From the NCBI GenBank assembly GCA_947479085.1, contig CANJYB010000001.1, positions 186,001 to 250,000 of the forward strand: DNA of 64,000 nucleotides, given 5' to 3'. A model generated the notes under the pieces. That model saw only the letters and a list, made by a program, of their open reading frames with translations, did no database searches and was not told where the DNA came from. The position numbers were made by a program, and so were the translations under genes. Origin of the DNA: Bacteroidota bacterium. Lineage in GTDB: Bacteria > Bacteroidota > Bacteroidia > 2-12-FULL-35-15. The first letter of the stretch is position 1; each line of letters starts with the position of its first letter. Shown here piece after piece: positions 1 to 64,000 of this stretch.

Positions 1-1
1 T

Positions 2-211
2 TTGGCCATAAATGCAGATAAAGGAAAAGAAATACTGGTTGTGGTTTATGATATTACCGGCAAAGAAGCTTATTCGAAAATCCTTGTAACTGAAGAACGG
101 GGAGAGAATGTTTTTGCAATTGATCCATCCGGAAAACTGGCTGCAGGGATGTATTTAATTACTGCTACCTCTGATGAAAGTATAAATACGAAAAAACTTA
201 TTGTGAAATAA
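2..211 (+). CDS. T9SS type A sorting domain, C-terminal fragment of a secreted protein
   Basis: Only the last 69 codons lie in the window; the gene starts upstream, so the apparent TTG start at 2 is just the window edge. The fragment has the beta-sandwich pattern of type A sorting domains: a 'VVVYDITGKEAYSK' strand-turn-strand, a 'LAAGMYLIT' strand and a terminal 'KKLIVK' strand. In this family the domain directs export through the outer membrane by the type IX system and is cleaved at the surface. The cargo part is not visible. Confidence 0.85.
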   Translation: MAINADKGKEILVVVYDITGKEAYSKILVTEERGENVFAIDPSGKLAAGMYLITATSDESINTKKLIVK

Positions 212-235
212 TGGTGCTGTAAATTACAGTAAGTT

Positions 236-727
236 TTATTTCACTTCATTGTATTTTAGTTTTTTTCTTGTTTTTCTAGCATAGTTTTTTTGTTGATGGC
301 GATGGTTAGCTTCAACAATGGAGTGGGATTCCTCAATAGACATTTCTTCCTTTGTCATGATTGCAAGTTCACGATAAAATTTCTGAAGTACTTTCATTTC
401 TTTTTCGCTTATGTCTTCAACCGATACCAAACGATTACTGGCAAACTCATGAGAAGACAATAGTTCATTTAATTTTAAGTGAATGGCAATGGAATCTTTG
501 TTCTGACTCCGTTGAATAAGAAATACCATTAGAAAAGTAATTATAGTTGTCCCGGTGTTAATCACTAATTGCCATGTATCGGAAAATTTAAAAACAGGTC
601 CGGACAAGAGCCAGAATACAATAACAGAAAATGCACAAATAAATGCAGCTGTACTTCCGGACGCCTTTGTAACAGCAGATGACATTTTTTCGAAACCCGA
701 AAGCCCTATGGAAGTCTTTTTTTTCAT
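236..727 (-). CDS. Low-affinity iron permease family membrane protein
   Basis: A 163-residue protein of the low-affinity iron permease family (Pfam Iron_permease type). Two hydrophobic segments at about 27-44 and 54-71 are followed by the family motif QRSQNKDSIAIHLKLNEL (about 72-89) and a charged C-terminal helix. In yeast the related Fet4 moves Fe2+; bacterial members are short and their transport role is inferred, not shown. It is monocistronic, with a gap of about 100 bp to the next gene upstream on the same strand. Confidence 0.8.
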   Translation of the reverse strand: MKKKTSIGLSGFEKMSSAVTKASGSTAAFICAFSVIVFWLLSGPVFKFSDTWQLVINTGTTIITFLMVFLIQRSQNKDSIAIHLKLNELLSSHEFASNRLVSVEDISEKEMKVLQKFYRELAIMTKEEMSIEESHSIVEANHRHQQKNYARKTRKKLKYNEVK

Positions 728-825
728 CTTTTAATGTATTGTGTTTTTTTGTATAATTTATTAAGACAAGAATATGCAGAAGAAATAAATATATTTCTTC
801 TGCCTTAATTTCTTTTTAGTATTAT

Positions 826-1287
826 TTATAAATGATTCAACATCAAATCCCGCAAACCTCTTATTTTATAATGGTCTGCCTTAATTAATTTAAACTGTTC
901 ATTTACCATTTTATGTTGCTCCGCAGTTAATTTTTCCACGTTGTTCTTTAAAACATCTTTATAAGTATTTACTGCAGCATCTTCTCCGTACTCGCATGAG
1001 TTAAGTATATTTTTCCGGTCTTTGCCGGTTAAAGCAGCCTTTACATCCATCCAGATTCTGAATAGTTTCCCCGTGGTTTTCGTTCCTTCAGTTGGTTCTC
1101 CTCCTAACTTTCTAACCTCACTTCCCAGTTCTTCTTTACAAAGACGACTTACTTCTTTAAACTCAGAAAATATAACTTTCAAATCAACTTCTTCGGTTTC
1201 TTTTGAAGCTGTGTCATATCCTTCCATCCTGTCATTGTTAATTTCTATAAGCGAGTTTAGCAGCTCAATTGATTTCTCGTTTTCCAT
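826..1287 (-). CDS. PA2169-family four-helix-bundle protein (DUF2383-like)
   Basis: A 153-residue all-helical protein without signal peptide. The N-terminus (ELLNSLIEINNDRMEGYDTA) and the pattern of Glu and His spread over four helices match the PA2169/DUF2383 family, a ferritin-like four-helix bundle often found near stress genes. Candidate metal or iron-binding residues include Glu in helices 1 and 2 and the C-terminal 'EQHKMVNEQF'. Function in the family is not established. The ORF on the other strand in the same place is a shadow. Confidence 0.75.
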   Translation of the reverse strand: MENEKSIELLNSLIEINNDRMEGYDTASKETEEVDLKVIFSEFKEVSRLCKEELGSEVRKLGGEPTEGTKTTGKLFRIWMDVKAALTGKDRKNILNSCEYGEDAAVNTYKDVLKNNVEKLTAEQHKMVNEQFKLIKADHYKIRGLRDLMLNHL

Positions 1288-1430
1288 TGTTTATTTGAAT
1301 TAATTGTGAAAGAATTTTCACTGACACAAAGGTTGTGAGAAAAGGAATCTCAGGCATTATATAATTCTGTAAAAGTCTTATATAAATAGCATGTGAGAAT
1401 AGTTGAAGTTTTTTTGGGGTTGTTGTAAAT

Positions 1431-1460
1431 AAAAAGTCCCGATTTAATCGGGACTTTTTA
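1431..1460 (-). terminator. Rho-independent terminator after the GEVED/T9SS gene
   Basis: A perfect inverted repeat, AAAAAGTCCCGATT then AATCGGGACTTTTT, with a short loop. It lies 20 bp past the stop of the minus-strand gene at 1480. A/T runs on both sides let it work in both directions. Confidence 0.8.
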
Positions 1461-1479
1461 TTTTTAATTTCTTACCTTT

Positions 1480-2295
1480 TTATTGAACCACTATTTTGCG
1501 GATGATTTGCTTTTTATTGTCACATTTTATTTCCAGAAAATAAAGACCCTTGAGCATTTCCCCCCTTTCAATTACTATTTCTTTTGTTTTATCAGCAAAC
1601 TCTTTCTGTAAAACTATTTTTCCTAATACATCAGTAATTTTTACAGAAACATTTTTTTGTTCTTCTGTAAATGAAATCTTTGTTTGGGTAGTAAATGGAT
1701 TTGGAAAAATAGTTAAAAGGTCTGTGTTTATTCTCTCTTCAATGCCCACCGAATTATTAACAACATTCAAATTAAAATCTTTTGTTTCTGCCTGTCCATT
1801 AGTTAAACAAGGGTTATTGCCATTGGTAGCATTATACTGAACCCTAACCCTCATTCGGTGAACGCCTGGGGAAACACTTGAAGGAATAGTGACTGTAGCT
1901 GTTGAAGTTAAAGCGGCACCGGCAGCTAAACTTAAATTTGCCGCAATGTTTTCAACGAAAGGAGTAACATCATTCAGTACAAAATTGGTATCCCAGTCTA
2001 CCCAAACATTGAATTTTGTCAGGTAAGTATTTCCTGCTCTGGTGATGGAAAGAGTGTAGGTGTTTCCTGCAATTACATCACCCTGGTAACCGGTATTTAA
2101 ATAATAAGGTGATGTGGAAATACAGGTCCCCCCTGTATAAGCAAAGGTAGAACCAGTACCGGTAAAAGAAACATCCGTAATCCAGAAATCATTGGTAAGG
2201 GCACATGCCGAAAAAGTCGCGCTGGGTTGACAGTACTGTGAGAAGGTATTAAGGCTTAATAATGCAAAGGAAATAAGTGTAAGTATTTTTTTCAT
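1480..2295 (-). CDS. Secreted GEVED-domain protein with T9SS sorting domain
   Basis: 271 residues. A signal peptide (about 1-19, MKKILTLISFALLSLNTFS) is followed by a beta-rich region with the GEVED-type pattern: 'NVWVDWDTN' near residues 95-105, a 'VTIPSSVSPGVHRMRVRVQY' strand pair and 'NGQAETKDFNLNV'. Residues about 190-271 form a type A T9SS sorting domain (FPNPFTTQTKISF ... GLYFLEIK ... KIVVQ). The protein is expected to be exported by T9SS and attached to or released from the cell surface. GEVED domains are common in adhesin-like Bacteroidota proteins; the ligand is unknown. It has its own terminator. Confidence 0.85.
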   Translation of the reverse strand: MKKILTLISFALLSLNTFSQYCQPSATFSACALTNDFWITDVSFTGTGSTFAYTGGTCISTSPYYLNTGYQGDVIAGNTYTLSITRAGNTYLTKFNVWVDWDTNFVLNDVTPFVENIAANLSLAAGAALTSTATVTIPSSVSPGVHRMRVRVQYNATNGNNPCLTNGQAETKDFNLNVVNNSVGIEERINTDLLTIFPNPFTTQTKISFTEEQKNVSVKITDVLGKIVLQKEFADKTKEIVIERGEMLKGLYFLEIKCDNKKQIIRKIVVQ

Positions 2296-2384
2296 GAGGT
2301 TTGATTTATTGTTAATAGAAACAAAAATAGGTTAATTACAAATGAGAAACAAATAAAGTTAGCGGAATGGTTATTTGTTTTAAT

Positions 2385-2417
2385 AAAAAAGTCTCCTGTT
2401 TTGCAGGAGACTTTTTG
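2385..2417 (-). terminator. Terminator of the rpe-CBS/aroF/kdsC-like operon
   Basis: Stem AAAGTCTCCTG / CAGGAGACTTT with a TTTT loop and T/A runs on both sides. It lies just beyond the stop of the minus-strand phosphatase gene at 2433 and probably ends that operon. Confidence 0.8.
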
Positions 2418-2432
2418 CATTAAAAATAATTT

Positions 2433-2903
2433 TTAAAGCAGGTGGTCATCAATAAATTCTCTGACACAGCCTTCTCCTCCTTTTGCATCCATCAAGTATT
2501 TGGCCACAGCTATTACTTCGCGCACAGCATCGCAAGGGCAGGCAGAAAAATGAACGTGTTTCATGATTTCCAAATCATTAATGTCATCACCTACAAAAGC
2601 AATATTTTCGTATTGAAGATTTAGCTCTTTCATCCATTCATTAAGTATGGTAAGTTTATTTTCAGAACCAACGTATACATATTCCACTCCAAGAAGTTTA
2701 GCGCGGTTGTTAATAAGGACATCGTTTTTGCCGTTGCTTAAAAAGCCAACTTTAATACCGCTTTGGATGGCTAATTTAATCCCCATTCCATCCTTAGTAT
2801 TGAATTTTTTAAATTCGTCTCCTGAATTGGAGTAATACATTCCTCCATCTGTAAGTACTCCATCCACATCAAGTACCAGAAATTTTATAAGATGTTTATT
2901 CAT
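2433..2903 (-). CDS. KdsC-type HAD phosphatase
   Basis: A 156-residue HAD phosphatase without a cap domain, the size and form of KdsC (3-deoxy-D-manno-octulosonate 8-phosphate phosphatase). HAD motif I is LDVDGVLTDG (about 10-19, nucleophile Asp and general acid Asp), motif II is the Ser of 'GFLSNG', and motif IV is 'GDDINDLE'. It is last in a three-gene operon: the DAHP synthase stops 15 bp upstream. A KdsC role in Kdo and LPS synthesis is the default reading. Family members also dephosphorylate nonulosonic acid or other sugar phosphates, and the neighbours leave room for another substrate. Confidence 0.8.
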   Translation of the reverse strand: MNKHLIKFLVLDVDGVLTDGGMYYSNSGDEFKKFNTKDGMGIKLAIQSGIKVGFLSNGKNDVLINNRAKLLGVEYVYVGSENKLTILNEWMKELNLQYENIAFVGDDINDLEIMKHVHFSACPCDAVREVIAVAKYLMDAKGGEGCVREFIDDHLL

Positions 2904-2918
2904 ATTTTTTAGTTTAGA

Positions 2919-3920
2919 TTATATCATTGTTCTTCCTACCACTTTTGCCAATGGAACCAATTCCGCATGTAATTCTCTGAATTGTTTGAAATTTAATTGT
3001 TGTGCGGCATCCGATTTTGCAACAGCAGGGTTCGGATGTGTTTCTATTAATAGTCCGTCTATACCCATTGCTACACATGCTTTTGATAAATCTGCTACAC
3101 CGTATGCAAAACCAATAGCATGACTTGGGTCAAGAATAATAGGCAGGTTAGTATACTGTTTTAAATATGCTACACCACATAAATCCAAAGTAAACCTTGT
3201 TTTGGTTTCAAAAGTTCTGATGCCTCTTTCACATAAAATTACTTTATCATTTCCACCTGATAAAATAAATTCAGCTGCCTGTACAAACTCTTGTAAGGTG
3301 GCGCCAAATCCTCTTTTTAATAGAACAGGTTTTCCTGATTTTCCACATGCCTTTAATATTCCATGGTCATACATTGCCTTTGCACCTATCTGTAAAATAT
3401 CTGCATATTCAATCACTTCGTTAACATGTGTAGAATCCCTTATTTCAGTGATTATTTTTAAACCGTGTTTGGTTCTCATTTTATCCAGCAACTTCAGGCC
3501 GGCCAATCCCATTCCCTGGAAGGCATAAGGAGTGGTGCGAGGCTTATAAGCTCCTGCACGCAACACTTTTACTCCAAGCTCAACACAAAGCTCCGCACAT
3601 TGTTCTATTTGTTCTTCCGATTCCACAGAACATGGCCCTGTTATCATCAGGGTGTTTTTATTGTTTCCTCCAATCGCTATGTTATCACTGATCTTTATTT
3701 CTCTTACTCCTGAAATATATTTTTTGCTTGCCAGCTGAATATCATCTTCAAACGGAAATTTTTCTGAAATAAAGGAATTGTATTTTTCTTCTATTGGTTT
3801 GCCTTTACTGGAAGTTATCAAAACATAAAAACCGTCTCTTTGTAAAACAATACTCTCTAATTCTTCGCCAAGCTGTTCAGCTTTTTCTTTTGTTACCTCT
3901 GGTTTCAGGTGTATAATCAT
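2919..3920 (-). CDS. aroF: 3-deoxy-7-phosphoheptulonate (DAHP) synthase, type I-beta
   Basis: 333 residues, resembling the Thermotoga-type DAHP synthase: an N-terminal ferredoxin-like regulatory domain (about 1-75, MIIHLKPEVTKEKAEQ) before the TIM barrel. Catalytic features are GPCSVES with metal ligand C97, KPRTTPYAFQG (K126-R128, PEP/E4P binding), 'LLKRGF', 'CERGIRTFE', and metal ligands H267 in DPSH, E293 and D304. It condenses PEP and erythrose 4-phosphate, the first shikimate step; aroC lies elsewhere at 60000. It follows the epimerase-CBS gene with only one base between them, so they are surely co-transcribed. The related KDO8P synthase is excluded by the motifs, though the neighbours are Kdo-like. 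Confidence 0.88.
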   Translation of the reverse strand: MIIHLKPEVTKEKAEQLGEELESIVLQRDGFYVLITSSKGKPIEEKYNSFISEKFPFEDDIQLASKKYISGVREIKISDNIAIGGNNKNTLMITGPCSVESEEQIEQCAELCVELGVKVLRAGAYKPRTTPYAFQGMGLAGLKLLDKMRTKHGLKIITEIRDSTHVNEVIEYADILQIGAKAMYDHGILKACGKSGKPVLLKRGFGATLQEFVQAAEFILSGGNDKVILCERGIRTFETKTRFTLDLCGVAYLKQYTNLPIILDPSHAIGFAYGVADLSKACVAMGIDGLLIETHPNPAVAKSDAAQQLNFKQFRELHAELVPLAKVVGRTMI

Positions 3921-3921
3921 T

Positions 3922-4926
3922 TTATTCTCCTTTTATTAAATTATTAAATGTAATTGCTCCTGTTAATTTATTTTCTGCATCCACTACCGGAAGGTAAAGG
4001 ATGGGAATTTTTGAATTTTTTACAAACGTAAGCATTTCTGAAATTGTAAATGTATTGGCTATTCTTATAGGATTAGGGTTGATAACATCCTTAATTGTCA
4101 AATCATTCAGCGAATTGATTTTTCTGATTAATCCTTTTCTTACATCTGCATTGCTGATTAAACCGGTTAGTTTCCCTTCTTTGTCAACCATTAATGTGAA
4201 CCCAAGGCAATACTTTTCGATGCTTTGCAATGCATCAATCAATAATGAATCAGTGGACAAAACAACAGGTAACTCTTCACGAGTCATCATAAAATCGCTT
4301 ACAGAAATATGAGATTGTACATTGTCATTTCTTAAATTATGAAGTGCATGACCGATAACATTTGAATTGACAAGATACGAACCCGAAACGACTGAATAGA
4401 CACCCATATTTCTTAACACAAACGAAACTTCGTCATTAACCCCACCATCCACATGAATTTTTTTGTCAGGGAATGCAGTTTTGAATTCTCTTATTTTTTT
4501 AAAATTCTCTTTGTTAAATAATCCTCCACTTTTGCCGGGAGTTGTTGTCATAAACAAAACAAAATCCATTTTGTCTTTGTATGTTTCCAAAACCGTTATC
4601 GGAGTTTCGGTAACAATGGCAATACCTATTTTTGATTTTAAACCTGCCGGTAAAATCAAAGGGGCAACTAAATTTTCGTGTTGAAATGTTACAATGTCTA
4701 CATTGTGTTTTAGCAGGTATGGATAATATTTTTCAGGGTCATCAGAAATAATATGTAAATCAATGGGCGTTTTGCTGATTGTTTTAATGATTTCGATATC
4801 ATTAAAAACAGAAAGGTCGTCATTGCAATCGATGTGTAAAAAATCTACTTTTAAATCATCTAATTCTTTAACAAGTGCTTCAACGCCTTTAGTTTTATTT
4901 GAATAGATGGATGCGGATATTTTCAT
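3922..4926 (-). CDS. Ribulose-phosphate-3-epimerase-like barrel fused to a KdsD-like CBS pair
   Basis: 334 residues in two parts. Residues 1-205 look like a ribulose-phosphate 3-epimerase (Rpe) TIM barrel. The four family metal-site positions appear kept: H31 and D33 in 'FLHIDCNDD', H58 in 'IDLHIISDDP', and D160 in 'HVDGGVND'; a 'MTTTPGKSGG' loop (126-135) matches the Rpe phosphate loop. The usual HVDVMDG motif is altered (HIDCNDD). Residues about 212-333 are two CBS domains whose pattern (LPVVLSTDSLLIDALQ, LGFTLMVDKEGKLTGLI, ADVRKGLI, DVINPNP) is that of the C-terminus of KdsD/KpsF arabinose-5-phosphate isomerases. No SIS domain is present. It is the first gene of an operon with a DAHP synthase and a KdsC-type phosphatase. 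Substrate unknown; sugar-phosphate epimerisation is the best guess, with CBS as a likely nucleotide or sugar sensor. Confidence 0.75.
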   Translation of the reverse strand: MKISASIYSNKTKGVEALVKELDDLKVDFLHIDCNDDLSVFNDIEIIKTISKTPIDLHIISDDPEKYYPYLLKHNVDIVTFQHENLVAPLILPAGLKSKIGIAIVTETPITVLETYKDKMDFVLFMTTTPGKSGGLFNKENFKKIREFKTAFPDKKIHVDGGVNDEVSFVLRNMGVYSVVSGSYLVNSNVIGHALHNLRNDNVQSHISVSDFMMTREELPVVLSTDSLLIDALQSIEKYCLGFTLMVDKEGKLTGLISNADVRKGLIRKINSLNDLTIKDVINPNPIRIANTFTISEMLTFVKNSKIPILYLPVVDAENKLTGAITFNNLIKGE

Positions 4927-4968
4927 TTGAATTCAGGCCTTAATTGGGGTGCAAAGGTAGCACAATTT

Positions 4969-5850
4969 TTAATTACTATATCCAAACCTTCTCAACTGGT
5001 TGCCATCATCTCGCCAGTCTTTATTTACTTTTACAAACAGTTCAAGGAACACCTGTTTGGCAAGAAACGTTTCCATGTCTTTTCTTGCTTCCGTGCCCAC
5101 CTTTTTCAGGGCGGCACCCTGATGGCCAATTATGATGCCTTTTTGAGAATCCCTCACCACAATAATCTCAGCTCTTATTTTTACAATCTTTTCTTCTTCT
5201 TTAAATGATTCCACCACTACTTCCACAGAATAGGGAATTTCCTTTTTGTAATTCATCAATATTTTTTCACGAATAATTTCGGAGATAAAAAACTTCTCGG
5301 GTTTGTCGGTCAACTGGTCTTTATCATAAAAGCCGGGCCCTTCAGGCAACAGGGCAAGTATCCTGTCAAAAACATAATTGACATTAAATTTTTCCAATGC
5401 AGAAACCGGTATTACTTCAGCATTTGGAACTTCTGCCTTCCAGTAATTCACTTTTTCTTCCAGTTTCTCTTGTGTTGCTAAATCTATTTTATTCACCAAT
5501 AATAAAACGGGTACTTTAGCATGTTTAATTTTATGGAGAATCTTTTCATCAATTTTAATGTCCTCATAAATATCGGTAACAAACAGCATGATGTCCGCAT
5601 CAGTAATAGCGGTATGAACAAAATCCATCATCGATTCCTGGAGTTTGTAATTTGGTTTTAAAACTCCCGGAGTATCTGAATAAACAATCTGGAAATCTTC
5701 ACCATTCACTATCCCCATTATCCGATGACGGGTGGTTTGTGCCTTGGAAGTAATAATGGAAAGTCGTTCTCCCACCAGTACATTCATTAATGTGGACTTG
5801 CCTACATTAGGACTTCCAATAATATTTACGAAACCTGCTTTATGTGTCAT
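4969..5850 (-). CDS. era: GTPase Era
   Basis: 293 residues, normal for Era. The GTPase domain has G1 GSPNVGKS (12-19), the effector region 'SKAQTTRHRIMGIV' (35-48), G3 DTPG (59-62) and G4 NKID. The C-terminal KH domain (about 200-285) carries the 'GIIIGHQGAALKKVG' loop that binds the 3' end of 16S rRNA. Era acts in 30S subunit maturation at the membrane. It starts 5 bp from the end of the large T9SS gene upstream on the same strand, but the functions are unrelated. Confidence 0.96.
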   Translation of the reverse strand: MTHKAGFVNIIGSPNVGKSTLMNVLVGERLSIITSKAQTTRHRIMGIVNGEDFQIVYSDTPGVLKPNYKLQESMMDFVHTAITDADIMLFVTDIYEDIKIDEKILHKIKHAKVPVLLLVNKIDLATQEKLEEKVNYWKAEVPNAEVIPVSALEKFNVNYVFDRILALLPEGPGFYDKDQLTDKPEKFFISEIIREKILMNYKKEIPYSVEVVVESFKEEEKIVKIRAEIIVVRDSQKGIIIGHQGAALKKVGTEARKDMETFLAKQVFLELFVKVNKDWRDDGNQLRRFGYSN

Positions 5851-5855
5851 TTGTT

Positions 5856-8800
5856 TTATCTGTTAACTATTATTCGTTGTGTTTTTTTGCTTCCGTCAAT
5901 TTCGATGCTGACAGTATAAATACCATTTGAAAGAGATGCCATATTTAAGAGGATGATGTTTTTTCCAATCTTTATATTTTGTTTCGAAGTTAACACCTGT
6001 TTCCCAATCATATCATATATGGTAACGATACTTCCTGTGCTTTCTTTTGTTGAATTCAACTCAAGGAACAATTCATTTTCAGCAGGATTGGGGTAAGCAT
6101 TTACCTCGAAATTTCCGTTTGCATTATGATCATGAATTCCGGCACCTGGCCCTGTCACTGCATTTAAAGTGAGCTGCCCGAAAGAAGTAATGTTATTGGC
6201 AGTACTGAATTTTAATTGAGAATTATTTCCATTCAACGTATACACATCTGCTGTATCCTGTGAATTTCCCCAGGTGTTTCCATCTGCATTTTCTCCTCTT
6301 TTATACATAAAGAAACTGTTAGGATTGGTCAGTGTTAGTTGTGGTAATCTCGTAAATGCTATACTATCCAGTGTACTGAAATTTTGAGTTCCGTAATTAT
6401 TAATTACCCAATACTTATTTACCATTGGAAAAGGATTGGCATTCTGGTCGGGATGATAATTTAATTTGGATACCCAAACATCTCCATTTGGGTAAGTAGA
6501 ACCTCCTGAAGAAGGGAAACCCATTTTTACATCTGTGCCTGGAAAACTGTATACTCCACCTGCATTAATATTTAATTTGGTACTTGTTCCACCTGCAAAA
6601 GGTCCAGTGGAAATTACTCTTGAAGCACCTGAAGTCATTGTTGCATGTTGGTTACCGGCTCTGTCTAAAATCAAACCGTTTGGTTCGTTGAACTGGTAGT
6701 ATAAAACCAAACTGGTGTCTGTTGTTGGTATTTTGGTAAGGTGGCGCATGGCTCTCAACTCGTCCATTGATAAAGCCCTGTTCCAGATACATACTTCATC
6801 TATCAATCCATGATAAGTGCGTGATGGCCCGTATGCATCTTCTCCTATTATGGTTGGAGCATCAAACGCTTCAGGGCTATGCGCTCCGTTATCAACTGCT
6901 GCCACACCATTCAAATATACTGTTGCATCAGTTGGAGTAATTACAATTGCCACATGATTCCATTGATTAGGAATAACAGATAATCCCGAAGAAAAGCCAT
7001 AAAAATTTCCATCCCAATGGTATCTCAATTCATTATTACTTCGTAAACTTATTCCTGAACAGGATGTTCCTCCCCTGCAAAACACCACTCCAGCCCAATC
7101 ATTCTGAGTAGCATCCGGTTTTATCCAGGCCGAAATAGTAACTGTATTCGAATTGAGATTTAACGATGGCCCACTGGCAATGTCTCCATCCGCAGTTAAT
7201 TTCAGAGCATTGCCCGGAATGGTATCAGCAGCACAGGCATTTGCCAAAACATTTACTGTAACCGATTTTGTGCTGATGTTTCCATTTTGTGTTACCGTTA
7301 ATGTTGCCGTATGAGGACCAATAGCAGAGTAGGTGACTTTTGGATTTCTAATGTTAGTTGCACTTACATACGATGCGCCCGGAAAGTTCCATTGCCAGGT
7401 AACCAATGCATGATTAACAGCAGAAAAATCATCAAAATAAAAAGTATCTCTTACGCAGGAAGATTCAAGTTTATCAACTGTAGGTTGAGCAACGGGTAAA
7501 CCATCTTCATAAAAATCTACTTCCCATATCCCCCTGTTTCCGGCTGTTCTCAGTTTGCTTTTTTTGTAAAAAGGTTTTGTAGTAAGCGGTTTGTATTCCT
7601 TCGGCAGGCTGGCTGAAAAATCTACCCAATCGGTTAATGTATTATTTCTGTAAAATACTTTTGCAAGGTCAAAAGAAGTAATATAGACTCCGCCATCCGT
7701 TCCGGCCTGGTGATTTATAATCTGAAAACTGTAAGTATTAATGGTTGGTGTGGTAAGGTTTATCCAGGAAGTTCCGCCATTGATGGTTTTAAAAATTTTG
7801 TTGTTGCTGCTATTGTTTTTAGATGTAATCCATAAAATATTTTCGTCAGTATAACTTACCGAAAGTGATAACTGATTAAGCGATTGGCCTGCCGGCAATG
7901 TCAGTATATTCCAGGTGACACCGCCATCAATAGTTTTGTATAATTTAATATTTGTGGCCAGATACATCACCAATGGATTGCTTCTGCAAATTTCAAATTT
8001 CTTTACGCGTTGATGAAAATTATACACCTGCACATAAGAAACTCCACCATCTGTAGATTTCCATAAACTGCTGTCCTTGCCAATAAATATATGGTTATAA
8101 CATTCAGGATAAAATTCAACTTCACTGGCATCCCATCCATAACCATCTTCGTTAGGATATAAATTAAAAGTAAAATTACTTTTATCTCCGCTGAATGTTC
8201 TCGGCATTACATAAGCACCAATATCCGAATGCGCCACATACATATCACGCCCAACGCTTCCATAACCTGTACCTGCTTCTCCACCTCCCAAACGTAAGGC
8301 TTCTCCTGCCGGGTAACCGTCATACATCGCTGCATCGCCATTGTGATACCTGCCACCGGTCAGTATATCTTCGTTCCAGCCCTGTCCGTATCCCCAATAG
8401 TCTGATCCGTAAATACCCTTGTTTCTTGCAGAAGCATTGGCGGTGGTGGAATAAAAGTCGGTAGAATAATTTAATCCTCCATCTGTTGATATCCATGCAT
8501 CATTGCCAATCATTTTCATTTCCTGTACATCCGGATGAAGGGTGAAACCTCCTACATATCCGCCTACTGCGGTAAAGGTAACAGCACTATCGGTTGATTT
8601 GTAAGTAGAAGTTGTTCCAACAATCAGCTCATCAGGATTGGTGGTAGAAGCCATGATGCTTAAGTCATAATAACCTTGCCCTATACTCATTCCAAGAGGG
8701 CTACTGGTATTGCCGGTTAAGCTGTTCTGAATTCCGGTGCAGGTATGTGTCCAGGTATTTCCGGCATCCATACTACGCATAATGGCAGGTGCCTGAATGT

Positions 8801-9818
8801 TGCTGCCCATCAGCAAAACCGCATAAATAAAATTGGTATCCGCTGGTGTTACTGTCATTCTTCCGGAGGTAGATGTGCGAATATACCAGCCGTTATTTTG
8901 TGCAATAAATGTGGTGCCTGCATTGAATGAACGATATACCCTGAATAAGGTATCTCCAACTGCTTTCCGTAAAACATACATCGAACTGTCTCTTAACGCA
9001 TTTGTTTCTATGTCATCAATAATACCTGTAATGCCTGTAACCAGAGCGAAATTTGCTCCTGCGTTGACAGATTTATACAATCCATTATTGCCTGCAAGAA
9101 AAATAATATTAGGGTCGTTCGAAAAGATAGCAATGTCATTACATGCCAAACCTGCGGCAGTAAATATGGTTGCCCAGGTTACTCCACCATCTGTGGTTTG
9201 ATAAATTACATTTCCCTGTGCGGCATATACAATGTCAGGATTGGTGGGATGTATGGCAATGGCTGTGATTGTTCCCAGTCGTATATTGTCAGAAACAGAA
9301 ACCCAGTTCAATCCTTTGTCAACGGTTTTAAAAATGCCACCTGTTTCAGGTGCAGCGTATAAAATATCGGGGTTGGAAGGCGCAACATCAAATGCATATA
9401 AATTAACCTGCCATGGCACTGCCGGTTGTGCAGCATCATTCCACGATGCCTGGAAAGTTTCTACCGGACCTATCAACGACCAGGCACTGGTGGGGCTGCG
9501 CATGGCTGGCGAAAGTGATTTCTCCTTCATGTTTCTTTCCGGTTTTACAATGGTTCCATCATCCTGCGCATACCGTTCGTTCTCCATCATCCATCTTTTG
9601 TAATACTGAGTGTAAATGTTTTTTTCGAACGGATGATTTGCGTAATAACTATTGAATGCATCTTCCAGTTGATGAGCATTGGAAACTCCGTTGAAAAAAA
9701 GATTCATCCAATCGGGCATGGTTGCCGACTTTTCAGGTAAATAATCTTCGCCTGTTTTTTGAGAATACAATCCGGACGAACAAATAGCAAGTGAAATGAA
9801 TAATAGTAGCTTTTTCAT
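5856..9818 (-). CDS. Giant secreted protein: BNR/sortilin-like propeller, PKD, LamG-like and T9SS domains
   Basis: 1320 residues with a signal peptide (1-19, ending FSLAICSSGLYS-like). Residues about 140-770 hold many propeller repeats of the type 'lYKSvNaGaNF', 'IYQTTDGGVTWA', 'WKSTDGGVSYVQV' and 'LYKTIDGGVTWN' (BNR/sortilin/YCF48-like). A PKD domain follows at about 790-860 (NPKVTYSAIGPHTATLTVTQ), then a concanavalin/LamG-like domain (about 870-1040: SAWIKPDATQNDWAG, VYLNGVAA, GLIDEVCIWNRALS). A T9SS type A sorting domain ends the protein (NAYPNPAENELFLEL ... NGIYTVSIEID ... RIIVNR). It is probably a surface adhesin or carbohydrate-binding protein. No catalytic residues for a glycosidase are evident. 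Confidence 0.88.
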   Translation of the reverse strand: MKKLLLFISLAICSSGLYSQKTGEDYLPEKSATMPDWMNLFFNGVSNAHQLEDAFNSYYANHPFEKNIYTQYYKRWMMENERYAQDDGTIVKPERNMKEKSLSPAMRSPTSAWSLIGPVETFQASWNDAAQPAVPWQVNLYAFDVAPSNPDILYAAPETGGIFKTVDKGLNWVSVSDNIRLGTITAIAIHPTNPDIVYAAQGNVIYQTTDGGVTWATIFTAAGLACNDIAIFSNDPNIIFLAGNNGLYKSVNAGANFALVTGITGIIDDIETNALRDSSMYVLRKAVGDTLFRVYRSFNAGTTFIAQNNGWYIRTSTSGRMTVTPADTNFIYAVLLMGSNIQAPAIMRSMDAGNTWTHTCTGIQNSLTGNTSSPLGMSIGQGYYDLSIMASTTNPDELIVGTTSTYKSTDSAVTFTAVGGYVGGFTLHPDVQEMKMIGNDAWISTDGGLNYSTDFYSTTANASARNKGIYGSDYWGYGQGWNEDILTGGRYHNGDAAMYDGYPAGEALRLGGGEAGTGYGSVGRDMYVAHSDIGAYVMPRTFSGDKSNFTFNLYPNEDGYGWDASEVEFYPECYNHIFIGKDSSLWKSTDGGVSYVQVYNFHQRVKKFEICRSNPLVMYLATNIKLYKTIDGGVTWNILTLPAGQSLNQLSLSVSYTDENILWITSKNNSSNNKIFKTINGGTSWINLTTPTINTYSFQIINHQAGTDGGVYITSFDLAKVFYRNNTLTDWVDFSASLPKEYKPLTTKPFYKKSKLRTAGNRGIWEVDFYEDGLPVAQPTVDKLESSCVRDTFYFDDFSAVNHALVTWQWNFPGASYVSATNIRNPKVTYSAIGPHTATLTVTQNGNISTKSVTVNVLANACAADTIPGNALKLTADGDIASGPSLNLNSNTVTISAWIKPDATQNDWAGVVFCRGGTSCSGISLRSNNELRYHWDGNFYGFSSGLSVIPNQWNHVAIVITPTDATVYLNGVAAVDNGAHSPEAFDAPTIIGEDAYGPSRTYHGLIDEVCIWNRALSMDELRAMRHLTKIPTTDTSLVLYYQFNEPNGLILDRAGNQHATMTSGASRVISTGPFAGGTSTKLNINAGGVYSFPGTDVKMGFPSSGGSTYPNGDVWVSKLNYHPDQNANPFPMVNKYWVINNYGTQNFSTLDSIAFTRLPQLTLTNPNSFFMYKRGENADGNTWGNSQDTADVYTLNGNNSQLKFSTANNITSFGQLTLNAVTGPGAGIHDHNANGNFEVNAYPNPAENELFLELNSTKESTGSIVTIYDMIGKQVLTSKQNIKIGKNIILLNMASLSNGIYTVSIEIDGSKKTQRIIVNR

Positions 9819-10172
9819 AAAAAATAAAATTTAGACAAATGTAAGGAATTGAATTTTGTTAACTGCACGTTAGCCGAGAAGACATTAAACGAAAGAAAAA
9901 ATAAACTTCCTGCTTTCCAAAGCATAAAGGACTGTTGAATTTTAAAATGGTACGCAGATAATAATGATTAGTAAGGATAAAGAATGATTTAAGATTGGAG
10001 TTTATATAAATACGTTTGCACTTACTGTGTTTCTCATTTGAACGTAACATCTTTTTTTTTTCATAACTCCAATTAATAAGAGATAAATCATTTTTCATCA
10101 TAATTCAAAACATATTAATCAGCGCTTACAGTCCCGATTTTCTTTCGGGGTACTAAATCAAAAAAAAGGAAA
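9819..10172. other. Intergenic stretch without a supported gene
   Basis: An 80-codon open frame on the minus strand (9859-10101) has no recognisable motif, an odd composition (Phe/Tyr/Lys runs) and no ribosome-site support, so it is not called. An imperfect hairpin (AGTCCCGA ... TCGGGGTACT) at 10131-10155 lies just past the stop of the FtsB-like gene and may end its transcript, although no clear T-run follows. Confidence 0.5.
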
Positions 10173-10463
10173 TTATTTCTTTTCTACAAGAACAAAAATA
10201 TCCTCGTTATCACGTTTCATGTAATATTTTTCGCGGGCAAATTTTTCCAACGTTTTAGGATTGGTGCTCAGTTCTCTTAAATCTGAAGAAATGCCGTTTA
10301 TTTCGTTAGCATAATAATTTCGTTCGTCCTGCAGTTCCCTTACCTGCTTTCTCAGGTCAATCTGGGTGGGAACATCATTCTTATCAAAAAATAGTATCCA
10401 TACCACCAATCCGACAGTGGTAAGCAGGTATTTGTTTTTCAGTACTGAAAATATCTTTTTCAC
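10173..10463 (-). CDS. FtsB/DivIC-like septum formation protein
   Basis: 96 residues: a short cytoplasmic N-terminus, one membrane segment (about 13-27, YLLTTVGLVVWILFF) and a periplasmic coiled coil (about 35-65, LRKQVRELQDERNYYANEI), then the family tail 'LEKFAREKYYMKRDNEDIFVL'. This is the DivIC/FtsB form; the protein joins FtsL and FtsQ in the divisome and signals activation of septal peptidoglycan synthesis. It is monocistronic and divergent from the L,D-transpeptidase gene. Confidence 0.88.
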   Translation of the reverse strand: MKKIFSVLKNKYLLTTVGLVVWILFFDKNDVPTQIDLRKQVRELQDERNYYANEINGISSDLRELSTNPKTLEKFAREKYYMKRDNEDIFVLVEKK

Positions 10464-10543
10464 TTTTTAATTAATTAACACAGTAAAGGTAAATGGTTTT
10501 TTATTAATAATTAATTTCGCGTAAATACTTTATCAACCAACAC

Positions 10544-11290
10544 ATGTTAAAACACGTTTTCCTTTCGTTTGCGGTATTTCTCCATCTCTCCGTTTATTCC
10601 CAATCCTTTAAATCCGGGCAGCTGAAAAACCAACGCGTTAAAACGGCTTATTCCGAAAAATGGGAGACATTGAAAGCGGAAATGACAAAACAAAAAATTA
10701 ATAAAGATAATTTCGAACTTTTTATTCGTGTTTTTAAGCAGGATAAAACAACGGAAGTATGGTTAAAATCTCAGGGAGAAAAAGAATATAAATTATTCAA
10801 AACCTATTCCATTTGCAGTTCTTCGGGCGAGCTGGGGCCCAAGCGCCACCAGGGAGACGGGCAGGTGCCGGAAGGTGCGTATTCGGTTTCTGTTTTTAAT
10901 CCTTACAGTAATTATTACCTTTCTTTAGGCGTAAGTTATCCTAACCAGTCCGATAAAATAATTGGCAAAACCAACCCCGGTGGCGACATTATGATACATG
11001 GAAACTGTGTTACCATTGGCTGCATTCCGCTTACCGATAAGTATATCAAAGAAGTATACGTACTGGCTGTGGAAGCCCGTAACAGCGGTCAGCAAACTAT
11101 TCCGGTTCATATTTTTCCCACCCGGATGAACGATAAAGGAATGAAATACCTTGCGGAAAATTTTACTGAAAAGAAAAGTTTACTTGATTTCTGGAACAAC
11201 CTCAAACCTGTTTATGATTATTTCGAACTGCATAAACAAGTACCTAAGGTTAGTATTGATAAGCAGGGGAAGTATAATGTGGTGAAGTAA
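10544..11290 (+). CDS. Secreted L,D-transpeptidase (YafK/YkuD type)
   Basis: 248 residues with a signal peptide (1-19, cut near VYSQ). The YkuD fold spans about 60-190 and has the catalytic signature H152-G-N ... G159-C160-I-P-L-T-D, with C160 as nucleophile. The spacing is typical of the YafK branch, which in E. coli includes DpaA, an amidase-like enzyme that frees Braun's lipoprotein. It probably makes or cuts 3-3 crosslinks or side links in peptidoglycan in the periplasm. The exact reaction cannot be told from sequence. Confidence 0.86.
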   Translation: MLKHVFLSFAVFLHLSVYSQSFKSGQLKNQRVKTAYSEKWETLKAEMTKQKINKDNFELFIRVFKQDKTTEVWLKSQGEKEYKLFKTYSICSSSGELGPKRHQGDGQVPEGAYSVSVFNPYSNYYLSLGVSYPNQSDKIIGKTNPGGDIMIHGNCVTIGCIPLTDKYIKEVYVLAVEARNSGQQTIPVHIFPTRMNDKGMKYLAENFTEKKSLLDFWNNLKPVYDYFELHKQVPKVSIDKQGKYNVVK

Positions 11291-11306
11291 GCTTTATATA
11301 CCACTC

Positions 11307-11369
11307 CGCTCGCGCGAGCATTTTGCTCGTGCGCATTATTAGGTGGCGTCTCGCCACCACACAAAGCAT
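11307..11369 (+). repeat. 63-bp dispersed palindromic element, copy 1
   Basis: Contains the perfect 12-bp palindrome GCTCGCGCGAGC (11308-11319), a CGAGCA/TGCTCG hairpin, then the hairpin GGTGGCG-tct-CGCCACC (11342-11358) and an 'acacaaagcat' tail. Its reverse complement recurs at 37574-37636 with 3 differences in 63 bases, and a partial copy is at 50879-50925. Translated in one frame it gives peptides such as ETPPNNAHEQNARAS, which cause spurious small ORFs. Confidence 0.88.
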
Positions 11370-11415
11370 CCGCCTTTGTTAATGTTTTCACCAACCCACC
11401 TAAGCCATCCATCCC

Positions 11416-11459
11416 GTCATTGCGAGCCCTGCTCCTTCGCAGGGCAAAGCAATCTGTTA
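11416..11459. repeat. REP-like CGTCATTGCGAG element
   Basis: Carries 'cgtcattgcgag' and 'gcaaagcaatctg' around an imperfect stem (ctgctccttcgcag). This word pair is a widespread REP-like palindromic motif in bacterial intergenic DNA. Only one copy was seen in the window. The rest of 11370-11717 is AT-rich and holds no supported gene. Confidence 0.5.
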
Positions 11460-11717
11460 ACTAAAAGATTATGCCATCAATATTTGATTTTTCCGCCTTT
11501 GTTGTTATTTTCACCAACAAACTTCCCCCATCAACAATTGCTTTTTTTTATTTGAAAAGATACTCCCTGTTTATTAATAAACGGTCTTCCCGCTTTACAC
11601 TCCAATCTTTTTCTTTTTTTGAAATAAAAAAAGAAAAAGGATTTCCGTTTCAATCGGGTTTAGATGGAGAGCGGGTTGGTTTTCAAAACTTTTTAAATAT
11701 ACCACCAGCAAGCAAAA

Positions 11718-11750
11718 AAACCTGACAGGTTTTTAAAACCTGTCAGGTTT
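11718..11750 (-). terminator. Strong hairpin after the orphan gene at 11772
   Basis: A near-perfect inverted repeat, AAACCTGACAGGTTTT / AAAACCTGTCAGGTTT. It lies 21 bp beyond the stop of the minus-strand gene. The arms consist of CCTGAC-AGGTTTT words that recur at 57092-57127 and, in shorter form (AAACCTT/AAGGTTT), at 59972-59988, so this is also a dispersed palindrome type. Confidence 0.7.
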
Positions 11751-11771
11751 AGTCTTTCAAAAAAAGAGGCC

Positions 11772-12764
11772 CTAATACAATTGCAAAGTAAAACTGATGT
11801 CCTCACCACTGGTGGTAACCACTGTTAAGTGGCGGTTTACCCCATAATCAACCACATGAAAATCAGCAGCTGTAAATTTATGATTCTGTCCATCCAGAAT
11901 GATAACCGGAGTGCTATCGCTACCTCCCGGGGTGCTTGCCAAAAACATTTTTACATCACCTCCCACCGCTTTTACCCTTAGTTTACTATTGAAAACCATG
12001 GTGCGTGTGGCTATATCCCTCGTTTCAGGATTGTGCAAAGTAAGGTTAAATGTTTTTTGCTGACGGGCCTGTATCACCTCCAGGTCGTGAAACGATTTTA
12101 TTTTTCGTTCCTTTTCAGGGTCGCTTCGGAACTTATTTATTTCCAAACCCAAATCACCAAACTGCATTTCCAGTGCAGCTGTTATAGCTTCGTCCAACGC
12201 CCCGCGTGTTATTCCGGTGGTTACTATGGCCGATTTCTGGGTGCTTCGGCCCGGCTTTATAATATTGTATTCCGCATCCACTTCGTCTTTTATAGCCACC
12301 ATCAACTCATTATCATCAGCACCTATATTAAGGCTCAGCGTTCTTAAAGCCGCTATAATATTGTCTTTCCCGTTTTTATAAAAAGGTTTTAACCCATCAG
12401 AATAAATGGCCTTGAACCTTGCAGGGTTGCTGATGGCATATATGGCTGCTATGCGGTTATACCAGTCGCGCGCCTTTCCGCGCTTGCCCTTAATGGCTTT
12501 CAGGCGGTCGTTCACGTTCACTGTCAGTCCTTCCTGTGCTGCTTCTATATTATAGTACGCATTGTATTTCAGTTCAGCCGCATCTCTCAGCGTGTGAAAT
12601 CGTGTGTACCATGCCGAATAATCCGTATCGGTGGAATACGCATCTTTCCATGATTTTAAAGCCGCATCATGAAAAAATATTTGTTTCATTGCATTTTCAT
12701 CGCTGTCTCTTGCAGCAACGATAAACGGGTTGCTCGAAAAGAGCCATCTTCTGTCTAAAGCCAT
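11772..12764 (-). CDS. Orphan cytoplasmic protein beside a periodic array
   Basis: 330 residues, no signal peptide and no membrane segment; I do not recognise the family. Residues 1-210 look mainly helical, with aromatic-rich turns (SAWYTRFHTLRDAAELKYNAYYNIEAAQ, in two halves, and GKARDWYNRIAAIYAI). After a charged linker (DPEKERKIKSFHDLEVIQARQQK) the last 90 residues look beta-rich (TFNLTLHNPETRD, LRVKAVGGDVKMFL, HLTVVTTSGEDISFTLQLY). The gene starts 48 bp from a 252-bp periodic repeat array (12812-13063). The general plan (helical N-part, beta C-part, array nearby) resembles that of the protein at 33784, but no clear sequence match was found. The coding pattern is normal and the gene has its own terminator. 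Confidence 0.75.
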   Translation of the reverse strand: MALDRRWLFSSNPFIVAARDSDENAMKQIFFHDAALKSWKDAYSTDTDYSAWYTRFHTLRDAAELKYNAYYNIEAAQEGLTVNVNDRLKAIKGKRGKARDWYNRIAAIYAISNPARFKAIYSDGLKPFYKNGKDNIIAALRTLSLNIGADDNELMVAIKDEVDAEYNIIKPGRSTQKSAIVTTGITRGALDEAITAALEMQFGDLGLEINKFRSDPEKERKIKSFHDLEVIQARQQKTFNLTLHNPETRDIATRTMVFNSKLRVKAVGGDVKMFLASTPGGSDSTPVIILDGQNHKFTAADFHVVDYGVNRHLTVVTTSGEDISFTLQLY

Positions 12765-12811
12765 TGGTTATTAAATTTATTGGTTTATATATTGATTATT
12801 AATTTTAGTTG

Positions 12812-13063
12812 TCGTTACCCGTAAGTCCGGGATATGTAAAACGTGTTTACTTTTGGTAACACAGAAGTCGGGAGTGCAGAAAGCATGTCCCAATGTCAGG
12901 TTACCGATGTCTGTGTTACTGCGAACGTGCCTGTTTGTCGTGTTGCCGAAGTCGGGGATGCTTAAACTAAACTCGTTTGTCGTATCCCGGACTTCTGTGT
13001 TATGACGCACACGCTTGTTTGCCCTATCCCGGATGTGTGGGAACCGGCAAACAAAATTTTCCT
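12812..13063. repeat. Periodic array C: six 42-bp units made of alternating 21-bp halves
   Basis: Exactly 252 bases that can be cut into twelve 21-mers. Odd halves resemble TCGTATCCCGGACTTCTGTGT; even halves resemble TATGACGCACACGCTTGTTTG. The units are degenerate but in strict register, with no insertion or deletion across 252 bases. Read on the minus strand it gives a 14-residue peptide period (VRHNTEVRDTTNEF, SLSIPDFGNTTNRH and so on), but that frame has no other sign of being a gene. There are no unique spacers, so it is not CRISPR. Confidence 0.8.
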
Positions 13064-13169
13064 GTTTTGTTGAATATTTAATAGTAGGGTAATAGTTCAT
13101 TTTTTTATGATGTCATTAAAATTTTAACGGCACAAAAGTAAAGCGTACTTGTTTTCAAAACTTACCTCC

Positions 13170-13205
13170 GACACCGGTGTCAGGGGTGACATCGATGTCA
13201 GGGGT
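13170..13205. promoter_or_regulatory. Tandem palindromic operator, two 18-bp repeats
   Basis: Two 18-bp direct repeats, GACACCGGTGTCAGGGGT (13170-13187) and GACATCGATGTCAGGGGT (13188-13205). Each opens with a perfect 12-bp palindrome. They end about 18 bp before a Bacteroidota -7 box, TATTTTTG, at 13224-13231, so they cover the -33 position of the promoter for the HxlR gene at 13251. A role as binding sites for that dimeric regulator is inferred. Confidence 0.65.
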
Positions 13206-13223
13206 AAAATTGTTGCAATTTTT

Positions 13224-13231
13224 TATTTTTG
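13224..13231 (+). promoter_or_regulatory. -7 box of the HxlR-family gene
   Basis: TATTTTTG fits the Bacteroidota consensus TAnnTTTG and lies 20 bp before the ATG at 13251. No TTTG is seen at the -33 position, which is covered by the tandem palindromes; this fits a regulated promoter. Confidence 0.5.
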
Positions 13232-13250
13232 TATAAAAAAAACAAATACC

Positions 13251-13637
13251 ATGAAAAAAACTCCTACACCTCTACCGTTTGATGAAAAAGTATTTAGTAC
13301 AAATGTTAAGCAGTATTTTGATACCTATGATGTTAAATCCTGCAAATGGATTTTGCCATTGTTGTATTACCTTAGCTTTGGGAAAAAGAAGCCCTGCGAA
13401 ATAAGAAACGATATTCCCGATATAAACGGGCGTTCTTTAAAAAGGATATTAGGCAATATGGTTCACAAAGAACTTATTCTGCGCACTGTAATTAATGACG
13501 ACCCTACCGATGTTGAATACTCCCTTTTGCCGGGCGGCAAAGTACATGTACCATCATTTGAAGCTGAAGCTGATTTAGGCAAAAAATACAGAGATATTAT
13601 AGTTAAAAGCGGTAACACAAAAAAAACAAAACCCTGA
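13251..13637 (+). CDS. HxlR-family winged-helix transcriptional regulator
   Basis: 128 residues from the ATG at 13251. A longer reading from 13149 would run through the operator repeats and is rejected. The HxlR pattern is clear: 'CKWILPLLYYLSFGKKKPCEIRNDIP' split over helices 1-2, the recognition region 'INGRSLKRILGNMVHKELI', and the wing 'DPTDVEYSLLPGG'. HxlR proteins bind DNA as dimers and often respond to oxidants or aldehydes; a single Cys near the start of helix 1 (KSCKW) is in the usual position of the sensing Cys. Palindromic repeats just upstream suggest autoregulation. No partner gene is adjacent. Confidence 0.82.
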   Translation: MKKTPTPLPFDEKVFSTNVKQYFDTYDVKSCKWILPLLYYLSFGKKKPCEIRNDIPDINGRSLKRILGNMVHKELILRTVINDDPTDVEYSLLPGGKVHVPSFEAEADLGKKYRDIIVKSGNTKKTKP

Positions 13638-13832
13638 ATAGAACTAGGTTTTTTTTATTGAAAATAATAGGGAATAAATTTGTATTATTGTATTCGGATA
13701 GGGTATATCTAAGTGCATTATTGATAATAAAGTAAAAGGTTAGTAAAAAGGAGGGTAAGTCTGGATGTTATTAACAATGCTATTTGACGACCATGAAAAT
13801 ATAAACAGTAGAACTTTAACCAACCAAACGAA

Positions 13833-14993
13833 ATGAAAAAACTTTTAACAATAATTATTTCTATTTTTATAGCTATCAATAGTTATGGACAAGCTCTTGC
13901 TAGCGAATATGAATATAAAGAATATTTTAAGAAAAACATCTCAACGCTTGACCCAATTGAAGGTATTTGGTCAGAAAATCGTTATTTTAAAATATATCGA
14001 AATGGAGAATTCTTTACAAGCGGGTCAAACATAGACAACGACCAAGTTGCAATAAAAGGTAATTCCTTTAATACAGGAGGATATAATGCCTGGAGTTTAA
14101 CTTCTTCAGACCCGAACTCTATTATTCAACAATTTAAAAAAACAGCTACTCAAGGTGTTTATATATGGGATATATATTATACTAAAAAGGACGCTTACGT
14201 AAAAGCGAATGCAATAATTTCGAACGCTGGTATTATTGAATACAGTTATGAGGTACCTTACGAATTAGCTAAAAATATTGGAAGTAAGGGCGATAATGCA
14301 ATTTTTACTTCAACCGAAGAAATAAAAATGATAAAAATATTTCCAACTATTGAAGACATTAAAAAATATTCACCTTCATCTGGTAGTGGTTTTGCGATAA
14401 ACTCAAATGGTGTCATAGTTACAAATCATCACGTTATTAGCGATGCAAATAGTATTAATGTAAGGGGTATAAATGGTGATTTTTCAAAAGTTTACAAAGC
14501 AAAAGTATTAGTAGATGATAAAAATAATGACCTTGCAATAATTAAAATTGATGATAACTCTTTTACTTCAATTCGAGCAATACCTTATGTTATATCAAAT
14601 AAATCCAATGATGTAGGGTGTTCAATATATTGCTTGGGTTATCCCCTTCGTGCAACAATGGGTGATGAAGTAAAATTAACTAATGGAATTATTAGTTCTA
14701 AATCTGGATTCCAGGGAGATGTTACAACATATCAAATAACCGCACCTATTCAACCTGGGAATAGCGGAGGACCTTTATTTGATGATAAAGGAAACTTAAT
14801 AGGCATTGTTAATGCCAAGCATTTAGGTGCTGAAAATGTTTCCTATGCTATAAAAACACCCTACTTAATTAATTTACTTAATACATTAGCTACACCTCTT
14901 AAATTACAAACTGTAAGCGTTCTTTCAGGGAAGTCACTTTCCGAACAAGTGAAAATTATAAGAAATTTTACTTATATAATTGAAACTAACTAA
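13833..14993 (+). CDS. Secreted trypsin-like serine protease (S1C/HtrA-like, no PDZ)
   Basis: 386 residues with a signal peptide (1-20, ending NSYGQ). Residues about 25-165 form an unknown beta-rich domain (EGIWSENRYFKIYRNGEF). The protease domain (about 180-350) has a complete triad: H200 in TNHHV, D233 in NDLAI and S311 in GNSGGP. No PDZ domain follows, unlike DegP, so regulation must differ. The gene and its convergent neighbour (15040) are more AT-rich than the genes around them, which suggests acquired DNA. It probably acts in the periplasm or outside the cell; the substrate is unknown. Confidence 0.85.
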   Translation: MKKLLTIIISIFIAINSYGQALASEYEYKEYFKKNISTLDPIEGIWSENRYFKIYRNGEFFTSGSNIDNDQVAIKGNSFNTGGYNAWSLTSSDPNSIIQQFKKTATQGVYIWDIYYTKKDAYVKANAIISNAGIIEYSYEVPYELAKNIGSKGDNAIFTSTEEIKMIKIFPTIEDIKKYSPSSGSGFAINSNGVIVTNHHVISDANSINVRGINGDFSKVYKAKVLVDDKNNDLAIIKIDDNSFTSIRAIPYVISNKSNDVGCSIYCLGYPLRATMGDEVKLTNGIISSKSGFQGDVTTYQITAPIQPGNSGGPLFDDKGNLIGIVNAKHLGAENVSYAIKTPYLINLLNTLATPLKLQTVSVLSGKSLSEQVKIIRNFTYIIETN

Positions 14994-15039
14994 TGAAATT
15001 TGAAATCCTAAACCGAGAAAGAAAAACGAAAATACAAGC

Positions 15040-15948
15040 CTAAAAGGGAAAAGGTTTTAACATTTTCAGCGATTTTAAAGTAGATTTATGATAATTACTA
15101 AATAAATCAGAAGAGCTCTTAAATTGTTCCTTAAAAGTAGCTAGTAAATTCTGTTGGTTTTTAAATTCTTGTGTAGCTTTTAATAATATTCCGTTCATTT
15201 CATTTGCAAGAAATAAATTTTGATTTTTACGATTTAATTCACGCAAAGGCATAATAAGTTTTTCGTGTGCAACAAGTTCATTTGTTGCTTTTGGCAAATT
15301 ATGCCAGTCAGCAGTAATATTATCTACCTTCTTTACATAATCTATTATTTCTTGTGATACATTTTGCGCGTTTTGTTTTGTTGCAGTCATCATCTTTTCA
15401 AAGTATAAGCGATAATTTTCTATTGCATCATTCCTTCTTTCGTTATGTAAATTATATGTAGTATTAAAGAAGTCCATGTTTTCAAAGGATTTGTTATGCC
15501 AAAATTCAATAGAATGAATTGCCTCCCAAATTTTGTTGAATGCTTCTAATTTTAAATTCATTTTCTTTTTGCAAAAAACGAAAAGGATATTACTTCTAAT
15601 ATTTAAAAAGTATGCCTCGTATGTATTTTTATATCCAATTTCGCTTATAGAACTTAGGGGTAAAATTTGTATTCGTTTAGAAACAAAATTCCCTTCATTT
15701 TTAAAAGTAAAAGATTCAGAAGATTTTAAAAAAGCTTCACTTTGCTTTTCTATTTGTTTTAAGAAACTCTCTAAGGCAATTTCAAAAATTCGTTTAGTTT
15801 TTTTTCTTTCGAAATAATTACCAATATTTTTTAAAATTGCATTAATTAGAAAACCAGTTACAAATACAAATAATGTAATTGTAATTGTTGCCGCAGTATC
15901 ATTCTTAATACCATAATTGCAACTTATATATTGTATTATTGAATTCAT
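15040..15948 (-). CDS. Single-pass membrane protein of unknown function
   Basis: 302 residues. One membrane segment (about 20-41, TATITITLFVFVTGFLINAIL) is followed by a basic stretch (NYFERKKTKR) and a long, mainly helical cytoplasmic part with several probable coiled coils (about 45-75 and 165-290). I do not recognise the family. The gene is AT-rich, as is the convergent protease gene 46 bp away. The sequence does not show whether the two work together. Confidence 0.7.
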   Translation of the reverse strand: MNSIIQYISCNYGIKNDTAATITITLFVFVTGFLINAILKNIGNYFERKKTKRIFEIALESFLKQIEKQSEAFLKSSESFTFKNEGNFVSKRIQILPLSSISEIGYKNTYEAYFLNIRSNILFVFCKKKMNLKLEAFNKIWEAIHSIEFWHNKSFENMDFFNTTYNLHNERRNDAIENYRLYFEKMMTATKQNAQNVSQEIIDYVKKVDNITADWHNLPKATNELVAHEKLIMPLRELNRKNQNLFLANEMNGILLKATQEFKNQQNLLATFKEQFKSSSDLFSNYHKSTLKSLKMLKPFPF

Positions 15949-16093
15949 TTAATTTTGTAGTTTAATTTTTACTTTATTTTTATTCTGCAAAAGTACCAAA
16001 TATTGAAATGCCCTTGCTGGCGTTGGTTTGTGATAAATTATTTTTTAATATACCGCCACCTTAAAGTAAATTTACATCATCTATATCTTTAGT

Positions 16094-17026
16094 TTAAAAC
16101 TTCACCACTTCATACTCACTTATCTTTCTCAAATCCTGGGTGGTTTGTCCTTCGGAATTAAGCCCAAACACAGAAACAAATTTGGCTCCGTAAATTAATT
16201 CTTCGTGCGTAAAGGAATGACGGAGGTTTACGGTTTGAGAAAATGTATCGTCAAAACCGCTAAGCATAATCAGGAACTCCACATCGGCTTCCACCATATC
16301 CTGTTGGTTCATGCCCCAGAGAGGGCTGTCTTCATTAATAAGATGATTGATGGTCCAGGTCATCGGAAAGAAAATGATGTTTTTTATTTCCAGCTCCAGT
16401 GGTCGGAATCTCCTCACCTTTACCCCGTTTTCAGTTTCAAACAAAGCTACGGTTACCCTACAGGTAACATCCGTAATTTGCGAGTTGCGCATTTTGTTAG
16501 CCAGCCGGAACTGGAAGGCTTTACCTTCTTTAAAAGGAGCAATAATGGCATTTTTACTGAAAATCATTCTTGCCACAGGTCGTGAAAAGCGGCCGTAAAG
16601 CAAACCGGTAGCCAATGCAAATCCGAGTAAGCCAACCAATGATTCAACAGCGGCAATGCTGCTCGAAAGGTTGTTGCCGGGGCTTATCCTGCCGAAACCT
16701 ACCGTGCTGAACGTTTGTGTGCTAAAGAAAAAAGCTTCCAGAAATTTATCTCTTTCCGAATAGGCTTCCCATCCTTTTAGTCCCTCCATTCCTGAAAAAT
16801 AATAGCAACAGGCAAAAATTAAATTAATGGCAATAAAATAGGCAAAAACAATAAGGTTGAACCGTCTCCACGGCATGGAAATCAATGCATGGTAAACACT
16901 TGTAGAGCCCCAGTTGGACTGTTCGATGCGGTTAATATTGAAAGACCCATCCTTGTTTATCAACCTTGATTTTTGAGTGGACGTTTTACTTCCAAAACCC
17001 AATTCATTTTCTTCTTTCTTTTTCAT
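16094..17026 (-). CDS. Inward-rectifier-type (Kir) potassium channel
   Basis: 310 residues with the bacterial Kir layout: a cytoplasmic N-terminus with a slide helix (PWRRFNL, about 52-58), TM1 (about 57-78), a pore helix, the selectivity filter T108-V-G-F-G112, TM2 (about 121-145) and a C-terminal cytoplasmic immunoglobulin-like domain (about 155-300). 'SRPVARMIFSKNAIIAPF' after TM2 fits the KirBac lipid- and gate-region. TVGFG rather than TVGYG is typical of Kir channels. The gene is single and reads divergently from the small membrane gene at 17209. It passes K+ across the inner membrane; gating ligands are unknown. Confidence 0.9.
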   Translation of the reverse strand: MKKKEENELGFGSKTSTQKSRLINKDGSFNINRIEQSNWGSTSVYHALISMPWRRFNLIVFAYFIAINLIFACCYYFSGMEGLKGWEAYSERDKFLEAFFFSTQTFSTVGFGRISPGNNLSSSIAAVESLVGLLGFALATGLLYGRFSRPVARMIFSKNAIIAPFKEGKAFQFRLANKMRNSQITDVTCRVTVALFETENGVKVRRFRPLELEIKNIIFFPMTWTINHLINEDSPLWGMNQQDMVEADVEFLIMLSGFDDTFSQTVNLRHSFTHEELIYGAKFVSVFGLNSEGQTTQDLRKISEYEVVKF

Positions 17027-17135
17027 CTTATATTAAATTGCTGCAAATGTAAGAACAAAAAAGTTTGCCGGAGATTCACAGATTAATATTGAAAACAAAT
17101 AAAAACAAATCAGTGAATCTGTGGTGATATTTAAT

Positions 17136-17143
17136 AATTTTGC
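17136..17143 (+). promoter_or_regulatory. Candidate -7 box before 17209
   Basis: TAATTTTG fits TAnnTTTG. It lies 65 bp before the start codon; AT-rich repeated words (attcataatt) fill the space between. Confidence 0.35.
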
Positions 17144-17208
17144 CAACATTCATAAATAATGGAAAACGTACATTCATAATTTATAATTCATAATTTTTAA
17201 TTACCTCA

Positions 17209-17751
17209 ATGGAATTTATAGGCGAGCGTATCAGTATAAAACGAATGGAAAACGAAGTAAGCATCGTGATTATTTCGTTAAAGGAAAAAACAAAAAATAT
17301 TTTATTAACCATTTATCTTGCCTTGTGGTCGCTGAGTGGCATCATTGTTTTTTCGCAATATCTTGTTATCCCTGATCCCAATACCAGGCTTGCATTGCTT
17401 GTTTGGATGGCTTTCTGGGCCTATTTTGAATTTAAAATATTTAAAGCTTACATGTGGAGAAAATACGGAGTGGAAAAAATAAAACTCAGAAATGGAAAGT
17501 TTTTGTACAAACGCGACAGGGCAGGCAAGGGAAAAGTAAAAACTTATGAGTTTGATTTTATAAAAGCACCACGTTACATCGAACCAAAGGAGAATTCTTT
17601 TTTTGAAAATATTAATAATTCCTATTGGGTAATAGCTGGAGAACGATTGGCATTCGATTATTACGGGAGAGAAATAAAATTTGGTATTCAGTTAAGCGAA
17701 ACGGATGCAAAAGCATTATTGAAATTAGTAAATAAAGAAATAAGTAAATAG
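17209..17751 (+). CDS. Two-TM membrane protein of unknown function
   Basis: 180 residues. Two hydrophobic segments (about 30-52 and 60-77) precede a cytoplasmic part with beta strands and an amphipathic end helix (LSETDAKALLKLVNKEISK). The layout is like PH-domain membrane proteins (two TM hairpin plus PH-like fold) but no diagnostic motif is visible. It lies between the Kir channel (divergent) and mpl (same strand, 65 bp apart). Confidence 0.65.
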   Translation: MEFIGERISIKRMENEVSIVIISLKEKTKNILLTIYLALWSLSGIIVFSQYLVIPDPNTRLALLVWMAFWAYFEFKIFKAYMWRKYGVEKIKLRNGKFLYKRDRAGKGKVKTYEFDFIKAPRYIEPKENSFFENINNSYWVIAGERLAFDYYGREIKFGIQLSETDAKALLKLVNKEISK

Positions 17752-17816
17752 TTAAAAGCGAATGGTAATTAGGAAACAACAATTCATAATTCATCATTTA
17801 TAATTCATAATTCGGA

Positions 17817-19175
17817 ATGAAAGTTCATCTTATAGCTATAGGCGGAAGCGCCATGCACAACATGGCCATTGCCATGCATAAAAAAGGATTTACCGTTACA
17901 GGTTCTGACGATGAAATTCTTGAACCTTCCAAAAGCCGCTTGGCAAACTATAATTTATTACCCGAAACAATTGGCTGGGATACAAATAAAATCCATAAGG
18001 GCTTAGACGCTGTTATATTGGGAATGCATGCCCGCGCTGATAATCCTGAATTGCTGAAGGCACAGGAGCTGGGAGTAAAAATTTATTCCTATCCTGAATA
18101 CATTTACGAACAGACAAAAGATAAAACACGAATTGTAGTAGGAGGAAGTCATGGTAAAACTACTATTACTGCTATGATTTTGCACGTATTGAATTACCAT
18201 CACATCGATTGTGATTATTTGGTAGGTGCACAGCTAGAAGGATTTGACACCATGGTAAAACTTACCAAAGAATCAAAGATAGCGGTGATTGAAGGTGATG
18301 AATACCTTTCTTCTCCTATAGACAGAAGACCCAAATTTCATTTGTATAAACCCAATATTGCTATCCTCAGTGGCATTGCATGGGACCATATCAATGTTTT
18401 TCCCACTTTCGAAAATTACATTCACCAGTTTAAAATCTTTATTGATTTAATAGAGCAGGAGGGAAGCCTTGTGTATTGTGCCCTGGACGAGGAAGTGAAA
18501 AAAGTATGTGAAACAGCAAGGGCAGACATTAAGAAATTTCCTTACGCAGTTCCCGAACATAGAATAGAAAATGGAACAACAATATTGAATGTAAAACCGG
18601 AAGATGTTTCTCTTGCTATTTTTGGAGATCATAACCTGATGAACTTAACAGGTGCCCGATTGGTTTGTAATCAAATTGCTGTTAGTGACGAACAGTTTTA
18701 CCAGGCAATTCAAAGTTTTAAAGGTGCAGCAAAACGTTTGGAGTTGGTTAAAAAAAATAATGAGACAGCAGTATATAAAGATTTTGCACATTCCCCATCA
18801 AAGCTGAAAGCTACTACACAGGCCGTAAAAAAACAATTCCCCAATCGTGAATTAATAGCTTGTATGGAACTGCATACCTTCAGTAGTTTGAATGAGGATT
18901 TTTTGAATCAATACAAAGGTTCAATGGAGTTGGCAGACCAGGCCATAGTATATTTTAATCCGCATACCATTGAACATAAAAAGCTAAAGGCTATCACCGA
19001 AGAACAGGTGAAAAAAGCATTTGGTGGTGATAATATAAAAGTATATACCAACTCAAAAGCATTGCTCGAAGATTTACTGAAAATGAATTTCGAAAACCGA
19101 AACTTATTAATGATGAGTTCCGGTAATTTTGATGGAATTGATTTTAAAGACCTGGGAGAACAGGTAGTAAAGTAA
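17817..19175 (+). CDS. mpl: UDP-MurNAc : tripeptide ligase Mpl (murein recycling)
   Basis: 452 residues of the Mur ligase family. The N-terminal Rossmann part begins HLIAIGGSAMHNMAIAMHKKG, the Mpl form of the MurC start. ATP site GGSHGKTT lies at 109-116, 'EGDEYLSSPIDRRPKF' and 'SGIAWDHINVFPT' are family motifs, and the C-terminal domain carries 'KDFAHSPSKLKAT' (the DHAHHP-like loop of Mpl). Mpl joins recovered L-Ala-gamma-D-Glu-meso-DAP tripeptide to UDP-MurNAc, feeding wall precursors. 'YSYPEYIYEQ' favours Mpl over MurC. Confidence 0.9.
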   Translation: MKVHLIAIGGSAMHNMAIAMHKKGFTVTGSDDEILEPSKSRLANYNLLPETIGWDTNKIHKGLDAVILGMHARADNPELLKAQELGVKIYSYPEYIYEQTKDKTRIVVGGSHGKTTITAMILHVLNYHHIDCDYLVGAQLEGFDTMVKLTKESKIAVIEGDEYLSSPIDRRPKFHLYKPNIAILSGIAWDHINVFPTFENYIHQFKIFIDLIEQEGSLVYCALDEEVKKVCETARADIKKFPYAVPEHRIENGTTILNVKPEDVSLAIFGDHNLMNLTGARLVCNQIAVSDEQFYQAIQSFKGAAKRLELVKKNNETAVYKDFAHSPSKLKATTQAVKKQFPNRELIACMELHTFSSLNEDFLNQYKGSMELADQAIVYFNPHTIEHKKLKAITEEQVKKAFGGDNIKVYTNSKALLEDLLKMNFENRNLLMMSSGNFDGIDFKDLGEQVVK

Positions 19176-19177
19176 TA

Positions 19178-19690
19178 TTAGTTTTCGCTGAAAGTCTCTG
19201 CAGGTGCCTTTCTTCTGAATATTGCAGAAGAGAGTAAAGATAATATCACTCCCATTATTACTGTGGACATAAACATACGGAACGCACCAAAATAACTTCT
19301 GATTACTTCAAGGTTCTTTCCGATATCTTCTTCTTTTACTTTCCCTTCTTGCATTGTTTTCCTTGCTTCGTTCAGGAAATAATCTATCGCATCAACAGCA
19401 ATAAACTTGTAGTAAAGGAAATTGAAAACCCCGAGGAATAAAGCAAGTACTATGGTATAAAGAAAACCTGTTTTTAATCCTTCTTTAAAATGAATGTATC
19501 CGTTTAGATTTTTTCTCTCAAAATAAATGGAAATAAAAATTCCGGTAAGCAAAAGTAACAGGGTTACATAATAGCGGTATTGATCAACAGCAATGGTATA
19601 GTAACCAAAAATTCTTGCAAAAGCATACCAGGCTATACAATTTATCAGCCCGGCAACAATTCCTAATTTTACATTTAATGAAAGCTTCAT
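19178..19690 (-). CDS. DUF4199 membrane protein
   Basis: 170 residues with four hydrophobic segments (about 8-28, 37-57, 72-95, 135-157) and a charged loop before the last (RKTMQEGKVKEEDIGKNLEVI). Size and layout match the Bacteroidota-specific DUF4199 family, function unknown. It ends 2 bp from the mpl stop (convergent). Confidence 0.75.
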   Translation of the reverse strand: MKLSLNVKLGIVAGLINCIAWYAFARIFGYYTIAVDQYRYYVTLLLLLTGIFISIYFERKNLNGYIHFKEGLKTGFLYTIVLALFLGVFNFLYYKFIAVDAIDYFLNEARKTMQEGKVKEEDIGKNLEVIRSYFGAFRMFMSTVIMGVILSLLSSAIFRRKAPAETFSEN

Positions 19691-19735
19691 AACGGTTCTT
19701 CTAACAACAAACTACTAACAACAAATAACTAAATT

Positions 19736-21358
19736 TTAACCGTTCATAGAAATCAGAAACTCCTCGTTGGTTTGAGTATTCTTCATTCTGTCTCTCATAA
19801 ACTCCATCGCTTCTACCGGGTTCATATCCGATAAATGTTTACGAAGAATCCATACACGTTGTTGTGTTTCCTTATCCACCAATAAATCATCTCTACGGGT
19901 GCTGGAAGCAACAATGTCAATAGCAGGATAAACACGTTTGTTAGCCAGTTTACGGTCAAGTTGAATTTCCGAGTTACCTGTTCCTTTAAATTCTTCAAAG
20001 ATAACCTCGTCCATTTTTGAACCTGTATCTGTCAATGCAGTAGCAATTATAGTAAGCGAACCGCCATTTTCAATTTTACGGGCAGCTCCAAAAAAGCGTT
20101 TTGGTTTGTGTAAAGCATTTGCATCCACACCACCGCTCAACACTTTTCCGGATGCTGGTTGTACTGTATTGTAAGCACGTGCCAAACGGGTGATAGAATC
20201 CAATAGAATACAAACATCATGTCCGCATTCCACCATACGTTTTGCTTTTTCAAGCACAATATTGGCGATTCTTACGTGACGGTCGGCCGGTTCATCAAAA
20301 GTAGAAGCAATAACTTCCGCTTTTACACTTCTTGCCATATCTGTTACCTCTTCCGGACGTTCATCAATTAAAAGAATAATTAAATAGGTTTCAGGATGGT
20401 TGGCAGCAATGGCATTTGCAATATCTTTTAGTAAAACAGTTTTACCTGTTTTAGGCTGGGCAACAATTAATGCACGCTGACCTTTTCCAATTGGAGTAAT
20501 TAAATCAAACACACGGGAAGATAAATTTTGTTGTGCATGTCCGGTTAATTTGAATTTCTCATAAGGAAATAAAGGAGTTAAATAATCAAAAGGAACTCTG
20601 TCTCTTACAAAAGCAGGCTCGCGACCATTTATCTTTTCTACTTTAATTAATGGGAAATATTTTTCTCCTTCTTTTGGTGGACGAATAGTTCCGCGAACCA
20701 AATCCCCTGTTTTTAATCCGAATAATTTTATTTGAGACTGAGAAACATAAATATCATCAGGGGAGTTCAAATAGTTATAATCTGCCGAACGAAGAAATCC
20801 ATAACCATCAGGCATGGTTTCTAAAACACCCTCACTCGAAATAATTCCATCAAAGTTAAATTGCTCTGAAGGGCGGGTATTGCTGTAGCGGTTTCTGCTT
20901 TCTCTTCTTTCATTTCCACGGTTATCATTTTCATTATAACCATCATTAGCTTGTTCGTTTTCCTGTGAATGAGAAGATTCATTTCCGTTGGAAGATTTAT
21001 TGATGGTTGGTTCCGGTGAAGGGGCAGCAGCTTCAACAGCAGGTATTTCTGCTTCCTCTTTCGGTTTCTCTTCATTGGTTGAAAAGTCGTCATCATTGAA
21101 AAAAGATTTTGGTGCAGATTCCTCCTTTTTAGGTTCCGACTCAGTATTTTCAGGTCTTGGTTTTCTTGGACGAAGCACTCTTTCTTCTGTATGTGGTTTT
21201 TCCTCACTGGCAGCCGATGGGTTAATAGCCTGGTGATCCAGGATTTTATAGATTAATTCCTGTTTTTTCAGAATATCCCATTTAGGAATATTCAAACTTT
21301 TTGCAATGTCTTTAAGCTCTCCAACAAGCTTGTTGTTTAATTCGATAATGTCGTACAT
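19736..21358 (-). CDS. rho: Transcription termination factor Rho
   Basis: 540 residues, longer than E. coli Rho (419) because of an acidic, Asn/Glu-rich insertion at about 50-165 between the N-terminal helical domain and the cold-shock RNA-binding domain. This insertion is usual in Bacteroidota. RNA binding (about 175-240) has 'GYGFLRS'; the ATPase has Walker A QPKTGKT (301-307), '[12 protein letters not shown]' and the Q-loop 'ARAYNT', '[10 protein letters not shown]'. It is a hexameric helicase that ends transcripts. A 200-bp AT-rich leader precedes it, but no element was recognised there. Confidence 0.97.
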
Positions 21359-21561
21359 AAGGTAGTTTGTTAGGTTAATAAATCAATTCGGATGATTGAT
21401 AGTTAAGATAGGATAAAAAAATGAATTTATTTTTTGATGTTATAATGATGAAATAAAGATAGTTTTTTTTGGTTGTGTTTTGTTATATGAATACATAACA
21501 GCGGAAACGCTTTGCAATAATACGAAGAATTTTTAACCTGCAACTTTTTTTTTAATTTTAT

Positions 21562-22059
21562 TTATCCCCTTTCTCCGAGTTCAATTACCTCCAGGTCCTT
21601 TATTTTTTCCGCATCGATGGTGAACCTTACCAGGGTTTTAACTTTATGAAAACCATGTATCCCCGCAGCTCCCGGATTAATATGTAATAAATCATACTGT
21701 TTATCAAACATCACTTTCAATATGTGAGAATGTCCGCAAATAAACAATTGAGGTGGTTTCTGTCTTATTAACTCAAGTGCTTCGGCAGAGTAACGATTTG
21801 GGTAGCCCCCAATATGCGTCATCAGCACATCCACCTTTTCGCACATCCAGCGTTCGTTTTTTTTATACTCTTTCCTCACATCCTGCCCGTCAATGTTTCC
21901 GTAAACAGCCACTACCGGTTTTATTCTCCTCAACTCTTCCATAACACTTATCGTACCTATATCCCCTGCATGCCATATCTGGTCGCAGGATTCAAAATAC
22001 TTAAAGAGTTTAGGGTCTAAATAATTATGTGTGTCGGAGAGTAAAGCAATCCTCTGCAT
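21562..22059 (-). CDS. YfcE-type metallophosphoesterase
   Basis: 165 residues with all metal motifs of the small calcineurin-like fold: SDTHN (D8, H10), HAGDIG, YGNIDG, THIGG and GHSH. This is the YfcE/MJ0936 group, Mn-dependent phosphodiesterases with unknown natural substrate. It is monocistronic. Confidence 0.88.
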   Translation of the reverse strand: MQRIALLSDTHNYLDPKLFKYFESCDQIWHAGDIGTISVMEELRRIKPVVAVYGNIDGQDVRKEYKKNERWMCEKVDVLMTHIGGYPNRYSAEALELIRQKPPQLFICGHSHILKVMFDKQYDLLHINPGAAGIHGFHKVKTLVRFTIDAEKIKDLEVIELGERG

Positions 22060-22098
22060 GTAACAAATGGTTTCTGCAAAGGTAAGAATTGAAAAGAA

Positions 22099-22857
22099 TT
22101 AAATGGGAGATAAACTTTTATTAGGCAGCCAACCTACATTGCCATTCGCTATTTTTATTTCCGTCCAGTTTCCTTCATCTTCTGTGATGTTCACCTTAGT
22201 TCCTTCATGAAGAATAAATAGTTTGGTTCCTTTTTCATTCGGGGAACCATAAACTGTTACCGTGGCTGAGGTAATTATTGCTTCGCTGCTCGATTTGGTA
22301 AGTTCATATTTATGTTTTGCAATAAAGAAAACAATAACAGAAGAAATAACTAAAACACTTCCACCAAAAAAACCGATTTGTTTCAAAACCCTGCTGGCAG
22401 TAAAAATATAAATTCCAAAAAGCACCAGCGAAATTATAAGAAGTAAAATGCAAAACTCCGACCAGCTTTTTTCATCCATCATATCCACTATTCCATTTTT
22501 CCAGGTCGTCAGGAATAATTGAGGAGCGGCTTCTATTTTATCTTCTGTTTTCTGATTCGCTAATTTTAAATTGGCAGCAATATCATCATCATCAGGAGAG
22601 AGTTTTTTTGCTTTCTCGTAATTTAATATGGCGTGCCCTATATTATTTGATTTGTAATAGGCATTTCCAAGGTTAAAATATAGCTCTGCCGCCACTTCTC
22701 CTTTATTGATGATACTCTCATATAACTTTATGGCCTTTTCGTAATTACCTTTTGAATAGGCTGCATTTGCACTATCTAAAGCAATTGTGTTTTCGGATGC
22801 CTTTAAAGACAAGGAAAATAAGAATAGAAATAATATGAACAACCTATTTAATTTCAT
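22099..22857 (-). CDS. batE: BatE: TPR and SH3-like protein
   Basis: 252 residues: signal peptide (1-20), TPR repeats (about 28-110: AAYSKGNYEKAIKLYESII, AELYFNLGNAYYKSNNIGHAI), two membrane segments (about 135-155 and 160-182), and a C-terminal SH3-type domain (GSPNEKGTKLFILHEGTKVNI, in two parts, ... GNVGWLPNKSL). It is the last gene of the Bat operon and overlaps the end of batD by 14 bp. It is membrane-bound, with the SH3 part probably in the periplasm. Confidence 0.85.
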   Translation of the reverse strand: MKLNRLFILFLFLFSLSLKASENTIALDSANAAYSKGNYEKAIKLYESIINKGEVAAELYFNLGNAYYKSNNIGHAILNYEKAKKLSPDDDDIAANLKLANQKTEDKIEAAPQLFLTTWKNGIVDMMDEKSWSEFCILLLIISLVLFGIYIFTASRVLKQIGFFGGSVLVISSVIVFFIAKHKYELTKSSSEAIITSATVTVYGSPNEKGTKLFILHEGTKVNITEDEGNWTEIKIANGNVGWLPNKSLSPI

Positions 22858-24661
22858 GTTCTATTTTAGTAATTAATTCTACTGTATTATTATAAATATT
22901 CTGCAAATCTCCTGACACCGCACTTGGAGCATAATGAGCAAACTCACAATTGTCAAGTGTTGTAATCAATTGTTGAATAGTAGACTCTGAGACGCCTTTT
23001 ATTCTTAACGAATCAGTAATGGTTTCCTTATTCAGATTAGCTGTTGGGATATTCAACTTATTACTTACATATCCGTAAAGTGCTTTAAATATCTCAACAT
23101 AAAATTGCTCCTTGTTATTTGACTTCAAATGCTTTTCTGCAAGTAACAATTGTTTTTTAGCCATTTTTGTAGCTTTCCTGCTCTTCACTGCTACTACATC
23201 TTTATTTTCTTCTCTGCGTTTTCTGATTAAAAAGATGAAAAGAACAAAAAGAAGAATGGGCAATATCAGTCCAATGAAGAATAATCCGGAACCAAAGAAA
23301 TAATTTTCTTTGGGAGTCAACTGAATTGCATTTGTTTTAATATAACGAATGTCGTTTCCTAAAACCTTTACATCTTCCTTACTTCTTGGGTTAAATACAT
23401 TTGCACCACCATCACTGTCTTTTCCTTTATCAACATGAATATTGAACTCAGGCGAAGGCAAGGTGATGTATTGTTTTTTCTCCGGATCAAAGTAACTGAA
23501 ATTAATCTGGTCAATTTTGTAATCACCCTCGTGACGGGGAATAACAAGGTAATCAAATGTTTTGCTTCCGCTCACACCGGTTGCCCCGGTTGTTACATTA
23601 TCTTTTGTTTTCGGGTCGTAGGTTTCAAAGTCCTCAGGGAAATTAATTTTTAAAGGGTCAACTAATTTAATATTTCCTTTTCCGTTAATAGTAATTGTTA
23701 AGTTAATTGCATCGTTGGCTTTTACTTTATCCTTATTTATTTCTGCTTTAAAAGAATAATCTCCTACGGCACCTGCAAATCCTGCGGGTTTATTGGCTTC
23801 CGGCAATGGGGTAACATCAATGGTAATAGGTTTACTCTTTACAGAATAAGTAGCATCCTCATAACCTCCTCCAAAAAATTGTTCAAAAACATCGCGTGGT
23901 TTTTTATTCGATTGTTTTCTTACCACTACTTCCACTTTCATCGGTTCAATCAGCAATTTACCGCTTCTTTGAGGAAACAGGTAAGTCTTTTTTAATTCCG
24001 CAACACTGTATACTACCCCATCTATGTTTTCATTGGTAAGCTGAATTTGCTGGTTGTTGGAAGGTACATCCTGTGACCAGAATCCGGTATAGTCAGGAAA
24101 TTTAATATCCTGGAATCCTCTAAGCTGATAGCGGGTATATACTTTATGAGTAACAGTTATCTGTTCACCCTGGTATACTTTTGTTTTGTTTACGGAAGTT
24201 TTTACAAATAAATTATCTCCTATATCCTGGCTGGATGGAGCTGTGGTACTTTGCTGTTGATTCTGATTTCCCTGGTTTTGATTGGAAGAGGCCGAACCTT
24301 TTACCACTTCAACACTAATAGAATTGGACTGAACGCTTGCCCCGTTAACAGTTACACTTGCAGGAGCAATAGTAAACTTCCCTTCTTTTTTTGCAGCAAT
24401 GATATAAGATAAAGTAATGGATTGACTCATTGCTCCATTAACAAACGACATGCTTGTACTTTGGTTAGGACCGGAATACACATCAAATTCATTCAATGCA
24501 GGCATTTTGAAATTTGTGCCGTTTGCATTTAATGAAAAAGTAACCTGGAAGGTTTCACCAACTGCCACTTTCGTTTTGCTGGCCGATGCAGAAAACTTTT
24601 GCGCAATTGCAGTATGGGCAATCACAACAAATATAAGTAATATGTAAGCTATTTTTTTCAC
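22844..24661 (-). CDS. batD: BatD: large periplasmic membrane-anchored protein
   Basis: 605 residues: signal peptide (1-20), several immunoglobulin-like beta domains (about 22-440; SASKTKVAVGETFQVTF is the typical start), then a membrane segment at about 455-478 and a helical cytoplasmic tail (VKSRKATKMAKKQLL). The family is the BatD 'oxygen tolerance' protein. A Gln/Asn-rich linker (SSNQNQGNQNQQQ) lies near residue 125. It is co-transcribed with batC and batE. Confidence 0.9.
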   Translation of the reverse strand: MKKIAYILLIFVVIAHTAIAQKFSASASKTKVAVGETFQVTFSLNANGTNFKMPALNEFDVYSGPNQSTSMSFVNGAMSQSITLSYIIAAKKEGKFTIAPASVTVNGASVQSNSISVEVVKGSASSNQNQGNQNQQQSTTAPSSQDIGDNLFVKTSVNKTKVYQGEQITVTHKVYTRYQLRGFQDIKFPDYTGFWSQDVPSNNQQIQLTNENIDGVVYSVAELKKTYLFPQRSGKLLIEPMKVEVVVRKQSNKKPRDVFEQFFGGGYEDATYSVKSKPITIDVTPLPEANKPAGFAGAVGDYSFKAEINKDKVKANDAINLTITINGKGNIKLVDPLKINFPEDFETYDPKTKDNVTTGATGVSGSKTFDYLVIPRHEGDYKIDQINFSYFDPEKKQYITLPSPEFNIHVDKGKDSDGGANVFNPRSKEDVKVLGNDIRYIKTNAIQLTPKENYFFGSGLFFIGLILPILLFVLFIFLIRKRREENKDVVAVKSRKATKMAKKQLLLAEKHLKSNNKEQFYVEIFKALYGYVSNKLNIPTANLNKETITDSLRIKGVSESTIQQLITTLDNCEFAHYAPSAVSGDLQNIYNNTVELITKIEHEIK

Positions 24662-24703
24662 TCTTTTCGACTACAAATCTATGATTTTAAACCTGAAACA
24701 AAA

Positions 24704-25483
24704 TTACCAATCCTTTTCAATATTTCCTTTGGTACCTCTCACTTTTGCTTTCTTCATTTTATCCTGAAGATTTTTCTCATCATTTTGCAAAGCATCTAAT
24801 AATCGTTTTGCATCTTCTTTAGAAATCTGCTGTTGCTCTTTTTTCTCTTTGTCTTCTTTCGGTTTTTCCTGTTTGTCTTTATTCTCTTTATCTTTCTGGT
24901 CTTTGTCCTTTTTATCTTTGTCTCCCTTGTCTTTATCCTTCTGGTCTTTTTTCTTATCGTCCTTTTTATCCTTGTCTTTTTTATCCTTATCCTGCTTTTG
25001 TTGTTGCTGTTGTTGTTTCAGCATTTGTTGGGCATACGAATAATTATAACGTGTATCCTCATCATTAGGGTTGTTTTTCAAAGCATTCTTGTATGCATCC
25101 AATGCATCCTGGTATTTTTTTGATTGTAATAATGAATTCCCTAAATTATGATACGCTTTTGCTAACGTATCTTTCGAAGTTGCCTTATGAGTTACCGACT
25201 GAAACTGTTCAGCCGCTTCTTCATATTTTTTTTGTTTATAGTAAGCATCCCCAAGGTTAAAAGCACCTTTGTAAGAATCTTTGTTTTTGTTTAATGCCTT
25301 ACTGTAATTTTTCTCTGCTTCCGAATATTTCTTGTTTTCATATTCCTTGTTACCATCCCGGATGTACTTCTTCTCCTGTTGAGAAAATGAATTTAAAGAT
25401 AAAAGTAAAAGTACAAGGAACAAAGCAAATGCTCTGTACTCAATACTAAAGACTCTATACTTAATACTATTTACCATTTCCAA
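24704..25483 (-). CDS. batC: BatC: TPR protein with Lys/Asp-rich tail
   Basis: 259 residues. A signal peptide (core about 15-33, FALFLVLLLLSLNSFS) is followed by three to four TPRs (about 35-150: YSEAEKNYSKALNKNK, YEEAAEQFQSV, YQDALDAYKNALKNNPNDEDT) and an extreme Lys/Asp/Glu/Gln tail (about 155-225) made of KDKDKKDK-type runs. Overlaps batB by 17 bp. Its first 15 codons consist of TACT/ATAC words like those found between genes here, so an inner start may be used; a Met at residue 3 is also possible. Confidence 0.85.
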   Translation of the reverse strand: MEMVNSIKYRVFSIEYRAFALFLVLLLLSLNSFSQQEKKYIRDGNKEYENKKYSEAEKNYSKALNKNKDSYKGAFNLGDAYYKQKKYEEAAEQFQSVTHKATSKDTLAKAYHNLGNSLLQSKKYQDALDAYKNALKNNPNDEDTRYNYSYAQQMLKQQQQQQKQDKDKKDKDKKDDKKKDQKDKDKGDKDKKDKDQKDKENKDKQEKPKEDKEKKEQQQISKEDAKRLLDALQNDEKNLQDKMKKAKVRGTKGNIEKDW

Positions 25484-26504
25484 ATAAATTTAAACGTTGG
25501 TACAATTTACTTTTTCGTTCTGATAAAAAGGTTTCAATTAATAAAAGCAGTAATGCAGCCGAAACAAACCACTGAAAACGGTCTTCATAATCACTGTACA
25601 TTTTACTGTCAAATTGTTTTTTCTCTAATTTGTTTATAGCATCCAATACATTATTTAATCCTGCATCCGAATTGGAAGCATGAACATAAATTCCGTTTCC
25701 GGCCGAAGCAATTTCCTGTAGCGTTTGTTCATTCAGTTTGGTTACCACTGTGTTTCCCTCTTTGTCTTTCCTGAATCCTTCCCTCACATTTCCTCTGAAC
25801 ATGGGTATTGGAGTGCCTTCTGCTGAGCCCATTCCGATAGTATGAATTGTAATTCCTTTTTCTGCTGCTGCTTCAGCAGACTTTACAGCTCCTGCCTCAT
25901 TATCTTCTCCATCTGTAATAATTACAATTGCTTTATTTTTCCCTTCATCCTTTCCAAATGATTCCAATGCTAAATCTATTGCCGCACCTATGTCTGTTCC
26001 CTGTGTAGGAATTAAATCGGTATTGATGCTTTCCAAAAATAATTTCCCTGCTGAATAATCTGTTGTAATAGGTAACTGAACGTATGCCTGTCCTGCAAAT
26101 ACTATAATACCTATACGGTCTCCTTCCAGTTTGTCAAGCAGTTTGGAGATGGCCTGTTTTGCTCTTTCCAAACGGTTAGGCTGCAAATCTTCTGCTTTCA
26201 TACTGTTCGATACATCCAGACAAATCATTAAATCAGCTCCTTTCCTTTTTACTTCTTCCAGCTTGGTTCCGACCTGTGGATTAACAATACCAATAATTAA
26301 AAAAGCAAATGCAACGGAAAATAAAATAAACTTCCAGAACCGTTTTGATCTGGATACGTCAGGGAATAGCCTTTGAATCACAGCCATATCACCGTAGTTC
26401 TTCAAAGCCCTTTTTCTCCAGATATTCACCACCATGTAAATGACAATGAACAAAGGAATTAAACCTAAAGCGTATAAATATATTTTATGTTCTAACTGAA
26501 ACAT
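25467..26504 (-). CDS. batB: BatB: VWA-domain membrane protein
   Basis: 345 residues. Two membrane segments at the start (about 9-28, 57-76) and one at the end (about 310-330) flank a von Willebrand A domain with a full MIDAS: DVSNS (in LMICLDVSNSMKAEDL), a Thr in 'TDYSAG' and 'TDGEDNE'. Aligns in layout with BatA, with which it is paired. The domain faces the periplasm and binds a divalent metal. Confidence 0.92.
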   Translation of the reverse strand: MFQLEHKIYLYALGLIPLFIVIYMVVNIWRKRALKNYGDMAVIQRLFPDVSRSKRFWKFILFSVAFAFLIIGIVNPQVGTKLEEVKRKGADLMICLDVSNSMKAEDLQPNRLERAKQAISKLLDKLEGDRIGIIVFAGQAYVQLPITTDYSAGKLFLESINTDLIPTQGTDIGAAIDLALESFGKDEGKNKAIVIITDGEDNEAGAVKSAEAAAEKGITIHTIGMGSAEGTPIPMFRGNVREGFRKDKEGNTVVTKLNEQTLQEIASAGNGIYVHASNSDAGLNNVLDAINKLEKKQFDSKMYSDYEDRFQWFVSAALLLLLIETFLSERKSKLYQRLNLFGNGK

Positions 26505-26569
26505 TTAATTTTTTTCTTTAAGCAACCCACCTGAAACCTTTCTCCTTTTTCGAGAGGTTAGGAGGGGTG

Positions 26570-27580
26570 CTATGGTATACTTTTTAAATAAGTGTTTTTT
26601 AATAAAAATTCAATTAACAATAACAAAGCAGCACTGATTGCAAATGGTAAAAAATGTTCTGCTTTATTAGTAAAATTCTTTTCTTCAAAAATTGTTTTTT
26701 CAAGTCGGTCAATCTCTTTGTAAATATTTTTTAGCTTGTCATTATCTGTAGCACGAAAATATTTCCCTCCTGTTCCATCCGCTATTTCACCCAATGTCTT
26801 TTCATCAATATTTACATCCACATAACCGTACTGGTAACTCCCATCGGGGTACATTGCAACCGGGGCAAGTGCTTTACCGATAGTTCCCACACCAACCGTA
26901 TAAACACGGACTCCAAATGCTTTTGCAATTTCAGCTGCTGTTAATGGCGCCACCGAACCCTGGTTATTTACCCCATCCGTTAATAGAATCACTACTTTGC
27001 TTTTTGCTTTACTGTCTTTTACCCTCGAAACTGCTGTTGCCAAACCATTTCCGATGGCTGTTCCATCAGCCACCATCCCGGTATGTATTCCCTGGAAAAG
27101 ATTTTTTATTACCGCATGGTCTGTGGTAAGCGGACATTGCGTAAAACTTTCTCCACTGAATATTACCAATCCTATCCTGTCATTAGGGCGGCTGTCAATA
27201 AAATCCTGTGCCACTTCCTTTGCAGCCTCTATCCGGTTTGGTTTAAAATCCTTTGCCAACATACTTCCCGAAATATCAAGGCACATTACAATGTCAATTC
27301 CTTCCGTTTTTACATCTTTATAACTCGAACGCGATTGAGGACGAGCCAGAACAACTATCATCAAAGCAATTGCCATTACTCTTAATACAATTCCTGCATG
27401 ACGCAGGTATTGTTTAAACGACCTTTTTATTCCGTCAAACCCTGATATGGTTGATACTTTTAACTCGGCAGAATAGGTTTTGTTTTTCCAGATGTACCAT
27501 GCGATTATGGCAGGTATCAGCAGCAACAGCCAAAGCAATTCCTTGTTCGCAAAAGTTATATCATTAAAAAAATCAAACAT
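26570..27580 (-). CDS. batA: BatA: VWA-domain membrane protein
   Basis: 336 residues, same plan as BatB: membrane segments at about 14-29, 56-77 and 308-328, and a VWA domain with MIDAS DISGS (MCLDISGSMLAKDF), 'TTDHAV' and 'TDGVNNQG'. Bat operons give oxygen tolerance and stress resistance in Bacteroidota and spirochaetes; the mechanism is thought to be periplasmic complex assembly with MoxR. The 65-bp gap to batB holds a 'gaggttaggaggggtg' fragment like the repeats at 36630. Confidence 0.92.
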   Translation of the reverse strand: MFDFFNDITFANKELLWLLLLIPAIIAWYIWKNKTYSAELKVSTISGFDGIKRSFKQYLRHAGIVLRVMAIALMIVVLARPQSRSSYKDVKTEGIDIVMCLDISGSMLAKDFKPNRIEAAKEVAQDFIDSRPNDRIGLVIFSGESFTQCPLTTDHAVIKNLFQGIHTGMVADGTAIGNGLATAVSRVKDSKAKSKVVILLTDGVNNQGSVAPLTAAEIAKAFGVRVYTVGVGTIGKALAPVAMYPDGSYQYGYVDVNIDEKTLGEIADGTGGKYFRATDNDKLKNIYKEIDRLEKTIFEEKNFTNKAEHFLPFAISAALLLLIEFLLKNTYLKSIP

Positions 27581-27584
27581 AAGT

Positions 27585-28589
27585 TTATCCCTGTTTACTG
27601 TTTGCTATAGCTTGTTTACTTTTTTCTTCTTCCTCTTTCTTTGTGCCGTTAATAAACGCATAACTATTTGCAAGGCTGTCTTCGTTTTCAGTTGGCGTAG
27701 GTTGCTCTTTAGCAAACTTTACCAAATCGGATAATATCAATACCTGTTTTAATTTTGCTTTGCTGTCTTCATCCACCGCCACATTTCTGAAGCCGTATAA
27801 TATTTCATCAGTGGTTTGTTCCAATGCCTGTATCTTAAAACGGTTCTCAATATATTCACGGACAATATCAGTAAGCGAACTGTAATATAACTTCAGCTTT
27901 CCTTCCTGCCATAGTTTATCACTCTTCAGTTTTTCCAGTTTTTCATAAGCAATTACGTGAGCAGGTATTTTAGGCACTTCCACCATTATCACTTCCGGTT
28001 TCACTTTCCTGAATCTTCTTACAATGTAAATAATAACAAGGGTTACAATTAATGCAATCAACGTTCCCCATACCACATACATATTGTCTTTTAACCAGTC
28101 AAGGAAAGTATAGCTTTGTTCGTAAGGTGGCTTAATATCTTTAATGGCAATAGTTGTATCCACAGTCATTCCGCCAACCTGCAATAACAATGGTTCGGTT
28201 AAAATACCGTTGGTGTCTCCGTTCACCATAAACTTAAATGGAGGAATGGCCCAGTAACCGGAGTCAAATGAAGTAATGTAAAGTGTTTTGGATTGAATAA
28301 ACTGAACAGGATTATTTTTATCAGGAATAATGGTATCTAATTTCGACTGACCAGCCACTTCCACTTCCTTACGCAATGTATCAGGTATTTCCGGCCATTG
28401 AATCTTAATATGTTTTCCGTTATCAGCTTTGTATTGTATGCTGAGTTTCAGTTTTACCTGCTGCCCTATTTTAATATTATTACTGTCGAGAGTAGCAGTA
28501 GCTTTAATATCCTGGGCAAAAGATGCAAATGAAATAAAAAGCGTTGCACACAACAATAATGTTGTTTGAATTAACTTTATATTTTTCAT
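27585..28589 (-). CDS. Bat-operon membrane protein with beta domain
   Basis: 334 residues from the Met at 28589, which gives a clean signal peptide (MKNIKLIQTTLLLCATLFIS ... SFAQ). A longer reading from 28637 adds 16 residues with two Cys and is unlikely. An N-terminal BatD-like beta domain (about 25-150) is followed by a membrane segment at about 172-190 and a helical cytoplasmic part (LEKLKSDKLWQEGKLKLYYS). The gene sits between the DUF58 gene and batA, as is usual in Bacteroidota Bat operons, and probably is part of the same complex. The last codons (KQAIANSKQG) are made of intergenic-like words. Confidence 0.8.
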   Translation of the reverse strand: MKNIKLIQTTLLLCATLFISFASFAQDIKATATLDSNNIKIGQQVKLKLSIQYKADNGKHIKIQWPEIPDTLRKEVEVAGQSKLDTIIPDKNNPVQFIQSKTLYITSFDSGYWAIPPFKFMVNGDTNGILTEPLLLQVGGMTVDTTIAIKDIKPPYEQSYTFLDWLKDNMYVVWGTLIALIVTLVIIYIVRRFRKVKPEVIMVEVPKIPAHVIAYEKLEKLKSDKLWQEGKLKLYYSSLTDIVREYIENRFKIQALEQTTDEILYGFRNVAVDEDSKAKLKQVLILSDLVKFAKEQPTPTENEDSLANSYAFINGTKKEEEEKSKQAIANSKQG

Positions 28590-28680
28590 TTTAAATTTCA
28601 TTCTTTTAGTTTTACCACAGATTGCACAGATGCGCACAGATTCGTAAATTCGTTCCCCTTGAGGGATTCGTTATCCGAAC

Positions 28681-29544
28681 CTATCTTCTCTTAAACAAAT
28701 TAGTCAACGGCTGCACATACGATTCTGCTGTATTAATATTGGCAGTATCCACACCGGACCGGCTAAACATTTCCTTTAAACTATCTTCTCTTCTTTTGGC
28801 TGTTGCCGCAAAATGAGTTCTTACTTTTTTATCCGAAGTGTCCACCCATTTTATTGTTCCGGTTTCAGCATCAATAAATTTCACCAAACCTACATTAGGC
28901 AATTCCTGTTCGCGTTTATCATAAATGCGAAGTGCCACCAGGTCATGCTTTTTGTTTGCAATCTTTAAAGCATCAGAAAATTTATCATCCATAAAATCGG
29001 AAATCAAAAAAGCGATACTTCTTTTTTTAATCACACCGGTAAGGTATTTCAGTGCAAGTTCAATATTGGTTTTTTTATGATCCGGCTCAAACTCTATCAA
29101 ATCGCGAATAATGCGCAACACGTGACTCTTTCCTTTTTTAGGCGGAATAAACTTTTCTATTTTATCGGTAAAGAAAATAATACCAATTTTATCATTATTC
29201 TGAATAGAAGAAAAAGCAAGCACTGCACATAACTCGGTAATCAATTCATGTTTCAGTTGCTTCTGTGTTCCAAACTCTCCCGAAGCACTAACATCCACCA
29301 GCAGCATCACCGTCATTTCGCGCTCTTCTTCAAACACTTTTACAAACGGAGTATTAAACCTCGCAGTCACATTCCAGTCAATCGAACGAATATCATCACC
29401 GGGCTGGTATTCCCTCACCTCGCTGAACGTCATCCCTCTTCCCTTAAAAGCACTATGGTACTCTCCCGAAAATATCTGGTTCGAGAGACCACGTGTTTTA
29501 ATCTCAATCTTTCTGACTTTCTTTAATAGTTCGCTTGTTTCCAT
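28681..29544 (-). CDS. DUF58-domain protein of the MoxR/Bat operon
   Basis: 287 residues, soluble. Family motifs are 'GRGMTFSEVREYQPGDDIRSIDW' (in two parts), 'NVTARFNTPFVKVFEEERE' and a VWA-like fold with 'LLVDVSASGEF'. DUF58 proteins accompany MoxR ATPases in nearly all genomes and are their probable partner. Upstream, between this gene and moxR, is the inserted four-helix-bundle gene with its repeats. Confidence 0.92.
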   Translation of the reverse strand: METSELLKKVRKIEIKTRGLSNQIFSGEYHSAFKGRGMTFSEVREYQPGDDIRSIDWNVTARFNTPFVKVFEEEREMTVMLLVDVSASGEFGTQKQLKHELITELCAVLAFSSIQNNDKIGIIFFTDKIEKFIPPKKGKSHVLRIIRDLIEFEPDHKKTNIELALKYLTGVIKKRSIAFLISDFMDDKFSDALKIANKKHDLVALRIYDKREQELPNVGLVKFIDAETGTIKWVDTSDKKVRTHFAATAKRREDSLKEMFSRSGVDTANINTAESYVQPLTNLFKRR

Positions 29545-29550
29545 ATTATT

Positions 29551-29767
29551 GGGACGAAGGACGCAAAAACGGGGCGAGGGACGATACGCTCCCTGAAGTA
29601 ATAAGTGATGAATTACTCAATCCCATTTTCATTTAATTTTATTCTTTAGTGTTTATTGTTATTAATACCTAATTATAACTCCTCGCCCCTCGTCCCTTTT
29701 TTCGTCCCTCGTCCCTTTTTCCGTCCCTCGTCCCTTTTTTCCGTCCCTCGTCCCTTCTTTCGTCCCT
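29551..29767. repeat. GTCCCTC repeat array, left side of the four-helix gene
   Basis: At 29680-29767, about four units of CGTCCCTCGTCCCTTTTTC type (18-20 bp). Two inverted single units (GGGACGAAGGACG, GGGGCGAGGGACG) are at 29552-29585. The same unit forms the array at 30167-30380 on the other side of the gene. Confidence 0.85.
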
Positions 29768-30139
29768 TTATTTCCCTTCCTTTTTCTTTTCCTCCAATGT
29801 CTGTATTGATTTTGTCAACATTGAAATAATTGCATCCAGTTTTTCAGTTCGTTGTGTTATCAAAGTTTCATTTAATAGAAATTTACTCTTTCTATACCAA
29901 CCTTTGCTTTCACGTGCCGAACCTCTTGAGATTCTTAAAAACTGAGGATATTCTTTTCCAAATCCTCTTCCATAACCTTCTTCAATATTCGCGGATATTG
30001 AGCCGACACATCGGATTAATTGTTTTGTTAATTCTTTACCTCTTACGTCTTTTAGTAAAACTTCCGAATCTCCCCAGCACTCATCCCATAGTTCCAAAGA
30101 AAGCTGATAAAACCTGATTTCATCCAATCTATCTTTCAT
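29768..30139 (-). CDS. Four-helix-bundle protein (23S rRNA intervening-sequence family)
   Basis: 123 residues, all-helical, with the family pattern: 'FYQLSLELWDECW', 'KELTKQLIRCVGSISANIEEGYGR', 'KEYPQFLRISRGSARESKGW' and an end helix 'ISMLTKSIQTLEEKKK' (motifs given in parts). The fold is that of the S23/IVS proteins encoded in split 23S rRNA genes and of the Avd accessory protein of diversity-generating retroelements. Here it stands alone inside the moxR-bat operon, between two tandem arrays of one 19-bp unit. Function unknown; there is no reverse transcriptase and no rRNA nearby. Confidence 0.85.
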   Translation of the reverse strand: MKDRLDEIRFYQLSLELWDECWGDSEVLLKDVRGKELTKQLIRCVGSISANIEEGYGRGFGKEYPQFLRISRGSARESKGWYRKSKFLLNETLITQRTEKLDAIISMLTKSIQTLEEKKKEGK

Positions 30140-30166
30140 TCTATTCCATTTGTTTTAGTTAGCGCT

Positions 30167-30380
30167 CCCTTGCCCCACGCCCCTTTTCCGTCCCTCGTCC
30201 CACGTCTCCTCTTCCGTCCCTCGTCCCATCTTCCGTCCCTCGTCCCTACTCTCGTCCCTCGTCCCTTCTTCCGCCCCTCGTCCCTACTATCGTCCCACGT
30301 CCCTTTTCCGTCCCTCGTCCCTATTATCGTCCCTCGTCCCTTCTTCCGCCCCTCGTCCCTTCTTCCGTCCCTCGTCCCCC
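30167..30380. repeat. GTCCCTC repeat array, right side of the four-helix gene
   Basis: About eleven units of the 19-bp type CGTCCCTCGTCCCTTCTTC, with third-position-like changes (CGCCCCTCGTCCCTACTAT, CGTCCCACGTCCC). It reaches to 1 bp from the moxR stop codon (30381). On the minus strand it reads as GGGACGAGGGACG. Confidence 0.88.
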
Positions 30381-31367
30381 TTAAGGTACCTCAATCGTAT
30401 TTAAAATCTCATTCACTATCATCTCCGAAGTAATGTTCTCCGCTTCGGCTTCGTAGGTAAGGCCGATACGGTGGCGCAACACATCTGTACAGATGGCACG
30501 CACATCTTCCGGAATAACATACCCTCTGCGTTTAATAAATGCGTATGCTTTGGCAGCCATTGCCAGGTTAATACTTGCACGTGGCGAACCACCGAAGCTA
30601 ATCAACCCTGCAAATTTATTCAGTTTATATTCAGCCGGGAAACGTGTTGCAAACACAATGTCCACTATGTATTTTTCAATTTTCTCATCCATGTACACAT
30701 CCTTCACCACCTTACGTGCGTTCAGAATGTCGTCTGTTTTTAATATTTGATTTACAGAAGGGTATTCCGAAGCAAGGTTCTGGCGGATGATTTTACGCTC
30801 ATCTTCCTTGTTAGGATATCCTATAACTACTTTCAGCATAAAACGATCCACCTGCGCTTCCGGCAATGGATACGTACCTTCCTGTTCAATCGGGTTTTGA
30901 GTAGCCAATACCAGGAAAGGATTAGGAAGTTTAAACGTTTGCTCACCTATGGTCACTTGTTTCTCCTGCATCGCTTCAAGCAAAGCTGACTGCACTTTTG
31001 CAGGGGCACGGTTAATCTCATCGGCCAATATAAAATTAGCGAAGATGGGACCATGCTTTACGGTAAACTCTTCTTTCTTTTGACTATAAATCATGGTACC
31101 AATCAAATCGGCTGGTAACAAGTCGGGTGTAAATTGAATACGGCTGAAGTTAGCATGAATGGTATTGGCAAGCGATTTAATCGCAAGGGTTTTTGCCAGT
31201 CCCGGAACTCCTTCCAGCAGAATGTGTCCGTTGCTCAACAGTCCTATTAACAGACGTTCTACCATGTATTTCTGACCTACTATTACTTTATCCATTTCCA
31301 AAGTAAGCAGGTCAACAAATGCAGATTCGCGTTGAATGCGTTCGTTTAATTCTTTAATATCAGTCAT
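30381..31367 (-). CDS. MoxR-family AAA+ ATPase
   Basis: 328 residues. Walker A is 'GVPGLAKT', Walker B 'FILADEINRAPAKVQ', with sensor 1 'LATQNP' and 'GTYPLPEAQVDRF', the MoxR signature. It is the first gene of the moxR-DUF58-Bat operon and probably acts as a chaperone that modifies the VWA proteins. Confidence 0.93.
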   Translation of the reverse strand: MTDIKELNERIQRESAFVDLLTLEMDKVIVGQKYMVERLLIGLLSNGHILLEGVPGLAKTLAIKSLANTIHANFSRIQFTPDLLPADLIGTMIYSQKKEEFTVKHGPIFANFILADEINRAPAKVQSALLEAMQEKQVTIGEQTFKLPNPFLVLATQNPIEQEGTYPLPEAQVDRFMLKVVIGYPNKEDERKIIRQNLASEYPSVNQILKTDDILNARKVVKDVYMDEKIEKYIVDIVFATRFPAEYKLNKFAGLISFGGSPRASINLAMAAKAYAFIKRRGYVIPEDVRAICTDVLRHRIGLTYEAEAENITSEMIVNEILNTIEVP

Positions 31368-31623
31368 CGTTTTTAGTTTTTTTTTTGAGATAATACCTAA
31401 CGTTTTTTAACGTGCACAAAAGTAACCACAATGCCACCACTGCTCATTGCACTGCTTGTTAAAAATTGTTAACGCTCTCCCGATTTAGGACTTTTTAAGA
31501 AATCAATAGCCATAGGGGTTTCAGCCATTTCATAGCGCGGCAAACTTGGCGCATTTATTTGCTTTTTTTATACCAAAAAAACAAGGGGAAACACCTGCAC
31601 TTCATCCGGAAAAATATCCCGGT

Positions 31624-32952
31624 TTAATTTCTTCTGTACGTTCTTATTTTAGCATCCTTGCCTTTCAGTTTTTCTTTCTGTGCAGGTCCGCCAAGGTTTA
31701 CTTTTTTATTCTTCTCTTTCTTTTCATGAAAAGCAGGACCGGGAACATACGTATCCTTGCCCTTCTTCTGCTTTATCTTATCCACCATCTTCGGCAGTTC
31801 ATCATCCGTCAGCACTTTCGAAATCACCACACCTTCCGGCAATGGCTCATACGGAATCGCTTTATTCATCACGGTTTCTATCTCCACCTGGTAATCCAGT
31901 TCTGCTTCGCTTATAAACGTAATCGCCACACCATCCTTGTTTGCCCTTCCGGTACGGCCTATTCGGTGTATGTAATCTTCGGGCGTTTCAGGCGTATCAA
32001 AGTTCACCACATGCGTCACATCCGTTATGTCAAGCCCGCGGGCCACAATGTCCGTAGCCACCAGCACTCTTTTGGTTCCCTCATGAAACTGCTTCAGCGC
32101 ATTAATCCTTGCCGTTTGCGAAAGGTTGGAATGTATCACCACCACTTCCTCCGGAAACCGCATCTTCAGCGTATCAAACAAACTATCCGCGAGTTTCTTG
32201 GTACCCGTAAACACCAGCACCTTCACCAGGCTCTCATCATTCTTCAGCAAATACTCCAGCAAATTTACCTTGGTATTAAAGTTCGGAACATGATAACATA
32301 CCTGTATAATTTTTTCAAGCGGGGTACCATGTGGAGTCACTTCTATCTTATGCGGTTCGTAAAAATATTTTCCAATCACTCCTTCTATCTCCTCATTCAT
32401 CGTGGCCGAAAACAGCAGGTTCTGCCTTTTGTTCGGCAGCGACTCCAGGAAACTCAGCAGCTGCTGCCTGAACCCCAGGCTCAGCATCTGGTCCACTTCA
32501 TCTATCACCAGTTGTTTAATATCTTTCAATCTCAAAATCCCTGTCAGCGAAAGGTCCACCAGCCGGCCCGGAGTAGCCACTATAATATCCACCCCGTCAT
32601 ACACCAGTTGCTTTTGCGTAGCCATGTTGGTGCCCCCGTATATCGCCACAAAGCGCACACTCATGTAAGTGCTCAGCTTCTCTATCTCCCTCACTATCTG
32701 CAGCACCAGCTCCCTGGTAGGCACCACCACCAGCACCCTCGGGTGGCGCTTTTCCGAATACTTCAGCTGCCTCAGTATGGGCAGCAGGTAAGCAAACGTT
32801 TTACCCGTACCCGTTTGCGCTATGCCTATCACATCCCGCCCCGACATAATTATGGGGAACGCCTCCACCTGTATAGGAGTTGGCTCTATATAACCCAGTT
32901 CATTTAATGCATTCAGCAAAGGTTTGCTTAAGTTTAGTTTTTCGAACGACAC
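31624..32952 (-). CDS. DEAD-box RNA helicase
   Basis: 442 residues with Q motif ('NELGYIEPTPIQVEAFP'), I AQTGTGKT, Ia PTRELV, Ib TPGR, II DEVD (a DEAD variant), III SAT, IV 'VLVFTGTK', V 'ATDIVARGLDI' and VI HRIGRTGR. A short basic tail (KKEKNKKVNLGGPAQKEKLKG) is usual for the RhlE-like group. It probably remodels RNA in ribosome assembly or cold response. The array A element (33153-33537) points toward its start, 200 bp away. A 453-codon open frame on the other strand is a shadow. Confidence 0.93.
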   Translation of the reverse strand: MSFEKLNLSKPLLNALNELGYIEPTPIQVEAFPIIMSGRDVIGIAQTGTGKTFAYLLPILRQLKYSEKRHPRVLVVVPTRELVLQIVREIEKLSTYMSVRFVAIYGGTNMATQKQLVYDGVDIIVATPGRLVDLSLTGILRLKDIKQLVIDEVDQMLSLGFRQQLLSFLESLPNKRQNLLFSATMNEEIEGVIGKYFYEPHKIEVTPHGTPLEKIIQVCYHVPNFNTKVNLLEYLLKNDESLVKVLVFTGTKKLADSLFDTLKMRFPEEVVVIHSNLSQTARINALKQFHEGTKRVLVATDIVARGLDITDVTHVVNFDTPETPEDYIHRIGRTGRANKDGVAITFISEAELDYQVEIETVMNKAIPYEPLPEGVVISKVLTDDELPKMVDKIKQKKGKDTYVPGPAFHEKKEKNKKVNLGGPAQKEKLKGKDAKIRTYRRN

Positions 32953-33033
32953 GATAATTTATTTTTAATGAGCGGCAAAGGTAAACTAATAAAATAAGCA
33001 AACGATATTTGGTGATTGGGGGGTGAGAATTAT

Positions 33034-33150
33034 GGGCAGACACCCGGTATTTAATTTTCATCGGTCTTTGTGTTCTTAAATAAACGAAACAAGTCAACTT
33101 AATTTGCCTAGTTACCTGCCTGAATAGGGTTAAAAAGGCAAAATAACCCT
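33034..33150. other. Helicase upstream region: repeat fragment and hairpin
   Basis: 'gggcagacaccc' at 33034 matches the end motif of the 220-bp element (for example 50505-50514). A 7-bp stem, AGGGTTA ... TAACCCT, lies at 33126-33150, next to the conserved flank of array A. No gene is seen from 32953 to 33783. Confidence 0.4.
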
Positions 33151-33152
33151 AA

Positions 33153-33280
33153 AAAAGAACCTTAATAGGACTACATGGGCAGGCAAGACCCAAATATGTC
33201 AAAAATGCAGTAAAAATAACGCCAAATCGGCATGAAATGAGCTGCGCTTAGTGGGACAAGGGTTTCCAAAGGAAAAAAAA
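33153..33280 (-). repeat. 128-bp conserved flank of array A
   Basis: The reverse complement aligns without gaps to 51261-51388; about 110 of 128 bases agree by hand count. It begins with T8 then CCTTTGGAAA and includes TGCCGATTTGGCGTTATTTT and AGTCCTA(A/T)TAAGGTTC. In both copies it touches the end of a 21-bp array. Confidence 0.85.
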
Positions 33281-33285
33281 GGCTG

Positions 33286-33537
33286 TCGTAAGATGTAAAA
33301 CTTCAATTGACAGATGTAAAACTTCAATCGTAAGATGTAAAACTCCAATTGACAGATGTAAAACTTCAATCGTAAGATGTCAAACCTCAATCGTAAGATG
33401 TAAAACTCCAATTGACAGATGTAAAACTTCAATCGTAAGATGTAAAACTTCAATCGTAAGGTGTCAAACTTCAATTGACAGACCTCAAACTTCAATTGAC
33501 AGATGTCAAACTCCAATCGTACGACCTCAGTAAGCAA
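33286..33537. repeat. 21-bp tandem array A, 12 units
   Basis: Twelve units of exactly 21 bp (252 bp), no indels. Two main forms are TCGTAAGATGTAAAACTTCAA and TTGACAGATGTAAAACTTCAA, in the order 1-2-1-2-1-1-2-1-1-2-2-1 (last one diverged). Read on the minus strand it would give LRLKFYI/CQLEFYI heptads, but there is no start site or other support for a protein. The array ends right at the conserved flank. Confidence 0.92.
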
Positions 33538-33705
33538 TCGAAGGCTATTTTAGGTTTTTTGAAAAAGGAGGGCAACAATGGGTTAAATAATAGCTGAAAT
33601 ATTATGTAGCTGAAAAATGACATTATAATATATAGTATATGGAAAAAGAATGGTACAAAAACCGGTTTTCAGATACGTATAAAAAATGAAAATAATGATA
33701 ATTAT

Positions 33706-33736
33706 TTTGTTTATTTAAAAAAATGTAATAATTTTG
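33706..33736 (+). promoter_or_regulatory. Full Bacteroidota promoter for the gene at 33784
   Basis: TTTG at 33706-33709, a 19-bp spacer and TAATTTTG at 33729-33736 fit the sigma-ABfr consensus TTTG-N19-TAnnTTTG exactly. The start codon lies 47 bp downstream. Confidence 0.75.
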
Positions 33737-33783
33737 CTATTGATAATTAAATAAACAGTATTAATCTTTAAAAAAACGAAATT

Positions 33784-34716
33784 ATGGCTAAACCAGTTTT
33801 CAATTGCAGAATTGAGGAAGTACCTATAATTGGTAACTTCGTCTACAGTTCGTTTGGAAGGGATACTTCAGCATTTGCTCCGTATACGGACTATGATGCT
33901 CCTTTTCCAGCTAACTTTTTGTCCGCCTTAAACGGTGTGAGGGCAGCAGCGCTTCCTGTTGTACTCAATAATCAAATGAAGCAAGTAACTTTTAATTTGC
34001 TAACGGATATGTATGGAGTTCGGGCAAAGGTGAATGATGCAGAAATTTATTTTTTTAATGCAGGCAGCACGCTGAACGTAAGCCCTAAGGATATGGGGCA
34101 GAGTGCAGTGAGAAGGGCAGTAAACAGGGGCGATGTGGAAGCACTTGTTACTGCAATGATTGGTATGAATCAATTGATAGCAAGTAATAGTAATGCTTTG
34201 ATTGCGAAAGGGTTTACGTTGATAAAACAGAATGCCCTGGTGACTACTGCGGGAAATTTGTTTCGTGATAATAATATTCAAAATACACTTTACGAACAAA
34301 AGATAGATCTTGCTGTTACTAACATGGTACTTTATAATAATTTCTGGAGTACATACGTAGGACCTGTTTGCTTAACAGGGAAATTGATTTTTAAAGTTAC
34401 TAATAAAAGTAAGGCTAAAGAATATACCATTTCTGCACTGAAGGGAAGGATAAGGGCTGATGAAAAAGAGACATGGGTATTTGGAAAAGTGACTGATGTA
34501 AATAATGCAACTATAAGCAGGGCTAAGGTGAAACTGATACCTGTGGATGGTGGTAGAACGAAAACCGGATACACTGATAAAGGTGGTAATTTTAAAATTA
34601 CGGGTATGAGGGCTACTGATTATAACATGGTGGTAACGTTTGGTACTATGGTAAAAATTATTGCTATTACTGTGGTGACAAGGGTACATCTTGAGCAGAA
34701 TGTTCAGCTTTCATAG
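33784..34716 (+). CDS. Orphan protein with C-terminal carboxypeptidase-regulatory-like domain
   Basis: 310 residues without signal peptide or membrane segment. The N-terminal 205 residues seem helical with a repeated 'NDAEIYFFNAG', 'DMGQSAVRRAVNRGDVEALV' pattern; I recall similar proteins only from Bacteroidota. Residues about 229-308 form a carboxypeptidase-regulatory-like (transthyretin-type) beta domain: WVFGKVTDVNNATISRAKV, 'KTGYTDKGGNFKITGM', 'NVQLS'. Such a domain is usually extracellular, so the lack of a signal peptide is odd. It has a full promoter and its own terminator. Array A begins about 250 bp upstream. Confidence 0.72.
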   Translation: MAKPVFNCRIEEVPIIGNFVYSSFGRDTSAFAPYTDYDAPFPANFLSALNGVRAAALPVVLNNQMKQVTFNLLTDMYGVRAKVNDAEIYFFNAGSTLNVSPKDMGQSAVRRAVNRGDVEALVTAMIGMNQLIASNSNALIAKGFTLIKQNALVTTAGNLFRDNNIQNTLYEQKIDLAVTNMVLYNNFWSTYVGPVCLTGKLIFKVTNKSKAKEYTISALKGRIRADEKETWVFGKVTDVNNATISRAKVKLIPVDGGRTKTGYTDKGGNFKITGMRATDYNMVVTFGTMVKIIAITVVTRVHLEQNVQLS

Positions 34717-34770
34717 TTATGAATTATGAGTTATGAATTATGAGTGATGCTTCGGCAAGCTCAGCAACCG

Positions 34771-34805
34771 AAAAAAATCCTGCAGGTGTTGCGGGATTTT
34801 TTTTT
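34771..34805 (+). terminator. Terminator after the gene at 33784
   Basis: Stem AAATCCTGC / GCGGGATTT with loop aggtgtt, A-run before and a run of T after. The 'cttcggcaagctcag' just upstream is the common Bacteroidota palindrome word. Confidence 0.8.
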
Positions 34806-34825
34806 GTGCAAGACCTCACCCCCGG

Positions 34826-34852
34826 CCCCTCCCCTTGAAGGAAGGGGAGGGG
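34826..34852. repeat. GC-rich CCCCTCCCCTT hairpin
   Basis: CCCCTCCCCTT ... AAGGGGAGGGG forms a strong 10-11 bp stem, with 'cctcacccccggc' on the left. This is a word often found between genes in Bacteroidota drafts. Related GAGGGG fragments lie at 26560 and 36630. Confidence 0.6.
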
Positions 34853-34885
34853 TGCCAAGGTAAAAGCAGGGAATCTTTATTCACA

Positions 34886-34919
34886 TTTGTTAAGTTGATA
34901 GGATTGGGAAGTAATTTTG
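34886..34919 (+). promoter_or_regulatory. Promoter for the small-gene cluster at 35024
   Basis: TTTG at 34886-34889, a 22-bp spacer and TAATTTTG at 34912-34919. The spacer is a little long against the 19-bp norm. Confidence 0.55.
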
Positions 34920-35023
34920 CAAATAGAAAGAAGATAAAACTAATCCAATCTATATGATGGACTAAACTAAACAATAGAAAAAACAAGTATCAAAAGAAAA
35001 CATATAATCTAAAATAAACAAAT

Positions 35024-35446
35024 ATGAGAAAAACTAACTATAAAGAATTAGACTTTATTCTTAATGAATTAATTCTATTAAAGAGAAATATTGAGAATTC
35101 GCCTTATCCATTTGAGGCTGCTGGATGGGGTGAACCAGGAGAACACGCAATGGAAATACAAGATTTTAATAATAGTAAAAAAGGAATAATTTATCAAAAG
35201 CTAAAAGATAAATTTCATACATCCACAACCTTATCTAATGAGTTATTTAAAGTATTATTAGTAGATGAAAATATTAGAAATAATCCACCGGTTGTTATTT
35301 CTGAACATGGAATTGCTTTTATGGCAAATGGTGGTTATGATAAATTGAGAAAGGGAAATAAAAATTACGATAGAAAAAATTATATTATTGCAATAATAGG
35401 TGTAATAGTATCTGTTGCCGCAATTGTTTTTAGTTTTTACAAATAG
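35024..35446 (+). CDS. Small tail-anchored protein, unknown
   Basis: 140 residues, AT-rich gene. A soluble N-part (about 1-115) with 'LNELILLKRNIENSPYPFEAAGW' ends in a basic stretch (RKGNKNYDRKN) and one C-terminal membrane segment (about 118-138, IIAIIGVIVSVAAIVFSFY). The middle ('NELFKVLLVDENIRNNPPVVISEHG', in parts) looks like a small winged-helix. I do not recognise the family. First of three same-strand small genes. Confidence 0.65.
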   Translation: MRKTNYKELDFILNELILLKRNIENSPYPFEAAGWGEPGEHAMEIQDFNNSKKGIIYQKLKDKFHTSTTLSNELFKVLLVDENIRNNPPVVISEHGIAFMANGGYDKLRKGNKNYDRKNYIIAIIGVIVSVAAIVFSFYK

Positions 35447-35509
35447 TATATATAGTAAAAATAAAAATATATTAACTAAATAAAAGTTCCAACAACTAAA
35501 ATTTAAAAT

Positions 35510-35719
35510 ATGCCAAACAACTGTTTAAGATGTAATGTCCAATATAACTGGGAATTAATAACAAAAGATAAAATAAATTTTTCAACTAAAGAATATGTTT
35601 ATAAGGCCCTTTGTCCTTCTTGTCTTGACTCTATGCAACTATCTATAAAATTCCCGGGTATGGATTGGCTAGACGAGATGAAAGCTTTATCAACAAAATA
35701 TCTCCTTCTTCTTGAATAG
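35510..35719 (+). CDS. Small protein with two CxxC pairs (zinc-ribbon-like)
   Basis: 69 residues. C5-x2-C8 and C35-x2-C38 would bind one zinc ion in a ribbon. The rest has no known motif. A start preceded by an A-rich region, normal for the phylum, supports it. It lies 63 bp after the tail-anchored gene on the same strand. Confidence 0.55.
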   Translation: MPNNCLRCNVQYNWELITKDKINFSTKEYVYKALCPSCLDSMQLSIKFPGMDWLDEMKALSTKYLLLLE

Positions 35720-35774
35720 CAAAAAATTGCAAAAAATAAATATTACTTTTACAACTAAATTTAATTAAAGAAAG

Positions 35775-36506
35775 ATGAAAAAAATATTATTCGTTTTATT
35801 TTTCACGTTAGCTTACCCATTGTATTCGCAAACGGTGATTATAAATAATGAACCTAATATTTTTAAAAAAGAGAAAGATAATTCAGCGGAAACAGAACGG
35901 AAGTATAAAACCGCTGACCATTTTAGTGCTGAAGCTCAAAAAGCTTTAGATGATAGGGAATATGAAAAGGCTCTTTATTATTTAGACCAATGGTCGCATA
36001 TGGGAAAAGTAGATGACAGATATTATATTCAAATTGCGGATGTGCTGTTAGCCCAAAATAAACCAGAAGCAGCAAAAAGACATTTAATGAAAGCATATAA
36101 TAAGTATGGTTGTTTTGAATGTAAAGGGAAGGCAATTAAAATTAATACTGACGGAAATAGTTTTAATGCAAATAGTGTTAGTTCAATTGCGCCTGATGAT
36201 GATTCAACATTATCTATTAATAAAAAATGGAAATTGGTTTCTGCTAATGGAGGAGAAAGTTCTAAATTGAAATTCGATGTTAGAAATAGATTTTATCCTG
36301 ATGGAACTTATATATCTATTTCGAAGAATTTGGAAAATGGAGAAACTATTAATTCAAGTGGTAAATATGAACTATCAACTGAGAAAAATGAAATAGTCTT
36401 TTTTCCTAATAAGGGAAAAACCTCAAAAGCAACAATAATTTTATCTCTTAAGACTTTGGAAATTATTGGGGATGATTATATTTCTTTATATGATTTGGAA
36501 GAATAA
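35775..36506 (+). CDS. Secreted TPR protein with lipocalin-like C-terminal domain
   Basis: 243 residues: signal peptide (1-18, ending YSQ), two to three TPR helices (about 42-112: AQKALDDREYEKALYYLDQW, IQIADVLLAQNKPEAAKRHL), and a C-terminal beta domain (about 143-240) with 'KKWKLVSANGG', 'FYPDGTYIS' and 'SGKYELSTEKNEIVFFP'. This is the pattern of the lipocalin-like/DUF domains of Bacteroidota that begin with 'W.l'. Function unknown. Its AT-rich base use resembles the two genes before it. Confidence 0.68.
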   Translation: MKKILFVLFFTLAYPLYSQTVIINNEPNIFKKEKDNSAETERKYKTADHFSAEAQKALDDREYEKALYYLDQWSHMGKVDDRYYIQIADVLLAQNKPEAAKRHLMKAYNKYGCFECKGKAIKINTDGNSFNANSVSSIAPDDDSTLSINKKWKLVSANGGESSKLKFDVRNRFYPDGTYISISKNLENGETINSSGKYELSTEKNEIVFFPNKGKTSKATIILSLKTLEIIGDDYISLYDLEE

Positions 36507-36562
36507 ATTATTATTTTTTTTCATTTTAAAAGTAAGAATGAAACTTTAGTAAGTAATATTTT

Positions 36563-36600
36563 AAAAAACTCCTCACAAAAATGTGAGGAGTTTTTTTTTT
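36563..36600 (+). terminator. Terminator of the small-gene cluster
   Basis: Stem AACTCCTCAC / GTGAGGAGTT, loop AAAAAT, followed by ten T. It lies about 60 bp past the last stop. Confidence 0.88.
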
Positions 36601-36610
36601 GATTAAATAT

Positions 36611-36699
36611 TCAACTCCTAACGGAGTTGAGGAGGGGTGGATGTTTGTTATTACCCCCGGTTTCACCGGGGGTTATTGAGATTTGACTCCTCTGGAGTC
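36611..36699. repeat. Triple-hairpin element, copy 1
   Basis: Three stems in a row: H1 CAACTCC-taa-cGGAGTTG (36612-36629), H2 CCCCCGG-tttca-CCGGGGG (36654-36672) and H3 GACTCC-tct-GGAGTC (36685-36699). The same order, spacing class and linkers, with other stem bases, is at 50779-50866; a remnant (gggctattaagatttgac) is at 37508. Confidence 0.75.
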
Positions 36700-36763
36700 G
36701 GGGGATTTGATAAGTGCTTTGCGAGGGGTGACGTTGGGGACTATTGGGACTGGTTTGTTTTTA

Positions 36764-36984
36764 GTGCTTACTTAAAGGTGAATAAAAGTGGTACACTATC
36801 AATCTGCACCCGACCCGCGTGAGTATCCTTTTTTTATCTGGCTGTGAGGGTATGAAGAAGTGGCACTTCGGCTTCGCTCAGTGACCGGATTCGGAGGGAA
36901 GAGGTGGCAGATAAAAAAAGATACCGCGTGAAGGGCGGGAAGACAGGAACGAACGAAGTGGTAAACTGCCTGCCCTAATTATTT
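36764..36984 (+). repeat. 220-bp dispersed element, copy 1
   Basis: Starts 'gtgcttacttaaagg', includes 'ctgcacccgacccgcg', then an inverted repeat (36823-36842 with 36906-36924; GTATCC-T7-ATCTGGC against GGCAGATA7GATAC) around a 63-bp loop, and ends 'aagacagg ... gcctgccctaattatttt'. Copies are at 37652-37890 (middle diverged) and, inverted, at 50500-50715. The loop holds the word cacttcggcttcgctcagtg. No gene lies in 36507-37029. Confidence 0.82.
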
Positions 36985-37029
36985 TAATTTTAATTGTGTT
37001 GGATAGATTCTTTGATTATTAAACCACTA

Positions 37030-37401
37030 TTACCATGTCAATTTAATCGTTCCCTTCGCTTCATATACCCTGCCATCTCTACCCATAGCCTCCTGTATAT
37101 AATAGTATAATCCTGCTTTCATCTTTTCCCCCTTCTTGTTTTTCCCATCCCATTTATCACCTACCTTATTAGTTTCAAAAATCACGTTTCCCTTTTCATC
37201 CACTATTCGCGCTTTCATCTCCACTATATTATTCCCATTAAAAATAAATGTATCATTTCTTCCATCTCCATTAGGGGTCAGTTCCCTTACAATACTATCG
37301 GTTTCCTTTTTCACTTTAATAGTACCATGTTTTTCTTCCTGTGCAAATACCACCGAACAAGAAAAACTAAATGCCGCAAACAATACACCTGTTCTTTTCA
37401 T
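37030..37401 (-). CDS. Stand-alone T9SS type-B-like C-terminal domain with signal peptide
   Basis: 123 residues: signal peptide (1-20, VVFAQ), a 20-residue charged linker and one CHU_C/gliding-motility-type domain (about 38-122). It has ELTPNGDGRNDTF, 'NGNNIVEMKARIVDEKGNVIFE' (in parts), 'WDGKNKKGEKMKAGLYYYI' and the end strand 'GTIKLTW'. Such domains normally end cargo of hundreds of residues; here no cargo exists. It may be a competitor, a structural surface protein or the relic of a larger gene. Confidence 0.8.
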   Translation of the reverse strand: MKRTGVLFAAFSFSCSVVFAQEEKHGTIKVKKETDSIVRELTPNGDGRNDTFIFNGNNIVEMKARIVDEKGNVIFETNKVGDKWDGKNKKGEKMKAGLYYYIQEAMGRDGRVYEAKGTIKLTW

Positions 37402-37437
37402 GAGCTATCTTATTAAAATTTCTCCCTAAAATTAAAC

Positions 37438-37472
37438 AAAAAAAAGTCCCGCCACATTTCTGCAGCGGAACT
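37438..37472. repeat. Second copy of the AAAGTCCCGCC hairpin
   Basis: AAAAAAAGTCCCGCCACATT then TCTGCAGCGGAAC; nearly the same as the metK terminator at 37917-37951, but the right arm has a mismatch (GCGGAAC against GCGGGAC) and it has no T-run. It stands upstream of the T9SS-domain gene and follows no gene, so it is a copy in transit or a relic. Confidence 0.65.
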
Positions 37473-37573
37473 TACCCCCGGAATGCACCTTCGACAAGCT
37501 CAGGTATCAACCGTGGGCTATTAAGATTTGACACTTCGGCTTCGCTCAGTGACCGGAGTTGGGGAAGGGGGAA

Positions 37574-37636
37574 ATGCTTTGTGTGGTGGCGAAACGCCAC
37601 CGAATAATGCGCACGAGCAGAATGCTCGCGCGAGCG
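37574..37636 (-). repeat. 63-bp dispersed palindromic element, copy 2
   Basis: Inverted relative to copy 1 (11307-11369), 60 of 63 bases the same. Perfect palindrome at 37624-37635; hairpin GGTGGCG-aaa-CGCCACC at 37585-37601. It runs directly into the 220-bp element copy 2. Confidence 0.88.
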
Positions 37637-37651
37637 AGAGCGGTTGTTTTT

Positions 37652-37890
37652 TAGAAACTTATTTAAAGGTTCGACAAAGCGATACGGTATCAAGCTGCAC
37701 CCGATTGCAGTGAAAAGCCCGAAGTGTGGAGGTAATAAGAAATAAAAGGACACACCCCCTACCCCCTCTCGCTAACGCCAATTCCAACGCACAGAGGGGA
37801 ATGAGTACGCGGGGGGGCGGACTTGAAACGGAAAGCGGGAGGACAGGTGATGTGAAGTGGTGAGGTGTCTGCCCTGATTATTTTTAATGG
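37652..37890 (+). repeat. 220-bp dispersed element, copy 2 (diverged middle)
   Basis: Shares the start (aaacttatttaaagg, gatacggtatcaagctgcac) and the end (gaggacagg ... gtgtctgccctgattatttt) with the other copies. The inverted repeat in the middle is replaced by a different sequence that holds 'ccccctctcgctaacgcc' and a G-run. No gene lies in 37402-37975. Confidence 0.72.
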
Positions 37891-37916
37891 ATTTAGAAAT
37901 GGGGGTATGGTTAAAC

Positions 37917-37952
37917 AAAAAAAGTCCCGCCACATTTCCGTAGCGGGACTTT
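37917..37952 (-). terminator. Terminator of metK
   Basis: AAAGTCCCGC / GCGGGACTTT stem with a 12-base loop, A-run on one side and T on the other, 25 bp past the metK stop. Confidence 0.85.
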
Positions 37953-37975
37953 ATAAGGTCAATTCTGTAACTGTT

Positions 37976-39232
37976 TTATTTAATTTTAAAAGCTGTTTTT
38001 ACTTTACCTACATAATCCAGTTTTTCCCATGTAAACAGTTCCACTTTCATCACCTTCTTTTTTCCGTCAGGCTGAGTAAAGGTTTTGGTTACTGTTTCGT
38101 TTTTGCGGCCCATGTGTCCGTAAGCAGCAGTTTCGCTGTATATAGGGTTACGCAGTTTTAAACGTTGTTCGATAAAGTAAGGACGCATGTCAAATACTTT
38201 TTCCACCACTTTCGAAATCTGCCCGTCATTCATGCCCACCTTGGCAGTGCCATAGGTATTAATATAAATACCCATCGGTTGCGCCACACCTATAGCATAA
38301 CTCACCTGCACCAATACTTCCGAACAAACACCGGCAGCTACGAGGTTCTTCGCAATATGGCGGGTGGCATAAGCAGCCGAACGGTCTACCTTAGAAGGGT
38401 CTTTACCCGAAAAAGCACCACCACCGTGTGCACCTTTACCACCGTAAGTATCCACTATAATCTTTCTTCCGGTCAAGCCGGTATCGCCATGTGGCCCACC
38501 AATAACAAACTTGCCGGTAGGGTTAATATGGTATTTAATTTTATCGTTAAATAAATGCGCAAACTTTTTGTATTTCGTTTTTACTCTCGGAATCAAAATG
38601 GAAATAATATCCGATTTTATCTTCGCAAGCATTTTAGCATCGTTCTTATCAAAATCATCGTGCTGTGTAGAAACCACAATAGCATCGATACGTACCGGAA
38701 CATTGTTGTCATCATACTCCAATGTCACCTGCGATTTGGCATCCGGGCGAAGGTATTTAATCTGTTTATCTTCTCTGCGCAAAGCAGCAAGTTCAATCAA
38801 TATTTTATGAGCAAGGTCCAAAGCAAGCGGCATATAATCTTCCGTTTCGTTACTTGCATAACCAAACATCATTCCCTGGTCACCGGCACCCTGTTCTTCT
38901 TTTTTCTTTTTGTCAACACCCTGGTTAATATCAGCAGACTGTTCGTGAATAGCCGAAAGCACCCCGCAGGAGTTAGCTTCAAACATGTATTCACTTTTGG
39001 TATACCCAATCTTTTTTATCACATCGCGGGCAATGGTTTGCACATCAAGGTATGCGCTCGATTTTACCTCACCGGCCAGTATCACCTGTCCTGTAGTCAC
39101 CAACGTTTCGCACGCCACTTTACTCTGAGGGTCGAATGCTAAAAAGTTATCAATTAATGCGTCAGAAATCTGATCTGCTACTTTGTCCGGGTGCCCTTCC
39201 GACACTGATTCCGATGTAAATAAATATCCCAT
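37976..39232 (-). CDS. metK: S-adenosylmethionine synthetase
   Basis: 418 residues, typical. Motifs: [13 protein letters not shown] at the start, '[12 protein letters not shown]' (methionine and metal loop), '[14 protein letters not shown]', '[19 protein letters not shown]' and '[13 protein letters not shown]'-like. It makes SAM from methionine and ATP. The upstream 66 bp carry only 'attatgaatt' words; no SAM riboswitch is seen. Confidence 0.97.
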
Positions 39233-39298
39233 TTATTAAATTAAGAATTAAAAATTATGAATTATGAATTAATTTTAAGGTGTGCAAAAGTAATATAA

Positions 39299-40450
39299 TT
39301 ATTTAAAAATCTCTGCTAACTTATTTTCAAGGTCTTCGCCTCTTAAACTCTTGGCAATGATGATTCCGTTTCGGTCAATCAGCACATTGGTTGGAATGCC
39401 GTTAAAGTTATAAAGTTTCACCACGGGCGATTGCCAGAACTGGAAATCACAAACATGGTTGGTCCACGATAAACCATCTTTAGCGATAGCCGCTTTCCAG
39501 TTGGTTGCTTCCTTGTCTAACGATACACTGAAAATATCAAAGCCTTTCGATTTGTATTTGTTATAAGCCCTTACCACATTCGGGTTTTCCTTCCTGCATG
39601 GGCCGCACCAGGAAGCCCAGAAATCAACCAGCACCACTTTTCCTTTCAGTGAAGATAAAGATAAGGGTTTGCCTTCGGGAGTATTCATCGTTATTTCAGG
39701 AGCAGGTTGTCCGATGGCTACTTTCTTTTCTGCTTCCCCTTTTTGTTTTTGTTGCGCTACCGATTCATGAAAGGACTTGATATAAGGAGAAGTCGGGTAT
39801 TTCTTAAACAGGCCTTCGTCCAGCTTAACATAAGTAGGAATAAACTCATCACCTTGCAATTGTTGCACAGCTGCCAAAGCCGCAAACGAAGTAGTATTGC
39901 TTTCCACAAAATGAATCAGGTATTTGTTATGAGCAGCCACCATTCCTTCATAAGGTCCTTGCAAAGCTTTGCTCATCGAATCAACCCGGTTAGAATCTTT
40001 CACCACACTCATAAAAAGCTGAAACGCCTTTTGAATGGAATCCAGTTTCATGTAATTTTTCATCGATGCCTGGTTCACATCCCAAAACAGTTTTGAATCG
40101 GGCGAACCGGATACGGTATAGGTATTCCCTAAATTACCGGCATCACCGGTAATAGTTACTTTTTCGTCAGGGCTGAAAATAAAGGTGGCGAAATTTCTTT
40201 CGGAAATACGTAAACGATAAAACCCGATTTCTTTAATTGCAGAGGTAAGTTTAAACGATCCGCTTTCATCCAATGTCACCGAGTCAATTTTCTTAATGCC
40301 ATCAGTCGACATTTGTTCAAGCACCAGGTTTTCATTGTGGGGATTACTTAGTTTCCCTTTTAATTCAAACCCTGCAGTTGCCGAATTGGATGTTGAACAA
40401 GCCATTCCAAAAACAAATGGCAACAGTAAAAGCGTGTTTTTTAATTTCAT
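39299..40450 (-). CDS. TlpA-family thiol-disulfide lipoprotein with DUF4369
   Basis: 383 residues with a lipobox (VFGMAC, C18). An N-terminal DUF4369 beta domain (about 28-130) and a helical middle (to about 235) precede a thioredoxin domain with W-C282-G-P-C285 and 'FDIFSVSLDKEATNWKAAI', a 'GIPTNVLID' cis-Pro loop. It reduces disulfides in the periplasm or at the outer membrane. Its natural partner is unknown. Confidence 0.9.
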   Translation of the reverse strand: MKLKNTLLLLPFVFGMACSTSNSATAGFELKGKLSNPHNENLVLEQMSTDGIKKIDSVTLDESGSFKLTSAIKEIGFYRLRISERNFATFIFSPDEKVTITGDAGNLGNTYTVSGSPDSKLFWDVNQASMKNYMKLDSIQKAFQLFMSVVKDSNRVDSMSKALQGPYEGMVAAHNKYLIHFVESNTTSFAALAAVQQLQGDEFIPTYVKLDEGLFKKYPTSPYIKSFHESVAQQKQKGEAEKKVAIGQPAPEITMNTPEGKPLSLSSLKGKVVLVDFWASWCGPCRKENPNVVRAYNKYKSKGFDIFSVSLDKEATNWKAAIAKDGLSWTNHVCDFQFWQSPVVKLYNFNGIPTNVLIDRNGIIIAKSLRGEDLENKLAEIFK

Positions 40451-40497
40451 TATTGTATTAATTTATTCGTTATTCGATAAGATTCGTTATTCGCTGT

Positions 40498-41946
40498 TTA
40501 TTTTTCCAGTTCCTGTTTAACCAATTCCGTGGTCATTTTCGGGTCAGCTTTTCCTTTCGATAGTTTCATCACTTCTCCCATAAACAAGCCAAGTAAGGAT
40601 ACTTTACCATTCTTGTATTCTATTACTTTTTCAGGATACTTAGCAATGGCCTGTTTAACAAACTCGGTTAACGCACCACTGTCGCTTTCCTGTATCCAGT
40701 TGTTTTCTTCTGCTATCTGCGAAGCTGATTTAGCAGGGTTTTCCAGCATCATCGGGAATATTTTTTGAGTGGCAATAGCATGACTTACTTTTCCGGTGTC
40801 AATAAAATTAACCAGTTCAGCAATACGGCCAGCCGAAACAGGAAACTGCGAAATGTGCAAGGCATTACTGTTTAAGTAAGACTTCACCTGCACTGTCAGC
40901 CAGTTAGAAGCTGCTTTAATATTTTTAGTTTGTGTAATAATCTCTTCAAAAAACAAAGCAATTTCCTTGGAATCTGTCAATACACCGGCATCATAAGTGG
41001 AAAGACCAAGAGAAGTATATTTTTTAAACAAATCATTTGGCAATGGAGGCAACACTGATTTTACCTTAGCAATGTATTCCTGCGAAACCACCACAGGTTG
41101 TAAATCGGGTTCAGGGAAATAGCGGTAATCATTGGCCATTTCCTTGCTTCGCAAAATAAAAGTAGTACCGGCTACGGCATCAAAACTTCTGGTGTCCTGT
41201 TGTATCTCCTCTCCATTTTCAATGGCTTCAATCTGGCGTTTTATTTCGTATTCAATAGCGCGCTGTACGTTACGGATGGAGTTCATGTTTTTTACTTCAT
41301 TCCGTTGCCCGAACTTTTTCGAGCCTTTCAGCATCACAGAAATATTTGCATCGCAACGCAAACTTCCTTCTTCCATGTTTCCATCACAAATATCGAGGTA
41401 ACGAACCAGTTTTCTAACTTCGGTTAAATACTGGTAAGCTTCATCACCGTTCTTTATTTCCGGTTCACTAACAATTTCCAACAATGCCACACCGGCACGA
41501 TTAAGGTCAATTAATGAATCAAAAGGGTCAATGTCGTGGATACTTTTTCCGGCATCTTCCTCCATGTGTATCCTGGTCAGGTTGATGTCTTTTTCGGAAC
41601 CGTCATTTAATTTAATGGTTATATAACCACCAGTGCAAATAGGTGTTTTGTCTTGCGTTACCTGGTATCCTTTTGGCAAATCGGCATAAAAATAATTTTT
41701 ACGTGCATATTCATTAACTTCACGAATATTGCTTTTGCAGGCAAGCCCAAGGCGAACTGCATACTCAATAACTTTTTTATTTGTTTTGGGCAATGTTCCC
41801 GGATGGCCCAGAGAAATCGGGCTAACATTGGTATTAGGCAATACACCAAACTCTGCAGAATCGCTTGAGTAGGCTTTGCTATTGGTGGATAATTGTGCGT
41901 GAACTTCTAAACCTATTACGGCTTCGTACTTATCGTAAATGCTCAT
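40498..41946 (-). CDS. gatB: Asp/Glu-tRNA amidotransferase subunit B
   Basis: 482 residues, full length. Family motifs: 'YEAVIGLEVHAQLST', 'GHPGTLPKTNKKVIEYAVRLGL' (in parts), 'FYADLPKGYQVTQ', 'VRSKEMANDYRYFPEPDL'-like and the C-terminal helical/YqeY tail domain. It transamidates Glu-tRNA(Gln) and Asp-tRNA(Asn) together with GatA and GatC, which are not in the window. Confidence 0.95.
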   Translation of the reverse strand: MSIYDKYEAVIGLEVHAQLSTNSKAYSSDSAEFGVLPNTNVSPISLGHPGTLPKTNKKVIEYAVRLGLACKSNIREVNEYARKNYFYADLPKGYQVTQDKTPICTGGYITIKLNDGSEKDINLTRIHMEEDAGKSIHDIDPFDSLIDLNRAGVALLEIVSEPEIKNGDEAYQYLTEVRKLVRYLDICDGNMEEGSLRCDANISVMLKGSKKFGQRNEVKNMNSIRNVQRAIEYEIKRQIEAIENGEEIQQDTRSFDAVAGTTFILRSKEMANDYRYFPEPDLQPVVVSQEYIAKVKSVLPPLPNDLFKKYTSLGLSTYDAGVLTDSKEIALFFEEIITQTKNIKAASNWLTVQVKSYLNSNALHISQFPVSAGRIAELVNFIDTGKVSHAIATQKIFPMMLENPAKSASQIAEENNWIQESDSGALTEFVKQAIAKYPEKVIEYKNGKVSLLGLFMGEVMKLSKGKADPKMTTELVKQELEK

Positions 41947-42052
41947 TTATTAATGGTTCATTTTTTAAAGATGCGAAAGTACGAATTATTTGTTTTGGAG
42001 CGGGTAGTTTTACCTGTACGGATGGAGAAATGTTAAACGTTATTTTTTTTAG

Positions 42053-42060
42053 TAATTTTG
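42053..42060 (+). promoter_or_regulatory. -7 box of the small gene at 42078
   Basis: TAATTTTG fits TAnnTTTG and is 17 bp before the ATG at 42078. The -33 site is poor. Confidence 0.4.
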
Positions 42061-42077
42061 GTAAAAATAAAAATGAA

Positions 42078-42233
42078 ATGAATCCGGATAAAAAGGTTTT
42101 TATCACTGAAGAAGAGAGTAAAGAAATAGCAATGAATCGTACTTATACCGAACGATTTCGAATGCTGATGAAATTAATTCGAATTGACAGGATGCTTAGA
42201 AATGCAAAGATTGTGGAGGCTAAAGACCGCTAA
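42078..42233 (+). CDS. Small basic protein (51 residues)
   Basis: Starts at the ATG of 42078 (MNPDKKVFITEEESKEIAMN) and ends RMLRNAKIVEAKDR. A longer frame from 41865 would overlap gatB antisense and is not likely. 'YTERFRMLMKLIRIDRMLRNAKI' (in parts) is helical and basic. I recall similar short frames in Bacteroidota ahead of nucleotidyltransferase genes, but no such partner follows here: the stop is 18 bp from the convergent PNP gene. It may be a leftover. Confidence 0.45.
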   Translation: MNPDKKVFITEEESKEIAMNRTYTERFRMLMKLIRIDRMLRNAKIVEAKDR

Positions 42234-42251
42234 CGCTGTTGTATAAAAAAT

Positions 42252-43064
42252 CTACAACTCTTTCATCATTTCTTTAATAATAAGTGTCATCTTCTTTTCT
42301 GCATGAGATGCCACTTCCTGAACTTCTGCGTGCGTTACCTCTACTATTTTTCCTTCCACTCCTAAATCGGTAATTATGGACATTGCAAAGCAGGGAAGTC
42401 CCATGTGGCGAGCAACGATAACTTCGGGAACGGTACTCATTCCTACAGCATCTGCTCCCAGCACTTTCACCATTCTATATTCAGCAGGCGTTTCGAAGGT
42501 AGGACCGGATAAACCAAGGTAGACACCTTCCTGAACTTTAATATCATTTGCTACAGCTACTTTTTTTGCTTTAGCAATTAACTTTTTATCATACGCCTCG
42601 CTCATGTCAGGAAAACGCGGACCAAGTTCAGCAATGTTTTTTCCGTTCAAAGGGTGTTCAGGAAAAAAATTAATATGGTCATTGATTATCATCAAATCAC
42701 CTATTTCAAAACCGGCATTCACTCCCCCCGAGGCATTAGAAACAATCAGGGTTTTAATACCCAGCATTTTCATCACCCGAACAGGGAAAGTAACCTGTTT
42801 CATGGAATAACCTTCGTAATAATGAAACCTTCCCTGCATGGCGATTACATTTTTCCCGCCAAGTTCTCCGAATATCAGTTTGCCTGAGTGGCCTTCAACG
42901 GTTGAAACCGGAAAGTTTGGTATTTCCCCATAAGGTAATTCGTGTTTAATAACTATTTCTTTCACCAGGCCTCCAAGACCTGTTCCAAGAATGATTCCCA
43001 CTTCCGGAGTAAATGAAATTTTGTTCTGAATATCGGCTGCTGTTTTTTTAATTTCCTCTAACAT
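42252..43064 (-). CDS. Purine-nucleoside phosphorylase
   Basis: 270 residues of the trimeric PNP type. Motifs: 'GIILGTGLGGLVKEI', 'MQGRFHYYEGYSMKQVTFPVRV' (in parts), 'SNASGGVN', 'YLGLSGPTFETPAEYRM' and 'GADAVGMSTVPEVIVA'. It cleaves inosine or guanosine with phosphate. Its start overlaps the end of lpxK by 17 bp, so the two are co-transcribed. Confidence 0.95.
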   Translation of the reverse strand: MLEEIKKTAADIQNKISFTPEVGIILGTGLGGLVKEIVIKHELPYGEIPNFPVSTVEGHSGKLIFGELGGKNVIAMQGRFHYYEGYSMKQVTFPVRVMKMLGIKTLIVSNASGGVNAGFEIGDLMIINDHINFFPEHPLNGKNIAELGPRFPDMSEAYDKKLIAKAKKVAVANDIKVQEGVYLGLSGPTFETPAEYRMVKVLGADAVGMSTVPEVIVARHMGLPCFAMSIITDLGVEGKIVEVTHAEVQEVASHAEKKMTLIIKEMMKEL

Positions 43065-44121
43065 ATTTTAAAATCTGGTTATTAAATTGTTGTTTGTCGT
43101 TGTTATTAAAATCAATTTCAATTGGTAAATAAAAAAGAGGCAGATTGCTTAATAAATTAAGATGAACAGAACTTTTTAAACGCATCCAATCTTTTTCGGT
43201 TGTAACTAAAATTTTATTTTCGGATGCAATAGTATTAAATAAATTTAAAATAGCCATCATATCTTTTTCACTGAACTGATGATGATCTGAAAAAGTTGCG
43301 GGAACAATGCTTTTTACTTTCCCTTCTAAATGGCTTTCTATTGGCTTTGGGTTTGCAATTCCGGTAAGCAGGAGAATAGAAATATCTTTATTCAGGATAT
43401 TGATTTGATTAATTAAATTATTATTATTGGTTGATGGTTTAACCTGAACCAATTCTCCATATTTAATAAATGAAAAGTATATCTTTTGATTTGGTGATGG
43501 ATGAAGTCGATTGATGATATCTTTCTTTTTTTCTTCAGAGAGATTAACGGGACATTTGGTTACAATGATAATGTCTGCACGTTTAGCTCCACTTCTGAAT
43601 TCTCTTAATGTGCCTGTTGGAAACATGAAGTCGTTAACATATAATTTTTGATAATCGGTTAAGAGGACATAAAAACCTGCCTTTACCGCCCGGTGCTGAA
43701 AGGCATCGTCTAATAAAATAACATTTGGGGCAGGTGGATATTGAAGCAATTTATTTATTCCATTCACACGTTTAGCATCCACTGCTACTTTTATTTCGGG
43801 AAACTTAGTTTTGAATTGCAAGGGCTCGTCACCTATCTCGTTTGCTGTGGAGGTATCTTGAGCAAGAATAAAACCTTCAGAATTTCTGCCATACCCAAGG
43901 CTTAGAGTCGTAATTTTAAATTCATTTTTCAGTAATCTTATTAAATATTCAATATGAGGAGATTTGCCGGTGCCCCCCATGGAAAGATTTCCGACTACAA
44001 TTAACGGAATGTCGAATGAAGTCGAAGAAAGTAAATGTGCATCGTATAGTCTATTCCTCACCCAGGTAAGGCATCCGTATAAAATGGCGAAAGGGAAAAG
44101 GAGAATTTTCAAAAACTTCAT
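43048..44121 (-). CDS. lpxK: Tetraacyldisaccharide 4'-kinase
   Basis: 357 residues. An N-terminal membrane-associated segment (about 5-20) and P-loop GGTGKSPH (49-56) are present, with 'LDDAFQHRAVKAG' (the DDGxQH family motif) near 135 and 'GIANPKPI'. It phosphorylates lipid A at the 4' position on the inner membrane. This shows a lipid A pathway and fits the KdsC-type gene at 2433. Confidence 0.93.
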   Translation of the reverse strand: MKFLKILLFPFAILYGCLTWVRNRLYDAHLLSSTSFDIPLIVVGNLSMGGTGKSPHIEYLIRLLKNEFKITTLSLGYGRNSEGFILAQDTSTANEIGDEPLQFKTKFPEIKVAVDAKRVNGINKLLQYPPAPNVILLDDAFQHRAVKAGFYVLLTDYQKLYVNDFMFPTGTLREFRSGAKRADIIIVTKCPVNLSEEKKKDIINRLHPSPNQKIYFSFIKYGELVQVKPSTNNNNLINQINILNKDISILLLTGIANPKPIESHLEGKVKSIVPATFSDHHQFSEKDMMAILNLFNTIASENKILVTTEKDWMRLKSSVHLNLLSNLPLFYLPIEIDFNNNDKQQFNNQILKYVRGN

Positions 44122-44210
44122 TGGCTAAAAATACAAATTTGATATGAATTGAATAATAAACATATCAGGAGTAGGTAAATTTGAAGCAAATAAGTTTTGT
44201 TTATGATTGC

Positions 44211-44218
44211 TATCTTTG
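44211..44218 (+). promoter_or_regulatory. -7 box of the Nif3-like gene
   Basis: TATCTTTG fits TAnnTTTG and is 23 bp before the ATG. A clear -33 TTTG at the right distance was not found. Confidence 0.45.
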
Positions 44219-44241
44219 GCAAAATTTATAATGAATAACGA

Positions 44242-45336
44242 ATGAAACTAAAAGAGATAACTGATTTTCTGGAAAGTTACGCGCCCCTTGCTTACCAGGA
44301 GAGCTATGATAATTCCGGTTTGATTACAGGAAACAAGGAAATGGAAATTACAGGAGCATTAATTTGCCTGGATAGCGTGGAGGCGGTTATTGATGAGGCT
44401 ATTGCCATAGGTTGTAACCTTGTAATCGCACATCATCCCATCGTTTTTTCGGGATTAAAAAAGTTCAATGGAAGTAATTACGTGGAAAGGGTAATAATTA
44501 AAGCCATTCAAAATAATATCGCCATTTATGCAGCCCATACCAACCTGGATAATGTTTATAATGGTGTGAATGCCAGGATTGCTGAAAACCTTGGGCTGGT
44601 GAATTGTAAAGTTCTTTCTCCTCAAAAAAATACTCTTAAAAAGCTTGTTACTTATTGCCCGGTGGATAAGGCAGATGAGATTAGAAACGCTTTATTTGCT
44701 GCCGGTGCTGGTAACATCAGCAATTATGACGAATGTAGTTTTAATAATGAAGGTTTTGGAACTTTCAGGGCAGGAGATGGAGCAGCCCCTTTTGTTGGAG
44801 AGCAAGGTAAGAGACATGTAGAAAAGGAAATTCGTATTGAAACCATATATCCAGCAAATTTTGAATCGAAAGTGCTGAAAGCGTTATTCGCTGCTCATCC
44901 TTATGAGGAAGTGGCGTATGATTTATATAATCTGAGCAATGTGGCTAACCGAATCGGGGCTGGGTTAATAGGTGAATTGGTTAAAGAGAGTGATGAAATG
45001 GAATTTTTGAAGTTGCTAAAAGGAACAATGAAAGCGGAAGGAATAAGATACACCTCCTTAAAGGGAAAAAAGATTAAAAAGGTAGCTGTTTGTGGTGGTT
45101 CCGGTAGCTTTTTACTCGGGGATGCTATCAAAAACGGGGCTGATATTTTTGTGACGGCTGATTTTAAATACCATCAGTTTTTTGATGCTGAAAATCGTAT
45201 TGTTATAGCTGATATCGGACATTATGAGAGTGAACAATACACCGGGGAATTATTTTATGACCTGTTAAAGGAAAAATTTAGTACATTTGCACTCCATTTA
45301 TCAAAAATTAATACAAATCCAATAAATTATTTATAA
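44242..45336 (+). CDS. Nif3-like dinuclear metal-centre protein
   Basis: 364 residues, the long form with an inserted domain (about 125-230, PII/CutA-like) found in many bacteria. Metal motifs: 'VIAHHPIVFSGLKKF', 'YAAHTNLDNV', and near the C-terminus 'TADFKYHQFFDAENR' and 'ADIGHYESEQY'. The YqfO/Nif3 family may act as GTP cyclohydrolase-like or NIF3 hydrolase, but the role is uncertain. The next gene begins 1 bp after its stop. Confidence 0.92.
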   Translation: MKLKEITDFLESYAPLAYQESYDNSGLITGNKEMEITGALICLDSVEAVIDEAIAIGCNLVIAHHPIVFSGLKKFNGSNYVERVIIKAIQNNIAIYAAHTNLDNVYNGVNARIAENLGLVNCKVLSPQKNTLKKLVTYCPVDKADEIRNALFAAGAGNISNYDECSFNNEGFGTFRAGDGAAPFVGEQGKRHVEKEIRIETIYPANFESKVLKALFAAHPYEEVAYDLYNLSNVANRIGAGLIGELVKESDEMEFLKLLKGTMKAEGIRYTSLKGKKIKKVAVCGGSGSFLLGDAIKNGADIFVTADFKYHQFFDAENRIVIADIGHYESEQYTGELFYDLLKEKFSTFALHLSKINTNPINYL

Positions 45337-45337
45337 G

Positions 45338-46108
45338 ATGACTAAGACAAAAACTGATGAAGTATCGGTAGAAGAACGCTTGAAAGCCTTGTATGAACTG
45401 CAACTCATTGATTCGAAAATTGATAAAATAAAAACGGTGAGAGGAGAATTACCTCTTGAAGTAAGAGATTTGGAAGATATGGTAGCTGGTTTGGAAACCC
45501 GTATCGAAAAGTTTAATGCAGAATTACAAGCATTTGAAGATTCTATTTTAGAAAAGAAAAATGTGATTAAAGATTCTCAGGCATTAATTAAAAAATACGA
45601 AACCCAACAAGGTAAGGTTCGTAACAATCGTGAGTACGATTCAATAACCAAGGAAATTGAATTTCAAAACCTGGAAATCCAGTTGGCTGAAAAACGCATT
45701 AAAGAATTTAAAGCAAACATTATTGCTAAAAAAGAAATTGCTGAGATATCCGAACAGGAATTGGTTGACAGAAAAAAAGATTTGAAGTTGAAGAAAAAGG
45801 AGTTGGATGAGATAGTAGAAGAAACTGAAAAAGAAGAAATAGCTTTAAATAAAAAATCAAAAGCTGCGGAAGCAATTATTGATGACCGTTTGCTTAATGC
45901 TTACAAACGTATCCGTACGAATGTAATGAATGGAATGGGAGTGGTTACCGTTGAGCGTGATGCTTGCGGAGGTTGTTTTAACAGAATACCACCACAAAGA
46001 CATTTAGATATTAAAACGCATAAAAAGATTATTGTTTGCGAACACTGCGGAAGAATCCTTGTAGATGCAGAAATCCTAACAGGAAAGTTGAAAGCAGCAA
46101 AAGTTTAA
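45338..46108 (+). CDS. CdsZ/CT398-like coiled-coil zinc-ribbon protein
   Basis: 256 residues: a long coiled-coil hairpin (about 20-190) and a C4 zinc ribbon (about 205-245; 'CGGCFNRIPPQ' and 'CEHCGRILVD'). The pair 'Nif3 protein + this protein' is a conserved gene pair in many bacteria. In chlamydiae the homologue binds sigma-54 and secretion parts; here the role is unknown. Confidence 0.9.
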   Translation: MTKTKTDEVSVEERLKALYELQLIDSKIDKIKTVRGELPLEVRDLEDMVAGLETRIEKFNAELQAFEDSILEKKNVIKDSQALIKKYETQQGKVRNNREYDSITKEIEFQNLEIQLAEKRIKEFKANIIAKKEIAEISEQELVDRKKDLKLKKKELDEIVEETEKEEIALNKKSKAAEAIIDDRLLNAYKRIRTNVMNGMGVVTVERDACGGCFNRIPPQRHLDIKTHKKIIVCEHCGRILVDAEILTGKLKAAKV

Positions 46109-46130
46109 TTAAAAAATTATTGTAAAGAGA

Positions 46131-46161
46131 AGCCTGTTGATATTTCAACAGGCTTTTTTGT
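46131..46161 (+). terminator. Terminator after the zinc-ribbon gene
   Basis: AAGCCTGTTGA / TCAACAGGCTT stem followed by T6. Confidence 0.9.
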
Positions 46162-46253
46162 TTTTTCAAAATTACAATTTTCAAAAAGAAGAAGCAAAAC
46201 ATTATAATTTTAAATATAGAATGCCAATTGATAATTACTAAGTACAATTTGAG

Positions 46254-46261
46254 TAATTTTG
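46254..46261 (+). promoter_or_regulatory. -7 box of uvrA
   Basis: TAATTTTG, 19 bp before the ATG. No exact -33 TTTG at 19 bp; a TTG lies some 24 bp upstream. Confidence 0.45.
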
Positions 46262-46280
46262 CAAACTTTTAAAATTCAGC

Positions 46281-49202
46281 ATGGCAAAGCCCAAACACAT
46301 AGAAGACCTCGATTCAAAAGAATACATCATTATAAAAGGCGCAAGAGTTCATAACCTTAAGAATATTGACGTGGCTATTCCGCGCAATAAACTGGTGGTG
46401 ATAACGGGCTTGTCTGGCTCGGGGAAGTCTTCACTCGCTTTCGATACCTTGTATGCAGAAGGACAGCGGAGGTATGTGGAAAGCCTTTCTTCGTATGCAC
46501 GCCAGTTCCTAGGAAGAATAGATAAACCGGAAGTGGATTACATTAAAGGTATTTCACCGGCTATTGCTATTGAACAAAAAGTTAACTCCCGCAACCCACG
46601 TTCTACAGTAGGTACATCAACAGAGATATATGATTACCTGAAGTTATTGTATGCAAGAATAGGAAAAACATTTTCTCCCATATCAGGAAATCAAGTGAAG
46701 CGTGATAAAGTGACCGATGTTGCGGAATATGTAAATGCATTAAAACCGGAAACCAAATTCATGATTTTATCTCCTGTAAAAAGGCAAAAAGATAAGACCA
46801 TGGCCAAGCAACTGGAATTGCTGTCACAACAAGGATTTACACGTATTGAGCAAAACGGTGAAGTACATAAGATAGATGATTTTATTGCAGGCAAATTTTC
46901 GGAAGACGAGCAGATTTACATTGTTGTGGACCGTTTGGTGGTTCGCCCGGAAGATGAAGATAATGAAAACAGGATTTCAGATTCGGTGCAAACTGCCTTT
47001 TATGAGGGTGATGGGGAATGCCTTATAGAAGTGATAGATGAAGATTCGGCAAAAAAGAAAGTTGCTGAAACAACTAAAGAGGAAGCTCAGAAACCTAAAG
47101 GGAAAGTAAAAAAGGCAGCAACACCAGTGAATAAACTGCCAGCGGGAAACTATAGAACTTTCTCCAATAAGTTTGAACTGGATGGGATGACTTTTGAAGA
47201 GCCGAGTACGCATTTCTTTAGCTTTAACAATCCCATAGGTGCTTGTAAAAATTGTGAAGGTTTTGGAAGCGTAATTGGCATAGATGAAGATTTGGTAATT
47301 CCAAATAAAAACCTTTCGGTGTTCGAAGAAGCCATAGTTTGCTGGAAGGGTGATAAGATGAGCGAATGGAAAAACATGCTGGTGAATAATTCACACAAGT
47401 TTGATTTCCCTATACACCGCCCGTATTATGATTTATCAGCAAAGGAAAAAAAACTGCTGTGGACGGGCAATAAATATTTTGCAGGGCTTACTGCTTTTTT
47501 TAAACACCTGGAAGAGCAAGCCTATAAGATTCAATATAGAGTGATGTTATCCCGTTACAGGGGCAAAACGGTTTGCCCTGAATGCAATGGAACAAGACTG
47601 AGAAAGGATGCTACTTATGTGAAGGTGGCCGAAAAGTCCATCAACGATATAGTGCTGATGCCGGTGAGTGATTCACTTGAATTTTTTCAGAAAATTAAAT
47701 TAAATAAATTCGATACAGAAGTTGCCAAACGAATAGTAGTGGAAATTACCAACCGTTTGCGGTTTCTGAACGAAGTAGGATTAGGTTATCTAACCTTGAA
47801 CCGTTTGTCGAATACTTTATCTGGAGGTGAATCGCAGCGGATAAACCTGGCTACTTCTCTTGGAAGCAGTTTGGTAGGTTCTATGTACATCCTTGATGAA
47901 CCAAGCATCGGGCTACATTCGAGAGATACCTCGCGATTGATAAAAGTATTGTTTTCGTTGCGCGATATAGGCAATACGGTGATAGTAGTGGAGCATGATG
48001 AAGAAATAATGCGGGCTGCTGACCAGTTGATAGATATTGGTCCGCTGGCGGGAACACATGGGGGAGAACTGGTTTTCCAGGGCAACCATGCAGAACTGGA
48101 AACCGAGGAACGAAGCCTCACCGCACTATACCTTAACGGTAAAGAGAAAATAGAAGTACCAACCAGCCGAAGAAACTGGAACCGTTTTATTCAGCTGGAA
48201 GGGGTGCGCGAAAACAACCTGAAAGGATTGAACGTAAAATTTCCGTTGAATACAATGACTGTGGTGACGGGTGTTTCAGGCAGCGGGAAAACATCCCTTG
48301 TAAAACGTGTGTTGTATCCTGCATTGAAAAAAATACATGGAGGATTTGGTGAACAAACCGGAAGCTTTGATAAACTTTCGGGTGATTATACCAGTATTAC
48401 TTCGGTAGAGATGATTGACCAAAACCCCATTGGCCGTTCTACGCGCTCAAACCCGGTGACGTATGTAAAAGCCTATGATGAGATACGAGCACTGTATGCC
48501 GACCAGGGACTTGCAAAGCACCGCGGATACAAACCTTCGAGCTTTTCCTTTAATGTCGATGGCGGAAGATGCGAGGTATGCGAAGGGGAAGGAGAGGTGC
48601 AGATAGAGATGCAGTTTATGGCAGATATTCACCTGGTCTGCGAGGCTTGTGGTGGTAAACGGTTTAAACAGGAAATACTGGAGATAGACTTTAACGGTAA
48701 AAATATAGCAGATATACTGGATATGACGGTGGATGATGCGATTGCCTTTTTTGATGCTTCCGAAAAACCAAGTAATAATGAAAAAAAGATAGTTCAGAAA
48801 CTGAGGCCGCTGAGTGATGTCGGATTGGGGTATGTTCATTTGGGGCAAAGTTCCAGCACGCTAAGCGGGGGAGAGGCGCAACGGATAAAACTGGCCAGTT
48901 TCCTTGGCATTGGCCAAAACAGTGTAAACCCTACACTTTTTATTTTTGACGAACCAACTACTGGGCTTCACTTTCACGACATCAGTAAGTTGCTGTATGC
49001 TTTTAATGCCCTTATAAAGCAGGGACATTCGTTAATAATAATTGAGCATAATGCCGAGATAATTAAATGTGCCGACTGGATAATAGACCTGGGGCCGGAA
49101 GGAGGAAGTAACGGGGGTAATCTTGTTTTTGAGGGAGTGCCCGAAGATTTAGTGAAGTGCAAAGAAAGCTATACGGGAGAGTATTTGAAAGGGAAGTTAT
49201 AA
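46281..49202 (+). CDS. uvrA: Excinuclease ABC subunit A
   Basis: 973 residues, about 30 more than E. coli UvrA because of a Lys/Ala-rich insertion (about 258-288, [13 protein letters not shown]). Two ABC halves: Walker A 'GLSGSGKSS' and 'GVSGSGKTS', signatures '[12 protein letters not shown]' and '[12 protein letters not shown]', Walker B '[11 protein letters not shown]' and '[11 protein letters not shown]'. Zinc pairs: CKNC and CPEC in the first half and CEVC with CEAC in the second. It detects DNA lesions with UvrB. It stands alone; no neighbour is related. Confidence 0.96.
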
Positions 49203-49325
49203 ATATCCCTAAAGAATATTGTTAATACTATTGAACGAGAAAAATCATCCTCTTGAGTCTTACTAATACTCTTGCTATTATACACCACGAACAACCAATA
49301 ACGAAACCCTGAGAAAAACAAACAA

Positions 49326-49362
49326 AAAAACCCCGCCATATTTCTATGGCAGGGTTTCTTTT
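49326..49362. terminator. Bidirectional terminator between uvrA and the small secreted gene
   Basis: AAACCCCGCCAT / ATGGCAGGGTTT stem with A and T runs on the two sides, between convergent genes. Confidence 0.85.
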
Positions 49363-49379
49363 AAACACTTAAGTAGTTA

Positions 49380-49664
49380 TTACTTTTTAGCAGGAGTTGC
49401 AGCTGTTTTTGTTTCAGTTGATGATTTTGATGCATCACCTGTAGCTCCGCCTTCTGCTTTTGCATGACAACATGCTTTTCCTTCCCCTTTTTTGCAACCC
49501 GCTTTTTCTTCCTTGCTGCAAGATTTTCCTTCTTTCTTTTTGTCGTCTCCTTTTTTGTCATCTCCTAAAAATACGATAGTACCTTTAGACAATGTAACTA
49601 ATGTGTTTGCTGATGCTGCTCCAACAATTCCTGCGAAGGCAAGCAATAAAAATAATTTTTTCAT
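49380..49664 (-). CDS. Small secreted Lys/Cys-rich protein
   Basis: 94 residues: signal peptide (1-19, ending ASAN), a short beta part (TLVTLSKGTIVFLGDD), then a Lys/Asp-rich segment with four Cys and a His (SCSKEEKAGCKKGEGKACCH), and an Ala/Thr/Lys tail. The Cys/His group might bind metal. Family not known. The frame on the other strand is a shadow. Confidence 0.65.
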   Translation of the reverse strand: MKKLFLLLAFAGIVGAASANTLVTLSKGTIVFLGDDKKGDDKKKEGKSCSKEEKAGCKKGEGKACCHAKAEGGATGDASKSSTETKTAATPAKK

Positions 49665-49763
49665 TTTGATTTAGTATTAATTGGTTTATTTATGCTTTAC
49701 TATTGCAACAAAGATACCAAAAAACCAAACACCTCACAAATTTGGTGTTAAGTTTCGTTAAAT

Positions 49764-50426
49764 CTATTCAAATGTAGCAATCACCGTTTGTGACCCTTTC
49801 ACCTTTTCCTCCAGCTTCACTTTCACCTTTACCGAAGTAGGTAACAACAAATCTACCCGCGAACCAAACTTTATAAAGCCAAACTCCTCACCCTGCACAG
49901 CATCATTGCCATGCGCAGCATTATTTACTATCCTCCTGGCCACAGCACCGGCTATTTGCCTGAACATTACTTCCTTTCCGTTATCATGCTTTACCACTAT
50001 AGTCGTACGTTCATTATCCGTAGAAGATTTAGGATGCCAGGCCACCAAAAACAAGCCCGGATGATACTTTACATACTTTATTATTCCCGAAATAGGGAAC
50101 CTGTTAACGTGTACATTAAGCGGAGACATAAAAATAGAAATCTGTAACCGCTTTTCGCTTTTGAAATATTCATGCTCCCTCACCTCCTCTATCACCACCA
50201 CTTTCCCGTCAGCAGGTGCTATTATATTATTATCATTAATAATAACAGTCCGGCTCGGACTCCTGAAAAATTGCAAAATAATAATCAGCAAAAAAGCCGA
50301 CAGCGAATACCCCAGCCAAAGCACAATAGCATAATCGTGAAACGAATAATGCGTTATAGCATTTATTATAGCTACTATTACTACTGTAATTACTATTGAC
50401 GGATAACCTTCCTTATGTATTGTCAT
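49764..50426 (-). CDS. psd: Phosphatidylserine decarboxylase (Psd), short form
   Basis: 220 residues, the short bacterial/archaeal form. Two membrane segments (about 10-28, 34-50), the domain with 'APADGKVVVIEEV', 'FMSPLNVHVNRFPISG', 'NERTTIV' and the self-cleavage site F-G-S in 'GFIKFGSRVDLLLP', where Ser becomes pyruvoyl. It makes phosphatidylethanolamine. pssA is often next to it but is not seen here. Confidence 0.92.
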   Translation of the reverse strand: MTIHKEGYPSIVITVVIVAIINAITHYSFHDYAIVLWLGYSLSAFLLIIILQFFRSPSRTVIINDNNIIAPADGKVVVIEEVREHEYFKSEKRLQISIFMSPLNVHVNRFPISGIIKYVKYHPGLFLVAWHPKSSTDNERTTIVVKHDNGKEVMFRQIAGAVARRIVNNAAHGNDAVQGEEFGFIKFGSRVDLLLPTSVKVKVKLEEKVKGSQTVIATFE

Positions 50427-50499
50427 TTTCTTTTAAAATTTATTCTTTGCAAATATAATAATAATGGCAGGGGGCGAACATCTTACTTTCAAATAAAAT

Positions 50500-50715
50500 A
50501 ATTTGGGCAGACACCTTATCACTTCTATCAACCTGTCTTCCTGCCCACACGCGGTATCTTTTTTATCTGCCACCTCCACCCTCCGAATCCGGTCCTTTCC
50601 GGATTTGGAGGTCTTTACCCCTAATTCCCCTCACAGCCAGATAAAAAAGGATACTTCGCGCGGGTCAGGTGCATTGGGGTAGTGTATCACTTTTATTTTC
50701 GTTTAAGTAAGCTCT
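50500..50715 (-). repeat. 220-bp dispersed element, copy 3 (inverted)
   Basis: Reverse complement of the 36764-36984 element: 'gtgtctgccc' end at 50505-50514, inverted-repeat arms at 50553-50571 and 50637-50654, 'tgcacctgacccgcg' and 'agcttacttaaacg' at the right. It is joined to a GCTCGCGCGAGC palindrome (50736-50747), as copy 2 is. Confidence 0.82.
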
Positions 50716-50735
50716 TAAAAAAATCAATTTTCTTC

Positions 50736-50747
50736 GCTCGCGCGAGC
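50736..50747. repeat. Lone GCTCGCGCGAGC palindrome
   Basis: The perfect 12-bp core of the 63-bp element, here without the GGTGGCG hairpin. Confidence 0.75.
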
Positions 50748-50778
50748 ACAATCTCATTAAGTTAAGGATTTTAGTTAA

Positions 50779-50866
50779 CAATCCTGCAAGGATTGAATGT
50801 GAATAGCCCCCAATGAAATTCGGGGTTTTGAAACAATGAATGATTATCACAACTCCGAAAAAGTTG
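50779..50866. repeat. Triple-hairpin element, copy 2
   Basis: H1 CAATCC-tgcaa-GGATTG-type (50779-50795), H2 CCCCcAATgaaATTcGGGG (50807-50825) and H3 CAACTccgaaaaAGTTG (50850-50866). The same order as at 36611-36699 with other stem bases, that is, pairs changed on both arms. Confidence 0.72.
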
Positions 50867-50878
50867 AATATTAATACC

Positions 50879-50925
50879 CGCTCGCGCGATCATTCTGCTC
50901 GTGCGTATTATTCGGTCCTGTTCAC
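50879..50925 (+). repeat. 63-bp dispersed palindromic element, partial copy 3
   Basis: 'cgctcgcgcgatcattctgctcgtgcgtattattcgg' (given in one line as two words: cgctcgcgcgatcattctg, ctcgtgcgtattattcgg) matches the first 37 bases of copies 1 and 2; the GGTGGCG hairpin is replaced by 'tcctgttcactgagcttgcc', the common palindrome word. Confidence 0.8.
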
Positions 50926-51037
50926 TGAGCTTGCCGAAGTGCCTGCCACCAACTCTCACCTGTGTGTTTTCCTATATTTCTATGTGCCGGAGCATGTCCC
51001 GTCCTTCATACGGGATGGTAAATCCAAGTCCATTTCA

Positions 51038-51256
51038 CCTTCCGATTGAGGTTTGAGTACCTCCGATTGTTTACCATGTACCTCCGCTTGTGTACCATGT
51101 ATCTCCGCTTGTGTACCATGTACCTCCGCTTGTGTACCATGTACCTCCGTTTGTGTACCATGTACCTCCGTTTGTGTACCATGTACCTCCGATTGTGTAC
51201 CATGTACCTCCGCTTGTGTACCATGTATCTCCGCTTGTGTACCATGTACCTCCGAT
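51038..51256. repeat. 21-bp tandem array B
   Basis: Nine exact-length units from 51059 (ACCTCCGCTTGTGTACCATGT with A/C/T changes at one place and ACC/ATC at the start), one diverged unit before (51038) and a half unit at the end. The diverged first unit (CCGATTGAGGTTTGA) matches units of array A on the minus strand (CGATTGAGGTTTGA, 14 bases), so A and B are related. Open frames through it (7-residue periods) are by-products. Confidence 0.92.
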
Positions 51257-51260
51257 ACCC

Positions 51261-51388
51261 TTTTTTTTCCTTTGGAAAGCCTTGTTACACTATGCTTACC
51301 TCATTTCGTGCCGATTTGGCGTTATTTTTACTGTAAATTTGGCATATTTAGGTCTTGCGTCCCTTTGTAGTCCTAATAAGGTTCTTTT
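51261..51388 (+). repeat. 128-bp conserved flank of array B
   Basis: Gap-free match, about 86% by hand count, to the reverse complement of 33153-33280. It touches array B and lies 82 bp before the Kelch gene. Confidence 0.85.
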
Positions 51389-51443
51389 ATGGGGTATTAT
51401 TACCTTAAATTCACAAAAAAACTACCATATTACAATAAATAAC

Positions 51444-51451
51444 TACATTTG
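51444..51451 (+). promoter_or_regulatory. -7 box of the Kelch gene
   Basis: TACATTTG fits TAnnTTTG and lies 19 bp before the ATG at 51471; no TTTG at -33. Confidence 0.45.
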
Positions 51452-51470
51452 TTTTATAACTCATAAAACC

Positions 51471-52679
51471 ATGTTCTTAAAAAAACACTCCTTTCTTTTT
51501 CTATTCATCCTCCTTCAACATATTTCCTTTGCACAGTTCTGGCAACAGATAACAGACTTCCCCGCTCCCCAGCGCGATGATGGCACCGGTTTTACCATTG
51601 CCAACAAAGCCTATTGCGGTACAGGCCTGCAGGATTTTTTCGTTCCTTCCAGAGATTTCTACTCCTTCGATATGACCACCGAAACCTGGGACACCATCGC
51701 TTCCCTGCCTTCAGGCATGGAACGGCAGTATGCAACCGGGTTTTCAAATAATGTATATGGATATGTTTTTGGAGGAGTAAATGGAAGCAATTATTTTAAT
51801 GATGTATGGCAATACGATGCAGGCACCAATAGCTGGCAGACCAAAGCAGCATTGCCTGCCGCAGGCAGGGCCGGTTCTTCCGTTTTTGTAATCAACGATA
51901 CCGCTTATATTATAGGAGGAAGAACATCCCTTGCCACTTCCATCAGCGATGTTTGGGCCTATTGTTTCAGTACCGATACCTGGACCCAGAAGAACAATTT
52001 ACCCTTTGGTGAACGCTGGCGGGCATCTGCAACCACACTTAACAACAAAGGCTATTTACTTTTTGGAATGAATGCAAATGCCCATCGTTGCCAGGAACTC
52101 GAAGAATTTAGTCCAATCACAAACACATGGACACAAGTAAGTACATTCCCTAATCCAGGAAGAATATATGCAGCCATGAAATCCATCTCCGGAGATTTAG
52201 TGGTGGTAGCCGGTCTCGATTCTCTTGGGAATTCCTATAACGATATGTGGAGAATAAACCCTGCTACCTTAACCTGGCAACAGTTGACTCCCATCCCTTC
52301 CGGAGGTCGCAGAGGAGGCATCTGTTTTAATAACACCACCACGCTGTATTATACCACCGGCATCAACCAGGCAAATACGCGATTAAAGGAAACCTGGAAA
52401 GTAAATAATCCCACAGGAATAAATGGAAATAATATAGAAACGACTATAAGTTCTTATCCAAATCCAACCAACGGAAAGGTTACCATTTCCGTTTCCCCTG
52501 CAACATTTACTAATCATTTACACATTAGTATTTATAACGTGCTGGGCAAATTGGTAGAGACCATAGAAATGAAAACCAACACCATTGTTATTGATTTAAG
52601 TTCACAATCAAAAGGAATTTATTTTGTTAAAATTGAAAACGAACAAGGATTAAAAGTGGAGAAAATTGTTTATCAATAA
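51471..52679 (+). CDS. Secreted Kelch-repeat protein with T9SS sorting domain
   Basis: 402 residues from the ATG at 51471 (MFLKKHSFLFLFILLQHIS, signal peptide to about residue 19). The open frame runs upstream through the array and flank, but that part is repeat DNA and the signal peptide fixes the start. Kelch blades at about 25-310: 'YGYVFGGVNGSNYFNDVWQYDAG' (in parts), 'AYIIGGRTS', 'GYLLFGMNA', 'LVVVAGLDSLG'. The T9SS type A domain is at about 322-402 (SYPNPTNGKVTISV ... KGIYFVKIEN ... KIVYQ). It is a surface beta-propeller, ligand unknown. Confidence 0.88.
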   Translation: MFLKKHSFLFLFILLQHISFAQFWQQITDFPAPQRDDGTGFTIANKAYCGTGLQDFFVPSRDFYSFDMTTETWDTIASLPSGMERQYATGFSNNVYGYVFGGVNGSNYFNDVWQYDAGTNSWQTKAALPAAGRAGSSVFVINDTAYIIGGRTSLATSISDVWAYCFSTDTWTQKNNLPFGERWRASATTLNNKGYLLFGMNANAHRCQELEEFSPITNTWTQVSTFPNPGRIYAAMKSISGDLVVVAGLDSLGNSYNDMWRINPATLTWQQLTPIPSGGRRGGICFNNTTTLYYTTGINQANTRLKETWKVNNPTGINGNNIETTISSYPNPTNGKVTISVSPATFTNHLHISIYNVLGKLVETIEMKTNTIVIDLSSQSKGIYFVKIENEQGLKVEKIVYQ

Positions 52680-52735
52680 AATAATTCATACACTTGTACT
52701 TCCAAAAGTTTAAGTTAGAATTAAATAAAAATAAT

Positions 52736-53038
52736 ATGGACTACAAAACCGCAATCGAAACTATCAAAAAGTACTCGGGCTTTATTGGAAAACAATTACA
52801 CATCGAAGAACATAAGGAAGTAATTACTATCAAACATGTTCACCTATGCGAAATAATTGCTAATGCTGACAAGGCAACCCCAAAGCATGATTATAAAAGT
52901 CTGGAGGATTTGGATTTGCATAAAGACAATTCCGAATTGCTGAAAGATAAAAACCTGGATGTGGTAATTGTTTACGAAAAATCAATTTCTACCGAAAACA
53001 AAGCAGCGGACTTTAATAAAAAATATCCGCTGCTTTAA
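52736..53038 (+). CDS. Conserved-looking small protein, unknown
   Basis: 100 residues from the ATG at 52736 (MDYKTAIETIKKYSGFIGKQ). An earlier Met at 52694 is less likely because 52736 follows an A-rich stretch typical of start sites here. It has helix-strand-helix character and 'HVHLCEIIANADKATPKHD'. I do not recognise it. It is 57 bp after the Kelch gene and 20 bp from convergent yidC. Confidence 0.6.
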   Translation: MDYKTAIETIKKYSGFIGKQLHIEEHKEVITIKHVHLCEIIANADKATPKHDYKSLEDLDLHKDNSELLKDKNLDVVIVYEKSISTENKAADFNKKYPLL

Positions 53039-53057
53039 ACTCTTTCCTTAAAAAATC

Positions 53058-54941
53058 TTACTTCTTCTTGCCTGCCTGTACTTGGCGTTCCTTGGTCATT
53101 TGTTCTAACCGTTGCTGAAACTTAGATTGAGAAACCGGTTTCTTTTTATTCTCCTGAATTTTAGCGTGAAGTTTATCATGGTCAATAACATATTTCTGCA
53201 TTACCCATGTTTGACCAAAAGTAATCATGTTGGCAAGGAAATAATACCAGCTTAATCCGGCAGAATAACTATTCATGAATCCAAGAAACAAAATCGGCAT
53301 CAGGTACATCATCCATTTCATACCCGGCATTTGGTTTTGAGTACCCATCAATTGACTGTTGCTCCAGGTATAAAGCAAAGTAGAAACAGTCATCAATAAT
53401 GCAAATAAACTCACGTGATCGCCATACCATGGCACATCAAAACCAAAATTATAAATAGAATCATAGGTTGATAAATCATGTGCCCAAAGGAAACCTTGCT
53501 GACGAAGTTCAATAGAAGCAGGGAAAAAGTTGAACAAGGCAATTAATATTGGCATCTGCAGCAATACCGGAATACAACCAGCCATTGGGTTAACACCAGC
53601 TTGCTTGTATAAAGCCATGGTAGCTTGTTGTTTCTTAACAGCATCTTCGTTCTTAAACTTCTCATTTATTTCATCTATTTCGGGTTTTAATACTTTCATC
53701 TTTGCAGAAGAAAGCACTGTTTTATAAGCGATAGGTAATAATAACAATTTAAGAATAATGGTTAATATTAAAATGATAATACCATAATTCATGTGGAAAC
53801 TGTCAAGGAAATTAAAGATAGGAATTACCAAAAAACGATTTATCCAACCGAATATTTTCCAGCCCAATGCAATTTGTTTTTCTAAGTGCAAATCGTATTT
53901 CTTTAACGTTTTATAATGGTTCGGACCAAAATAAAAACGCATTCCAAAAGAACCATTTTGTTGTGGGTTATAAGGAATAGACAATTGTGCAGTATAATTT
54001 TTCACATACTTTGCCGAGGTATGTTCCATTGCCGATTCCACATCTGTATGTTTGTCAAACGAATTATCAGCAATAAGTATGGAAGTAAAAAACTGTTGCT
54101 TGAAAGCCACCCATTTTACTTTAGTATCAAATGATTTTTTTTCTTCAGTACCTTCACTGATTCTATCAACATCATTTTCCATATTATTATAGTAGACAGT
54201 AGAAGCGCGTTGTTGTGTCTGTTTATTCTGCTCCTGCATTGGCGTTCTCATTTGCCAGTTAAATTTCAGGTCAGAAGAAGTGTTGGCAATAATATCCTGC
54301 ATTCCGGCAGTATTTATGCGGCAACTCATCATGTATTCGCTATCGGTAAGGGTGTATACATATTCGATGTATTTACCTTTGCTTCCTGCATACAGGCGCA
54401 TGGACAAACTTTTGGAGTTAGCACCGGTTACATTAAATGCATCACCATCAGGTGTAAAGTATAATGAATCAGTAGTAAAAGGCTTGCCATAAGCAGAAAA
54501 GGCAATGTTCTGAGTAGAAGAATCTGCATCAAACAGTATTAAAGGTGAACCATCAAAACGTTTGTAACTTTTTAACTGAACCGAAGCAATGCGCCCTCCT
54601 TTGGTGGAAACATTTACTTTCATTACATCATTTTCGATAGTAATAATCTTGTTTTCACCTTTTGAAGCTTCAACAAAATCACCGTAAGCAGACTTTTGAA
54701 TGATAGCTTTTGCAGAGTCTGTCAATGCAACAGTAGAATCGGATGATAATCCGCCTTTATTGTTTTTTTTATTTAAAAGAGTAGCCGCAAGTTTTACTTT
54801 TTGCAAAGAATCAAACTGCACTACTGAGTCCTGCATGTGCTTTACTCTTGCCTGTTCCTGAGCAGAGGGTTTAGACAGGAACATCCAACCAATTAAAATA
54901 CTACCAATTATTACAAGACCTATTACCGAATTCTTATCCAT
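53058..54941 (-). CDS. yidC: Membrane protein insertase YidC
   Basis: 627 residues, the long Gram-negative form: N-terminal anchor (about 5-22), periplasmic beta domain (about 75-340) and the conserved five-TM insertase core (about 365-580: 'MNYGIIILILTIILKLLLLP', 'KQQATMALYKQAGVNPMAGC', 'LLQMPILIALFNFFP', 'MMYLMPILFLGFMNSYSAGL'), then a basic tail. It inserts inner-membrane proteins with or without SecYEG. Confidence 0.95.
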   Translation of the reverse strand: MDKNSVIGLVIIGSILIGWMFLSKPSAQEQARVKHMQDSVVQFDSLQKVKLAATLLNKKNNKGGLSSDSTVALTDSAKAIIQKSAYGDFVEASKGENKIITIENDVMKVNVSTKGGRIASVQLKSYKRFDGSPLILFDADSSTQNIAFSAYGKPFTTDSLYFTPDGDAFNVTGANSKSLSMRLYAGSKGKYIEYVYTLTDSEYMMSCRINTAGMQDIIANTSSDLKFNWQMRTPMQEQNKQTQQRASTVYYNNMENDVDRISEGTEEKKSFDTKVKWVAFKQQFFTSILIADNSFDKHTDVESAMEHTSAKYVKNYTAQLSIPYNPQQNGSFGMRFYFGPNHYKTLKKYDLHLEKQIALGWKIFGWINRFLVIPIFNFLDSFHMNYGIIILILTIILKLLLLPIAYKTVLSSAKMKVLKPEIDEINEKFKNEDAVKKQQATMALYKQAGVNPMAGCIPVLLQMPILIALFNFFPASIELRQQGFLWAHDLSTYDSIYNFGFDVPWYGDHVSLFALLMTVSTLLYTWSNSQLMGTQNQMPGMKWMMYLMPILFLGFMNSYSAGLSWYYFLANMITFGQTWVMQKYVIDHDKLHAKIQENKKKPVSQSKFQQRLEQMTKERQVQAGKKK

Positions 54942-55040
54942 TTTTATTTATTGAAAATCTAAAATTTAAGGGCGCAAAGGTAACAATAATTTCATGGCAA
55001 GAATTGGCAAAATTGGGGATAAAGAAACAGTGAAAATGGT

Positions 55041-57047
55041 TTACTTTTCTACAATTTTAAACTCTGTCCTCCTGTTTTTTGCCCTGCCAGCCGGGGTGGA
55101 ATTATCTGCAACGGGTTTGGAAGATCCGAAACCTTTAAAAGCAACTAACCTGCTTTCATTAATTCCTTTGGCTATTAATATATCACGGACAGTAAAAGCT
55201 CTGTCGGTAGATAAAGCAAGGTTAGCTTTATCATTACCTAAATTATCGGTATGTCCGTAAATTTCAATTTTCAATGAAGGATGAGCACGAAGAAAATCAA
55301 TAAACTCATCTAAAACGATTTGTGAACGAGGCTCCAGCACGGAAGAGTTGGAAGGGTAATAAATATCGTTAATGGTATAGGTTTGACCAACTTTTATGGT
55401 GTCAGCCATCATATTTACCTTTGCAGGTTTAGCATTTTTAATGGAGTCCTTCGAAATCAATTGAGAACTGAAAGCATAATTATCCTTTTTAACAGTTACT
55501 ATCAGGTCATGTTTTTCTTTTGTATTTACAACAACAGCATAGCTTCCTGTTAAGGTATCGACCATCGCCTTACTAACCTTTTTTGTAACTGCGTCTTTCA
55601 CTTCAACTGTGAATTTTTTTGACTCACTGTTTCCTTTATCCTCTATTTTACCTTTAAGGAAAGCCACCTCATCCGGTCTCGCTTCTTTATATAGTTCAAA
55701 AGAATAAATATCCAATCCTCCTACAGATTTTCCCTTCACCCTTCCATTTGCATTTGAAGTAAAATAACCCAGGTGACCATCGGTACTTACAAAAAAGCCA
55801 AGGTCATCAGTGTTTGAATTAATAGGAACACCAATATTTTTAGGTTCCAACCATTCTCCTTTTTCATTTTTACGTGCAAGAAATATATCAAAACCACCTA
55901 CACCCGGCAAACCATTGGAACAAAAATAAAGGGTTTGGAAATCGGAGTGAATGAACGGGCATTTTTCATCACCATTTGTATTTATTGTTCTTCCCAGGTT
56001 GGCTGGTTTGCTCCATTGCCCTGTTACTTCATCTTTAGTGGTAACATATAAATCCACACCTCCATATCCACCTAACCGGTCGGATGCAAAATATAATGTC
56101 TTACCATCGGATGCTAAAGTAGGTTGAGAATCCCAACGTACAGGGTCATTTATGCCTTCCACCTTTTTAGGCTTTGTCCATTCTCCATCTGCATAATCGG
56201 AATAATAAATATCAAAATTGGGAATAGAACCACCCTCATTTTTACCAATGGTAAAATACAAATGCTTATTGTCAATACTGATAGTTGCTCCTCCTTCATT
56301 GTCCCCCTGGTTAAAGGGAAAAGGCATTGCACCTCCTTTATCAAAAAGCCCTGTGGTCATATTTCGTTTACTAATGCTGAATACATCATGCTCATTATCT
56401 TCCGCCTGAAAAGTTGAATTCCTATCTTTAAAAGCCATCTTCCTGGTAAACAGCATTGCTTCGTCATCAGGAGCAATTATAGGAAGGTATTCGTCTTTGT
56501 CAGTACAAATGCCGGAAACCGCTTTGGGGTCAAACGGAACAGGGTGTCCTAGCAATTCGCTAAAAGCTTTTGCGTATTTCAACATGTCTTTTGCCTGGGA
56601 TAAAAAGGCAGGATAATTTTTATTGAACTTCGTATCTTCATCCGACTTGAAATTCAGAAACAACTTCAGGTATTTAGTACAACTATCCCAGCTTTCTTCC
56701 TCGTAATAAATAAATCCTAAGTAATAAGAAGGGTCTGAATGGTAGTTAGGACAAAGTTGTACAACCTTTTTAAAATAAGGCTCTGTAGGTTTAAAAGAAG
56801 AATTGGCATAAATAAATGTTTTGATTTTTTCTTCTGCATAGGCAAAATTAGCATCCACATAATCCGCCTCTAAATCCAATGCCTTTTTTAAGAAATCAAG
56901 ACGCTCTTCTTTTTTGTTCTTTTTATCCATTCCCTGCTGATAGAGCTTGACCGCTTTTTCATTGTCAATGGTCTGGCATTTCTTTTCATCTTGCGAAAAT
57001 GAATAAGTGGAAATAAAAACTAATACAATAAGTAATTTAAAATTCAT
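55041..57047 (-). CDS. PorE-like OmpA-family protein: TPR, PD40 propeller, regulatory domain, OmpA
   Basis: 668 residues: signal peptide (1-18), TPRs (about 25-165), PD40 propeller repeats (about 190-440: 'DNKHLYFTIGKNEGG', 'DGKTLYFASDRLGGYGGVDLY', 'DFQTLYFCSNGLPGVGGFDIF', each in part), a carboxypeptidase-regulatory-like domain (about 455-545) and an OmpA-type peptidoglycan-binding domain (about 560-665: 'IEIYGHTDNLGNDKANLALS', 'GRAKNRRTEFKI'). The order is that of PorE of the T9SS, but paralogues are common and no lipobox is present. It would link the outer membrane to the wall. Confidence 0.85.
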   Translation of the reverse strand: MNFKLLIVLVFISTYSFSQDEKKCQTIDNEKAVKLYQQGMDKKNKKEERLDFLKKALDLEADYVDANFAYAEEKIKTFIYANSSFKPTEPYFKKVVQLCPNYHSDPSYYLGFIYYEEESWDSCTKYLKLFLNFKSDEDTKFNKNYPAFLSQAKDMLKYAKAFSELLGHPVPFDPKAVSGICTDKDEYLPIIAPDDEAMLFTRKMAFKDRNSTFQAEDNEHDVFSISKRNMTTGLFDKGGAMPFPFNQGDNEGGATISIDNKHLYFTIGKNEGGSIPNFDIYYSDYADGEWTKPKKVEGINDPVRWDSQPTLASDGKTLYFASDRLGGYGGVDLYVTTKDEVTGQWSKPANLGRTINTNGDEKCPFIHSDFQTLYFCSNGLPGVGGFDIFLARKNEKGEWLEPKNIGVPINSNTDDLGFFVSTDGHLGYFTSNANGRVKGKSVGGLDIYSFELYKEARPDEVAFLKGKIEDKGNSESKKFTVEVKDAVTKKVSKAMVDTLTGSYAVVVNTKEKHDLIVTVKKDNYAFSSQLISKDSIKNAKPAKVNMMADTIKVGQTYTINDIYYPSNSSVLEPRSQIVLDEFIDFLRAHPSLKIEIYGHTDNLGNDKANLALSTDRAFTVRDILIAKGINESRLVAFKGFGSSKPVADNSTPAGRAKNRRTEFKIVEK

Positions 57048-57091
57048 ATTTATTATAACGTAATATATTTAAAAAGATACATTTTTTTCTT

Positions 57092-57127
57092 TATCCCCAG
57101 TCAGGGTTTAAAAACCTGACTGGGGAT
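57092..57127. terminator. Strong hairpin between the AsmA and OmpA genes
   Basis: ATCCCCAGTCAGG(G)TTT / AAACCTGACTGGGGAT. It lies just past the AsmA stop (57132). No U-run follows on the minus strand, so it may be a dispersed palindrome of the CCTGAC/GTCAGG type rather than a classic terminator. Confidence 0.6.
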
Positions 57128-57131
57128 AATG

Positions 57132-59936
57132 CTACTTAGCTAATTTCTTATCCGACTCTGCTTTTGCTTTCACCAAAATATCGTCAGCCTTTTTGTTTGC
57201 TTCGTTTAAAATCTGGTCAGCTTTTTTATCCACTTCTTTCTTAGCTGCAGGGGCAGCCGCTTTAGCGGTCATTTTAGCAATAGGGTTTTTAATATCATCA
57301 ATGTTTTTATCGATTGCTGCATAACCTTCCGTTTTTGTTTTGTCTGCTAAAACTTTGGCATCTGCCTTTATTTTGTCTGCCTGGGCCTGGGCATCTTTCA
57401 TTATTTTCTCTGCTTCTTCTCTTGCTTTTTCCTTTGCCATATCCACACCTTTATTTACAAGGTCTTTTACCTGTTCTTTAGGTGTCTGGTCTCCACCAAA
57501 CAATCCTGTTTTTATCGTGGGTTTAGTTATAGTTCCTCCAAATACAACATTGATTTTTACTTTATCGCTCATTTTAATGTTTGTGCCTGCTTGTTTATTT
57601 AACTGATCCAATAATCCACCAGCAACCGCATTAGCTTGTGAGCCAAACTCTGAACGGGGAATTTCAAGGTTCCATGTATAGTCAATCGTCTGGTCAAATC
57701 CAGTTGAACCTTTTACTTTTCCTGTAATATTACCCGATTTTATTGGCATTTCCTGCACCTGTACTCTTCCATCTTTAAATTCATAGGTTGCATTTATATT
57801 TTCAAAGCTTAACTTTTTATATTTCTCTTGCTTTAATGCATCTGCCAGTTTGTTAATTGGTTCAAACCCTTCTACAGTTACACTTTTTGTTTCCAGTCGC
57901 CCACCTCCCGTCAGTGTTTTCATATCAGGCGACATGTGTTGGTCAAGAGAAGTTGTAAATTTCAATTGTGTACCAAATTTGCCCCTTGCATATTTACCAA
58001 TAGGTGCCAGTTTTTGAACACTATTGAATGCTTTAAATGTTTTTGGAATATCAAAGTTGGCAATGTCTACATCAAAGTCAACAGTTGGTTTTTTAATATT
58101 TTGAGTAGAGTAAACACCACTAAGCTTCATTGTTCCTTCGAGTTCTTTCATGTCCATTTTCAAATTACTAAGTGATAGTCTGCTATCCTTTACTCCAACT
58201 CCGCCTGAAACAGCAGAGATATCCAGGTTATCATACAACATTCTGGCAATATCCACATTCAAATGTACATCCAGGTTGGAAGGCACTTCTACCACGCTCA
58301 TCTTTGTTGTGTCGGTTGCCGTTGTAGGTTTGGTAGTATCAGTTGTCATAAACTGATTAATATCAATCATATTAGACTTTAAGTTAAATGAACCTTTCAG
58401 CAATTCACCTTTCATAGCATATTGAAGAAAATTTTCAATCTTTCCATCTACTTTAAAATCACTCTTGCCAACCTTAGCATCCAATTGCGTTAGGTCAACA
58501 TACTTTGGAGTAAACTCCAAGGCAAGTTTTTTTATCTGTGTCGGATAATTTAAAGTAGTTGATTTATAGTTCATGTCAGTGATTGTTATATGACCTTTAG
58601 CATCAAAGTTCTCGTATTGTTGCTTTTCAATAGCACTCATACGTCCTTTCATTTTAACATCTGCATCCACATTTCCGTTCAAATCATCACCCTTTTCCAA
58701 CGGAATAATGTCACGCATACTTGCAAGGTTAATTTTTGCAACCACTTCTGCAATAATATTTGCATCCGAAACTGGAGTGGATACATGCATCTTAGCATCA
58801 ATCGGGTTTCCTCCTAACTCAACATGGAATTTATTTAAATCAATTATTGTAGCATCTGTTACCCCTGTTTTATTATCCACATTCAAATCCACCTGGATAT
58901 TGGTAGCTGCTTTTGGTAAGGAAGGATATTGAAACTTCGCATTAGCAATCAACAATTTTACCCCAAAAGCGGGTAAAGATTTATCGTTATAAATTCCTTT
59001 TGCAAATCCATCAAGCGATAATGTTCCTGACGTTTTTACATCTTTAAAGTCCTTGGTATAAACTCCCGGGACGAGTGAAAGTATGTTTTTAAACTCCGTT
59101 TGATTGGCTTTGAATTTCAAATCCAAATCCATGTCTTTTTTAGGCATTGCAAAGTATCCATCCAGACCCAAGGTTAACTCATTAAACGAAAATTCATTTT
59201 CTTTGAATGTGAATTTAAAGTTCGGCATGTCGGCATCCAAATCTACCTTTAAACGGGTTTTTACTTTATTCATATAGCTAATGCCTCCATAACTCATGGT
59301 GAATTTTTCAATCTCTGTCAAAGTTTCCAAAAGGAAATTATCAGCCGTAAAATCTCCGCTTAAATTATGATCCATATTATATAGCTCTGCTTTAAAGCCC
59401 AAAGAAGCATCATCATACATTATGTATCCTCCTTTAATTTCAAACTTCTTTAAAGTCATTTTAAATTTTGATGGTTCAGCGGGAGCTGCTTTAGTAGTAT
59501 CTGCTGATGGTTTTGTTACATCCCAATTTGCTTTACCATTTTTCATCACCAATGCATGAATGCGAGGATGGTCCAATACAATAGAATTAATTTTATAATT
59601 ATCTCCTTTTATAACACTCATCAAATCCAATCCTACATTCAGATTTTTGGTATATAATAAGGTGTCCCCTTCAAAGTCGCCAATGTTAGCAACACTAACG
59701 CTATCAATTGATAAAGTAAAATTCGGAAATGTAGAAAGCAAGGTCAAATCAAATTGCCCGAAATTAACTTTGGCATTCAAACTTTTGTTTGCTTCATCTT
59801 TTACAAACTGGATAATCTGCTTCTTAAAAATAAACGGAGCAATGATTATTAAAATAATTAATACCAATAAGGTAATTCCTGTCCATTTAAGTATTCTGCG
59901 GAGTAAACTTTTTTTCTTTTTAGGTTCTTTTGTCAT
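57132..59936 (-). CDS. AsmA-family envelope protein
   Basis: 934 residues. One N-terminal membrane anchor (about 17-34), a long beta-rich region of the AsmA/TamB type ('NFTLSIDSVSVANIGDF', 'MTLKKFEIKGGYIMYDD'), and the AsmA_2 core (about 560-790: 'DLDVHLNVDIARMLYDNLDI'-like, 'GGRLETKSVTVEGFEPINKLA', in parts). The C-terminal 120 residues form an Ala/Lys-rich helix (KAREEAEKIMKDAQAQADKI). AsmA-like proteins bridge inner and outer membrane and may carry lipids. It is monocistronic. Confidence 0.88.
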   Translation of the reverse strand: MTKEPKKKKSLLRRILKWTGITLLVLIILIIIAPFIFKKQIIQFVKDEANKSLNAKVNFGQFDLTLLSTFPNFTLSIDSVSVANIGDFEGDTLLYTKNLNVGLDLMSVIKGDNYKINSIVLDHPRIHALVMKNGKANWDVTKPSADTTKAAPAEPSKFKMTLKKFEIKGGYIMYDDASLGFKAELYNMDHNLSGDFTADNFLLETLTEIEKFTMSYGGISYMNKVKTRLKVDLDADMPNFKFTFKENEFSFNELTLGLDGYFAMPKKDMDLDLKFKANQTEFKNILSLVPGVYTKDFKDVKTSGTLSLDGFAKGIYNDKSLPAFGVKLLIANAKFQYPSLPKAATNIQVDLNVDNKTGVTDATIIDLNKFHVELGGNPIDAKMHVSTPVSDANIIAEVVAKINLASMRDIIPLEKGDDLNGNVDADVKMKGRMSAIEKQQYENFDAKGHITITDMNYKSTTLNYPTQIKKLALEFTPKYVDLTQLDAKVGKSDFKVDGKIENFLQYAMKGELLKGSFNLKSNMIDINQFMTTDTTKPTTATDTTKMSVVEVPSNLDVHLNVDIARMLYDNLDISAVSGGVGVKDSRLSLSNLKMDMKELEGTMKLSGVYSTQNIKKPTVDFDVDIANFDIPKTFKAFNSVQKLAPIGKYARGKFGTQLKFTTSLDQHMSPDMKTLTGGGRLETKSVTVEGFEPINKLADALKQEKYKKLSFENINATYEFKDGRVQVQEMPIKSGNITGKVKGSTGFDQTIDYTWNLEIPRSEFGSQANAVAGGLLDQLNKQAGTNIKMSDKVKINVVFGGTITKPTIKTGLFGGDQTPKEQVKDLVNKGVDMAKEKAREEAEKIMKDAQAQADKIKADAKVLADKTKTEGYAAIDKNIDDIKNPIAKMTAKAAAPAAKKEVDKKADQILNEANKKADDILVKAKAESDKKLAK

Positions 59937-59971
59937 GATGATTTAGTTGTTTGTTTATAGTTTGTGTATTC

Positions 59972-59988
59972 TAAACCTTGAAGGTTTA
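59972..59988. repeat. Short palindrome TAAACCTTGAAGGTTTA
   Basis: A 17-bp perfect hairpin word between the AsmA and aroC genes, of the AACCT/AGGTT type also seen at 11718 and 57092. Confidence 0.5.
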
Positions 59989-59999
59989 ATTACGTTTAT

Positions 60000-61097
60000 T
60001 TACATCTTGTTCGTCTTTGCTCTTAATAAAAAATCCACTAACACCAATGCTGCCATTGCTTCCACTATAGGAACAGCCCGTGGCAATACACAAGCATCGT
60101 GCCGACCTTTTCCCTGCATCTCAACTGCTTCACCTTTGGTATTTATAGTATCCTGCTTTTGCATAATGGTAGCCACAGGTTTAAATGCAACTTTAAAATA
60201 AATATCTTCTCCATTACTAATCCCACCTTGTATTCCTCCGCTATGATTCGTTTTGGTATGCACATGAGAAGTCTTTCGTCCCTCATCCTTTGTCCCTGTA
60301 AAGACATCATTATGTTCACTTCCTTTCATCTTAACTCCTTCAAACCCGCTTCCGTATTCAAAACCTTTCACCGCATTAATGCTCAGCATGGCTTTTCCCA
60401 TATCAGCATGAAGCTTATCAAACACGGGTTCACCTAGGCCAGCAGGAACTCCATTTATAACACAACTGATAATTCCCCCAATGGTATCTCCAGCCTTTTT
60501 TATTTGCTCTATATAATGAATCATGGTCTCAGCAATCAGTTCATCCGGGCAACGCACTTCATTCGCCTCTGTTTTGCTTAAATCCAAATCATGATAATCT
60601 TTGAGTAATTTAATATCCCCAACCTGGGAAGTAAAAGCATTGATAGTAATTCCCTCTTGTTTCAAAATCAGTTTAGCGATTGCACCTGCTACAACCCTGC
60701 TCACTGTTTCTCTTGCTGATGAACGGCCTCCTCCACGATAATCCCTTATCCCATATTTCGCTTCGTAAGTATAATCAGAATGAGATGGGCGATACACATC
60801 TTTGATATGTTCGTAATCTTTGGGCTTTTGGTTTTCATTCTTAATAATAAAACCAATCGATGTCCCTGTAGTTTTCCCTTCCATTAATCCGGAAAGAAAT
60901 TCAACTTTATCTGATTCCTTTCGTTGAGTAACTATTGACGATTGTCCCGGCTTTCTTCTGTCCAACTCACTTTGGACAAAATTAAAATCAATAGTCAATC
61001 CGGCTGGACAGCCGTCAATTATTCCCCCCATAGCTTCCCCATGCGATTCGCCAAAAGTGGTTACTGTGAATAGTTTTCCGAAAGTGTTACCGGACAT
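60000..61097 (-). CDS. aroC: Chorismate synthase
   Basis: 365 residues. Motifs: '[19 protein letters not shown]', '[17 protein letters not shown]', '[29 protein letters not shown]' (in parts), and '[15 protein letters not shown]', '[15 protein letters not shown]'. It makes chorismate from EPSP with reduced FMN, the last shared step of the pathway whose first enzyme is at 2919. Confidence 0.97.
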
Positions 61098-61298
61098 ATT
61101 TTCCTAATAAATTTATTGTTTTTACCTTCAAAAAATGAAATGCAAAATTAAGATAATATATTTGTTAAATTTCAAACGTTAATAAATAAAAGACACATCA
61201 TTCTTAATGCATAGAAATTAAAAGAAATAACACTTTCCAAAACTTTGAGGCGATTCATTCTTTAACAATTTCGTATCTTTCGCCCTTGTAAATTTTAT

Positions 61299-62546
61299 AT
61301 GAGAATCCTGATAAAAAACATTAAGCAGTTAGTCCAGACCGAAGAACATCCGAAATTGAAAATTTCGGGAAAGGAAATGAATCAACTTCCTTGCATTAAT
61401 GATGCATGGCTAGCTATTGAAGACGATAAAATTGCAGGATTCGGCAAGATGGAGGATTGGGAAGGGATTGCTGACTGGACTAACCTCACTATTATTGATG
61501 CAACTGATAAACTTGTCTTACCTTGTTATTGCGACAGTCATACCCATATCGTATATGCAGGAACACGTGAAAGCGAATTTGTGGATAGAATAAATGGGCT
61601 TACTTATGAAGAAATATTTTCAAGAGGTGGTGGCATATTAAACTCTGCTAAAAAATTGCATGAAGCAACTGAAGAAGAATTAATAGAAAGTGCGTTAAAA
61701 AGATTGAATGAAGTAATGATGCTGGGTACCGGTGCAATAGAAATAAAATCCGGTTATGGATTAAGTACCCAGTCTGAACTTAAAATGCTAAGGGTTATTA
61801 AGAAACTAAAGGCCCTTTCACCGCTCACCATCAAAGCTACATTTCTTGGGGCACATGCAGTGCCATCAGAATATAAAAACAATAAACGGGCATACATTGA
61901 TTTATTAATAAATGAAATGATGCCACTAATTGCAGAAGAAAAACTGGCGGACTATTGTGATGTTTTCTGCGAGCAAAATTATTTTACAAAGGAAGAAACC
62001 ATTGAAATACTCCTTGCCGGGAAGAAATATGGCATGACTCCTAAAGTACATGCGGAACAATTAAGTAATTTCGGAGGAACACTTGCAGGAATTAAAGCAG
62101 GTGCTATAAGTGTGGACCACCTTGAGTTTGTTGGAGATGCTGAAATAGATGCATTACTTAACTCTGAAACGATGCCAACGATATTACCTGGCGCACAATT
62201 CTTTCTTGGTTTACCTTTGCCCCCTGCGCGACAGATGATTGATGCAGGATTGGCCATTGCTATAGCTAGCGATTATAACCCGGGGAGCAGTCCGAGTGGA
62301 AATATGAACTTTCTTCTTTCTTTATGTTGCATTAATTATAAAATGACCCCGGAAGAGGCGATAAATGCAACAACTATAAACAGTTCTTATGCAATGAATT
62401 TAAGTGAAACGCATGGAAGTATTGCTATTGGCAAGCTTGCGAATGTTTTTATTACAAAGGAAATTTCTTCTTATAATTTTATTCCTTATTCTTTTGGAAG
62501 TAATTTAATAGAGCAGGTAATTTTAAACGGAAAAATAATTAATTAA
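61299..62546 (+). CDS. hutI: Imidazolonepropionase
   Basis: 415 residues of the amidohydrolase fold. Metal motif 'CDSHTHIVYAGTRESEF', 'GTGAIEIKSGYGLS', 'FLGAHAVP', 'VHAEQLSNFGG', 'VDHLEF', 'ASDYNPGSSPS'. It opens 4-imidazolone-5-propionate to formimino-glutamate. It is followed after 15 bp by ftcD, so histidine breakdown proceeds through the glutamate formimidoyltransferase branch. A TATCTTTC sequence near 61272 may be its -7 box. Confidence 0.95.
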   Translation: MRILIKNIKQLVQTEEHPKLKISGKEMNQLPCINDAWLAIEDDKIAGFGKMEDWEGIADWTNLTIIDATDKLVLPCYCDSHTHIVYAGTRESEFVDRINGLTYEEIFSRGGGILNSAKKLHEATEEELIESALKRLNEVMMLGTGAIEIKSGYGLSTQSELKMLRVIKKLKALSPLTIKATFLGAHAVPSEYKNNKRAYIDLLINEMMPLIAEEKLADYCDVFCEQNYFTKEETIEILLAGKKYGMTPKVHAEQLSNFGGTLAGIKAGAISVDHLEFVGDAEIDALLNSETMPTILPGAQFFLGLPLPPARQMIDAGLAIAIASDYNPGSSPSGNMNFLLSLCCINYKMTPEEAINATTINSSYAMNLSETHGSIAIGKLANVFITKEISSYNFIPYSFGSNLIEQVILNGKIIN

Positions 62547-62561
62547 AAATATAAATATCTA

Positions 62562-64000
62562 ATGAATCAGTTAATAGAATGTGTTCCTAACTTTTCGGAG
62601 GGGAACGATATGAACATTATCAAACAAATCACCAACGAAATAGAATCGGTGGAAGGTGTTAAATTATTGAATGTTGACCCGGGCAAGGCAACCAACAGAA
62701 CGGTGGTTACATTTGTAGGCAATCCTGAAGCGGTTGTTAACGCTGCATTTCTTGCGATTAAAAAAGCAGGTGAATTAATCGACATGAGTAAACACAACGG
62801 GGAACACCCACGGATGGGGGCCACTGATGTGTGCCCTCTGATACCCATTGCCGGTATAACTATGGAAGAAACCGCAGAATATGCAAAGAAACTGGGCGCA
62901 AGAGTGGGTAAGGAATTGAACATTGCTGTTTATTTATATGAAGCTGCACAGGCTGATAAAAAGAGAGCTAATCTTTCCGTGATAAGAGGCGGGGAGTACG
63001 AAGGCTTTTTCAAAAAAATTAAACTGCCTGAATGGAAACCGGATTTCGGTCCTGCTGAACACTCTGTAAAATCGGGCTCTACCGTAATCGGAGCAAGGGA
63101 TTTTTTAGTTGCTTATAATGTGAACCTGAATACCACTTCTACCAGGAGAGCTAATTCCATTGCTTTTGATGCGAGAGAAGCTGGAAGGGTAAAACGCGAA
63201 GGGAACCCGGTAACAGGCAAGATAGTAACGGATGAAAAAGGAAACCCGGTGAATATTCCCGGTTCTTTAAAGTCAGTAAAAGCGATTGGTTGGTATATTG
63301 AAGAGTATGGGATTGCTCAGATATCAATGAATTTAACCAACATCAATATTACTCCTGTTCACATTGCATTTGACGAAGTATGCAAAAAAGCAAATGAGCG
63401 GGGAATACGCGTTACGGGTTCTGAATTGGTTGGTTTAATTCCATTAAAAGCCATGCTGGATGCAGGCAGGTATTTCCTTGAGAAACAAAACCGCTCAACC
63501 GGTGTGTCGGAAAAAGAATTAATTAAGATTGCTGTAAAGTCGCTTGGACTGGATGAATTAGCTCCTTTTAAACCGGAAGAAAGAATCATTGAGTATTTAT
63601 TAAAGGATGACTTGACAGCCCGTTTAATTAAAATGAACCTTGTTGAATTTGCCAACGAAACGGCAAGTGAAAGCCCTGCACCGGGAGGAGGTTCTATATC
63701 TGCTTATGTGGGCGCATTAGGAATTTCGTTGGGAACTATGGTGGCTAACCTTTCTTCTCATAAGCCGGGCTGGGATGAGCGATGGAAAGAGTTTTCGGAT
63801 TGGGCGGAGAAAGGACAACACTTTAAAAACGAATTATTAAAACTGGTGGATGAAGATACCAATGCGTTTAATAAAATTATGGCTGCATTTGGTTTACCTA
63901 AATCAACTGACGAAGAAAAGAAAGCAAGGACAGAATCCATACAGGATGCCACAAAGTACGCTACCAAAGTTCCATTTAAAGTAATGCAGATTTGTTTTGA
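62562..64000 (+). CDS. ftcD: Formimidoyltransferase-cyclodeaminase (bifunctional, partial)
   Basis: The frame opens at ATG 62562 (MNQLIECVPNFSEGNDMNII) and is still open at the window end, about 480 codons of an expected 560. The transferase part (to about residue 330) has 'CVPNFSEG', the catalytic His in 'MSKHNGEHPRMGATDVCP', and 'GARDFLVAYNVNLNTTS'. The cyclodeaminase part begins near 63640 with 'FANETASESPAPGGGSISAY'. It moves the formimino group to tetrahydrofolate and then forms methenyl-THF and ammonia. The fused form is as in animals and many Bacteroidota. Confidence 0.93.
   Translation, partial: MNQLIECVPNFSEGNDMNIIKQITNEIESVEGVKLLNVDPGKATNRTVVTFVGNPEAVVNAAFLAIKKAGELIDMSKHNGEHPRMGATDVCPLIPIAGITMEETAEYAKKLGARVGKELNIAVYLYEAAQADKKRANLSVIRGGEYEGFFKKIKLPEWKPDFGPAEHSVKSGSTVIGARDFLVAYNVNLNTTSTRRANSIAFDAREAGRVKREGNPVTGKIVTDEKGNPVNIPGSLKSVKAIGWYIEEYGIAQISMNLTNINITPVHIAFDEVCKKANERGIRVTGSELVGLIPLKAMLDAGRYFLEKQNRSTGVSEKELIKIAVKSLGLDELAPFKPEERIIEYLLKDDLTARLIKMNLVEFANETASESPAPGGGSISAYVGALGISLGTMVANLSSHKPGWDERWKEFSDWAEKGQHFKNELLKLVDEDTNAFNKIMAAFGLPKSTDEEKKARTESIQDATKYATKVPFKVMQICF

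Follow-up and report, generated by a model that had tools for sequence, protein, structure and literature searches.

Kdo is the sugar by which Gram-negative bacteria hold their outer coat in place; its synthesis is treated as near-uniform among them, and the enzymes involved are drug targets. The source genome of the DNA described here encodes KdsB (contig C11) and WaaA (contig C9), and profile searches of this genome yielded no KdsD above the family cut-off and no KdsA, the only two PF00793 matches being the synthase of the operon described below and a second DAHP synthase (contig C4, 370 aa). An ordinary Rpe is present (contig C7, 257.6 bits), so that of the three genes for which the sequence-only reading had suggested a search (kdsD, kdsA and a free rpe) only the last was found. 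What, then, feeds KdsB and WaaA? The window (the whole stretch of 64,000 nucleotides that was analyzed) holds an operon which, with a probability of roughly 0.8, is a non-orthologous replacement of KdsD, KdsA and KdsC and supplies a Kdo-type acid to KdsB and WaaA. It would thereby explain an annotation gap. An open-access literature search found no account of missing KdsD, of an Rpe-CBS fusion, of Kdo synthesis with a transaldolase-CBS protein or of threose-4-phosphate epimerases; since its coverage is incomplete, the novelty of this operon type is probable rather than proven.

The operon and its three proteins

The genes for an Rpe-CBS fusion protein, a DAHP-synthase-like enzyme and a KdsC-type phosphatase form one operon, located downstream of era. 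The intergenic gaps are 1 bp (fusion to synthase) and 15 bp (synthase to phosphatase), and the open reading frame coordinates confirm the three-gene arrangement described from the sequence alone. The features of the locus are:

3922..4926, minus strand: Rpe-family barrel with CBS pair (334 aa), which would be the regulated enzyme that opens the pathway
4327..4926, minus strand: Rpe-like TIM barrel, residues 1-200 (PF00834, invariant metal ligands, fold)
3931..4308, minus strand: CBS pair of the KdsD kind, residues 207-332 (KdsD models and solved CBS structures)
2919..3920, minus strand: enzyme of the DAHP synthase type (I-beta; 333 aa, including a small N-terminal domain), which would take the place of KdsA
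2433..2903, minus strand: HAD phosphatase of the KdsC type, 156 aa; sole copy in the genome
2391..2411, minus strand: likely intrinsic terminator, GTCTCCTG CAAAA CAGGAGAC followed by T6
4952..4959, minus strand: TACCTTTG, which fits the Bacteroidetes -7 element TAnnTTTG

The candidate terminator, directly 3' of the phosphatase gene, was recognized by eye and is absent from the output of the automatic terminator scan. The -7-like element was likewise found by eye; it lies about 25 bp 5' of the start codon of the fusion and, as a short motif without statistics, is a lead only. The operon is flanked by a GEVED protein that carries a Por secretion tail (window positions 1480-2295) and by a protein of 1320 aa (window positions 5856-9818), the C-terminal end of which is a similar-looking sorting domain.

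The fusion protein is a member of the Rpe superfamily and not a KdsD. Its barrel matches PF00834 with 93.9 bits (Pfam cut-off 21.1), stays below the Rpe equivalog TIGR01163 (80.3 vs 212.6 bits) and is also below the AlsE equivalog cut-off. Family models gave no match to a SIS domain in the fusion, and its alignments with the KdsD models start no earlier than residue 207. The four metal positions that had been noted as kept (H31, D33, H58 and D160, a His-Asp-His-Asp site) are invariant in 52 homologues with identities down to 28%. In an AlphaFold model of the fusion (mean pLDDT 91.4), residues 1-204 align best with Rpe structures (Z 25.9, 2.1 A; AlsE Z 23.2), and the CBS part aligns with the CBS pairs of the arabinose-5-phosphate isomerases 4o9k, 3fna and 3k2v. 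Pfam calls one CBS domain (residues 278-332), the other being visible through the KdsD models and the solved KdsD CBS structures; the latter are among the best matches of the pair by sequence as well as by structure. Both halves of the protein were thus assigned correctly in the sequence-only reading, the barrel to Rpe and the CBS pair to the KdsD type. As a lead, 4o9k is the structure of a KdsD CBS pair presumably in complex with CMP-Kdo.

Like KdsD, GutQ and KpsF (SIS-CBS-CBS), the fusion ends in a CBS pair of this kind and would catalyze the first step of a Kdo-type pathway, whereas an Rpe-family barrel takes the place of their catalytic SIS domain. With Rpe (PF00834) and AlsE it has in common the fold, the four metal ligands and the phosphate-binding GG and GS loops. 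It differs from them by the CBS pair and the operon context, by the lack of the MDG and HLM motifs, by a shorter loop after strand 2 and by Q82 in place of the FHxE histidine. The altered HIDCNDD motif, originally read as a sign of a changed substrate, holds up in part: position 35 varies (N, K, I), and the firmer changes are Q82 and S133, both invariant in the homologues, together with the loss of two Rpe methionines near the metal site.

Judged by its sequence, the synthase is formally a member of the DAHP synthase family and not a KdsA, in agreement with the earlier assignment from motifs. It passes the DAHP synthase model TIGR01361 (318.8 vs a cut-off of 267.75) and fails the KdsA model TIGR01362 (120.6 vs 314), and the structures 1rzm, 1vs1 and 1zco rank ahead of any KdsA. 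Type I-beta DAHP synthases (Thermotoga, Aeropyrum, Pyrococcus) are 38-51% identical to it in structure alignments and share its KPRT motif and Cys-His-Glu-Asp metal site, whereas KdsA, a member of the same superfamily, is about 30% identical. In an alignment of 52 synthases of this kind, the short KPRT motif is present in all, and the NRS insertion, R106 and the (K)ANRS motif of KdsA are absent. The alignment clearly speaks against an ordinary DAHP synthase, because the GARNxQN loop is changed to GAK[AS]MYD in all 52 sequences (one with S for D) and GRR is lost in most of them. K181 occurs in 52/52 where other DAHP synthases have R, and Y184 and D185 replace Q and N. A further difference from the type I-beta enzymes is the Kdo-type gene linkage. 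The root of the synthase tree is unsure, as two outgroups join on long branches inside the group.

The phosphatase, previously described as KdsC-like, indeed passes the subfamily model TIGR01670 (154.5 vs a cut-off of 106.95) and is the only KdsC-type match in the source genome. Its top-scoring model is that of KDN-9-phosphatase, yet the score is under the cut-off, and the KdsC equivalog cut-off is not reached either. In at least one related locus (L195:3287-3973) the operon's KdsC-type phosphatase has a helix-turn-helix (HTH_3) domain fused to its N-terminus; in several further fusion loci the phosphatase frame is similarly long (about 220-240 aa) and is extended at the N-terminus.

Distribution among related genomes

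Profile searches of 396 draft genomes of the same class (completeness at least 90%) detected the Rpe-CBS fusion in 74, KdsA in 310 and KdsD-type SIS matches in 240. KdsA occurs in none of the 74 fusion genomes and in 310 of the 322 others; a KdsD-type match occurs in a single fusion genome (G171) and in 239 of the others, the absence calls for both resting on profile searches of draft genomes. Just 12 of the 396 carry neither fusion nor KdsA. The Fisher p values of 4e-68 (fusion vs KdsA) and 3e-34 (fusion vs KdsD) ignore genome relatedness and, since the surveyed genomes are related, overstate their independence. About one fifth of the sampled genomes of the class are therefore without KdsA and, except for one, without KdsD, and a specific gene set substitutes. 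Three genera (g1, g16, g23) and several further families each contain both the fusion type and the KdsA/KdsD type, which indicates that the exchange happened more than once. Outside the class, 46 genomes of the phylum yielded no fusion. Regarding the KdsD-type matches, several in the class are weaker and probably cover SIS only, among them one (L050:1-2140, G057) that matches only in the SIS part and directly adjoins KdsA.

Among 59 close relatives, the fusion was found in 13, none of which has KdsD or a synthase of KdsA size. All 13 keep KdsB, 12 keep WaaA, and 12 have a DAHP synthase besides that of the operon. A fourteenth close relative of the fusion type (G014) is cut by a contig end; its synthase fragment is 94% identical. 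Two of these genomes show either an assembly gap or a real exception: at L060 (G042) the operon synthase is present and no second DAHP synthase was seen, so that the shikimate pathway, too, could depend on the operon enzyme there, and at L063 (G054) the operon and KdsB are kept and WaaA was not seen.

The sequence-only reading had made its pathway idea depend on a link to DAHP synthase and KdsC in other genomes, and the link is strong. The same synthase lies within about 1.7 kb downstream of the fusion in 55 of 55 loci read and is adjacent in 54; such linkage of the barrel-CBS and synthase genes is far beyond chance. KdsC follows in 47 of 52 testable loci, and none was found within at least 1.6 kb downstream in the remaining five. 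KdsB lies near the operon in G058. In the one locus of the 55 where they are not adjacent, a DNA methylase gene (N6_N4_Mtase; L190:6646-7563) is located between the Rpe-CBS and synthase genes, with the pathway genes around it in their usual order.

Role of the operon and nature of the product

By function, though not by orthology, the operon resembles a Kdo module: it is exclusive with KdsD and KdsA apart from the overlap noted above, and KdsB and WaaA are retained. The replacement reading rests on this exclusion, on the constant linkage of the synthase and on the kept KdsB and WaaA, as well as on the separate Rpe and DAHP synthase and the location of the sole KdsC in the operon; gene order and conserved catalytic residues were observed along with these. 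Across the class, the fusion and its synthase thus stand in for KdsD and KdsA, with KdsB and WaaA left in place, and the route to a 3-deoxy-ulosonic acid, one of two functions offered by the sequence-only reading, is strongly supported.

For the enzymes themselves we infer reaction, substrate and sensing as follows. The Rpe-like barrel, with its metal ion and two Asp residues as acid and base, would epimerize a short sugar phosphate at the position next to the carbonyl and would yield an aldose phosphate of the right stereochemistry; such a reaction suits Rpe chemistry, in which carbonyl and hydroxyl are bound to the metal and two Asp take part. The DAHPS-like synthase would condense this aldose phosphate with PEP to a 3-deoxy-ulosonic acid phosphate, from which the KdsC-like phosphatase would take off the phosphate; unchanged KdsB would then activate the acid and WaaA transfer it to lipid A. 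Through its CBS pair, the first enzyme is probably under feedback control, with the end product as the signal.

The other function originally offered, a regulated feed of pentose phosphates into the shikimate pathway by a CBS-controlled Rpe paralogue beside a DAHP synthase, agrees with the label that the family models give to the synthase and with the need of that pathway for erythrose-4-phosphate (E4P), which depends on pentose phosphates. The source genome, however, encodes an ordinary Rpe and, apart from the operon synthase, a DAHP synthase of about 370 aa, the latter being the rule in the close fusion genomes (12/13), and the exclusion of KdsA and KdsD and the linked sole KdsC would be left unexplained. 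On account of the second DAHP synthase and the exclusion of KdsA, we reject the shikimate feed as the main role and regard it as very improbable. That the operon serves a different surface sugar, e.g., a nonulosonic acid, with Kdo made by yet another, unseen route, is improbable as well: it accords with the KDN-9-phosphatase model ranking first for the phosphatase, albeit below its cut-off, whereas the near-perfect complementarity with KdsA and the retention of KdsB as the apparent consumer speak against it.

Given replacement, arabinose-5-phosphate and Kdo approach an even chance without reaching it, threose-4-phosphate and a seven-carbon analogue of Kdo are tenable though on the doubtful side, and another ulosonic acid is unlikely. 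The motifs point to the C4 route, the unchanged KdsB and WaaA to Kdo. In the C5 route, which taken overall can be put forward only tentatively, the barrel would make arabinose-5-phosphate (by C2 epimerization of ribose-5-phosphate or isomerization of ribulose-5-phosphate), the synthase would be a new kind of Kdo-8-phosphate synthase and the product ordinary Kdo. The enzyme of Pyrococcus furiosus is among the nearest solved structures to the synthase, and this DAHP synthase also accepts C5 sugars, related archaeal DAHP synthases being promiscuous. Moreover, in fusion genomes KdsB and WaaA are similar to their counterparts in congeneric species with KdsD, and sequence comparison revealed no clear fusion-specific residues at their conserved sites, a result that does not settle the product and that counts against the C4 route.

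In that route, which overall appears rather doubtful, the barrel would be an erythrose-4-phosphate 2-epimerase yielding D-threose-4-phosphate, the synthase would form 3-deoxy-D-lyxo-heptulosonate 7-phosphate, and a seven-carbon 'short Kdo' would be placed on lipid A. By our own derivation, the stereochemistry of this compound at C4-C6 is that of Kdo. E4P equals ribulose-5-phosphate minus C1, so that the Rpe pocket and two-base chemistry would fit. The beta-8 loop of the barrel has the Rpe length (VSGSYL) and not that of AlsE, which is one residue longer (VGTSGL) and reportedly lengthens the pocket by one carbon; the specificity argument rests on this report and on the compared Rpe and AlsE sequences. 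The loop length thus counts for a C4 and against a C5 substrate, as does the constant KPRT motif of E4P-using enzymes in the synthases that lack the KdsA NRS insertion and R106. The changed neighbouring GAR loop and the loss of GRR are also in line with the C4 route, and so is the fact that the fusion never occurs with KdsA in one surveyed genome, though KdsA combines with two other proposed sources of arabinose-5-phosphate. On the other side, the literature matches read for such a sugar concern plant pectin, and we know of no seven-carbon Kdo analogue on lipid A. The operon may reveal a new lipid A sugar; if the C4 reading is true, this sugar would derive from a C4 and not a C5 precursor, and the outer membrane would carry 'short Kdo'.

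A second gene set with a transaldolase-CBS protein

KdsD is absent from 76 of the 310 KdsA genomes, and 73 of these 76 carry a protein with a transaldolase/F6P-aldolase domain and a CBS pair, which was found in 80 of the 396 class genomes altogether. In the three loci read, its gene adjoins KdsA and a HAD phosphatase, and in two of them KdsB as well:

L046:7451-8458, transaldolase-CBS gene beside KdsA
L045:7209-8228, transaldolase-CBS gene beside KdsA
L047:7115-8137, transaldolase-CBS gene beside KdsA

F6P aldolase is known to form arabinose-5-phosphate from glycolaldehyde and glyceraldehyde-3-phosphate (PMC6298115), on which basis the transaldolase-CBS protein is very probably a second replacement of KdsD, a different source of arabinose-5-phosphate that would work by aldol addition. 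The sampled genomes fall, almost without overlap, into those with SIS-KdsD and KdsA, those with transaldolase-CBS and KdsA, and those with Rpe-CBS and the DAHPS-like synthase. Each of the three gene sets has the CBS sensor, which is thus retained while the catalytic domain is exchanged (SIS, transaldolase or Rpe barrel). In family f3 (L016:1501-2424, L186, L187, L188 and L189:3132-4151), a divergent Rpe-like protein has a degenerate CBS part, in which Pfam calls no CBS in the case of L016, and a distant transaldolase-CBS protein is encoded elsewhere in five genomes.

Follow-up and report, generated by a model that had tools for sequence, protein, structure and literature searches.

What is the run of 21-bp direct repeats that lies in this stretch of a Bacteroidota genome, does its period carry any meaning, and to which of its neighbours does it belong? 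The window, by which we mean the whole 64,000-bp stretch analysed, contains this repeat run (hereafter array A) between a DEAD-box RNA helicase gene and a gene encoding a 310-aa protein. The original prediction, made from the letters of the window, had described one or two arrays. Array A is real, but it belongs to a population of arrays that extends over a whole clade and is tied to particular protein families.

Structure and Neighbourhood of Array A

Array A consists of 12 consecutive 21-bp units covering 252 bp, with no indels (Table 1). It had been described as twelve exact units: the number of units, their equal length and the lack of indels all hold, but their sequences are not exact, being about 82% alike. 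Tandem Repeats Finder (TRF) reports an 82% match at period 21 and an 89% match at period 63. Two unit types, beginning with CAATCGTAAGATG.. and CAATTGACAGATG.., are indeed present, but they are irregularly mixed instead of strictly alternating as had been stated. The units follow one another head-to-tail and there are no spacers between them, in agreement with the claim that the array is not a CRISPR. When the ends of the arrays were compared, no flanking inverted repeat was detected at array A.

The unit had been thought to point to the DEAD-box helicase. Orthologues of this helicase in sister species have no array alongside, which argues against the association, and the relevant neighbour of array A is the downstream gene, rather than the flank or the helicase. 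The start codon of this gene lies about 250 bp from the array, and the gene is presumed to be the module gene of array A, an assignment made by layout only. This layout is the usual one, but no homologue of the 310-aa protein could be detected among the sequences examined, nor is the protein detectably a member of family F1 (described below). A single-sequence structure model of the protein (pLDDT 32) was of no use.

Other repeats occur in the window. Two arrays of 19/38-bp units (CGTCCCTCGTCCCT...), the period of which is not a multiple of 21, are located at 29683-29767 and 30166-30382, and bracket a 123-aa ORF (29768-30139, minus strand) that bears a by-eye likeness to four-helix-bundle/23S intervening-sequence proteins.

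Table 1. Positions of array A, related arrays and adjoining features in the window.
Feature	Position	Strand	Basis or remark
DEAD-box RNA helicase, flank side of array A	31624..32952	-	orthologues in relatives without adjoining array
Gene-distal flank of array A	33153..33281	+	inner ~75 bp (GCCAAATCGGCATGAAATGAGCT...TTTCCAAAGGAAAAAAAAGG) kept at five sites of the genome; diverged in G005
Array A, twelve 21-bp units, two unit types	33282..33533	+	repeat analysis; ~82% match
Degenerate distal end of array A, CAATCGAAGG	33534..33545	+	sequence comparison; resembles distal ends of sister arrays (CAATCGGAAGG)
Promoter match of Bacteroidota type, TTG-N19-TAATTTTG, in the gap separating array A from its downstream gene	33707..33736	+	consensus match only
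310-aa protein, C-terminal carboxypeptidase-regulatory-like domain	33784..34716	+	PF13620, E 6e-9
Array B, 21-bp period, ~9.4 units	51057..51254	-	TRF; 94% match
Flank copy adjoining array B	51253..51406	-	83% identity
330-aa protein	11772..12764	-	relative of L194:10209-11159
Hidden degenerate array, 42-bp period, upstream of the 330-aa gene	12795..13046	-	lag-42 identity

A Flank Conserved beside Different Arrays

The flank of array A is most strongly conserved over the ~75 bp adjoining the array. Five flank-array copies are present in the genome: those of arrays A and B, and one on each of contigs C3, C33 and C16. The copy on C3 shows 84% identity and is joined to a similar array, and those on C33 and C16 show 73-87% identity over the inner ~75 bp. 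Each flank-linked array has its own unit, although all of them carry the common core AATCG(G/T)A(A/G). Sister arrays B and C face unrelated genes. In addition, species G005 possesses a diverged flank homologue, with zero mismatches to our 20-base flank pattern, which runs into a 21-bp array (L057) of another sequence. The suggestion that the flank is kept beside a different array was borne out, and represents one instance in which an array has been replaced while flanking DNA was conserved.

Within the genus, the 20-base pattern search recovered the flank in no other member than G005; weak matches in G031, G033 and G000:C11 were inspected and judged to be due to chance. The strict flank pattern had no match in viral or GTDB contigs. 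As for the unit core (AATCGGAGGT), a search across the class found it in arrays of genome G000 only, other matches being at the control level. Two other possibilities were considered for the locus and rejected. An RNA element in the flank is not supported, as folding of the flank is not above that of shuffles and Rfam has no match near array A, nor at the arrays. A phage or plasmid origin was discarded because no phage match was found, and the only plasmid matches were two weak ones to Borrelia plasmids, involving repeat sequence alone.

A Genome-Wide Class of Arrays with a Locked Period

The genome (class Bacteroidia) amounts to 4.28 Mb in 50 contigs, of which ~20% (856 kb) was read. TRF identified 65 tandem arrays in these 856 kb, 43 of which have a period of 21, 42 or 63 bp. 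As so many arrays share a period that is a multiple of 21 bp (hereafter 21n), chance need not be invoked for array A. The sequences of the 21n arrays are mutually unrelated, and several 42-bp units have unrelated halves. The class is characterised by about ten units or ~200 bp (median length ~200 bp; similar means for 21-bp and 42-bp units, 184 and 236 bp, respectively), a unit of 21, 42, 63 or up to 168 bp, a sequence private to the locus, and an intergenic position, typically 100-250 bp upstream of genes belonging to a few uncharacterised families. Array A is a member of this class of period-locked arrays, with its gene placed by layout.

The search also missed at least one array in the window itself. 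The 330-aa gene is preceded by a degenerate array that escaped TRF, yet its lag-42 identity is 0.548, versus a best value of 0.413 in 300 shuffles, and lags 41 and 43 are not raised. A relative, L194:10209-11159, is itself preceded by a 42-bp array at a distance of 53 bp. This hidden array suggests that many more arrays go undetected. Directly downstream of the 330-aa gene, we also observed a Flavo-1 small RNA (RF01705, 72.9 bits; 11582-11665, minus strand).

The DNA helix has a repeat of 10.5 bp, and 21 bp corresponds to two turns. That this length matters, as originally proposed, is supported by the fact that many unrelated arrays keep their period to multiples of 21 bp. The phased bending proposed at the same time did not hold: arrays exceed full shuffles in predicted intrinsic curvature, but no more than expected of any 21-bp repeat, and show no excess over unit-permuted arrays (p uniform). 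We rejected curvature as a selected property.

Spacer orientation makes no difference to the frequency of arrays (13-14% each for tandem, divergent and convergent spacers), which indicates that many arrays are not promoter elements. Two orphan 21n arrays (L168:8663-8846 and L173:18604-18845) are located in convergent spacers, with no facing start codon. In 3 of 42 cases, a promoter consensus was found in the gap separating the array from its gene. Variable positions are clustered within units (combined p 5e-5). Self-complementarity of the arrays is equal on both strands and exceeds that of controls with permuted units (mean z -1.2 and -1.4), and dyad symmetry of the unit is strong in a few arrays only.

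Distribution among Species

Tandem-repeat searches of the genome and its relatives showed that 21n arrays, abundant here, also occur in sister species G015, G034, G005, G004 and G014, and at one locus in G012. A maximum-likelihood tree built from the helicase groups all seven array-bearing species in a single clade (support 85/87). Most of the relatives listed in GTDB are metagenome bins, and fresh water is the probable source of many of these. No such arrays were detected in G009 or G010 (200 kb read of each) or in G024 (60 kb), 20 further genus regions contained nothing convincing (essentially no 21n arrays), and the outgroups, Flavobacteriaceae among them, yielded none in 841 kb; the array-free genomes were mostly sampled at 20-60 kb each. 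In G027, the 40 kb examined contain no 21n array apart from those at F1 genes. A chance minisatellite had been expected to lack counterparts in related genomes, or to lack the flank beside them. Relatives do have arrays, and the flank stands beside one in G005.

Linkage to Family F1 and Other Proteins

The genes that adjoin arrays include several paralogous families, among which F1 is an uncharacterised family of proteins of ~223 aa. No relative of F1 was found in Pfam, NCBIfam, PADLOC or PHROGs, nor in the PDB by sequence search. It has no match to DNA-binding families and is not strongly basic (median pI 7.4). Among 36 genus genomes, F1 is present in the seven array species, with 5-15 copies each, and weakly in G027, and was not found in the remaining 28.

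The linkage between F1 and arrays is very tight. Genes were called as simple open reading frames. Considering those with at least 300 bp of upstream sequence and arrays within 800 bp upstream, 36 of 37 F1-type genes among the best 40 of 60 matches have an upstream 21n array, including those of G027; another count likewise placed one before nearly all F1 genes. The corresponding figure for other genes of this genome is 30/453 (6.6%), and comparison genes give 0/267 in G009 and G010, 0/185 in other genus members and 1/512 (0.2%) in outgroups. Under a stricter criterion, 40 of 48 F1 genes have an upstream array and eight do not. Elsewhere in the class, F1 homologues have a 21n array in 13 of 17 cases, and so do 10 of 17 homologues in a further set, drawn from the family that includes G120; two of these ten cases are weak. 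The best periods of the 40 F1 arrays are 21 bp (19 arrays), 42 bp (seven), 63 bp (seven), 84 bp (two) and 126 bp (one), with single values of 41, 41, 62 and 127 bp for the others; all are thus multiples of 21 or one base off. Twenty-seven of these 40 arrays are free of indels, with units often differing by 20-30%.

Upstream 21n arrays were also found at four of five genes of a 255-aa family, and at two of two genes in each of two families of 300-311 aa. In the HTH-coil family, an array faces three of three genes here, versus none of two in the array-free relatives G009 and G010; the small HTH-plus-coiled-coil proteins L176:6883-7293, L198:8978-9313 and L201:3023-3400 have a 21n array 84-138 bp before their start. 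Inspection of the sequences by eye, aided in some cases by domain matches, suggests that F1 and the other families share a similar layout, with a probable N-terminal helical part and a C-terminal beta-sandwich-like part.

Array Replacement and Array Ends

Between some paralogues, arrays are replaced as wholes while their surroundings persist. In G004, paralogues L332 and L347 encode proteins that are 81% identical, and their arrays show no similarity. The flanks of these two arrays are kept: the 323-bp segment that links the array to the gene, start codon included, is 76% identical, and the 53 bp immediately preceding the array are 81% identical. Likewise, comparison of L351 (G005) with L178 (G000) reveals conserved flanks and a replaced array. 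The array of L347 resembles those of L333 and L181.

Inverted repeats are present at the ends of 25 of 89 arrays at a score of at least 12, versus 1.2 expected, and reach 24 bp at L178:6452 and 23 bp at L332. Their sequences differ between loci. As the arms include unit sequence in some cases, palindromic units contribute to them. The array bracketed by the 24-bp inverted repeat (L178:6452-6643) has a 42-bp unit and lies 248 bp upstream of an isoleucyl-tRNA synthetase-like gene.

Competing Explanations

Twenty-one bp is also the length of seven codons, and arrays could encode heptad-repeat peptides, all the more as many of them contain open frames (e.g., 33199-33537, minus strand). However, an open frame is found in 27 of 29 arrays when 24.9 are expected after permuting unit columns, and some indel-free arrays have none. 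Nor is there a consistent non-synonymous deficit, and array A, when read in its minus frame, shows non-synonymous changes exclusively. With open frames close to the permuted expectation and no signal of purifying selection, we rejected a protein-coding repeat as extremely improbable; the absence of a convincing protein frame had been correctly anticipated. A second explanation invokes mutation: the replication or repair machinery of the clade would duplicate DNA in 21-bp steps, and the resulting minisatellites would turn over in long spacers without any function. This would account for a step that is fixed regardless of sequence, for the equal rate in all spacer orientations and the orphan arrays of convergent spacers, for homogenised units with degenerate ends, and for the restriction to a clade. 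It is at odds with the near-perfect linkage to one protein family across bacterial families (G027 included), with the lack of indels in most F1 arrays despite such unit divergence, with units of 42 bp or longer that have unrelated halves, with the clustering of conserved positions in units, and with flanks that are retained while the array is replaced. We regard neutral turnover as unlikely.

The inverted repeats raise the possibility of a recombination cassette, in which they would let arrays invert or be exchanged in the manner of invertible promoters, the 21-bp units being recombinase or accessory sites. Inverted repeats far above control, such as those of 23-24 bp at L332 and L178:6452, and the wholesale replacement of arrays between conserved flanks would both be expected. 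But these repeats differ by locus, so that one site-specific recombinase cannot recognise all of them, and most arrays, array A included, lack them altogether; we noticed no recombinase gene in the neighbourhoods inspected. Such a cassette therefore seems quite unlikely. Transcription of the arrays into repeated RNA units similar to a type III antitoxin, with the downstream protein as the effector, would be in keeping with a locus-private tandem array directly upstream of a small protein gene, and with self-complementarity exceeding that of permuted controls. Yet there is no RNA reason for a 21n lock, the folding excess is equal on both strands, as with DNA dyads, and just three of 42 modules have a terminator-like hairpin between the array and its gene. 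Neither a ToxN-type or other Pfam match nor an Rfam match at the arrays was found, and an RNA-based system appears quite unlikely.

A Candidate Phased Binding Platform

The explanation we tentatively prefer, while giving it somewhat less than even chances, is that each array is a helically phased, locus-specific candidate protein-binding platform governing the adjacent gene. A 21n period that is blind to sequence is most simply explained by a helix constraint, which argues for arrays acting in double-stranded form and for a protein assembling along them. As 21 bp is the shortest whole-base length commensurate with a 10.5-bp helix, every unit would present the same face over ~200 bp. The array would thus work as double-stranded DNA, and its units would be putative binding sites, in which cores that are palindromic in part are joined by spacers that vary. 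The cognate binder may be the product of the adjacent gene, or an HTH-coil protein, as such proteins also adjoin arrays of this kind. Cooperative assembly along the array would then control or insulate the adjacent gene, and replacement of the array would switch the specificity of the module. Cognate operators would agree with the site-like character of the units, with their palindromic content and with the proximity of HTH-coil genes. Several observations count against a binding platform: F1 has no DNA-binding match and is not strongly basic, arrays favour no spacer orientation, the promoter consensus is rare, the gene of array A is not detectably F1, array A has no inverted repeat, and the genes next to its sister arrays B and C are unrelated.

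The presence of arrays upstream of almost every F1 copy points to an undescribed element of gene control or addressing. At a broader level, we consider the chances to be even that these loci constitute an undescribed and widespread Bacteroidia module, made of an uncharacterised protein and a private array whose sequence is free, whose repeat length is 21n-locked and which would act as an address exchanged as a cassette, possibly for self-recognition, addiction or chromosome organisation. We found no description of such modules in the open-access literature. A period that is conserved when the sequence is not, and that is tied to one family across bacterial families, is hard to accommodate in known models. 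The arrays would represent an unusually clean case of helical phasing constraining a genome, and they offer a first lead on F1, whose proteins are of unknown function. Paired modules with swapped arrays provide a natural experiment on what arrays specify.

Comparison with Known Systems

Known regulatory, CRISPR, toxin-antitoxin and satellite models are the ones that fit poorly. Type III toxin-antitoxin systems (ToxIN, CptIN, TenpIN) resemble our modules in having a locus-private tandem array directly upstream of a small protein gene, and in existing as many divergent copies. Their repeats are ~34-48 nt long, with a length that varies between families, and form RNA pseudoknot units, whereas periods are 21n-locked here. 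In these systems, a hairpin terminator lies between array and gene (PMC8860590). A simple scan of our 42 modules found such a hairpin on the gene-sense strand in the three mentioned above, on the other strand in seven, and none in array A. No ToxN/CptN/TenpN-type endoribonuclease was recognised either, F1 having no match in Pfam, NCBIfam or PADLOC and no PDB relative by sequence.

Bacterial VNTRs and minisatellites are also intergenic tandem repeats with local homogenisation, and intergenic tandem repeats with structural variants have been described in freshwater Planctomycetota (PMC9426551). VNTR periods vary, however, whereas our arrays have a fixed 21n period, rare indels and a linkage to genes. 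As in the CRISPR leader-array arrangement, a conserved flank abuts a repeat array here, but our arrays have neither spacers nor a fixed repeat sequence.

The iterons of plasmid replication origins are 17-22 bp direct repeats that recur every two helical turns and are bound by a cognate protein. Our arrays are likewise direct repeats phased by two helical turns, but they exist as many chromosomal copies with unrelated sequences and units of up to 168 bp. No replication initiator was found beside the arrays examined, the neighbours being F1-type, HTH-coil and housekeeping genes. Finally, in the invertible promoters (invertons) of Bacteroides, inverted repeats bracket a ~200 bp segment upstream of a gene. 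End inverted repeats are strong in about a quarter of our arrays, array A not being one of them, but they are locus-specific and limited to this minority, and what lies between them is a phased array instead of a single promoter.
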